A DNA stretch of 34,968 bases from positions 1 through 34,968 of the forward strand of contig JARFQE010000115.1 in assembly GCA_029287915.1 (NCBI GenBank), given 5' to 3'. The translations under genes and the position numbers were made by a program. The stretch comes from Arenicellales bacterium. GTDB lineage: Bacteria > Pseudomonadota > Gammaproteobacteria > BMS3Bbin11. Below, piece by piece: positions 1 through 34,968 of the stretch (its first letter is position 1; the number at the start of each line of letters is the position of its first letter). The notes beneath the pieces are model-generated. The model saw only the letters and a program-made list of their open reading frames with translations. It was not told the DNA's origin and did not search any database.

Positions 1-346
<346 letters not shown>

Positions 347-419
347 TCAAGCCCCAAGCAAAAAATTAAACTTGCTGCTGGCATTCGTCCTGGATCCTGG
401 TAGTTGAGATTTTTTTATG

Positions 420-444
420 AAAAAAAGGGGCGCCGAGGCGCCCC
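420..444 (-). terminator. Intrinsic terminator after amtB
   Basis: On the minus strand a seven-base-pair all-G/C stem (GGGGCGC/GCGCCCC) with a four-base loop is followed directly by seven T residues. It lies 26 bp past the amtB stop. It should end the glnK-amtB transcript before the second P-II gene. The plus-strand reading has no T-run, so it acts in one direction. Confidence 0.9.
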
Positions 445-470
445 TGAAGTTCAATGTTGAACAGGATGTG

Positions 471-1748
471 TTATTTAGATGTGTTTGTAAACTCAGGATA
501 GGCTTCAAGGCCACATTCGCCAATATCCACACCTTCGTACTCTTCTTCTTCACTGACTCGGATTCCCATGATCATTTTGATCAGACCCCAGGTGATAAGA
601 CTAGCAACGAAGGTCCAGGCGAAGATTACAGCCATGCCTGTAGCCTGAGTAATAATGCTTGCATCGGCATTATAGATTGGAACGGCCATCAGGCCCCAGA
701 TTCCGACAACACCGTGGACTGATATGGCACCAACTGGATCGTCAATCTTCAGTTTGTCCAGGGTGATAATGGAGAACACAACCAGCGCACCGCCAAGGGC
801 ACCAATTAGTGTGGCACCAATAGGAGTAGGAGCAAGTGGCTCAGCGGTTATGGCAACCAGACCAGCTAGTGCTCCATTCAATGCCATCGTAAGATCAGCT
901 TTACCAAACAGCAGACGTGCAGTGGTGATACCGGCAAGGACACCACCGGCAGCTGCCATATTGGTGTTAACGAATACCGCAGCAACTGCATTGGCTTCGC
1001 CAACATTTGACAGGATCAGCTCAGAACCGCCATTGAACCCGAACCAGCCGAGCCATAGGATAAAGGTTCCCAATGTCGCTAGTGGCAGATTAGCACCGGG
1101 AATGGCGTTGATCTGACCTTTCGGGCCATATTTACCTTTACGGGCACCCAGTAGCAGAACACCGGCAAGCGCAGCTGCAGCACCGCAGAGATGTACGACA
1201 CCTGATCCGGCGAAATCCTGGAAGCCCATGCCATCAAGGAAACCACCGCCCCATTTCCAGTAACCCTGTAATGGATAGATGAAACCGGTCATGACTACCG
1301 CAAAGGCCATAAATGACCATAATTTCATTCGCTCTGCGACTGCACCTGAAACGATAGACATTGCAGTGGCTACGAATACCATCTGGAAGAAGAAGTCAGA
1401 CATGCCTGAATAATATGAGCCGTCATACCAGCCTTCTATATCGGTTGCCAGCACTTCTGCTGCATCATTGTCACCGCCAAACATGAATGACAGATCAATG
1501 GCAGGGAAGTAGCCGTTGCCATCTGCCGGGTACATGATGTTGTAACCCATCAGCATGTACATGATACCGGCAATGGCAAACAGTACGATGTTCTTGGTTA
1601 AAATTTCGGCTGTGTTCTTTGAGCGAACCAGCCCCGCTTCCAGCATGGCGAAGCCAGCTGCCATCCACATTACCAGTGCACCGGTAATGAGGAAATAAAA
1701 TGTATCCAGCGCGTAGCTTAGATTTTTGATACCTTCAAGTGCTTCCAC
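471..1748 (-). CDS. amtB: Ammonium transporter AmtB
   Basis: This is an inner-membrane Amt/Rh channel that conducts ammonium/ammonia and is plugged by P-II protein when nitrogen is sufficient. It has 425 residues and about eleven membrane helices. The family residues are visible: Asp178 in QDFAGSGVVH, and the twin histidines His186 and His345 (AISVHGVVGIWG). The C-terminal tail from about residue 395 (RVSEEEEYEGVDIGECGLEAYP) is the P-II-docking region; a Cys stands where many homologues have His in the GEHG motif. The start is GTG at 1746-1748 with AGAGGA about eight bases upstream, 36 bp after the first P-II gene. There is no cleavable signal peptide, unlike E. coli AmtB: the protein begins almost directly at the first helix. 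Expression should be nitrogen-limited through the sigma-54 promoter upstream of glnK. Confidence 0.97.
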   Translation of the reverse strand: MEALEGIKNLSYALDTFYFLITGALVMWMAAGFAMLEAGLVRSKNTAEILTKNIVLFAIAGIMYMLMGYNIMYPADGNGYFPAIDLSFMFGGDNDAAEVLATDIEGWYDGSYYSGMSDFFFQMVFVATAMSIVSGAVAERMKLWSFMAFAVVMTGFIYPLQGYWKWGGGFLDGMGFQDFAGSGVVHLCGAAAALAGVLLLGARKGKYGPKGQINAIPGANLPLATLGTFILWLGWFGFNGGSELILSNVGEANAVAAVFVNTNMAAAGGVLAGITTARLLFGKADLTMALNGALAGLVAITAEPLAPTPIGATLIGALGGALVVFSIITLDKLKIDDPVGAISVHGVVGIWGLMAVPIYNADASIITQATGMAVIFAWTFVASLITWGLIKMIMGIRVSEEEEYEGVDIGECGLEAYPEFTNTSK

Positions 1749-1784
1749 AATAGTGTCCTCTATATAGGTTAGTGATAATTCGAC

Positions 1785-2126
<342 letters not shown>

Positions 2127-2230
2127 TTAATACTCCTTGATAAATAATCAGGCAACCTTCACTATCAGCACAGTCGCCTGTTGGTTCATGACATAAATCA
2201 TGTCGATAATGTAACCTCGTTTTCCAATAA

Positions 2231-2247
2231 TGCAGATACCGTGCCAA
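2231..2247 (-). promoter_or_regulatory. Sigma-54 (-24/-12) promoter of glnK-amtB
   Basis: On the minus strand the sequence is TTGGCACGGTATCTGCA. It matches the sigma-54 consensus TTGGCACG-N4-TTGCA except for one base of the -12 element (CTGCA). The invariant GG and GC are 12 bases apart, as required. Transcription should start near 2220, giving a leader of roughly 100 nt to the glnK start at 2123. Confidence 0.88.
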
Positions 2248-2320
2248 AGTGTAATTATTAAATAATCGTCCAATATAAACATATGCTTACGTTCGTTTTT
2301 TACATATTGGGTATTTCTTT

Positions 2321-2337
2321 CGCACCCATTTATTACA
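2321..2337 (-). promoter_or_regulatory. NtrC enhancer site 2 (weak, one good half)
   Basis: CGCACCCATTTATTACA keeps the left NtrC half-site (GCACC) but the right half is poor. It is listed because its centre is exactly 32 bp, three helical turns, from site 1 and about 109 bp from the predicted start. That is the -108/-140 pair geometry known from E. coli glnA. Confidence 0.5.
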
Positions 2338-2352
2338 GATAAAAGATCTTCA

Positions 2353-2369
2353 TTCACCATTTTGGTGCA
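2353..2369 (-). promoter_or_regulatory. NtrC enhancer site 1 (strong)
   Basis: TTCACCATTTTGGTGCA on the plus strand differs by one base from the NtrC dyad TGCACC-N5-GGTGCA. Its centre is about 141 bp upstream of the predicted sigma-54 start, a normal position for an NtrC enhancer. Confidence 0.8.
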
Positions 2370-2431
2370 CAAATATAATATGGCTGTATTAGTTGATTTC
2401 ATTGCACAATATGTGGATCATTCGTAATGTT

Positions 2432-2674
2432 ATGGAAAATAAAATCTCCACCTCAGACAGCTTTATCCGTTTCTTTGAAGCAGCACTACCAGAGGGTCTG
2501 GCAGTAGCAGTACGTGAGAATCTACGAGCGGCGGCAAGCAGTGCCTTCGATAAGATGGATCTGGTCAGTAACGAGGAGTTTGAGGTGCAGAAAAGGGTCT
2601 TACTTCGCACCAGACAGAAGCTGGAGCAGCTTGAGCGGCAGGTCGCGCAACTGGAAAAAAAATTACAGAAGTAA
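2432..2674 (+). CDS. ubiK: UbiK/YqiC-family ubiquinone biosynthesis accessory factor
   Basis: This is a small coiled-coil protein of the BMFP/YqiC family. In E. coli UbiK helps the soluble UbiJ/UbiI-type complex in aerobic ubiquinone synthesis and can interact with membranes. It has 80 residues from the chosen start. The family signature DLVSNEEFEVQKRVLLRTRQKLEQLE is split here across about residues 43-68 and is followed by a heptad-like helix (LERQVAQLEKKLQK). In-frame ATG 2411 and TTG 2393 would add 7 and 13 residues. None of the three has a clear ribosome site, and 2432 was chosen for the best fit to the family N-terminus. It is divergent from glnK and upstream of comM, an order also known in Pseudomonas. 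The gene ends in tandem stops (TAA TAG), with an odd repeat just behind. Confidence 0.85.
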   Translation: MENKISTSDSFIRFFEAALPEGLAVAVRENLRAAASSAFDKMDLVSNEEFEVQKRVLLRTRQKLEQLERQVAQLEKKLQK

Positions 2675-2680
2675 TAGATA

Positions 2681-2740
2681 CAGAATAAAACGGTGCAGGA
2701 TAAATCGGCGCAGAATAAGTCGGCGCAGAATAAGTCGGTA
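2681..2740 (+). repeat. Four tandem 15-bp repeats behind ubiK
   Basis: There are four contiguous 15-bp units: cagaataaaacggtg, caggataaatcggcg, cagaataagtcggcg and cagaataagtcggta. Units 3 and 4 differ only in the last two bases; unit 1 is most diverged. The array begins six bases after the ubiK stop. Read in the ubiK frame past the TAA TAG it stays open to a TGA at 2779-2781 and encodes a five-residue repeat of the QNKSA type, which suggests a former coding tail. Confidence 0.9.
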
Positions 2741-2807
2741 AGTAATCCTGATTACATTATCAATTGTTATTCTAACGACTGACGGAATCTTTTCAGTTTT
2801 TGAAGCG

Positions 2808-2813
2808 TATAAT
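2808..2813 (+). promoter_or_regulatory. Possible -10 box for comM
   Basis: A perfect TATAAT lies in the 312-bp gap between ubiK and comM, about 170 bp before the comM start. No matching -35 box is seen at 16-18 bp, so the assignment is weak. The rest of this gap, after the 15-bp repeats, shows nothing else I recognise. Confidence 0.3.
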
Positions 2814-2986
2814 TTCGATTTCAGATCTCCGTCATGTTGCATGTGTAATGGCGAATAGATAACGCGCCTAAAACTGTATACAAAGTTTGATAGCTGGTAG
2901 TGATAGTTAAACAGAATTGATATTTAAATAATCGGTAGACAATGGATGTCGACCGGTCCGGTGCAACCAGGAAAAGGATTTCAGTG

Positions 2987-4504
2987 ATGTCGCTCGCAAT
3001 CATCTACTCACGCTCAGCAAATGGAGTAATGGCTCCACAGGTTTACGTAGAAGCCCATTTGACCAATGGTCTGCCTGCACTATCAATCGTAGGTTTACCT
3101 GAGGCCGCAGTCAAAGAAAGTAAAGATCGTGTTCGGGGTGCACTGCTAAACTCCGGCTTTGAGTTCCCACCTCGCCGTATTACTATCAACCTGGCACCGG
3201 CAGATATTCCCAAAGAGGGCGGTCGTTTTGATTTGCCGATAGCAATTGGAATACTTGCTGCATCCGGGCAGATAGACAACAGCCATCTGGATAGATATGA
3301 ATTTTCTGCTGAACTCGCACTGGGTGGAGATCTGCGGCCGGTTAACGGGATACTGCCTGCTGCATTGCAGGTGGCAAGCCTGGGCCGCACTCTTGTGGTG
3401 GCTGAGCAAAATGGACAGGAAGCCTGCCTGGTTGAGCAATGTGATGTATTGGCACCAGCCAGTCTGTTGGATCTGACCTCACATATAAATGGCCATAGTC
3501 TGCTGTCACTAGTTCGGCTAATGCCAGTAAGTATAGAAAAAGACTCATACCCGGACCTTTCGGAGGTGCGTGGACAACAGCAGGCCAAAAGAGCATTGGA
3601 AGTTGCTGCTGCCGGTAATCATAGTCTTCTGATGTCAGGCCCACCAGGAAGTGGCAAGACAATGCTGGCAAGTCGTTTGCCAGGAATACTACCGGAAATG
3701 ACCCAACAGGAGGCATTGGAAACAGCGGCTATCTATTCTATTGGCAAGACTGCTGTTAATCCCGGGAGCTGGAAACAACGGCCTATTCGTACGCCGCATC
3801 ACACGGCTTCAGCCGCAGCACTAGTCGGTGGTGGATCCAGACCAATGCCAGGAGAAATATCTCTAGCCCACAACGGTGTTCTATTCCTTGATGAATTACC
3901 CGAGTTTGGTAGACATGTACTGGAGGTACTGCGTGAGCCCATGGAATCGGGTGAAATATCAATATCACGAGCAAACAGGCAGGTCGATTACCCTGCACGG
4001 TTCCAGCTTCTGGCCGCCATGAATCCCTGTCCCTGTGGCTATCTGGGCGAAGTCCACGGGCGCTGCAGGTGTTCAGCGGATAAGATAGAACGCTACAGGG
4101 ATAGATTGTCTGGTCCATTGCTGGATCGTATCGACTTACAGGTAGAGGTACTTGCTGTTCCGGTAGATATTTTGCTGGATGATCAGTTTCAGGCTGAAAC
4201 CAGTGACCAGGTACGCCAGCGTGTGACTGTCGCCAGGCAGAGACAAGTTTACCGTTCTGGTATATTTAATTCTCAGTTAAGTCCCCGTCAGCTGGATCAT
4301 GACAGTAAGATCAGTCGTTCAGCTCGCAGTAGTCTGGCCGATGCAATGACACGTCTGGGCCTGTCAGCACGCTCATTTCACCGAATGTTGCGGGTAGCAA
4401 GAACAATTGCGGATCTGGCAGCCAGTGATGAGGTTCTGGACAGGCATGTTGCTGAAGCCATTCGCTATCGAAGTCTGGATCGCTATTTAAAAAAGATAAC
4501 GTAA
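2987..4504 (+). CDS. comM: ComM/YifB-type AAA+ ATPase (Mg-chelatase-like)
   Basis: This is a hexameric DNA helicase. In naturally competent gammaproteobacteria ComM drives branch migration during homologous recombination of incoming DNA. It has 505 residues, the family length. Visible parts are the N-terminal S5-like ChlI domain (VEAHLTNGLPALSIVGLPE, about residues 21-39), Walker A GPPGSGKT at 218-225, Walker B LFLDE at 299-303, a Cys cluster at 348, 350, 360 and 362 (NPCPCG...GRCRC), and the C-terminal Mg-chelatase domain with RSFHRMLRVARTIADL. The start MSLAII matches the family; an earlier ATG at 2942 is rejected because AAGGA sits eight bases before 2987. It is convergent with the next gene and the two overlap by 22 bp at their 3' ends. 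Confidence 0.96.
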   Translation: MSLAIIYSRSANGVMAPQVYVEAHLTNGLPALSIVGLPEAAVKESKDRVRGALLNSGFEFPPRRITINLAPADIPKEGGRFDLPIAIGILAASGQIDNSHLDRYEFSAELALGGDLRPVNGILPAALQVASLGRTLVVAEQNGQEACLVEQCDVLAPASLLDLTSHINGHSLLSLVRLMPVSIEKDSYPDLSEVRGQQQAKRALEVAAAGNHSLLMSGPPGSGKTMLASRLPGILPEMTQQEALETAAIYSIGKTAVNPGSWKQRPIRTPHHTASAAALVGGGSRPMPGEISLAHNGVLFLDELPEFGRHVLEVLREPMESGEISISRANRQVDYPARFQLLAAMNPCPCGYLGEVHGRCRCSADKIERYRDRLSGPLLDRIDLQVEVLAVPVDILLDDQFQAETSDQVRQRVTVARQRQVYRSGIFNSQLSPRQLDHDSKISRSARSSLADAMTRLGLSARSFHRMLRVARTIADLAASDEVLDRHVAEAIRYRSLDRYLKKIT

Positions 4505-5043
4505 CAGAATATAACGGCGTAGATCAGTAAAAAGACAATGAAATTCTGATCGCCATGATTGGCTCGCAGAGTTTCCCAGTTGAAGTACCACAGTGGATTG
4601 GTATCGCTGACCCCTCGGGTAGGTAAAAATGAACGAACCTTTTTGCGGTAATCATCATAACCTTCAAGCAGGCCTATCAACCTGGCTTCCTCTCGTCTAA
4701 CACGATTGATCATGTAGAGTACATAGACAACGGTGTAGAATAAAACAAACCAGAAATTACCAAACAGAACGGCGAATCCAAGCCCAAGAAAATAACGACC
4801 CAAATACATCGGGTTTCTCACAATTACATAGGGGCCACGAATGGTAAGTTCAACGTTTTTGACCAATGATGCAAAACTCCAGATTTGAATCAGTTCACCA
4901 AATAGTGAAATCAGAAAACCTGCGAGTAGATAGTCCGTGTTGATGTAGCGCAGCAGAAAAATCAGGAAAAGAGGTGCCAGCAGGTAACGGACCTTGAGCC
5001 AGTATCTGCGCAGTGCAGGGTTGTTGAAGAAATTTGAAAACAT
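4483..5043 (-). CDS. Isoprenylcysteine carboxyl methyltransferase-like membrane protein
   Basis: This is a 186-residue integral membrane protein of the ICMT/PEMT methyltransferase fold, with about four or five membrane segments. The diagnostic stretch is GPYVIVRNPMYLG (about residues 69-81), followed by RREEARL and GYDDYRKKVRSFLP, which form the S-adenosylmethionine and substrate site in this family. The substrate is unknown: bacterial members act on lipids, small thiols or protein cysteines, and nothing here decides between them. The ATG at 5043 has AAGGCAGG about five bases upstream. It lies 86 bp behind the 624-residue protein on the same strand, and its last 22 bp overlap the end of comM on the opposite strand. 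Confidence 0.82.
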   Translation of the reverse strand: MFSNFFNNPALRRYWLKVRYLLAPLFLIFLLRYINTDYLLAGFLISLFGELIQIWSFASLVKNVELTIRGPYVIVRNPMYLGRYFLGLGFAVLFGNFWFVLFYTVVYVLYMINRVRREEARLIGLLEGYDDYRKKVRSFLPTRGVSDTNPLWYFNWETLRANHGDQNFIVFLLIYAVIFCYVIFFK

Positions 5044-5129
5044 CGTAGCCTGCCTTGTATGGGCGCAAAAAAATGATTTCTGACTTACCTTAGCCGGCTA
5101 TTCTAACCCATTTACACATGAAAGGTCTG

Positions 5130-7004
5130 TTAATTGGGAGCAGCCAGAGCAACAGCCCGTTGTGTAGCAAGGCATTGGTTATAGTTCATCCATTCAGGGA
5201 GTTCTTTTTTCATGAGCCTGTTCAGGCGCCGATTCAGACCACTAAGTTCGAGCTTATACGGTATCAGCATGTTTTCCGGTAAATAGATGATCAGGGAAGA
5301 TAACTGCAACAAATTTTGAAGTGCATTTTCCAGTTCAGTCAGGTGAAAGGCGGTCAGCTTGGGAAGACTACCTTCAAGTTTCTGTGCTGGTATCCGGATT
5401 GCTGGTAGTACCTTTTCATTTATCGGTGCGGCGATTTCGTTTGCCGTAGTATTAGTAGTGACCATCAACCAATCGGGTTCATTTTTAGTTATCTGCTCCG
5501 GCTTAATTCTGCCTGGCATTTCATCCCCCGTTAATACTTTCTCGAGATAAGCCAGTTTCGTCAGTAGCTGGAGAAACCTCTGCTGGTCTGGTTCCTCAGC
5601 AAGTCTGAAGTTGAGTTCATCCAGTTTATTACGTAATGGCAATCGTTCATTAACTGTATGGGTGGTTTGATTACCTCCATCAGTTTTAATTTGTCTGATT
5701 CGGGCTTCCAGTTCTTTTGCCTGTTCGCTTATCTGAATAAGTGAGCGACTGTAGTTGGAGACTTCCTTACGGGCGTACTCTAAGACGGGTAGGGCAAGCC
5801 CTGCCAGTTCACGAAATCTGAAAATGGCATCTTTGACATAGAAATCCATATTCATGCTTTCCCAAACGCTGATGGAATCATTCATTTCTTCATAAGCAAG
5901 CATCAGTGGACGGCTGCTAAACTCATAACCAACATTACTGAAGGCAGTTGTGAACTGTGTGCGAGCGTCAGGTTTAATAAGGCAATGGGAAAGAGTAGTT
6001 TCTATCACTTCTTTATTAGCCTCATTCGTTACGATGGCCTTTTTCTTTGCCGGAACATCGACAGCAGGCTTACTAGACGTCGCTTTCTGGACTGTATCAA
6101 TAATCTGGTCATTGATTGCAGGCATAAATTCAGGGAAAAGGATGCCCGCGGCTTTCCATCCAATAAGAAATATCAGCAGTGAAAGCAGAAAGCTGAATAG
6201 AATGTTATCTTTTAGAAATTTTACAGGAGAGAATTTACTCTCAGTTGCGCCACCGTATATCTTCTCGATGACATTTTCCATGTTCTGATCTTCATCTTTC
6301 TCCCGATAGGAATCGATATTATCGATCAGGTAGCGCCGGGCAGAACTATTTGACCATGCTGTACGAACAACTTTTTCAGGTTTTTTTACTGTCTCCAGAA
6401 TGGATTTAATAGGACTGTCGCTCGTTGTTCCGTCGTCATCTTCTAAATCATCAACAGTAGCGCCTGTGTTATTACTGCCATGCTGTATATCCTTGTCAAA
6501 ATCTGCATCGGCTATGCCTGAGCTAAGCATTACCTGCTCATTATCGGCTTTATCCCCCGGTGATGGATCTTCAGCGGATATTTCCTGTTCTGAGCCAGGG
6601 CCGGGTTTTCCTGCCAGAGGCTTCTCGATATGGAGGGAGCTTGCATTAGATTCAGCTTCGGCAGAGGCGGCATCTGGAATGGTCGTATTTGACGCTTCCT
6701 GATCTGTCGCCACGCTTTTATTCAAGTCGAAATCGTTGGCAGAATTGCTCGTAGTTGACGATTTTCCATCACTTTCCAGAGAAAGATGTGAAGTATTGAT
6801 TGCCGGGGCTTCCTGCTTTCTATCGTTTTCCAGCGCACTTCCCGCCTGTGCTGCTATCTCGTCGACAGATAGATGCGAGATATCGATATCGGTAGATTCT
6901 TCAACTGTATTTTCATCTAATAAAGGTTTGTCCAGTGAACTACTGGTAGACAAAGGACGTTTAGTACCTTGATCTGGTATTTTCTTGTCTTCTTTTACAG
7001 TCAT
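5130..7004 (-). CDS. Unrecognised single-span membrane protein with long acidic N-terminus
   Basis: I do not recognise a family for this 624-residue protein. Residues 1-255 are low-complexity, rich in Ser, Asp, Glu and Asn, and probably disordered and cytoplasmic. They hold a short motif seen twice (SHLSVDEIA near 43 and SHLSLESDG near 72). One membrane segment is clear at about 267-290 (FSFLLSLLIFLIGWKAAGILF). The rest, about 300-624, is probably periplasmic and helical, with a likely coiled coil around 415-475 (ELEARIRQIK...). No catalytic motif is visible. The ATG at 7004 has no ribosome site; TATAAT sits six bases before it, so the message could be leaderless. It follows cca by 53 bp on the same strand, which would also allow read-through transcription. 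Confidence 0.8.
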   Translation of the reverse strand: MTVKEDKKIPDQGTKRPLSTSSSLDKPLLDENTVEESTDIDISHLSVDEIAAQAGSALENDRKQEAPAINTSHLSLESDGKSSTTSNSANDFDLNKSVATDQEASNTTIPDAASAEAESNASSLHIEKPLAGKPGPGSEQEISAEDPSPGDKADNEQVMLSSGIADADFDKDIQHGSNNTGATVDDLEDDDGTTSDSPIKSILETVKKPEKVVRTAWSNSSARRYLIDNIDSYREKDEDQNMENVIEKIYGGATESKFSPVKFLKDNILFSFLLSLLIFLIGWKAAGILFPEFMPAINDQIIDTVQKATSSKPAVDVPAKKKAIVTNEANKEVIETTLSHCLIKPDARTQFTTAFSNVGYEFSSRPLMLAYEEMNDSISVWESMNMDFYVKDAIFRFRELAGLALPVLEYARKEVSNYSRSLIQISEQAKELEARIRQIKTDGGNQTTHTVNERLPLRNKLDELNFRLAEEPDQQRFLQLLTKLAYLEKVLTGDEMPGRIKPEQITKNEPDWLMVTTNTTANEIAAPINEKVLPAIRIPAQKLEGSLPKLTAFHLTELENALQNLLQLSSLIIYLPENMLIPYKLELSGLNRRLNRLMKKELPEWMNYNQCLATQRAVALAAPN

Positions 7005-7057
7005 TGTGCGATTATATGTAATGTCGCCTTGTCTTCTTTATATGGCTAATATCCTGA

Positions 7058-8281
7058 TTAATCTTTTTTAAGTACACTAGCAATTGCTTTAATGCGCCGC
7101 TTCCTCAGTTGGCTCTGTATTTCCTTACCAGTTACTCCTGCATTGACCAGGTCTTTAATATCAACCTGGCTTGCGGCCTTAAAGCAGAGTCGGAACATTT
7201 CTGCCTGCGGGTAAGATGAATCTTCATACCCCAACCTGCCCCTGGCATCTGCTTCGCATGCCAACAGAAAACCATGCAGCCGTTGCGGGCGACGAAATAC
7301 ATCTAGATGTTCCAGTACGTTAAGTATAGTCGAAATTTTCAGATCAGCAGCTCTATGGCAATGGGTATGGTATTGACAGACCAGTTCTGCCATTTTTCTG
7401 TGTCCAGCAGGTATGCGAAGTCGACCACACAAGTTTTCGATCAGCGACAAACCCTTTTTTTCATGAGCAATGTGTCTGGGTAACTTGTCTGCAGCTGTCG
7501 ATCCTTTACCCAGATCATGGCAAAGTGCAGCAAAACGCACTGAATTATCAGCTCCAAGGCGCGCAGCCATATCGACGACCATCATGGTATGGACACCGGT
7601 ATCAATTTCTGGATGATGTGCCACCGTCTGCGGAACACCAAATAATCGGTCTATTTCTGGTAACAAAACAGTCAGTGCATGGCATTGCCTGAGCACGAGA
7701 AAGAAAACAGAAGGAGAATCTTCATCGAGTGCTCTGCTTATTTCGTTCCAGACGCGCTCTGGTACCAGCTCATCTACCTCGCCGCTACTAACAATCTGCT
7801 TTAACAGTTGCTGGGTCTCTTCAGCAATGACGAAGCCAAGTTTTGCATAACGTGCCGCATAGCGAGCAATTCTCAGCAGCCTGACAGGATCTTCAACAAA
7901 AGCATCTGATACATGCCTCAAAATTCCTTTTTCCAGATCACTTTGACCACCGTAAGGGTCTATGATATTGCCTTTGCTATCTTCAGCAATTGCGTTGATC
8001 GTGAGATCTCGACGTGCCAGGTCTTCCTCAAGCGTGACCTCAGCCGAGGTGTGGAAGGTAAAACCATGATAACCGCGGCCAGATTTTCTCTCGGTTCGCG
8101 CCAGGGCATATTCTTCTTTTGTTTGCGGATGGAGAAAGACCGGAAAGTCCTTGCCAACAGCTTTGTAACCGAGCTCGGTCATCTGCTGCGGCGTAGCGCC
8201 TGTTACCACCCAGTCATTATCCCTCGATGGTAGATTGAGTAATTTGTCACGAACTGCACCACCGACCAGGTAGATTTCCAT
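7058..8281 (-). CDS. cca: CCA-adding tRNA nucleotidyltransferase with HD domain
   Basis: This cytosolic enzyme adds or repairs the 3' CCA end of tRNA without a template. The 407-residue length matches the multifunctional gammaproteobacterial form. The N-terminal nucleotidyltransferase domain shows VGGAVRD at 6-12 and the metal-binding DND (Asp21, Asp23) in PSRDNDWVV. The DPVRLLRIARYAARY helix (about 131-145) belongs to the neck. A C-terminal HD domain with His255-Asp256 (AALCHDLGKG) is the phosphatase/phosphodiesterase part. The ATG at 8281 lies 39 bp behind pyrE on the same strand, with only a weak ribosome site. Confidence 0.96.
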   Translation of the reverse strand: MEIYLVGGAVRDKLLNLPSRDNDWVVTGATPQQMTELGYKAVGKDFPVFLHPQTKEEYALARTERKSGRGYHGFTFHTSAEVTLEEDLARRDLTINAIAEDSKGNIIDPYGGQSDLEKGILRHVSDAFVEDPVRLLRIARYAARYAKLGFVIAEETQQLLKQIVSSGEVDELVPERVWNEISRALDEDSPSVFFLVLRQCHALTVLLPEIDRLFGVPQTVAHHPEIDTGVHTMMVVDMAARLGADNSVRFAALCHDLGKGSTAADKLPRHIAHEKKGLSLIENLCGRLRIPAGHRKMAELVCQYHTHCHRAADLKISTILNVLEHLDVFRRPQRLHGFLLACEADARGRLGYEDSSYPQAEMFRLCFKAASQVDIKDLVNAGVTGKEIQSQLRKRRIKAIASVLKKD

Positions 8282-8320
8282 AACTAACAGGTTAGATTAA
8301 ATATGCAAGGTAGAGAAATT

Positions 8321-8965
8321 TTAACAGCCATACTCATTTCGATAGGCGTTTATCTGCGTCAATATGTCAGACTTATCCGGGTCCTGCTGCAGCAGTTCAA
8401 TCAGATCATCCAGTGTGGCGATACTGAACACGGGCAGGTTCTGCTCACGCTGTAGCATCTGCAAAGCTGATGCACTGCTGCCTGGAACCACCTCCTGACG
8501 ATCAAGCGCAATAACAAAGCCTGCAGCTTCTGCGTTATTTTCTCTGATAAGGTCAATTGAGTAGGCTGCAGAAATACCGGCAGTAATTACATCATCTATA
8601 ATCAGAACCTTACCCTGCAGTGGTGCACCAACGATATTTCCACCTTCACCATGATCCTTGGCTTCCTTGCGGTCGAAGGCATAGGGGATGTCGAGACCAT
8701 GATAATCAGCAAGAGCGATTGTTGTTGCAGCAGCCAATGGGATGCCTTTGTATGCAGGCCCAAAAATCATGTCGAATTTAATACCCGATTGTATTATAGC
8801 GCGTGCATAATATCGTCCGAGTTGTGCCAGACCCTGTCCGCTATTAAATAGACCGGTATTAAAAAAATAAGGGCTATTTCGACCTGATTTTAGCGTGAAC
8901 TGACCAAAGCGCAGTACACCTGTTTGAATAGCAAAATCAAGAAACTCTTTTCGGAAATCCTGCAT
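8321..8965 (-). CDS. pyrE: Orotate phosphoribosyltransferase
   Basis: PyrE joins orotate to PRPP to form OMP, the fifth step of de novo pyrimidine synthesis, in the cytosol. It has 214 residues, the usual length. The PRPP-binding motif VLIIDDVITAG is at 120-130. FDRKEAKDHGEGG at about 98-110 is the catalytic flexible loop with its conserved Lys and His. The ATG is at 8965 with GAGAGAATC just upstream. It is divergent from the exonuclease III gene across 125 bp that must hold both promoters. It is probably co-transcribed with cca and perhaps the two membrane-protein genes beyond. Confidence 0.97.
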   Translation of the reverse strand: MQDFRKEFLDFAIQTGVLRFGQFTLKSGRNSPYFFNTGLFNSGQGLAQLGRYYARAIIQSGIKFDMIFGPAYKGIPLAAATTIALADYHGLDIPYAFDRKEAKDHGEGGNIVGAPLQGKVLIIDDVITAGISAAYSIDLIRENNAEAAGFVIALDRQEVVPGSSASALQMLQREQNLPVFSIATLDDLIELLQQDPDKSDILTQINAYRNEYGC

Positions 8966-9090
8966 GATTCTCTCATTTTAGTTATTGATTTCTGTTATAG
9001 CTATTCTATCGGCAAGCACAAAGAATGAAAATGGTCTCGATGACATATGGTAATACGGGTAAGATTGCTTAAACACGGAGAATTAACTGA

Positions 9091-9870
9091 ATGAGAGTTA
9101 TTACATTAAACACCAATGGCATACGCGCTGCTGGCAGAAAAGGGTTTTTTAGCTGGATGCTACGTCAGCGTGCTGATGTTGTCTGTATTCAGGAAACCAA
9201 GGCTCAGGAATTTCAGCTCACCGATAAAATGTTTCATCCTCCAAGTATGCATGCATTCTTTCATGATGCTGAAAAAAGAGGCTACAGTGGGGTCGCTTTG
9301 TACTGCCGTCACCAGCCAGATAAGGTGGCGTATGGACTGGGCTGGCCTGATATTGATGCGGAAGGGCGCTATATACAGGCCGATTTTGGTAATTTGAGTA
9401 TTATTTCACTATATATGCCTTCCGGTTCAAGCGCGGAGCAAAGGCAGGCCGTCAAGTACGATATGATGGAAAGAATGAAGCCACTGTTGCTCGAGATGCA
9501 GGCTTCCGGCAGAGAGTATCTGATTTGCGGAGACTGGAACATTGCACATAAAAAAATCGATATAAAAAACTGGCGTAGTAATCAGAACAACTCCGGTTTT
9601 TTGCCCGAAGAACGAGCCTGGATGGACTGGCTGATTGATGAAGCCGCCTATATTGATGTTTTCAGACAACTGGAGCCGGCGGAACATCAATATACCTGGT
9701 GGTCAAATCGTGGGCGCGCCTGGGACAATAATACTGGTTGGCGTATTGATTATCAGATTGCAACTGCTGGCATAGCCGCTAAGGCCAAAGCGACTTCCAT
9801 ATATAAAAAGAAAAGATTTTCAGACCATTCGCCATTAATTGTAGATTATGACTACGATCTGTTGAAATGA
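9091..9870 (+). CDS. xth: Exonuclease III of the ExoA/Crc clade, active site intact
   Basis: This is an endonuclease/exonuclease/phosphatase-fold enzyme, expected to cut DNA at AP sites and remove 3' blocks in base-excision repair. It has 259 residues, the length of Pseudomonas Crc, and shares Crc's position divergent from pyrE and its ending (RFSDHSPLIVDYDYDL). Crc has lost the nuclease residues, but here they are all present: Asn9 (NTNG), Glu35 (QETKA), Tyr108 (SLYMPSG), Asp148 and Asn150 (GDWNIAH), Asp220 (WRIDYQ), and Asp245-His246 (SDHSPL). I therefore call it a working nuclease and not a translational regulator. The ATG at 9091 has GGAGAA about eleven bases upstream. Confidence 0.93.
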   Translation: MRVITLNTNGIRAAGRKGFFSWMLRQRADVVCIQETKAQEFQLTDKMFHPPSMHAFFHDAEKRGYSGVALYCRHQPDKVAYGLGWPDIDAEGRYIQADFGNLSIISLYMPSGSSAEQRQAVKYDMMERMKPLLLEMQASGREYLICGDWNIAHKKIDIKNWRSNQNNSGFLPEERAWMDWLIDEAAYIDVFRQLEPAEHQYTWWSNRGRAWDNNTGWRIDYQIATAGIAAKAKATSIYKKKRFSDHSPLIVDYDYDLLK

Positions 9871-10360
9871 ATTTTTTTATGTTTGAGGTCTTGACGATTA
9901 CGAACTGGAACCTTGTTTACCAGTTGCAGGGGATAAAATGTTCATTGGTGTTCAACCGTTGAGATAAGCTATTTAGCTGCTGATATATTTCTACTTTCAA
10001 GCTTGTCCTGGCATTGAATATTAAAGCTAAGCCCGAAGTGCTTTCACATGAAACTTAAGCAACTGTAATTTATATACTGCAGATCTTTTTTCTCTTTGAG
10101 TAAGTGAAGTAGCAGACACATAAGAATAGAATCCCATCAGAACATATCGCACTTGTCAGCGGCATCTACATGCAATACGCCGTCATGGGCAGCAGTGCTA
10201 AAGAGAAGATGATCTGCCGCATATGCCTATTCTTTAATATGCCTGTTCTTTTTTGTGTTGTGGAAATTTAATCGAAGAAGTACTTTATATATTTAACCAG
10301 TAAACGCATTTTTAAGTCCTTGCACTTCTTACCGGCAGGTAAGCAGGTATAATTACACTT
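9871..10360. other. 490-bp gap without a recognisable gene
   Basis: I see no open frame with a ribosome site, no RNA gene and no terminator with a T-run. An isolated six-base inverted repeat (AACTGG/CCAGTT, 9903-9925) has no supporting context. The last 35 bp hold the promoter-like element described at 10328-10353. Confidence 0.6.
10328..10353 (+). promoter_or_regulatory. TATAAT box with inverted repeat, just before the metallophosphoesterase
   Basis: A perfect TATAAT is at 10348-10353, seven bases before the ATG at 10361. A perfect inverted repeat CTTACC-GGCA-GGTAAG (10328-10343) fills the spacer region and could be an operator. The -35 position (CTTCTT) is poor. If the box is used, transcription starts on or next to the ATG. 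Confidence 0.4.
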
Positions 10361-11305
10361 ATGAATTCGGACATTCACGATTGGCTGGCGAAAAGGCTGG
10401 GAGAAATTTATGCTCGCCAGCGGCTTGGCATTGAAGATGAAGCACCGCGAGTTTTTGGCAAAGGCTTGAATTTCTTCCATCCGGAGAACTGGTATTCCGC
10501 ACATGCCATGCTGCGCTATCTGTTAAAACTCACTGGTGTCTACTGGTATGGTCGGCGCAGGACGCTTGATATCCGGCTCAAGCAAAACGATATTGAATTG
10601 CCACATCTGCCAGCTGCCTTTGATGGACTGACCCTGTTGCACCTCAGCGACTTGCATGTAGATATGTACCCTGAGGCGACGCATACGTTGATCGAACTTG
10701 TAGAGACACTTGACTATGATCTGTGTGTTATTACCGGTGATTATCGTGCCTGGACAACAGGTGCTATCGATGCCGCCATGACTGGCATGCGATCCCTGTG
10801 TACGGTATTGAAAGAACCAGTGTATGCCGTGCTTGGTAACCACGACAGTATTCGCATGGTACCAGAACTCGAGGATATGGGTATCCACATGCTGCTGAAT
10901 GAATCAACCATTATCAAACAGCAGGATGAAAAACTGTATCTCGCCGGTATCGATGATGCGCATTACTTTCGTGTGCATAATCTGGAGAAATCAGCATATG
11001 GGATACCGGCTGATGCCGTATCTATCCTGCTGTCGCATACGCCGGAGATCTATCGTCAGGCGGCACATACAGGTTTTGACGTCATGTTGTGTGGTCACAC
11101 TCATGGTGGGCAGATTTGTCTACCGGGCGGCTATCCACTGACTCTGGATGCAAAGTGCCCGCGCTATATGGGCTCGGGCAGCTGGCGCTACCATACTATG
11201 AAAGGCTATACATCGGTTGGTGCCGGTACAAGCATTGTCGATGTGCGCCTGAACTGTCCACCAGAAGTCACATTGCATCGGCTACGCAGGTCAAATAAAA
11301 CCTGA
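10361..11305 (+). CDS. Calcineurin-like metallophosphoesterase (YaeI-like)
   Basis: This is a dinuclear metal phosphoesterase of 314 residues. All family motifs are present in order: Asp97 and His99 (LSDLHVD), Asp127 (ITGDYR), Asn160-His161-Asp162 (GNHD), His226 (LLSHTPE), and His246/His248 (CGHTHGGQ). The GHTHGGQ ending is typical of the YaeI/LpxG-like group, some of which act on lipid or UDP-sugar pyrophosphates; the substrate here is unknown. Residues 1-85 are an N-terminal extension with no clear membrane helix. An in-frame TAA at 10340 rules out an earlier start. The nearest ribosome-like sequence (AGCAGG) is 13 bases away, which is far. It is convergent with the next gene, 13 bp between stops. 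Confidence 0.88.
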   Translation: MNSDIHDWLAKRLGEIYARQRLGIEDEAPRVFGKGLNFFHPENWYSAHAMLRYLLKLTGVYWYGRRRTLDIRLKQNDIELPHLPAAFDGLTLLHLSDLHVDMYPEATHTLIELVETLDYDLCVITGDYRAWTTGAIDAAMTGMRSLCTVLKEPVYAVLGNHDSIRMVPELEDMGIHMLLNESTIIKQQDEKLYLAGIDDAHYFRVHNLEKSAYGIPADAVSILLSHTPEIYRQAAHTGFDVMLCGHTHGGQICLPGGYPLTLDAKCPRYMGSGSWRYHTMKGYTSVGAGTSIVDVRLNCPPEVTLHRLRRSNKT

Positions 11306-11318
11306 GAGATAAGTGCGC

Positions 11319-11792
11319 TTACCAGGGCTGTTTTCGAATATGCAGCGAATACAGAACGCGAGAAAGCAGCACTTCGAGTACCCAGAAAATAGCCACCAGC
11401 ATCACTACTTCATGCCATCGCAGTCCCAACGGGGTGGCACAGACAGCTAGCGGCAGCAGCGCTTCAGGGATCTGGTCCAGGCCCGGCGCCTTGCTGCTAG
11501 GTGGCATGCCGAGGCGGCGTTTGGTAAAGCTTGAGAACAGGTCACCTGCCATTGACAGGGCACCTATCGATAATCCCAGTTTCCATCCCAGCCCTATGAC
11601 TTCAGCGGCGAGCGTCGTAAAGGACACTGCCAGCAGAATACCGCGGATGGTCTTGGATTCGCCCAGTAAAGGATTGCCATCGGCAGCCATCAGATTGGCA
11701 TCGAGCGGCCAGGCAGCATGATCACCCAGAAACTTCCTGGCCAGTACCGGGGTACCGTTTGCAACTAGCAGAAGGAAAAGAGCTTCGAGCAT
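11319..11792 (-). CDS. CarS-like CDP-archaeol synthase family protein
   Basis: This is a 157-residue membrane protein with about four helices. It carries the signature of the CDP-archaeol synthase (CarS/DUF46) family, the archaeal relative of CdsA: NGTPVL at 12-17, GNPLLGESKTIRG at 39-51, GDLFSSFTKRRLG at 83-95 and GLDQIPE at 104-110. CarS activates an unsaturated archaetidic acid with CTP. In a bacterium with ester lipids, and with its own cdsA at 31630, the substrate must be different or at least is unknown. It stands alone between the metallophosphoesterase and a 527-bp gap. The ATG at 11792 has no strong ribosome site. Confidence 0.85.
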   Translation of the reverse strand: MLEALFLLLVANGTPVLARKFLGDHAAWPLDANLMAADGNPLLGESKTIRGILLAVSFTTLAAEVIGLGWKLGLSIGALSMAGDLFSSFTKRRLGMPPSSKAPGLDQIPEALLPLAVCATPLGLRWHEVVMLVAIFWVLEVLLSRVLYSLHIRKQPW

Positions 11793-12319
11793 AAGTATAA
11801 ATTGCTATAGATATGGTTACCCAAAATGAATTTATGTTCAGATTATGTATGACAATTATATTTTAATGCCAGAAATTGTTCTAAAGTTGCCCAAACATCA
11901 GCGCATAGAGTAGTAAAGAGAAAATAGCCGTTGATTACGTCTATCTCAATGATGGATTTATGCAGGAATTGATGAGCTACTGTCTATGATCATTCAACTC
12001 TATTCAGTGTTGATGCCTTTTATGGCTACCCATGTGATTGTTTGAACCCATTGTTTAGTTATGATTTAACTGCCAGCGCAGCTTCGTCACTACGATAAAT
12101 TGTTGCACAGTATTGAAATACAGCAACGCTGCTTAAAATGTTCCATGCTGATACCGAGCCGATGCTGAATTATGCACAGCAGAAGTGCTTGCATAGTATA
12201 CTGTCAAAGTGTGTCAGATATGTCAGAAAGAACTGTGATCTGGCCATGCTTAATGTCGATGTACTATGCCCTGGAATTTTACTTTCCATATTATCAATCA
12301 GCGGCACAGGAGATAGCAC
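11793..12319. other. 527-bp gap without a recognisable gene
   Basis: The sequence is AT-rich. A 61-codon plus-strand frame near its end (12138-12323) runs into the AEC gene, has no ribosome site and has no protein-like pattern. I see no RNA gene, terminator or repeat array. It presumably holds promoters for the genes on both sides. Confidence 0.6.
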
Positions 12320-13237
12320 GTGATAGAAGTCCTCTATCAGATGGCCGGACTAGTACTTTGTGGTATAGGCTGGCAACTGTTCAAACCTGCGGGACTTTCA
12401 CCAGCTGAAACAAGAAAAGTACTGACCAGTGTCGTCTATTATGTGCTATTGCCAGCGTTGGTACTAATTGTTCTGTGGAAGGCGGATCTGTCAACGCGTC
12501 CCGTGTTAATTGCAGTTTCTGCTGTCAGTGGAATAGTTGCCGGATTTTTGCTGGGCTTACTATCCTGTCGTGTGTGCCGAAACAGCCGAGCTGAGGCAGG
12601 GGCTCTGATACTGGCCATGGCTTTCCCAAATGCAACCTATCTTGGCTTACCAGTTCTGGAAGCCACATTCGGTAGCTGGGCACGTGGCATAGCTATCCAG
12701 TATGATCTATTTGCCTGTACACCGTTGCTATTTACGGTTGGTGTTCTGTTCGCTGCTCGCATGGGAAATAGTCACGAAAGCAGGGCTTCACTGGTTTCCA
12801 GTCTGCTCAGAATACCACCGATGTGGGCTGCTATTATTGCCATAGGGCTGAATCTGGCAAAAGTCCCTGTACCTGCTGTACTTGAGGGCTTGCTGGACTT
12901 ACTCGGACGCGGGGTAGTTCCATTGATGCTGTTCTCTTTGGGCTTGAGTCTTGAATGGTCTTCATCGCGCTGGCGCATGTTGCCCAGCCTTGTACCCGTA
13001 TCGATAATCAGTCTGTTTCTGGTGCCGCTGGTGGTGTGGGCAGTGGCCAGTATGCTTGGTATGCAAGGTGAAGTTCTGGCCGCAGTTGTACTTGAGGCAG
13101 CAATGCCAAGCATGGTACTGGGTATAGTACTTTGTGACAGATTCAATCTGGATGCCGGTTTGTATGCTGCTGCTGTTACCTTGACAACTGCGATGAGCCT
13201 GGTAACTCTACCGCTCTGGTATGGCTGGCTGACCTGA
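12320..13237 (+). CDS. AEC (auxin efflux carrier) family permease
   Basis: This is a secondary transporter of 305 residues with about ten membrane helices in two five-helix repeats. Family features are the N-terminal YYVLLPALVL helix (about residues 40-49), the AMAFPNATYLGLPVLEA crossover motif (about 99-115), and the matching second-half motif VLEAAMPSMVLGIVL (about 257-271). AEC members move organic acids, amino acids or other anions; the substrate cannot be read from the sequence. The start is GTG at 12320 with AGGAG seven bases upstream, a good site. No transporter partner or regulator is adjacent. Confidence 0.88.
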   Translation: MIEVLYQMAGLVLCGIGWQLFKPAGLSPAETRKVLTSVVYYVLLPALVLIVLWKADLSTRPVLIAVSAVSGIVAGFLLGLLSCRVCRNSRAEAGALILAMAFPNATYLGLPVLEATFGSWARGIAIQYDLFACTPLLFTVGVLFAARMGNSHESRASLVSSLLRIPPMWAAIIAIGLNLAKVPVPAVLEGLLDLLGRGVVPLMLFSLGLSLEWSSSRWRMLPSLVPVSIISLFLVPLVVWAVASMLGMQGEVLAAVVLEAAMPSMVLGIVLCDRFNLDAGLYAAAVTLTTAMSLVTLPLWYGWLT

Positions 13238-13387
13238 CTATCAAAATCATAAATTCAAGTATATTCTAATACAAAGTGGCAAAAAAGAGGATTGGATCCC
13301 AGCTCCGACCAATATGCTGATTTTAATCTCTTGATAAATTAGTTCGTTGCTATTCGCCAGCTTCTTAACAGCACAGGGGGAAAAGAT

Positions 13388-13456
13388 ATGACACAAGACT
13401 TGTCACATAATACACACTTTCAAGCACTGGTTATCGCAGCGCTTGTTTTACGGTAA
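13388..13456 (+). CDS. Possible 22-codon leader peptide
   Basis: ATG at 13388 is preceded by a very strong ribosome site (AGGGGG, seven bases away). It opens a 22-codon frame, MTQDLSHNTHFQALVIAALV plus two more residues, which ends at TAA 13454-13456. The next ATG, of the 131-residue protein, is nine bases later and has no ribosome site of its own. The arrangement fits a translated leader that feeds ribosomes to the following gene. Its only other support is position. Confidence 0.4.
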   Translation: MTQDLSHNTHFQALVIAALVLR

Positions 13457-13465
13457 AGTTGCGCT

Positions 13466-13861
13466 ATGCATGACAATGAACAACAAAATATAAGTCCAGA
13501 TCGTAGGCCGGATCAACATCGCTCACGCCACAAAAATTTCCTGCCGTTGATAATCTTTGCTTTTTTTGCTCTGTTTATTGCCGTAAATGAGATTCCTGGC
13601 TTCCGCCATGCCGTCGAGTACTATGTGGCACATGACCGTTGGCAGGCTGCAGAATCCTGCGAAAGCAAGGCCCTGCAAATGGGTTCAACGCCGGACTATA
13701 TGCGCCTAATTGAGCACGGTGATGTTCACAAAACGGAGAAGGGCTTTTTAATCAAAAATATCATTGTTGGTGAAATGGCCGAGCAGGGCGGCGAGCAGCG
13801 TTTTGTTGTAGATTGCTATACTGATGCTGCTGGAAATCTGGTCCGTGCCGACAGGCGCTAG
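13466..13861 (+). CDS. Small single-span membrane protein, unrecognised
   Basis: This 131-residue protein has no family I recognise. Residues 1-24 are hydrophilic and basic, a membrane segment spans about 25-42 (FLPLIIFAFFALFIAV), and the remaining 85 or so residues are probably periplasmic, giving an anchored-tail layout. Two cysteines (about 61 and 116) could pair. The end (FVVDCYTDAAGNLVRADRR) resembles a small beta-strand domain. The start lacks a ribosome site; the strong site belongs to the 22-codon frame just upstream, so translation may be coupled. It is convergent with the next gene, with a short inverted repeat (AGTTAC/GTAACT, 13908-13921) between them but no T-run. Confidence 0.65.
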   Translation: MHDNEQQNISPDRRPDQHRSRHKNFLPLIIFAFFALFIAVNEIPGFRHAVEYYVAHDRWQAAESCESKALQMGSTPDYMRLIEHGDVHKTEKGFLIKNIIVGEMAEQGGEQRFVVDCYTDAAGNLVRADRR

Positions 13862-13925
13862 CCTGTGCCCCCCTGATTCCTGACCACCCGGGTCTCAATT
13901 AGAATACAGTTACCAGTAACTCTGT

Positions 13926-14276
13926 TCAGGTCCCGGCATTGATGACATTTAGGAATGATTCTGACAGCTCACCGCGGCCAGCCTTGTCTAGAAGCATGTC
14001 TGCAGTTTGAACGATATCTGACAGTGGGCCTGTAATATATACCATGCCGAGCTCCAGGGTAACCTGTTTGTCAGCCATGGGGTTGAGCTTGTTGGCATGC
14101 TCAGGAGCCATAAAAAGCATTTGTATTTCTTCTACCTCATCGGGAATATTATCGCAGCCGCCGCCTGCAGCTATAAACTCAAATAATTCTTCAGGGCTAT
14201 GTAGTGGCACGCTTTCTTCATAGAAATCCTGGCCATGTTGCGTTGCCTTGAATTCAACGGTAAGTATCGGCTTCAT
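13926..14276 (-). CDS. Small acidic cytosolic protein, unrecognised
   Basis: This is a 116-residue protein without signal peptide or membrane helix, clearly acidic. I cannot assign a family. Features seen are an N-terminal strand (MKPILTVEFKA), a Gly-rich turn with a Cys (AAGGGCDNIPDEVEE, about 36-50), and a helical end (QTADMLLDKAGRGELSESFL). The ATG at 14276 has a good AGGAGA site about six bases upstream, so it is probably a real gene. It is divergent from nhaA across 141 bp, but nothing links their functions. Confidence 0.7.
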   Translation of the reverse strand: MKPILTVEFKATQHGQDFYEESVPLHSPEELFEFIAAGGGCDNIPDEVEEIQMLFMAPEHANKLNPMADKQVTLELGMVYITGPLSDIVQTADMLLDKAGRGELSESFLNVINAGT

Positions 14277-14391
14277 TGGTATTCTCCTGTTTTTGTATTC
14301 ATATTACCCGGCTTCATAGACAAGCATTCTAGTTAGCGAGATAATTGCCCCATATCTTATCTGTAGTTGATCATAGATATTTCGAGTTAGT

Positions 14392-14408
14392 ATCTCATTA
14401 TATGAGGT
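14392..14408 (+). promoter_or_regulatory. Hairpin covering the nhaA ribosome site
   Basis: ATCTCAT-TAT-ATGAGGT can fold into a seven-pair stem (one G-T pair) with a three-base loop. Its 3' arm contains the GAGG of the nhaA ribosome site (GAGGTGA, 14404-14410). This could limit translation until the hairpin opens. Short hairpins arise by chance, so confidence is low. Confidence 0.3.
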
Positions 14409-14417
14409 GAGTATTTA

Positions 14418-15617
14418 ATGGTAAATCAGCTTAGGGAATTTCTTCGACTGGAATCAGCGGGTGGTGTTCTGCTTATTATCGCCATGCTAATGGCCATGAT
14501 TGTCGTGAATACCGATCTTTGGCCCTGGTACAAAGCTCTGCTGGCAATACCTCTCGAGATTCGCATTGGAGACTTCGAAATAGCGAAACCACTACTGCTG
14601 TGGATCAATGATGGCCTGATGGCAATCTTTTTCTTCCTTATTGGTCTCGAGGTGAAGCGCGAGGTGCTCGAAGGTGAGTTGTCCGACCCGGCTCAGGTAA
14701 TGTTGCCTGCAGTTGCTGCGGTTGGTGGTGTAATCGTACCCGCCCTTGTGTTTACCTGGTTTAACTATGGTGATCCCTCTGCAATGAAGGGCTGGGCGAT
14801 TCCGACAGCGACAGATATCGCTTTCGCACTTGGAATACTGTCATTGTTGGGTAAACGCGTACCGCCATCATTGAAGCTTTTTTTGCTGACACTGGCCATT
14901 ATCGATGATCTTGTAGCGATCCTGATCATTGCTATCTTTTACTCGGTTAATATATCCAAACTTTCTCTTTTTGTTGCAGGTGTTTCCTATATCATACTGG
15001 TGATGCAGAACTGGCGTGGAGTGATGCGTTTGACTTCATATCTGGTGTTCGGCCTGATCATGTGGGCAGCGGTACTGAAATCAGGTGTCCACGCAACTAT
15101 TGCTGGTGTTCTGCTTGCATTTACCATTCCTTTGAAACATCCAGAAGGTGAGAAATATTCACCCTTGCGTAATCTTGAGCATGATCTTCATCCTACCGTA
15201 GCATTTATAATTCTTCCTTTGTTTGCTTTTGCAAATACCGGTATTCCGCTTGATGGAATAAATTTTGAAACCTTACTATCACCGGAACCCTTCGGTATTG
15301 CCATGGGGTTGTTTGTAGGTAAGCAACTAGGTGTTTTCGGGTTTACCTGGGCAGCTGTAAAAGCTGGTGTCGCAAAGTTACCTGCCGGGGTGGGCTGGAT
15401 GGAGATCTATGGACTGTCAGTTTTGACGGGTATCGGTTTTACCATGAGTTTGTTTATTAGCTCATTAGCCTTTGAGGAGGGTTACACTAATCTTAATGCA
15501 GATCGTCTGGGTATTCTTAGCGGCTCAATGGCCTCTGCAGTAGTTGGTTATATGATCCTCTCCTATGCTTTGAGGAACAAAAGTCAACCTGATGAAGTCT
15601 CTACTGACAGGGCATAA
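14418..15617 (+). CDS. nhaA: Na+/H+ antiporter NhaA
   Basis: This inner-membrane antiporter exports one Na+ or Li+ for two H+ and supports pH and salt homeostasis. It has 399 residues, close to E. coli NhaA (388), with twelve helices. Functional residues fall at nearly the same numbers: Asp133 (TATDIAFALG), Asp163-Asp164 (LAIIDDLVAI) as the ion site, His225 (KSGVHATIAG) linked to pH response, and Lys302 (LFVGKQLG). The ATG at 14418 has GAGGTGA seven bases upstream. The downstream MoaD-like frame overlaps its end by 26 bp if the first ATG is used. Confidence 0.97.
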   Translation: MVNQLREFLRLESAGGVLLIIAMLMAMIVVNTDLWPWYKALLAIPLEIRIGDFEIAKPLLLWINDGLMAIFFFLIGLEVKREVLEGELSDPAQVMLPAVAAVGGVIVPALVFTWFNYGDPSAMKGWAIPTATDIAFALGILSLLGKRVPPSLKLFLLTLAIIDDLVAILIIAIFYSVNISKLSLFVAGVSYIILVMQNWRGVMRLTSYLVFGLIMWAAVLKSGVHATIAGVLLAFTIPLKHPEGEKYSPLRNLEHDLHPTVAFIILPLFAFANTGIPLDGINFETLLSPEPFGIAMGLFVGKQLGVFGFTWAAVKAGVAKLPAGVGWMEIYGLSVLTGIGFTMSLFISSLAFEEGYTNLNADRLGILSGSMASAVVGYMILSYALRNKSQPDEVSTDRA

Positions 15618-15858
15618 ATTGAGTATCAGGGTGCTTTTCTTTGCTAGTTTAAGGGATGCAGCAGGTACTGCAGAAAAGCACATGGATGTCAGCAATGGAG
15701 TAACCGTTGCTGAATTATGGCAGCAAATATCTGCGGATTTTGAGCTGTTACCTGAGAACGTGCTATGTGCAGTCAATCAGGAATATGTCGATACTGATTA
15801 TCGACTAATGGAAGATGATTATGAGGTAGCTTTCTTCCCGCCCGTTACAGGAGGGTAA
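15592..15858 (+). CDS. moaD: MoaD-like ubiquitin-fold sulfur carrier protein
   Basis: This is a small beta-grasp protein. MoaD carries sulfur as a C-terminal thiocarboxylate and with MoaE forms molybdopterin synthase. It has 88 residues ending in the required Gly-Gly (FFPPVTGG). RVLFFASLRDAAG (about 13-25) and VCAVN-type strands fit the family. The start is uncertain: ATG 15592 lies inside nhaA, while TTG 15619, just after the nhaA stop, would give 79 residues and a more usual N-terminus. Neither has a good ribosome site. No moaE or other moa gene lies nearby, so it may serve a different sulfur-transfer reaction. Confidence 0.82.
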   Translation: MKSLLTGHKLSIRVLFFASLRDAAGTAEKHMDVSNGVTVAELWQQISADFELLPENVLCAVNQEYVDTDYRLMEDDYEVAFFPPVTGG

Positions 15859-15870
15859 AGCAGTTCTTAG

Positions 15871-16758
15871 GTGATGAAAATACCTGATAGTCTTTTTACC
15901 GATCTTGATAACCCGTCTCGCTATCTATCCTGGCGTGATCAGAAGCTGGCCCGGATGCCCGGCAGTATTGATGACTATGTGGTCCCAGTCAAAGATCCAG
16001 TTCGTCTGACAGATGAAGAACACAATGCAATCGGGGGTCTGATTGCAAGGGCGAATATGGCGCTCTTCGTTGCACAATCTGATGAAAAGCGAAACAAGAC
16101 AATACCTGTCAATATCGCAGATCAATTTGGCATGCATCAGCTTGATCATAATATGGGTGCAGATCATGATGGCGTCAGTGAATTAACTGTGCGCAGTGGC
16201 CAATGGCGGGGTGGTTATATCCCTTACACTAATAAACCTATTCACTGGCATACAGACGGGTATTACAATGAAGAAAAACGTAAGATACATGGTATGGTAT
16301 TGTACTGTGTACAGGATGCATTGCGAGGGGGTGAGAACGCATTACTTGATCATGAAATCGCCTATATCCATCTTCGTGATAGCAATCCTGATTATATCCG
16401 TGCATTCCTTCACCCTGAGGCGATGATCATCCCGGCTAATGTTATCAATGGCAATGAAATACGTCCTGATCGGGCAGGGCCAGTGTTTTCAGTCAATGAC
16501 AATGGCGCATTACATATGCGATATACTGCGCGTACTCGCAGTGTAGTGTGGCGAGATGATGCCCTGACCAGAGAAGCTACCACATGTTTGACTGATTTCC
16601 TGGCGTCCGATTCTCCTTATATTCTACGTGCCCGACTTGAACCGGGTATGGGTCTGATCTGTAATAATATCTTGCATGACCGCAGTGGTTTTGATGAAGA
16701 TGACAACCATAGGCGCTTGATCTACCGACTGCGTTATTACGACAGGGCCACTGTCTGA
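15871..16758 (+). CDS. TauD/TfdA-like Fe(II)/2-oxoglutarate dioxygenase
   Basis: This is a non-heme iron oxygenase of 295 residues that would use O2 and 2-oxoglutarate to hydroxylate a small substrate. The metal triad is visible as His127-x-Asp129 (HWHTDGYYN) and the distal His269 (NNILHDRSGF), with Arg residues at 281-286 (HRRLIYRLRY) placed to bind 2-oxoglutarate. The substrate is unknown; TauD itself uses taurine, but no sulfonate transport genes are adjacent. The start may be GTG 15871 or ATG 15874. The GGAGGG upstream lies in the end of the MoaD frame and is rather far away, which suggests coupled translation. Confidence 0.85.
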   Translation: MMKIPDSLFTDLDNPSRYLSWRDQKLARMPGSIDDYVVPVKDPVRLTDEEHNAIGGLIARANMALFVAQSDEKRNKTIPVNIADQFGMHQLDHNMGADHDGVSELTVRSGQWRGGYIPYTNKPIHWHTDGYYNEEKRKIHGMVLYCVQDALRGGENALLDHEIAYIHLRDSNPDYIRAFLHPEAMIIPANVINGNEIRPDRAGPVFSVNDNGALHMRYTARTRSVVWRDDALTREATTCLTDFLASDSPYILRARLEPGMGLICNNILHDRSGFDEDDNHRRLIYRLRYYDRATV

Positions 16759-16847
16759 CGAAGCAAGCTATATAGTTTAATTGTTGTCTCAAATTAATCT
16801 ATGTACATGGAATACATGATATCATTTTAAACTATGACGGAGATAAA

Positions 16848-17378
16848 ATGATGGCAAAGAACAGAATTAATGACCCACTGGATATTATGGGGGTCGCCTA
16901 CGAAACCATGCTGGAGCGGAGTGCGAGCGAGTTTCACAAGCTGGAGAAGAAGACGGGGCCGGCACTTCATGCACTAATAGATAAAGCCAAAGATAAGGCT
17001 ATCGAACTTGAAGAACTTACTGAGGACGAAGCAGCTCATCTGGCTGAATATCTCAAGCGTGATCTGCTAGATGCAAACTTCTATCTGTCAGAGAAGAGCA
17101 AGGAGATAAAAGACTGGCTGGGTTTCGAGGACAGTCTGCTAGCGGCAGAGCTGAGGGATATGTTTTTACAGGCAGCTGATCCAACAACAGTTGAAATGAA
17201 TGAGCTAAAACTGGAGCTGGCAGCACGTTCTATCTATAAAACAGGAGAAGTGACTGGACCCGGTGCATTGATCTGTGATGATTGTGGTGAGGTACTGCAT
17301 TTCCACCGTGCGGGACGTATTCCGCCCTGTCCGAAATGTCATAAGACTACCTATCACAGACAGACATCGAAGAGTTAG
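16848..17378 (+). CDS. ybeL: YbeL-like zinc-ribbon protein (DUF1451)
   Basis: This is a 176-residue cytosolic protein with a charged helical N-terminal part (about residues 15-130, likely coiled coil) and a C-terminal zinc ribbon: two CxxC pairs in CDDCGEVLHFHRAG and PPCPKCHK (about residues 143-167). The layout and the YKTGEV(T)GPG(A)L(I)C approach to the ribbon match E. coli YbeL. The molecular function of the family is not known to me. ATG 16848 and 16851 are adjacent and CGGAG sits five to eight bases before them. It is convergent with the beta-CASP gene, with only seven bases between stops and no terminator. Confidence 0.85.
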   Translation: MMAKNRINDPLDIMGVAYETMLERSASEFHKLEKKTGPALHALIDKAKDKAIELEELTEDEAAHLAEYLKRDLLDANFYLSEKSKEIKDWLGFEDSLLAAELRDMFLQAADPTTVEMNELKLELAARSIYKTGEVTGPGALICDDCGEVLHFHRAGRIPPCPKCHKTTYHRQTSKS

Positions 17379-17385
17379 AAATAAG

Positions 17386-18777
17386 CTAAAGTTTAAAACG
17401 CTGATGTAGCTCGGGCATTACAACACTGGTATTTGACAACTGCGGGGCAAGTGCTTCCATTGCCTGCTCCTCACCATGAACAATGTAAGTGGTTGTTGAG
17501 CTACCCGTTTTCTGGTGCCAGTCCAGAAGACCCTGTTGGTCGGCATGTGCTGAAAAGCCGCCAATGGTGAAGATTCTTGCCCTGACAGTAATTTCCTCGC
17601 CGAAAATTTTCACTGTTTCGGCGCCATCAATTATTTTCCTGCCAAGTGTCCCATGAGCGGCAAAACCTACAAATATCACACTGGATTTGGAGCGCCCAAG
17701 ATTATATCGAAGGTGATGCACGACACGCCCGCCTGTACACATTCCTGATCCTGCCATAATAACGGCACCAGCCGAAACCTGGTTGATTGCCATCGATTCA
17801 GATGTCTCCCGAGTGAAATGCAATCCCGGGAGATAAAAAGGATCGTTGCCTTTCTTCAGTATCTCAGCTGAATCCTCGTCATAACACTCCGGGTGACGCC
17901 TGAATATTTCAGTTGCTGATATCGCCATTGGCGAGTCGAGAAAAACCGGCAGGTGCTTGTTTAGTGCGCCATTATTACATCCTTCGCGCAGGTAATAGAG
18001 TATTTCCTGAGTACGCTCCAGTGCAAATGTCGGGATGATGACATTACCACCACGGTCATGTGTGGAGTTGATTGCATCGTATAATTCTTCGATGGAAGGG
18101 GTCAGAGATTTGTGACTTCGGTCACCATATGTTGATTCCATGACGATTATATCAGCCCGTGGTGGATCAGAAGGATCTCTAAGAATGGCACGATCAGCGT
18201 AACCTAGATCACCTGAAAACAGGACACGTCGTTTGTTTTCATGTTCTTCCAGCTCAAGCAGGATGGAAGCTGATCCCAGTATGTGTCCTGCCTCAACGAA
18301 TGTTACACGAATACCCTGATCCAGCTGAATGGGATTATTATAAGCCGCCTTTCTGCCAAAAAAGTCAGTCGCATTTAATGCATCAAGTGTGGTGTATAAA
18401 GGTTGAATATCGGATGTGTCTTTTCCTTTTCGGCGGGCCTTTCGTCTTTTATAACGAGTGTCTTCCTCCTGCAGTCCAGCTGAGTCCAGCATAACAAGAC
18501 GAGCGAGTTCCCGCGTAGCAGCTGTGGTGATGATTTCACCCTTAAAACCACGTTTGACAAGCAGTGGTATGCGACCGCAGTGGTCCAGATGGGCATGGGT
18601 CAGTAACAGGTAATCAATGCTTCCCGGTTCAAAACCAAAATCGCCGGAATTCTCTACGGTAATTTCTTTTTGTCCCTGGTAAAGACCACAATCCACGAGT
18701 ATGCGTTTGCCAGCACACTCTACAAGATGACAGGAGCCAGTGACATCACGGTCAGCACCGTGAAATGATATATTCAT
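17386..18777 (-). CDS. Beta-CASP metallo-beta-lactamase RNase
   Basis: This is a metal-dependent RNase of the CPSF73/RNase-Z-like beta-CASP class, 463 residues. The zinc motif HAHLDH is at 61-66; further metal ligands are in EAGHILGS and FSGDLGY. Beta-CASP motifs follow: ESTYGDR, PTFALERTQE, AGSGMCTGGR and, at the C-terminal end, IGGFSAHADQ and YIVHGEEQAMEAL. Family members cleave or trim RNA in the cytosol; the target of the gammaproteobacterial type is not established. The ATG at 18777 overlaps the PP2C stop as ATGA and has GTGGAG upstream, so the two are translated together. It is the last gene of the long map-glnD-dap transcript. Confidence 0.93.
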   Translation of the reverse strand: MNISFHGADRDVTGSCHLVECAGKRILVDCGLYQGQKEITVENSGDFGFEPGSIDYLLLTHAHLDHCGRIPLLVKRGFKGEIITTAATRELARLVMLDSAGLQEEDTRYKRRKARRKGKDTSDIQPLYTTLDALNATDFFGRKAAYNNPIQLDQGIRVTFVEAGHILGSASILLELEEHENKRRVLFSGDLGYADRAILRDPSDPPRADIIVMESTYGDRSHKSLTPSIEELYDAINSTHDRGGNVIIPTFALERTQEILYYLREGCNNGALNKHLPVFLDSPMAISATEIFRRHPECYDEDSAEILKKGNDPFYLPGLHFTRETSESMAINQVSAGAVIMAGSGMCTGGRVVHHLRYNLGRSKSSVIFVGFAAHGTLGRKIIDGAETVKIFGEEITVRARIFTIGGFSAHADQQGLLDWHQKTGSSTTTYIVHGEEQAMEALAPQLSNTSVVMPELHQRFKL

Positions 18778-19628
18778 TGCTCCACGGGTGCTTCGCCCGT
18801 GTGATCTGTGTTGCTGGCTTTGATTGTAGAATTTGATTTTCTGGGTGGCAGAATCTTTACTACTACAACTGAAATATTGTCCGGGCCACCATTCTCGTTA
18901 GCCAGTTCCACAAGTTTATCAGCTGTTTTTTGCGGGCTTCCATCCTGGCTTAGTACATAACCTATGGTATTGTTACTGACGACCTCAGTCAATCCATCGG
19001 AGCAGAGGATAAAAACATCGCCAACCTGTGGGCAGCCGGTTGTGAAAGACGGATCGACTTCGCTATTACCCAGTGCCTGCAGCAACAGGCCTCTCTGTGA
19101 ATGATGTTTAGCATCTTCCTTATTGATTTTGCCTTGCTTAATCATACTCTGTATCCAGCTATGATCCTCTGAAAGCTGGGTGATTTTTCCATCTCGAAAT
19201 CGGTAACAGCGGGAGTCACCAATATTACCGATGACAAACCAGTTATTGCAGAAAAGTAGACATACAATAGTTGTTCCCATACCACTCTTGTTATTATCAT
19301 TGCTGGATTCCTGTAAAATTCTGCGGTTCGCCAGCTGTATGGATTTTTCCATCAGGTCCTGCAGGGGTTCTGCAGTTGAAAATGCGTTTTCAGTACTACC
19401 TTCGATACGAACACCAGCATTGATGAACTGGCTGGTGACATCGATAGCTATTTGACTGGCAACTTCGCCTGCATTATGTCCTCCCATACCATCAGCAACG
19501 ATAGCCAGACAGTGCTGGTTATCAACAAAAATACTATCCTCATTGGCATCACGGTGTTGTCCGGTATCAGTGACCCCGGCCATCCTGATTCGAATGTGAT
19601 GTGGGTGACAGGGATTAGTTCGGCTCAT
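18774..19628 (-). CDS. PP2C-family serine/threonine phosphatase
   Basis: This is a metal-dependent (Mn/Mg) protein phosphatase of 284 residues with all PP2C motifs: HRDANEDS at 25-32, [13 protein letters not shown] at 46-58, [15 protein letters not shown] and DNISVVVV. No membrane segment or sensor domain is present, so it is a soluble stand-alone catalytic unit like Stp/PrpC. Such phosphatases normally oppose a Hanks-type kinase; none is encoded in this window. Its ATG overlaps the dapE stop as ATGA, and its own stop overlaps the RNase start the same way. It has no separate ribosome site, so it should be made in step with DapE. Confidence 0.95.
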
Positions 19629-20770
19629 GCTGTATCTGGTGTGTTCATAATTAATTCAAGTATGCGCTGATATGTTTGTGATAATCGCTCCGGATCTGAC
19701 AGCATAACATGCTCATCAATCTGGTGAATACTGGCATTACAGGGGCCGAGTTCAACCACTTCAGCTCCAGTAGGGGCAATAAACCGGCCATCAGAGGTGC
19801 CACCAGAAGTTGAAAGCTCTGGTGAGATTCCTAATATCTCAATACATGCTTGACTAACAGCATCAACCAGAGCGCCTTTTTCGGTCAAAAAAGGCTTACC
19901 AGACAGGCGCCACTCAATCGAGTAATTTAGCTCATGTTTTTTAAAAATCGCGAGAACACGGTCTTTTATCTGCTGTTCATTCAATTCAGATGAGAAGCGG
20001 AAGTTAAATTTAAGTTCGACATTAGCTGGTATGACGTTTTCCGCACCGGTGCCCGACGTAATATTTGAAATCTGGAAGCTTGTCGGCGGGAAAAATTCAT
20101 TGCCCTGGTCCCACTCTATATTTACAAGTTCATTTAATGCAGGCAGTGCACGATGGAAAGGGTTGTCAGCCAGGTGCGGATAAGCGACATGCCCCTGTTT
20201 GCCATGAATAGTCAGGTAGCCATTGAGTGATCCACGCCTGCCCACTTTAACCGTGTCACCTAGCTGCTCGACAGATGAGGGTTCACCTACAATGCAAAAA
20301 TCAATCCTGGTCGACTGTTGATTCAGCCACTGCATTACTTTAGCTGTACCATTGATACATGGACCCTCTTCATCCGATGTAATCAGCAGGCCGATAGTCC
20401 CCGGGTGATCTGGATACTGTTGAACAAAATGTTCTACTGAAGTGACAAATGCAGCGATCGATGTTTTCATGTCGGCACTGCCACGTCCGAATAACTTGCC
20501 GTTTCGTTGTGTCGGTTCAAACGGTGGGCTCGTCCAGTCGCTTTCAGGCCCGCTAGGTACAACATCGGTGTGGCCGGCAAAGACAAAAAGCGGTCCACTG
20601 GAACCATGGGTAGCCCACAGATTATCAACATCTTCAAAGCGCAGATGCTGACACTCAAATCCTGTAGTCTGCAACCGTTCACAGATAAGATTCTGACAAC
20701 CCTGATCATCAGGAGTAACGGATGGTCGTCTTATCAGTTCGAGGGTTAGCTCAAGAGTATCTTTAGTCAT
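19625..20770 (-). CDS. dapE: Succinyl-diaminopimelate desuccinylase
   Basis: This cytosolic zinc hydrolase releases succinate from N-succinyl-LL-diaminopimelate in lysine and peptidoglycan precursor synthesis. It has 381 residues, the usual length. The metal and catalytic residues are His67 and Asp69 (AGHTDVVPSG), Asp100 (GRGSADMK), and Glu134/Glu135 (TSDEEGPCINGT). The C-terminal GGTSDGRF and VELGP motifs are also seen. The ATG at 20770 lies 15 bp after the yffB stop with GGTGA upstream. The same yffB-dapE order is known in E. coli. Confidence 0.97.
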   Translation of the reverse strand: MTKDTLELTLELIRRPSVTPDDQGCQNLICERLQTTGFECQHLRFEDVDNLWATHGSSGPLFVFAGHTDVVPSGPESDWTSPPFEPTQRNGKLFGRGSADMKTSIAAFVTSVEHFVQQYPDHPGTIGLLITSDEEGPCINGTAKVMQWLNQQSTRIDFCIVGEPSSVEQLGDTVKVGRRGSLNGYLTIHGKQGHVAYPHLADNPFHRALPALNELVNIEWDQGNEFFPPTSFQISNITSGTGAENVIPANVELKFNFRFSSELNEQQIKDRVLAIFKKHELNYSIEWRLSGKPFLTEKGALVDAVSQACIEILGISPELSTSGGTSDGRFIAPTGAEVVELGPCNASIHQIDEHVMLSDPERLSQTYQRILELIMNTPDTA

Positions 20771-20785
20771 TCACCGGTACTTGTG

Positions 20786-21142
20786 TCAGGGCTTTAGCAA
20801 TTTGGCATATCGTTCTGCACTAAAGCCGATTTCTATGGCAGTACCCAGATGCAGTACAGGCCTTTTGATGAGTGTGGGGTGCCGCATCATCAGTGTCATC
20901 GCCCGGGCTTCATCAAGGTCAACGCGGTCTTCATCATCAAGTCCGCGCCAGGTTGCGCTACGCTTGTTCAGAAGATCTGTCCAGTCAACTATTTCCAGCC
21001 ACTGCCCCAATGTATGTCGTACAAACTGATCGGACCTGAGGTCGAGAAAGTTATAGTCAATTTTATTATCATCCAGCCAGCGTTTTGCTGATTTTACGCT
21101 ATCACAGTTTTTGATACCTGCGAGGGTGATAGGAGGTGTCAT
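20786..21142 (-). CDS. yffB: ArsC/Spx-fold reductase, YffB type
   Basis: This is a thioredoxin-fold protein of the ArsC family, 118 residues. The single N-terminal cysteine is Cys13 in GIKNCDSVKSAKRWL, the YffB form. Arg in LIKRPVLHLG is the conserved loop residue. YffB is reported to behave as a glutathione-dependent thiol reductase; arsenate reduction is not expected from context, because no ars genes are present. It lies between dapD (60 bp upstream, AT-rich) and dapE (15 bp downstream), a conserved position. Confidence 0.92.
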   Translation of the reverse strand: MTPPITLAGIKNCDSVKSAKRWLDDNKIDYNFLDLRSDQFVRHTLGQWLEIVDWTDLLNKRSATWRGLDDEDRVDLDEARAMTLMMRHPTLIKRPVLHLGTAIEIGFSAERYAKLLKP

Positions 21143-21202
21143 GCCTTTTACTAGTTATTAATTATTAAGTATTAAATATTATCTGACTGATGCCGATGTT
21201 TA

Positions 21203-22024
21203 TCAGGCTTCGCGCAATAACTCATTGATGCCCACTTTACTGCGAGTTTTCTCATCGACTTGCTTGACAATAATAGCGCAGTTGAGGTTATAACTACCAT
21301 CTTTTGATGGTAATGAACCCGGTACAACTACTGAATATGGTGGCACGCGACCATATGTGGATTTACCCGTTTCACGATTGTAAATCTTGGTGCTCTGGCT
21401 AATAAATACCCCCATTGCCAGTACTGCACCTTCCTCCACGACTACGCCTTCCACAACCTCCGAACGTGCACCAATAAAGCAGTTGTCTTCTATGATAGTT
21501 GGTGCTGCCTGTAGAGGTTCCAGGACACCGCCAATTCCTACACCACCACTAAGATGGACGTTTTTGCCAATCTGTGCACAGGATCCAACCGTTGACCACG
21601 TATCTACCATGGTCCCTTCATCAACATAGGCACCAATATTTACATAACTGGGCATCAGCACAGCATTGGGAGCAATGTAGGATCCACGACGTGCGGTAGC
21701 CGGTGGCACAACCCTGAAACCGCCCTGGCGGAAATCACGTGAATTGTAGTCGCTGAATTTAGATGGGATCTTGTCGAAATAATTAGTGAACCCCCCTTTG
21801 ATAAAGCTATTGTCTTCAATACGGAAATACAGTAGCACAGCTTTTTTCAGCCAGTCATTGACAACCCAGTCGCCATCCTTTTTCTCAGCAACTCGTGCCT
21901 CACCTGTATCCAGCAGTTCGATGGCACTGTACACCGCATCCTTTACGTGGCTTGCAGCGGTGCGTGGGGTAATCTCGGCTCGATGTTCAAAGGCCTCATT
22001 GATCTGGTTTTTCAGCTCTTGCAT
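21203..22024 (-). CDS. dapD: Tetrahydrodipicolinate N-succinyltransferase
   Basis: DapD transfers succinate from succinyl-CoA to tetrahydrodipicolinate, committing it to the succinylase branch of DAP synthesis. It has 273 residues, the family length, and is a trimer with a left-handed beta-helix. Hexapeptide repeats run from about 125 to 215 ([56 protein letters not shown]). The C-terminal substrate-binding region is normal. The ATG at 22024 has a strong GAGGAA site about six bases upstream and lies 33 bp behind dapC. Confidence 0.97.
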
Positions 22025-22057
22025 TGTTATTCCTCGGGTAAAATCAGTTTCAAGTTT

Positions 22058-23269
22058 TTAACAGTCATAGGTTCTTGTAACAAAATGACGAATTCGTTCA
22101 GCTGCCTCTATACATTCCTGTAGTTCTGCCACCAGCGCTATGCGTACCCGATTTTCTCCGGGGTTGCCATTAATTGTATCGCGTGCAAGATAGGTTCCAG
22201 GCAGGGTCACTATGTTTTCATGCAGAAATAGATCGCGGCTGAAATCCTCTGCATTGACCGGAGTTTCCGGCCACAGGTAGAAACCGGCGGCAGGATTATT
22301 CAATTTCAGTACATCCTCTAATATATCAACAACAGCGGCGAATTTATCACGATAGACGGCTCGATTTTGAACAACATGTTCATCATCATCCCATGCCACC
22401 ATCGAAATGGCCTGTGTGAGTCGGTTAGGGACGCAGCCATGATAGGTTCTATATTTAAAATAGGCGTCAATAATCCTGTGGTCTCCTGCGACAAAACCTG
22501 AGCGTAGTCCCGGCAGATTAGATCGCTTGGAAAGGCTATGAAAGACAATGCAGCGCTCGAATTGGGTTCTTCCCTGTTGCGTTGCTACCTGTAGCAGGCC
22601 AACGGGTGGTTTATCTTCATCGCTATAAATTTCACTATAACATTCGTCTGCGGCAACAATGAAGTCATAGCGATCAGCAAGTTCCAGCGCCTGGGTGTAT
22701 ATATCAGCAGGAATGACGGAACCTGTTGGATTATCTGGAGAGCAGAGAATTAGCAGTTGGGTATCCTGCCATGTAGTTACAGGCACACTGTCTAGTTGTG
22801 GCAGCCAGTAATTTCCCTCGGTGCTGTTGAGGAAATAGGGTGTTGCTCCCGCCATGATAGTTGCCCCTTCATAGATCTGATAGAAAGGGTTGGGCATGAT
22901 GACGCGCGCAGGATTATGATTATTACGATCGATGGATGCCTGGATAAATGAAAAAATAGCTTCACGGCTTCCACTGACTGGCAGCACGTTAGTTGCAGGA
23001 TCTAGAAGCTCTCCATTAATATTAAAGCGGCGGCTCAGCCATTTACATATCGATTCTCTGAGGTTCTCTTCACCACGAGTGCCGGGATAACCTGCCAGCA
23101 AGTGACCGCCATCAGCAAGTATTTCGTGGATAAACGAAGGCGGTTTATGTTTCGGTTCGCCTAGTGAAAGTATGATGCGTTTTTTGTCTGCGGCTGGTTC
23201 AAACCCGGCCAGTAGCTGATTCAGTCGTTGAAAGGGATACTCTTTCAGTTTATCCAGTCGGGAATTCAT
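22058..23269 (-). CDS. dapC: Succinyldiaminopimelate transaminase DapC
   Basis: This PLP-dependent class I aminotransferase converts N-succinyl-2-amino-6-ketopimelate to N-succinyl-LL-DAP. It has 403 residues from the chosen ATG, matching DapC of Pseudomonas type (MNSRLDKLKEYPFQRLNQLLAG). PLP motifs are SGSREAIFSF, the CSPDNPTGSV loop, AADECYSE with the cofactor Asp, and the Schiff-base lysine in HSLSKRSNLPGLRSGF. The open frame reaches back to 23437, inside glnD, but that extension has no family likeness. The ribosome site is weak. It lies 70 bp behind glnD and completes the dapC-dapD-dapE set. Confidence 0.94.
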   Translation of the reverse strand: MNSRLDKLKEYPFQRLNQLLAGFEPAADKKRIILSLGEPKHKPPSFIHEILADGGHLLAGYPGTRGEENLRESICKWLSRRFNINGELLDPATNVLPVSGSREAIFSFIQASIDRNNHNPARVIMPNPFYQIYEGATIMAGATPYFLNSTEGNYWLPQLDSVPVTTWQDTQLLILCSPDNPTGSVIPADIYTQALELADRYDFIVAADECYSEIYSDEDKPPVGLLQVATQQGRTQFERCIVFHSLSKRSNLPGLRSGFVAGDHRIIDAYFKYRTYHGCVPNRLTQAISMVAWDDDEHVVQNRAVYRDKFAAVVDILEDVLKLNNPAAGFYLWPETPVNAEDFSRDLFLHENIVTLPGTYLARDTINGNPGENRVRIALVAELQECIEAAERIRHFVTRTYDC

Positions 23270-23339
23270 TCTATCAGGGCTATTTTTCTTTTCTTTTTTA
23301 CTATGCTGGATAGCTATCCAGCTTGAGTCGAGTCTGTTT

Positions 23340-26054
23340 TCAGAATACTGTTTCAATCCCAGAACTCTCGTTACAGGTAGTCTCCGGGGAATCAATTCTG
23401 TTAATGATATTGTGCCTGATTCTTTGCTGTTGTTCACTGCCTGTTATTGGCTTGTTGCCGAGATCGGTGACAATAAAGATATCCTCGATTCGTGCGCCGA
23501 AAGTCGCCACCTTGGCATTATGCAGTTTGATATCACATTTATCGAATACTTCTGCTATCTGGTATAAAAGCCCCGGTCTATCCTGGGCAATAACCTCGAT
23601 GACGGTTAGCTGCCCCTGTCGTGCTGCTGAGAAGTTGACCTCAGTAGGGATTGGGAACTGTTGCAAGGCCCTTGGTATATGTGTTTTCAGAGGATCTCGA
23701 CCCTTACGTGGCGACAGTAATTGCTCAATCAGGGTTTCTCTTATCGCTTCCTGCTCTGCATTGACACTGATAGCCTTATCGTTCTGATCCAGCACAAGAT
23801 AGTTATGCAGGGCAAAACCCAATTTTGTTGTATGCAGGCGAGCGTCAACTATGTTCAGGTTCAGGTTATCGAACCCTGCTGTAGTTATTACCAGCAAATT
23901 TGGCAGGTCAGGAGTGAAGACCATTATTTCAGTGCTACCAGATTCTCTGGCATAACGTACAGCGACAACTGGAAGATCGAGGGCGCCGACACCGGACAGT
24001 GTTTTCATATGCCACAATAATGTGTCGAATTGATAGCGCAGGAAATAATCACAATCAACGAATAGTGACCAGTAGCGTTGAAAGACTTCAGCCGACAGAT
24101 GTGCAGGAACCAATTGACTGAAAAGCTCCTGCTGCAGATTGGCAAGACGCTCCTCGTCATGCTCATTGTCAGGTATTCCCCGTCTCAGGTACCTGGATGT
24201 TGCATCATAAAGCTGTAGTAAAAGTTTGTTTTTCCAGTCATTCCAGACGTCTGGGCTGGTGCCACGCATGTCTGCCATGGTTAACAGGTATAGATTGTCC
24301 AGCCGCTCTTGATTACCCACCAAACGGCTAAATTCTTCAATAACATCTGGGTCTGAGATGTCTTTTTTCTGAGTCGTCCAGGACATGATCAGGTGATTCA
24401 GGACCAGCCAGGCAACAAGATTCGTGTCATAGTCACTGAGGTCATGATGCCTGCAGAAGCTGATACTGATCTTTTTGCCTTTTTCAGAATGATTTCCTCC
24501 GCGCCCTTTGGCGATATCATGTAACAGGGCAGCGAGGTACAATCGTTCGGGTTTGAATAGACTGGTCATCAGTTTACTGGCAAGCGGGTGTTCATCGCGA
24601 AATTCAGGTACTGTTAGTCTGCGCAGGTTTCTGATTACAAAAAGAGTATGGACATCAACAGTGTAGATGTGAAACAAATCATGCTGCATCAGACCAACGA
24701 TATGCCCAAAGGCTGGAAAATAGGCGCCCAGCACACCATATTCATTCATTTTTCGCATGATATGTGTCAACCCTGATCCATTGCGAAATATTTCGATAAA
24801 CAGGCTGCGGCAGGCTATATCCTGGCGAAAATCACGGTTGATCAACGAAATTGAGTCATGAATCGTGCGGATAGTGTTGGCTCTGATTCCTTTCAGGTCT
24901 GGCATGTCCTGTAGTATGTGGAACACTTCAAGCAAGGCAAATGGCTGTCGTTTAAAGACATCGTTATCAATCACATCCAGGTAGCCATTGATAGCATTGA
25001 ATCGACGATTAATTTGCACTGATGTGTGGTCTTGCTCGGAAAGGAAGGATTCTTCAAAATGCTGCAAAAGAATGTCATTTAGCAGTCCAAGCTCTTTGAC
25101 GGTTCGGTAATATCGCTTCATCAGCTGTTCCACCGCCAGTGTGCCAGGTTTGTCAGAGAATCCGAATTCAGCTGCCAGTACACGCTGGTGCTCGAACAAC
25201 AGGCGGTCTTCCCGGCGACCGGTCAAAAAGTGTAAGCCATTGCGCAGCCTCCAGAGAAAATTCCGGCAGCGGATCAGTGTCTGATATTCATCTTTTGTCA
25301 GGAAATTATGCAGCACCAGCTCATCTAGTGATGCCGCATTGAAATATCGCATTGTGACCCAGGAAATCATATGCAGATCACGTAGTCCACCTGGGCTTTC
25401 CTTGATATTTGGTTCAAGCTTGTATGCTGTCTCACCAAAGCGAAGGTATCTTTCCTGCTGCTCTACCAGTTTGGCGTGAAAGTAATCATCAGCCGGCCAG
25501 ATACGGTCAGGTGCTATAGCCGTCTGCATTCGCTGAAAAAGTTCACTAGACCCTTTCAGCAGGCGTGTTTCCATCAGATTGGTTACTACGGTCAGGTCTG
25601 CTGCTTCTTCACTGCATTCGGCGACTGTACGTACGCTGTGACCAATATCAAGACCGATATCCCACAGGATATGCAGAAACTGTTTTCCTGTTTCGATGAA
25701 TGAATCTTTAGATTCTTCATCGACAAGTATCATCAGGTCGATGTCAGAATAGGGATGAAGTTCTTTTCTTCCATATCCCCCGACAGCTACCAGACTGCAA
25801 CAACCAGATTTTGGATCCTGTTGCTGGACAAAGTTCCAGATGCATATCAGTAACTGATCAATGAACCATGTCCAAAGGTTGATTATATTTGTACTAGAGG
25901 CTCCTGCAGACTGGGCTTGATGAAGAATCTCCCTGGTATCCTGCAGTATTTTTTTAATTTCCGTGTGTGGCTGTAACTGCTCATTAAGGATGTTTGCTAT
26001 CTCTGAGGTAGCAGTGAGGTCTTTACGAGTAAGACTGACAGTTCTTTTTTTCAT
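23340..26054 (-). CDS. glnD: P-II uridylyltransferase / uridylyl-removing enzyme
   Basis: GlnD reads glutamine and adds UMP to, or removes it from, Tyr51 of P-II. It has 904 residues, normal for the family. Domains in order: nucleotidyltransferase with GGYGRKELHPYSDID at 92-106; P-II-UTase domain with KESPGGLRDLH near 218-228; HD hydrolase domain with His512-Asp513 (ALLHDIAKGRGG); and two C-terminal ACT domains that sense glutamine (about 715-795, and from 822, TVIEVIAQDRPGLLYQIAEV). The ATG at 26054 is preferred to TTG 26060. It follows map by 11 bp. Its likely targets, both P-II genes, are in this window. Confidence 0.97.
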   Translation of the reverse strand: MKKRTVSLTRKDLTATSEIANILNEQLQPHTEIKKILQDTREILHQAQSAGASSTNIINLWTWFIDQLLICIWNFVQQQDPKSGCCSLVAVGGYGRKELHPYSDIDLMILVDEESKDSFIETGKQFLHILWDIGLDIGHSVRTVAECSEEAADLTVVTNLMETRLLKGSSELFQRMQTAIAPDRIWPADDYFHAKLVEQQERYLRFGETAYKLEPNIKESPGGLRDLHMISWVTMRYFNAASLDELVLHNFLTKDEYQTLIRCRNFLWRLRNGLHFLTGRREDRLLFEHQRVLAAEFGFSDKPGTLAVEQLMKRYYRTVKELGLLNDILLQHFEESFLSEQDHTSVQINRRFNAINGYLDVIDNDVFKRQPFALLEVFHILQDMPDLKGIRANTIRTIHDSISLINRDFRQDIACRSLFIEIFRNGSGLTHIMRKMNEYGVLGAYFPAFGHIVGLMQHDLFHIYTVDVHTLFVIRNLRRLTVPEFRDEHPLASKLMTSLFKPERLYLAALLHDIAKGRGGNHSEKGKKISISFCRHHDLSDYDTNLVAWLVLNHLIMSWTTQKKDISDPDVIEEFSRLVGNQERLDNLYLLTMADMRGTSPDVWNDWKNKLLLQLYDATSRYLRRGIPDNEHDEERLANLQQELFSQLVPAHLSAEVFQRYWSLFVDCDYFLRYQFDTLLWHMKTLSGVGALDLPVVAVRYARESGSTEIMVFTPDLPNLLVITTAGFDNLNLNIVDARLHTTKLGFALHNYLVLDQNDKAISVNAEQEAIRETLIEQLLSPRKGRDPLKTHIPRALQQFPIPTEVNFSAARQGQLTVIEVIAQDRPGLLYQIAEVFDKCDIKLHNAKVATFGARIEDIFIVTDLGNKPITGSEQQQRIRHNIINRIDSPETTCNESSGIETVF

Positions 26055-26065
26055 GAGCAATTGGC

Positions 26066-26833
26066 CTAAACATTTTCACCTTCCCGTAAAGTAAGGATTT
26101 CATGGCCATCTGCAGTCACCAGGATGGTATGTTCCCACTGTGCAGAAAGCTTATGGTCACGAGTTACTACAGTCCATCCATCAGGCAGCAGTTTTACTTC
26201 CTTCTTGCCGGCATTGATCATCGGTTCAATAGTAAATGTCATGCCTTCCTGTAAGGTGACACCGGTAGCCGGTTTACCATAATGTAGAACCTGAGGCTCT
26301 TCATGGAAATCACGCCCTATGCCATGGCCACAGTACTCTCTAACAACAGAAAAGTAATTTTTTTCGGCATGAGCCTGGATGGCATGACCGATATCACCCA
26401 GCTGGACTCCCGGCTTAACAATTTCAATACCCTTCAGCATACACTGGCGGCTGATTTGAATGAGTCGGCTGGCAAGCGTAGAGGGCTTGCCTACGGTAAA
26501 CATCTTGCTAGTGTCGCCGTGATAACCATCCTTGATGACAGTAATGTCAATATTGATGATATCGCCTTTTTTCAGCTTTCGATCACCAGGAATGCCGTGG
26601 CATACCTGATAGTTTAGCGAGGTGCAGATTGACTTGGGAAAGCCGCGGTAGTTTAACGGGGCAGGGATGGCATCAAGCTCATCTACAATATATTTGTGGC
26701 AGATTGCATCGAGCTCACCTGTACTTATTCCCTCTTTGACATGAGGCTCTATCATCTCAAGAACCTGGGCCGCAAGACGACCCGCTAAGCGCATTTTATT
26801 TATTTCATCTACTGTCTTGATTGAAATGCTCAT
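26066..26833 (-). CDS. map: Methionine aminopeptidase type I
   Basis: Map removes the initiator methionine from nascent proteins. It has 255 residues, the type Ia length without N-terminal extension. The five metal ligands are in NIDITV (Asp96), HGDTSK (Asp107), GHGIGRDFHEEP (His), FTIEPM (Glu) and QWEHTI (Glu), and His79 (VCHGIP) is the catalytic histidine. The ATG at 26833 has only a weak ribosome site. It heads the minus-strand glnD-dap transcript and is divergent from rpsB, the usual gammaproteobacterial arrangement. Confidence 0.97.
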   Translation of the reverse strand: MSISIKTVDEINKMRLAGRLAAQVLEMIEPHVKEGISTGELDAICHKYIVDELDAIPAPLNYRGFPKSICTSLNYQVCHGIPGDRKLKKGDIINIDITVIKDGYHGDTSKMFTVGKPSTLASRLIQISRQCMLKGIEIVKPGVQLGDIGHAIQAHAEKNYFSVVREYCGHGIGRDFHEEPQVLHYGKPATGVTLQEGMTFTIEPMINAGKKEVKLLPDGWTVVTRDHKLSAQWEHTILVTADGHEILTLREGENV

Positions 26834-26865
26834 CTATTAACTCGTGAAGTTCTCTTTAACATAAC

Positions 26866-26871
26866 ATTATA
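26866..26871 (-). promoter_or_regulatory. Probable -10 box for map-glnD-dap
   Basis: TATAAT lies on the minus strand 32 bp before the map ATG, predicting a leader of about 25 nt. The -35 region at 16-18 bp is a poor match, so this is a moderate call. Confidence 0.45.
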
Positions 26872-27014
26872 ACCGGACTGATGCATGAAGTGGTTAGATA
26901 CCTGATGAAATTTGGGGAAAAGAAAGGTACAAGTTTCCAGATAAAAGTGATTCATGTATGGTGCTGAAGATTTTGCTTGATGCTTGAAACTCGTCAATAT
27001 TTTCTATCCGTTAA

Positions 27015-27043
27015 TTGTGTGTTTCGCCTGTATATGATATAAA
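27015..27043 (+). promoter_or_regulatory. rpsB promoter with GC-rich discriminator
   Basis: TTGTGT (27015-27020) and TATAAA (27038-27043) are 17 bp apart. They are followed at once by CCGGCC, a GC-rich discriminator of the kind found in ribosomal promoters under ppGpp control. The predicted start is near 27050, giving a leader of about 167 nt before rpsB. Confidence 0.55.
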
Positions 27044-27049
27044 CCGGCC

Positions 27050-27216
27050 TCTTTTTCAGGGAATCAGTTGAAAGACCTGGAAAAAACAGTGCCAGCAATG
27101 GCGTTTTTAAAATCGATCATGGGATTTAAGCTGTGCCCGGGTGTTTGGCAAACTAATATAGATTGCCGGACTGGTGCTGCAACCCATGTGAATGTAACCC
27201 GAACGGAGAAAACAAG
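27050..27216 (+). promoter_or_regulatory. Structured rpsB 5' leader, candidate S2 control element
   Basis: The long leader can fold. GCCA-GCAA-TGGC (27091-27102) makes a stem capped by a GNRA loop and is followed by TTTTT. GGCAA/TTGCC (27147-27151 with 27163-27167) is enclosed by GGGT/ACCC (27139-27142 with 27182-27185). The rpsB leader of E. coli is known to mediate repression by S2. I have not matched this leader base by base to that element, so homology is inferred from position and structure. Confidence 0.45.
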
Positions 27217-28170
27217 ATGTCCAAGATTTCGCTTCGCGATATGCTGGAAGCTGGTGTCCATTTTGGCCACCGTACACGTTTCTGGTACCCAAAAATGCGC
27301 CCCTATATCTTCGGTGAGCGTAACCAGATACATATCATAAATCTGGAAAAAACACTTCCACTATTTGAAGACGCCTGCAATTTTCTCGGCAAGGTTGCAG
27401 CGAATGGTGGCAATGTATTATTTGTTGGTACTAAACGGCAGGCCAGTAAAGTAGTTCGTGAGGCAGCAACACGCTCTGCTTCACCCTTTGTCGACCATCG
27501 CTGGCTGGGCGGTATGTTGACTAATTTTAAGACTGTACGTAATTCGATCAAGCGTCTGAAAGAACTGGATGAACAGTTCGAAAGTGGTCAGGCGGATAAA
27601 CTGATCAAAAAGGAACGTTTGCGTCTGGAGCGTGAGCGTACCAAGTTAGAGCGTTCACTTGCCGGTATCAAAAATATGAATGGTCTGCCAGATGCGCTAT
27701 TCGTTATCGACGTTAAATATGAATACATTGCTATCGCAGAAGCCAGGAAGCTGGGCATTCCTGTAGTGGCGGTCGTTGATACCAACTGTAAACCAGAAGG
27801 TGTCGACTATATTATTCCTGGCAATGATGATGCGATCCGTTCAATTCGACTGTATGCGGAAACGATAGCTGATGCCATTATTGAAGGGCGGCATTCAGTA
27901 GCAACAGCTCCAGCAGCTGCTGCGACTGATGACTTCGTTGAAATGGATGAAGAAAAGGCAGAAGTGCTGATTGAGAAAATTAAAGCTGATGCCGACGAAA
28001 GTGCTGAACCAGAGAAAGCCAAGGTGGCAGAGTCAGCGCCAGTTGAAACAACCGCTGAAGCTGCAACAGCAACTGATGAGAAGCCTGCGCTGAAAAAGAA
28101 GGCAGTAAAGAAAAAAGCGGTGAAAAAGAAGGCAGTAAAGAAAACCGCAGCTAAAAAGGAAACTGAGTAA
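27217..28170 (+). CDS. rpsB: 30S ribosomal protein S2 with Lys/Ala-rich tail
   Basis: S2 is a small-subunit protein needed for S1 attachment. The start [18 protein letters not shown] matches the family, with CGGAG eight bases upstream; an upstream in-frame start at 27163 is rejected. The protein has 317 residues against 241 in E. coli. The core ends near residue 228 ([10 protein letters not shown]). The remaining 89 residues are first acidic and Ala/Glu-rich, then strongly basic, with a KKKAV repeat near the end. Core motifs are normal ([33 protein letters not shown]). It is the first gene of the operon. Confidence 0.97.
28091..28144 (+). repeat. 30-bp direct repeat encoding KKKAV units
   Basis: A 24-base sequence starting tgaaaaagaaggcagtaaag occurs identically at 28091-28114 and 28121-28144. 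The spacing of 30 bp is two five-codon units. It lies in the S2 tail and encodes K-K-K-A-V repeats. The exact DNA match suggests recent duplication. Confidence 0.9.
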
Positions 28171-28198
28171 ATTACTTCAGGACTGGCAGTCAAGGCAG

Positions 28199-28238
28199 GT
28201 GAGATAGGCCTGGTTAAATAGAACCTGGCAAATCTCAC
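28199..28238 (+). promoter_or_regulatory. rpsB-tsf intergenic hairpin (possible attenuator)
   Basis: A perfect seven-pair stem GTGAGAT/ATCTCAC encloses a further imperfect stem (GCC/GGC and GGTT/AACC) with a six-base loop AAATAG. TTTTT follows, six bases beyond the base of the stem. A partial terminator between rpsB and tsf is known in E. coli. This one could do the same, although the T-run is not directly adjacent, as a strong terminator would require. Confidence 0.55.
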
Positions 28239-28276
28239 GTATGATTTTTGGTATGAATGAATAGAGGATTATTGAG

Positions 28277-29161
28277 ATGGCTATCACCGCATCTATGGTT
28301 AAGGAACTGCGCGAACGAACCAGTGCAGGCATGATGGAATGTAAAAAAGCACTGTCTGAAACAGATGGTGATATGGAAGCAGCGGTACAGCTGCTACGCA
28401 CCAGTGGTGCTGCAAAGGCTGACAAAAAGGCCGGACGTGTTGCAGCAGAGGGTGTGGTCAGTATTTATATTAGTGATGACAGGAAGTTAGGCGTTATTGT
28501 TGAAGTAAATTCTGAAACTGATTTTGTTGCTAAAGGTGACGATTTTCAGAAATTTGCTGCGGATATTGCTGCTGTTGTGGCAGCGACCAACCCGGCAGAT
28601 ATTGATGCTTTAAATGCAACAAAGCTTTCATCTGGTGAAACGGTTGATGAGGCCCGCCGTGCACTGATTGCAAAGCTTGGAGAAAACATCACCGTTCGCC
28701 GCTTTGAAAGGATTGAAGCTGAGGGTGATGCAGTTGTTAGCAGCTATCAGCATGGTCTGAAAATTGGAGTGCTGGTGGAAAGTGTTGGTGGTAATAAAGA
28801 TCTGGGCAAGGATCTGGCTATGCATATTGCCGCCATGAAACCAATTTGTGTTAGCACTGACCAGGTTCCAGCTGAAGCAGTAGAGAAAGAAAAAGAAGTC
28901 TTTTCCGCACAGGCTGCTGAAAGCGGTAAACCAGCAGAGATCATTGAGAAAATGATTAGCGGTCGTATCAATAAGTTCCTTAATGAAGTTGCACTGCATG
29001 GTCAGGACTTCGTTAAAGATTCCAGCACCTCTGTCGGTAAGCTTCTGAAGGCTGAAAATGCTAATGTTGTTAAGTTCACTCGCGTAGAAGTAGGTGAAGG
29101 TATTGAGAAGAAGGTTGAAGATTTTGCAGCTGAGGTGGCCGCACAGGCTAAAGGGGTTTGA
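28277..29161 (+). CDS. tsf: Elongation factor Ts
   Basis: EF-Ts exchanges GDP for GTP on EF-Tu. It has 294 residues, near the E. coli 283. The N-terminal UBA-like domain carries [19 protein letters not shown] (about 7-25), followed by the [10 protein letters not shown] motif (about 81-90) that inserts into EF-Tu, and two core subdomains with HIAAMKP. The ATG at 28277 has an AGAGGA site upstream. The stop overlaps the first possible start of pyrH. Confidence 0.97.
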
Positions 29162-29163
29162 CA

Positions 29164-29898
29164 GTGAGCGGATCCCGTTCTGATTCCGGTATCCGCCGCA
29201 TCCTTCTGAAACTCAGTGGTGAAGCCCTGATGGGAGATCAGGAATTCGGTGTCAGCCAGGATATGCTGGAATACATCAGTGCTGAGATTAATACTGCCGT
29301 CCAGCGAGGTATACAGGTTGGTGTAGTCATTGGTGGTGGTAACATTTTCCGCGGCATGTCTGGTGCAGCCCTGAACATGGGAAGGGTATCCGCGGATCAG
29401 ATGGGTATGCTGGCGACGGTAATGAATGCTATTGCTATTGCGGAAAATCTCAACCGTAACGATATCCCGGCAAAGGTGTTATCAGCTATTACTGTCGGCA
29501 CATTCACTGAAACATTTAGTCGTCGCCTCGCACTGAAATATCTTGAAGCTGGTACCGTTGTAGTTTTTGCCGCAGGAACGGGCAACCCATATTTTACCAC
29601 AGACACGGCTGCAAGCCTGCGAGCAGTTGAAATTGGCGCTGACCTGCTATTGAAAGCAACCCAGGTAGATGGTGTCTATGATGCCGATCCAAAAGCTGTC
29701 AACTCAGCCACAAAATTCAAGCAACTCAGGTTTGATGAGGTCCTCACGCGCCAGTTGGGTGTCATGGACCTGACGGCAATTACACTTTGCCTTGAAAACG
29801 ATTTGCCACTTCGTGTATACGCAATGCGCTCAGCGGGAGCTCTTGCTAGAATACTTGATGGAAAAGATGAAGGGACACTGGTTACCAACCAGTCATAA
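29164..29898 (+). CDS. pyrH: UMP kinase
   Basis: PyrH phosphorylates UMP to UDP and is hexameric and GTP-activated. It has 244 residues from the chosen start. Motifs are LLKLSGEALMG near the N-terminus, GGGNIFRG, MGMLATVMNA, and the C-terminal DLTAITLCLENDLP. GTG 29164 is chosen because AAGGGG lies seven bases before it; TTG 29158, overlapping the tsf stop, would leave almost no spacing. It supplies UDP and UTP, linking to pyrE elsewhere in the window. Confidence 0.96.
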   Translation: MSGSRSDSGIRRILLKLSGEALMGDQEFGVSQDMLEYISAEINTAVQRGIQVGVVIGGGNIFRGMSGAALNMGRVSADQMGMLATVMNAIAIAENLNRNDIPAKVLSAITVGTFTETFSRRLALKYLEAGTVVVFAAGTGNPYFTTDTAASLRAVEIGADLLLKATQVDGVYDADPKAVNSATKFKQLRFDEVLTRQLGVMDLTAITLCLENDLPLRVYAMRSAGALARILDGKDEGTLVTNQS

Positions 29899-29938
29899 CA
29901 CAGATTTATAACGATACTGGCAGCACGGGAAGAAGAAA

Positions 29939-30496
29939 ATGATTAATGAAATCCTTGATGATGCAAAGACACGCATGAACAAAAGTGTCGAGTCATTGAA
30001 AAATGAGTTGTCACGATTGCGTACAGGCAGAGCGAACACGGCGCTACTGGAAAATATTAAAGTTGACTATTATGGAAATCCAAGCCCGCTAAATCAGGTA
30101 GCAAACGTCACTGTCGCCGATTCACGGACTCTCGGCGTGCAACCGTGGGAAAAAGGAATGGTACAGGTAATTGAGAAGGCTATTCTTGAGTCTGATCTTG
30201 GTCTCAACCCGATGTCAGCTGGCGACATGATTCGCATTCCCATTCCTCCTCTGACACAGGAACGTAGAATGGATCTCGTTAAGCTGGTCAAAAGTGAGGG
30301 CGAGGGCGGCAAGGTAGCAGTCAGAAATATCCGTCGTGATGCGATATCTCACATCAAGGAATTGTTAAAAGAAAAGGAAATTTCTCAGGATGATGAACAC
30401 CGTGCTGAAGAGCAGGTGCAGAAGCTGACTGATTCATATATTAGCAAAATTGACAGTCTGCTTAAGGAAAAAGAAGAAGAGTTGATGGAGATTTAG
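29939..30496 (+). CDS. frr: Ribosome recycling factor
   Basis: Frr, with EF-G, splits post-termination ribosomes. It has 185 residues, the standard length, all-helical domain I plus small domain II. The typical stretches are [20 protein letters not shown] (split across about 29-48), [13 protein letters not shown], and [23 protein letters not shown] near 110-132. The ATG at 29939 has GGAAG about nine bases upstream. It follows pyrH by 40 bp. Confidence 0.97.
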
Positions 30497-30594
30497 GACG
30501 CTTTGGTTTTTTTGCATTCTCGATTCTTTAGTTGCCCTTTAAGAATCTAATAGGGTGGGCTAAACTGTTGCCTTTCCCTTCCCGATACGGATTT

Positions 30595-31395
30595 ATGTCT
30601 CCGGTTGAAAATAAAATATCACCCTGTGTAAAGAACCCTGATCCTGCTATCCCTCGTCACATTGCAGTGATCATGGATGGGAATGGTCGCTGGGCGAAAA
30701 GCCGCGGGCAATCAAGAATCATGGGGCACAGAAAAGGTGCTGAATCCGTCCGTCGAATCATTCGTTTGAGTGGTGACCGGGGCGTTGAGTATCTGACATT
30801 ATTTGCCTTTAGCAGTGAAAACTGGCAACGCCCACCGCGAGAAGTCAAACTGCTGATGGAGCTTTTTATTTCCGTTCTGGAAAAGGACATCGATATACTG
30901 GTTGAGAATGGTGTACGTTTGCGCATCGTTGGTGACCTGAAACGTTTTGGAAATCGCATCTGCAAGCTGATCAAAAAAGCAGAATTGCGTACAGCGAGTA
31001 ATAGTTGTATGCAATTGACGATTGCAGCAAATTACGGCGGCCGATGGGATATCACACAGGCATGTCAGCAATTGGCAGCAAAATCCAGTTCTGGTGAGAT
31101 TAATCCAGATGAAATAAATGAGGAGTTGCTCAGTCGCCATCTGGTTACTGATGGGATGCCTGATCCTGATTTGTTTATCCGCACAGGAGGAGAGAAACGA
31201 ATCAGTAATTTTCTCATCTGGCAACTGGCATATACTGAATTGTATTTCACCGACGTGCTTTGGCCTGATTTTTCAAAGCAGAACTTTGCAGATGCTTTGC
31301 AATGGTTTGCAAAGCGTGAGCGACGTTTTGGTAAAACCAGTGAGCAAATACTTTCCCAGGCCCTGGATAACAGGCATTCAGAGGTGTCAAAATGA
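30595..31395 (+). CDS. uppS: Undecaprenyl diphosphate synthase
   Basis: UppS condenses eight isopentenyl units onto farnesyl diphosphate in cis, giving the lipid carrier for peptidoglycan and O-antigen. It has 266 residues. Motifs are HIAVIMDGNGRWAKSRG (catalytic Asp), SSENWQRP, and LFIRTGGEKRISNFLIWQ with the allylic-diphosphate Arg, then LYFTDVLWPDF. The ATG at 30595 has ACGGA nearby; a TTG at 30532 is possible but adds 21 atypical residues. It follows frr by 98 bp with no clear hairpin terminator. Confidence 0.96.
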   Translation: MSPVENKISPCVKNPDPAIPRHIAVIMDGNGRWAKSRGQSRIMGHRKGAESVRRIIRLSGDRGVEYLTLFAFSSENWQRPPREVKLLMELFISVLEKDIDILVENGVRLRIVGDLKRFGNRICKLIKKAELRTASNSCMQLTIAANYGGRWDITQACQQLAAKSSSGEINPDEINEELLSRHLVTDGMPDPDLFIRTGGEKRISNFLIWQLAYTELYFTDVLWPDFSKQNFADALQWFAKRERRFGKTSEQILSQALDNRHSEVSK

Positions 31396-31629
31396 CCCAC
31401 ATCCAGTCGTGGCTGCTCACCGGCAATAGCAATTACTTGTCATCTTACGTAACTGAGAGCCGAATGATTATGGGACATTACGCTGGGCTTGCCTGTGCTT
31501 GCGCACGGATTTCATTATTGAAATTTGTGTTAGCAGCACGACGTCAGCGATTTGTTTTCTCGACGCGAATGTCAACACCCAGGCTGAGTGACAATCATGC
31601 AAGGTTCGGATGAGCCGACAAAGCAGGTC
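31396..31629 (+). other. uppS-cdsA spacer with a doubtful 73-codon frame
   Basis: This spacer is unusually long for the operon. An open frame from ATG 31392, which overlaps the uppS stop as ATGA, runs to 31613 and past two in-frame alternative starts of cdsA. Its product is Arg-, Ser- and Cys-rich and unlike any family I know. No terminator or clear promoter is seen. Confidence 0.4.
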
Positions 31630-32481
31630 ATGCTTAAACAGCGCCTATTGACCGCTGCAGTCCTGATGCCGATATTTCTTGCGGCATTATTTTTGATGGA
31701 TGAGTTGGGATTTTCGATCTTATTAGCTGTAGTTCTTGCTCTTAGTCTGTTTGAGTGGGCTAACTTAAGTGGTATCCAGTCTCACACTATCAAAGGTATT
31801 TATATCGCGGCAGGTATTATCATTGCAGCAATGTTTCTGTATTCCGGTGTGGTGGGACAGGAGCTATTTATCATTGTGTTCGCTCTCTGGCTAGTCGTGG
31901 TATATCGTTTGTTTCAGTTTGCTAAGCGTGAGCATGCATACAAAAGCGCACTAGGAAATGGTCCATTGGCGTGGCTGGATGGTTATTTCGTACTCATCCC
32001 TACGGTATTGGGTCTGCAGGCGTTGAAGGCGTATGACTCTGCCGCACCTCAACTGCTACTGATTTTTTTCTTCATTATCTGGTCAGCAGATACGGGTGCT
32101 TATCTGGCGGGACGCACCTGGGGCAAGCATAAACTGGCTCCCAGAATCAGTCCTGGGAAAACAATTGAGGGTCTCATAGGTGGCCTGCTGGCGGCATTAG
32201 TTGTTGCAGCCCTGGCTGCTGCGCTGGTGTGGGAGCTATCACTGCAGGAGTTACTACTGTGGCTGCTGGCGGTGGCAATTGTCACACTTTTCTCGGTCGT
32301 AGGTGATCTATTCGAGAGCATTTACAAGCGTCGGGCAGGTGTTAAGGATTCAGGTAAACTATTACCCGGGCATGGTGGGATACTTGATCGTATTGATAGT
32401 ACCTGTGCAGCTTTACCGTCCTATATGCTGGTACTTTATCAGTTTGATCTGCTTGCTGCTACAGGCACTTCTTTATCGTGA
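31630..32481 (+). CDS. cdsA: Phosphatidate cytidylyltransferase
   Basis: CdsA makes CDP-diacylglycerol from phosphatidate and CTP at the inner membrane, the branch point of phospholipid synthesis. It has 283 residues from MLKQRLLTAAVLMP, the usual family start. Earlier in-frame GTG 31588 and ATG 31597 would add 14 and 11 residues and cannot be excluded. About eight helices are seen. The family signature is SADTGAYLAGR, then KLAPRISPGKTIEG, and GDLFESIYKRRAGVKDSGKL with LPGHGGILDRIDS. The stop overlaps the dxr GTG start as GTGA. Confidence 0.95.
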   Translation: MLKQRLLTAAVLMPIFLAALFLMDELGFSILLAVVLALSLFEWANLSGIQSHTIKGIYIAAGIIIAAMFLYSGVVGQELFIIVFALWLVVVYRLFQFAKREHAYKSALGNGPLAWLDGYFVLIPTVLGLQALKAYDSAAPQLLLIFFFIIWSADTGAYLAGRTWGKHKLAPRISPGKTIEGLIGGLLAALVVAALAAALVWELSLQELLLWLLAVAIVTLFSVVGDLFESIYKRRAGVKDSGKLLPGHGGILDRIDSTCAALPSYMLVLYQFDLLAATGTSLS

Positions 32482-33695
32482 AACAGCAGGGCATTTGTAT
32501 TCTGGGGTCTACCGGAACTATAGGCATCAATACCCTGGATGTAGTTCGGCGCCATCCACAGAAATTCAAGGTCATCGCGCTGACAGCCAATCGACAACTT
32601 AAACTGATGCTCCAGCAATGTCAGGAATGGCAGCCAGACTTTGTCGTGATGTCAAATCCTGAAGCAGCTACAGAACTCACGGATGCGTTAGAGCAGAAAG
32701 GACTTTCTACCCGTGTGTTAGCTGGGATGTCAGAGCTTAGTGAAGTTGTTCTGCATGACTCAGTGGACACCGTTATGGCCGGCATTGTAGGTGCTGCAGG
32801 TCTGCTGCCGACATTGGCTGCCGTCAAAGCCGGTAAGCGGGTTCTGATTGCAAACAAGGAACCACTGGTCATGATGGGGCAGGTTTTCGTTGAAGAGGCG
32901 AAACGCTCCGGAGCAGTTCTGTTACCGATTGACAGTGAACATAACGCTATTTTTCAGTGTCTACCTGCCACTGTACAGCAAGCAACAGCAGCGCCGGTTC
33001 AGCATACGCTGTCAGAATACGGGATTTGTCGAATATTGCTTACAGGTTCAGGAGGGCCTTTCCTGCACCGAAACAGCGATGATCTTGCCACAATCACACC
33101 GGATCAGGCCTGTGCTCACCCGAATTGGGTAATGGGGAGAAAGATTTCAGTAGATTCAGCAACCATGATGAATAAAGGGCTTGAACTTATCGAGGCCTGC
33201 GCGCTGTTCTCTACCGATCCTGATCAGATTGATATTGTCGTACATCCTCAAAGTGTTATCCATTCTATGGTTGAATATACTGATGGTTCTATCCTGGCTC
33301 AGCTGGGTAATCCGGATATGAGAACACCAATTGCTCATGCCCTGGCATGGCCTGAACGCATAGATGCGGGAGTAGAACGACTGGATCTGATGAAAATGTC
33401 AGCTTTAGAGTTCCAGGCACCGGATGTGTTAAAATTTCCGTCTCTTACATTAGCTCGTCAGGCAGCTGAAACAGGTGGAACCCTGCCCGCAATATTGAAT
33501 GCGGGAAACGAAGTTGGCGTGCAGTCTTTTCTTGATGGGGCAATTCGTTTTGATCAGATAATCCATCTGGTGGAAGAGACGATGGAGGCAGTGGAATCTG
33601 TATCATATCAGGGTCTGGAAAGTGTTCTGGCAGCTGATCAACGTGCACGACAGTTTGCTGAAGATCGGGTTCAGGCTCTAAATCAGAATAAATAA
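32478..33695 (+). CDS. dxr: 1-deoxy-D-xylulose-5-phosphate reductoisomerase
   Basis: Dxr makes 2-C-methylerythritol 4-phosphate, the first committed step of the MEP isoprenoid pathway, using NADPH. It has 405 residues, normal length. The nucleotide fold GSTGTIGINTLDV is at about 8-20. The metal site is PIDSEHNAIFQ, and the flexible loop and substrate site are in SVDSATMMNKGLE and VVHPQSVIHSMVEY. The usual NKESLV/NKEALV reads NKEPLV here, a small oddity. It starts at GTG 32478, overlapping the cdsA stop by four bases, and its product feeds uppS. Confidence 0.97.
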   Translation: MKQQGICILGSTGTIGINTLDVVRRHPQKFKVIALTANRQLKLMLQQCQEWQPDFVVMSNPEAATELTDALEQKGLSTRVLAGMSELSEVVLHDSVDTVMAGIVGAAGLLPTLAAVKAGKRVLIANKEPLVMMGQVFVEEAKRSGAVLLPIDSEHNAIFQCLPATVQQATAAPVQHTLSEYGICRILLTGSGGPFLHRNSDDLATITPDQACAHPNWVMGRKISVDSATMMNKGLELIEACALFSTDPDQIDIVVHPQSVIHSMVEYTDGSILAQLGNPDMRTPIAHALAWPERIDAGVERLDLMKMSALEFQAPDVLKFPSLTLARQAAETGGTLPAILNAGNEVGVQSFLDGAIRFDQIIHLVEETMEAVESVSYQGLESVLAADQRARQFAEDRVQALNQNK

Positions 33696-33701
33696 TAATT
33701 C

Positions 33702-33719
33702 AATTAATTAATTAATTAA
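33702..33719 (+). repeat. (AATT)n simple repeat before rseP
   Basis: AATT is repeated four and a half times between the dxr stop (33695) and the rseP ATG (33726), where a ribosome site would be expected. No purine-rich site is seen in the 30-bp spacer. Confidence 0.9.
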
Positions 33720-33725
33720 ATCAAT

Positions 33726-34968
33726 ATGTTAGAGTTTTTATATAGTATCGCCGGGTTTATTATTGCTTTGGGCATTCTCGTTGCTGTGCACGAGTTTGGT
33801 CATTTCTGGGTAGCTAGAAAACTCGGCATTAAAGTATTGAAGTTCTCTGTCGGATTTGGCAGGGCTATCTGGTCACGCACGGCGAATGATGGCACTGTTT
33901 ATGCGGTCGGCGTAATCCCGCTTGGCGGCTATGTCAAGATGCTGGATGAGAATGAAGGTGATGTTGCTGTAGAAGAGCAACACCGTGCATTCAACCGCCA
34001 GCCTATCTGGAAGCGGAGTCTTGTGGTGCTGGCAGGCCCTATGTTTAATTTCTTTTTTGCCATCGCTGCCTACAGTCTTGTTTTCGTCAACGGGGTGGAA
34101 GGCATTACTCCTGTTGTTGGCAAGGTTGTAGAGGGTTCTGTTGCAGAAGCAGATGGTTTCCGTAACGGGGATGTTCTGCTTTCACTTGATGGAAAAAAGC
34201 TGAATTCATGGCAGGAGCAACGACTGTATTTGTTCAGTAAGGCTCTGGCACGTAAAACTGTTAGTTATGAAGTCAGGACAAGTGATGGTCAGGAAATACG
34301 CCGTACTCTGAACCTGGCTAATGTACCTATGTCAGAAATCGATGCCGGGCTGGTCGCCGAAGGGATTGGCCTGATTGGCTGGTATCCAACAGTGCCACCA
34401 GTCATTGACCAGGTGATCAGTGGTAAACCGGCAGTCAGGGCAGGTTTCCTGCCAGGTGATTTAATTACAGCTGTAGATGGCGAGAAAGTAGCAAGCTGGA
34501 ATGAAGTTGTGCAATTGATTTCAGATAATCCTGGTAAGCCGCTGCGGATTGTTGTAAGCCGGAACGGTTTTTTTGAATCGATATCAGTTATCCCTGAGGT
34601 GGTTATTGATGGGGAGAAGCAGATCGGGCGCATAGGAATTAGCGTAAAGCCGATAGAAATTCCTGAAGACAGGATCGTCAACACCAATTATGGTCTCATG
34701 GAGTCTCTATATCGCGGAACAGAGACAACCTGGATGATGTCCGTTCTTACACTGCGCATGTTGGTAAAAATGGTTACCCTGGAGGTTTCAAGCAAGAATA
34801 TCAGCGGTCCTATTACCATAGCTCAGTATGCGGGCAAATCGGCTCAGGTAGGATTAACCAGTTTCATTTTGTTCCTTGCAATCGTAAGTGTCAGTCTCGG
34901 CGTACTAAATCTACTACCGATACCGATTCTCGACGGCGGTCATTTGCTATACCATTTGATTGAAGTTA
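33726..34968 (+). CDS. rseP: Site-2 intramembrane protease RseP (3' end cut by window edge)
   Basis: RseP cleaves the anti-sigma factor RseA within the membrane after DegS, releasing sigma-E in envelope stress, and also clears signal-peptide remnants. The first 414 residues are visible of roughly 450. The zinc motif HEFGH is at 22-26 in the first helix. Two periplasmic PDZ domains lie in about 115-300 (VVGKVVEGSVAEADGFRNGDVLLSLDG is the first, split here). The second metal motif LDGG (PIPILDGGHLLYH) is near the edge. It starts at ATG 33726 without a ribosome site. bamA and skp usually follow in this operon but lie outside the window. Confidence 0.95.
   Translation, partial: MLEFLYSIAGFIIALGILVAVHEFGHFWVARKLGIKVLKFSVGFGRAIWSRTANDGTVYAVGVIPLGGYVKMLDENEGDVAVEEQHRAFNRQPIWKRSLVVLAGPMFNFFFAIAAYSLVFVNGVEGITPVVGKVVEGSVAEADGFRNGDVLLSLDGKKLNSWQEQRLYLFSKALARKTVSYEVRTSDGQEIRRTLNLANVPMSEIDAGLVAEGIGLIGWYPTVPPVIDQVISGKPAVRAGFLPGDLITAVDGEKVASWNEVVQLISDNPGKPLRIVVSRNGFFESISVIPEVVIDGEKQIGRIGISVKPIEIPEDRIVNTNYGLMESLYRGTETTWMMSVLTLRMLVKMVTLEVSSKNISGPITIAQYAGKSAQVGLTSFILFLAIVSVSLGVLNLLPIPILDGGHLLYHLIEV

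Follow-up and report, generated by a model that had tools for sequence, protein, structure and literature searches.

CarS is regarded as an enzyme of archaeal membrane synthesis, and the question raised by the locus described here is what a relative of this enzyme does in a bacterium that also has an ordinary cdsA. The window, which is the whole stretch of 34,968 nucleotides that was analyzed, comes from an Arenicellales bacterium whose genome (2.78 Mb, 139 contigs, 95.7% complete) contains one CarS copy. The 157 residue product scored 42.4 bits against the CarS-like family PF01864 (cut-off 22, E 9.5e-11), so that the family threshold was passed, and had no match to CdsA (PF01148) at E 1e-3. 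Against NF003114, the equivalog model for CDP-2,3-bis-(O-geranylgeranyl)-sn-glycerol synthase, it reached 71.4 bits, short of the cut-off of 148. A search of the PDB with the window sequence alone returned the CarS of Aeropyrum pernix (ApCarS, 5guf) at E 2.3e-12 with the runner-up at 0.12, and a 55-sequence CarS profile returned the same entry at E 2.2e-21; ApCarS is the sole convincing solved relative of the window protein. These results bear out what an earlier note had claimed from the DNA letters, namely a CarS homologue in a bacterium with cdsA, and the normal cdsA which it had placed about 20 kb away was found at a distance of 19.8 kb (Table 1). No Rfam family was matched anywhere in the window at gathering thresholds, and around CarS and its convergent neighbour no terminators were found (1.6 expected) and five promoters (4.3 expected).

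Table 1. Positions of the CarS-like gene, its convergent partner and cdsA in the window
Feature	Position	Strand	Description	Evidence
CarS-like CTP:lipid-phosphate cytidylyltransferase (predicted activity)	11319..11792	-	ATG start, 157 aa	PF01864, 5guf, residues
YaeI/LpxG-like calcineurin-type metallophosphoesterase (MPE)	10361..11305	+	314 aa, conserved convergent partner	PF00149
Gap between the stop codons of the convergent CarS/MPE pair	11306..11318	.	13 bp	
cdsA (ordinary CDP-diacylglycerol synthase)	31588..32481	+	context only	PF01148, 196 bits

Active-site residues were compared across 107 aligned bacterial CarS rows and one archaeal sequence, ApCarS. The window protein is identical to ApCarS at D31, D38-G39, G44, K47-T48, G51, G83-D84, S88-F89, K91-R92-R93 and D106-Q107. 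Residues D31, G44, K47, D84, S88, K91, R92, R93 and D106 are invariant throughout the bacterial rows (107/107) and identical in 5guf, while D38, T48, G51 and G83 are nearly invariant across the same set. We take the residues common to the bacterial proteins and ApCarS to be the CTP and Mg (metal) binding site. Loss of key catalytic residues was looked for in this alignment and was not seen, the core residues being intact in 107/107 bacterial rows. The earlier statement that all CarS signature motifs are present holds for the core motifs, which match ApCarS, but not for one of them, where the window protein has DQ-x-x-E and ApCarS has DQ-x-D. E110 of the DQxxE motif and F136 occur in 107/107 bacterial rows and P114 in 106/107; the corresponding ApCarS residues are D for E110, sitting one place closer to DQ, V for F136 and G for P114. 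With a single archaeal sequence compared, these three residues offer a lead to a possible mark of the bacterial subfamily, short of proof. A review describes the CTP, Mg and K site of ApCarS (PMC9385802).

The archaeal ether-lipid pathway was considered as the setting for this protein and rejected, as full-length GGGPS was not found in the source genome or in 369 genomes of its class. The GGGPS profile PF01884 gave no match in the source genome (95.7% complete). Among the 369 class genomes 152 matched at E 0.001, with 37 above the cut-off, and the best match had 29.4 bits over 47 of 226 positions. Each of the matches listed covered about half of the profile or less, and we read these partial matches as other TIM barrels. 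As a positive control the same profile gave a signal in 7 of 14 known genomes, including all four archaea. Because the window protein misses the NF003114 cut-off, with 71 bits where 148 are needed, and full-length GGGPS was not found, it is probably not an archaeal CDP-archaeol synthase. With the core residues intact, cdsA present and GGGPS undetected, the natural reading is that it would activate another lipid phosphate with CTP. The earlier suggestion that it acts on a different lipid or polyprenyl phosphate thus gains from the intact residues and the undetected GGGPS as far as CTP activation is concerned; these findings do not extend to the identity of the lipid.

The protein could also be a second CDP-diacylglycerol synthase acting on ordinary phosphatidic acid, a reading in keeping with the retained active-site residues and with the CTP-transferase superfamily which CarS and CdsA have in common, according to a passage of PMC9385802. 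However, the genome already holds cdsA and a further CdsA-type gene (contig C139, PF01148 233 bits), and according to the same source archaeal CarS has a preference for DGGGP over phosphatidic acid and failed to complement an E. coli cdsA mutant, so we regard this reading as improbable. On contig C139 (L112:124-2305) a gene for a CDP-alcohol phosphotransferase is followed by that for the CdsA-type protein and then by one for an acyltransferase. We take this trio of genes to resemble ynbA-ynbB.

The convergent neighbour of CarS had been described as a metallophosphoesterase (MPE) of YaeI/LpxG type, and a convergent MPE was confirmed (Table 1). It scored 47 bits against the calcineurin-like family PF00149, above the cut-off of 21.5, and its nearest NCBIfam models were YaeI (NF008460, 100 bits, cut-off 188) and LpxG (NF033458, 63.6 bits, cut-off 350), both missed; judged by these model scores the MPE is closest to YaeI and LpxG yet a member of neither. 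D97, H99, D127, N160, H161, H226, H246 and H248, which make up the dinuclear metal motifs and are presumably metal ligands, are identical in 85/85 aligned sequences. No hydrophobic segment was detected in the MPE by simple hydropathy (best 19-residue mean 0.86), and a PDB sequence search with the MPE profile gave no match at E 1e-5. The possibility that the MPE is a missing lipid A pyrophosphatase was rejected since LpxH is present elsewhere in the genome (254.6 bits, above the cut-off of 190.35).

When the 55-row CarS profile was run at E 1e-8 against the 369 genomes of the class, CarS was found in 65 genomes spanning 40 family codes. The count rests on this profile, and CdsA hits that stood among a list of 98 genomes are left out of it. 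The MPE search of the same genomes at E 1e-10 matched 81, and those with a best E of 2.5e-54 or lower (54 genomes) were scored as carrying the MPE orthologue, the remaining matches lying across a gap at 2.7e-33 or weaker. Both genes were present in 48 genomes against 9.5 expected from 65 CarS and 54 MPE genomes (Fisher 6e-39, a figure which ignores the relatedness of the genomes). The two were convergent neighbours in 36 of these 48 genomes (25 family codes), divergent in one, fused in frame in four and on different contigs in seven, of which some may be assembly breaks. CarS was found without the MPE orthologue in 17/65 genomes and the MPE orthologue without CarS in 6/54; one genome in which a 52 residue MPE remnant with a stop adjoins CarS (G184) was scored as CarS only. 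Among 37 convergent pairs from other genomes, measured by their ORF ends, 13 have 3' ends that overlap, by 4-20 bp.

The neighbourhood was compared in 74 loci, made up of 68 stretches (66 from the class CarS list and two others) and L002-L007. Besides the MPE, no neighbour family recurs in more than six of the 74, and the most frequent other family (6/74) consists of opposite-strand ORFs which mostly overlap CarS. The same convergent pair is carried by plasmid pMNOD02 of Methylobacterium nodulans ORS 2060 and by plasmid pB32-1 of Bosea sp. F3-2. A plasmid of Variovorax sp. PDNC026 carries CarS and does not appear among those that matched the MPE at E 1e-20. Two loci with the MPE orthologue and no CarS (L174, L175) have adjoining genes that by eye are nucleotidyltransferase-like and polysaccharide genes. 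In the window itself, a 624 residue ORF at 5130-7004 (-) has no Pfam match at E 1e-3, and ORFs at 13466-13861 (+, 131 aa) and 13926-14276 (-, 116 aa) have no Pfam or NCBIfam match at E 1e-3.

CarS and the MPE were also found as a single reading frame, in three Desulfarculales and Desulfobacteraceae MAGs (L004, L005 and L007; L006 is interrupted by a contig end) as well as in the four genomes of the window's class. In the phylum of L004, hereafter the second phylum, the fusion occurs in 22 of 395 genomes (21 full length and one cut at a contig end). The fused rows number 29, of which 27 are complete and stop-free. In a quick 108-row tree, from which three divergent CarS-like proteins (L061, L072, L075) were left out, the fused rows form one clade (SH-aLRT 91, not starred) with the four of the window's class nested within it, so a single fusion event is the simplest reading. 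An AlphaFold2 model of one fused protein (L154) built with 27 fused sequences had a pLDDT of 89.8 and a pTM of 0.83 (74.7 and 0.59 with seven sequences). Residues 1-150 of this model superimposed on 5guf with Z 16.5 (143 aligned, 2.2 A) and residues of about 235-465 matched the fold of calcineurin-like enzymes such as Mre11 and GpdQ; the fused protein is thus predicted with high confidence to consist of a 5guf-like and a calcineurin-like domain. LpxH, LpxG or YaeI-like structures were absent among the 50 fold matches listed, which excludes nothing. At six fusion loci (L160, L162, L163, L168, L169, L170) a B12-radical SAM family protein is encoded nearby on the opposite strand, a call based on TIGR04013 (421 bits) in L162 and on clustering in the other five, and four loci (L150, L151, L152 and L155) have, immediately upstream of the fusion and in the same orientation, a gene whose product is sigma-factor-like by eye. 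In the wider locus set some other neighbour families recur in the second phylum, among related genomes.

The earlier note had called the link between the two genes only proximity, which understates it: CarS is present in 48 of the 54 genomes that carry the MPE orthologue, and the neighbourhood check which it had proposed showed convergent pairs across 25 family codes and fusions in the class and in the second phylum. That CarS and the MPE are hitchhiking neighbours with no functional link would sit with convergent genes that have no common transcript and with counts uncorrected for genome relatedness, but the co-occurrence in 48/54, seven of these on different contigs (some maybe through assembly breaks), together with four fusions in the class and 22 in another phylum, makes this highly improbable. 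The fusion and the co-occurrence indicate that both active sites take part in a single process. One such process would be hydrolysis by the MPE of the CDP-lipid made by CarS, to lipid phosphate and CMP, so that the pair sets the level of CDP-lipid. In its favour, YaeI and the UDP-lipid pyrophosphatase LpxG are the NCBIfam models to which the MPE comes closest, though below the cut-off of both; a synthase fused to a hydrolase would however undo its own work in the absence of regulation, no sign of which was noticed, and we give this reading little credence.

Free-standing CarS genes in the second phylum have a different partner. Fourteen such loci were found at E 1e-20 (L176-L189), and in 14/14 a PHP-type protein is encoded on the same strand as CarS, in 13 as the next gene downstream, with an overlap or a gap of at most 132 bp, and in L187 at 1.45 kb. 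This protein was not found in the 114 other loci searched. One representative of the 14 (L185) was scanned and scored 23.0 bits against PF13263, above the cut-off of 21.3, and fell under the cut-offs of PF02811 (21.8 bits, cut-off 26.4) and of the CehA/McbA model NF038032 (57.6, cut-off 80). Since it passes the first model and fails the other two, the PHP-type partner is graded as a likely phosphoesterase. A gene for an MsbA-like transporter precedes CarS in 6 of the 14 loci (514 bits in the representative, against 602 bits). The 14 CarS proteins fall into one group of the tree (SH-aLRT 83), and the CarS proteins of genomes G138 and G117 join them (SH-aLRT 95, starred). In both of these genomes a CDP-alcohol phosphotransferase gene lies directly downstream of CarS, and in G117 (locus L073) an EEP-family protein is encoded 45 bp from CarS on the side opposite the phosphotransferase.

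A CDP-alcohol phosphotransferase (PF01066) abuts CarS or the fusion in four loci (L050, L059, L073 and L156). In L050 it is divergent from CarS at a distance of 26 bp and the MPE occupies the other flank, so that all three genes are present, and in L073 the gene runs off the contig end. The source genome has a homologue on contig C68 which is the best match to the phosphotransferases of L050, L059 and L073. When 94 genomes were searched at E 1e-20 and counted by hand, a homologue of this type was found in 12/16 CarS genomes and in 41/78 others (p 0.17); since enrichment is not clear, no link to CarS is claimed for the C68 protein and it was set aside as a dedicated CarS-linked phosphotransferase. 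In L072 (3780-4982) a CDP-alcohol phosphotransferase is fused to a divergent CarS-like domain which has DQLDS in place of DQxxE. Two further divergent CarS-like proteins of the class, L061:4594-5151 and L075:2945-3565, match the CarS profile weakly, and the motif in L075 is DHLDS.

These neighbours suggest use of a CDP-lipid by a phosphotransferase, and with it an alternative place for the hydrolase. In this alternative the MPE acts after CarS and the phosphotransferase, in that CDP-lipid and a polyol phosphate would give a lipid whose head group ends in a phosphate, to be removed by the MPE or the PHP-type protein in the manner of a PGP phosphatase. The phosphotransferase found beside CarS or the fusion in four loci, the presence of all three genes in L050, the change of partner hydrolase family from clade to clade and the EEP-family protein in L073 agree with such an order, but in the fusions found here the partner of the MPE is CarS, and the phosphotransferase is seldom adjacent, and we hold this alternative to be doubtful.

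Other neighbours bear on the lipid itself. Directly downstream of CarS, at 10-16 bp, two related genomes have a gene for an EcKL-type kinase (L048:3371-4360 and L049:2133-3107), which is a possible maker of the lipid phosphate. One fusion lies 35 bp from a WecA/MraY-type transferase gene (L159) and another 554 bp from a DedA/UptA-like gene (L167). The latter two would suit a polyprenyl version, in which polyprenyl pyrophosphate is cut to the monophosphate by the MPE and then converted to CDP-polyprenol by CarS; these are however single loci, and in the window uppS, cdsA and dxr are about 19-21 kb away from CarS, so this version seems unlikely to us. The occurrence of uppS, cdsA and dxr together is a common gene order. 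The hints from neighbours vary by lineage and do not settle the lipid.

Family membership, conserved active-site residues, co-occurrence, adjacency and fusion are observations made by computation, and we consider that they are best explained, probably, by a two-enzyme module in which CarS as a CTP:lipid-phosphate cytidylyltransferase and the MPE work on one non-archaeal lipid. In this module the CarS-type integral membrane enzyme would transfer CMP from CTP onto a non-archaeal lipid phosphate, and both it and the dinuclear MPE would work from the cytoplasmic side of the membrane on the phosphate groups of one shared lipid. The MPE, which has no hydrophobic segment of its own, may be placed at the membrane because the fusions put it there. 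In a first step the MPE could cleave a phosphate ester or pyrophosphate linkage to give a lipid monophosphate, comparable to LpxH acting on the pyrophosphate bond of a UDP-lipid; CarS would then charge the lipid monophosphate with CTP to give a CDP-lipid, as its chemistry implies, and a CDP-alcohol phosphotransferase would consume this product. The order MPE, CarS, phosphotransferase is a tentative preference, favored because the MPE is fused to CarS, although a fusion gives only a weak indication of which reaction comes first; action of the MPE after the phosphotransferase comes close behind. Against the module as a whole, convergent genes do not form an operon, the phosphotransferase adjoins in just four loci, and each gene also occurs without the other (CarS in 17/65 genomes, the MPE orthologue in 6/54).

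If the module operates as proposed, Pseudomonadota and Desulfobacterota-type bacteria might possess an undescribed CDP-lipid pathway built from CarS and a phosphoesterase, fused in some lineages into a bifunctional membrane enzyme, whose lipid would be neither CDP-diacylglycerol nor CDP-archaeol, for example a CDP-polyprenol or CDP-activated glycolipid; we put this forward as a possibility to which we lean less than to the module. Such a pathway would lead to a class of lipids that has yet to be assigned in these organisms. A CarS relative with intact core residues is carried by 65 of the 369 class genomes, in which the archaeal GGGPS was undetected, and the conserved phosphoesterase partner and natural fusions provide a concrete route to the CarS substrate.

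Both protein families are already known and their names appear in public annotation: automatic annotation of pMNOD02 and pB32-1 gives CDP-archaeol synthase and metallophosphoesterase. The former label is probably wrong for these bacterial genes and could misdirect attempts to find bacteria that have archaeal lipids. Open-access PubMed Central returned nothing on CDP-archaeol synthase together with metallophosphoesterase and nothing linking CDP-archaeol synthase with Pseudomonadota, and the one paper returned for PF01864 deals with archaea. A passage of PMC7852524 reports that CarS was undetected in the Ca. Cloacimonetes genomes studied, and Gammaproteobacteria and Deltaproteobacteria are unmentioned in that passage.

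Compared with archaeal CarS (PF01864; ApCarS, 5guf), the window protein is alike in size and, as measured on the fused relative L154 (Z 16.5), in fold, and it shares D31, D38, G44, K47, T48, G51, G83, D84, S88, K91, R92, R93, D106 and Q107. It differs in having DQxxE for DQxD, P114 and F136, in reaching 71 of 148 equivalog bits, in the lack of a GGGPS match in its genome, and in that bacterial CarS has a phosphoesterase as its paired gene or fusion partner. CdsA (PF01148) belongs to the same CTP-transferase superfamily, as a passage of PMC9385802 states, whereas the window protein has no PF01148 match and has 157 residues against 297, in a genome which already has cdsA. The MPE resembles the YaeI phosphodiesterase and the UDP-2,3-diacylglucosamine diphosphatase LpxG in its calcineurin-like domain and dinuclear metal motifs, but lies below both cut-offs (188 and 350), and LpxH is encoded elsewhere in the genome. 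The MPE domain of the fused relative shares its fold with the glycerophosphodiesterase GpdQ (Z 15.7) and with Mre11 (Z up to 16.4) at 14-20% identity, a common fold that shows no function.
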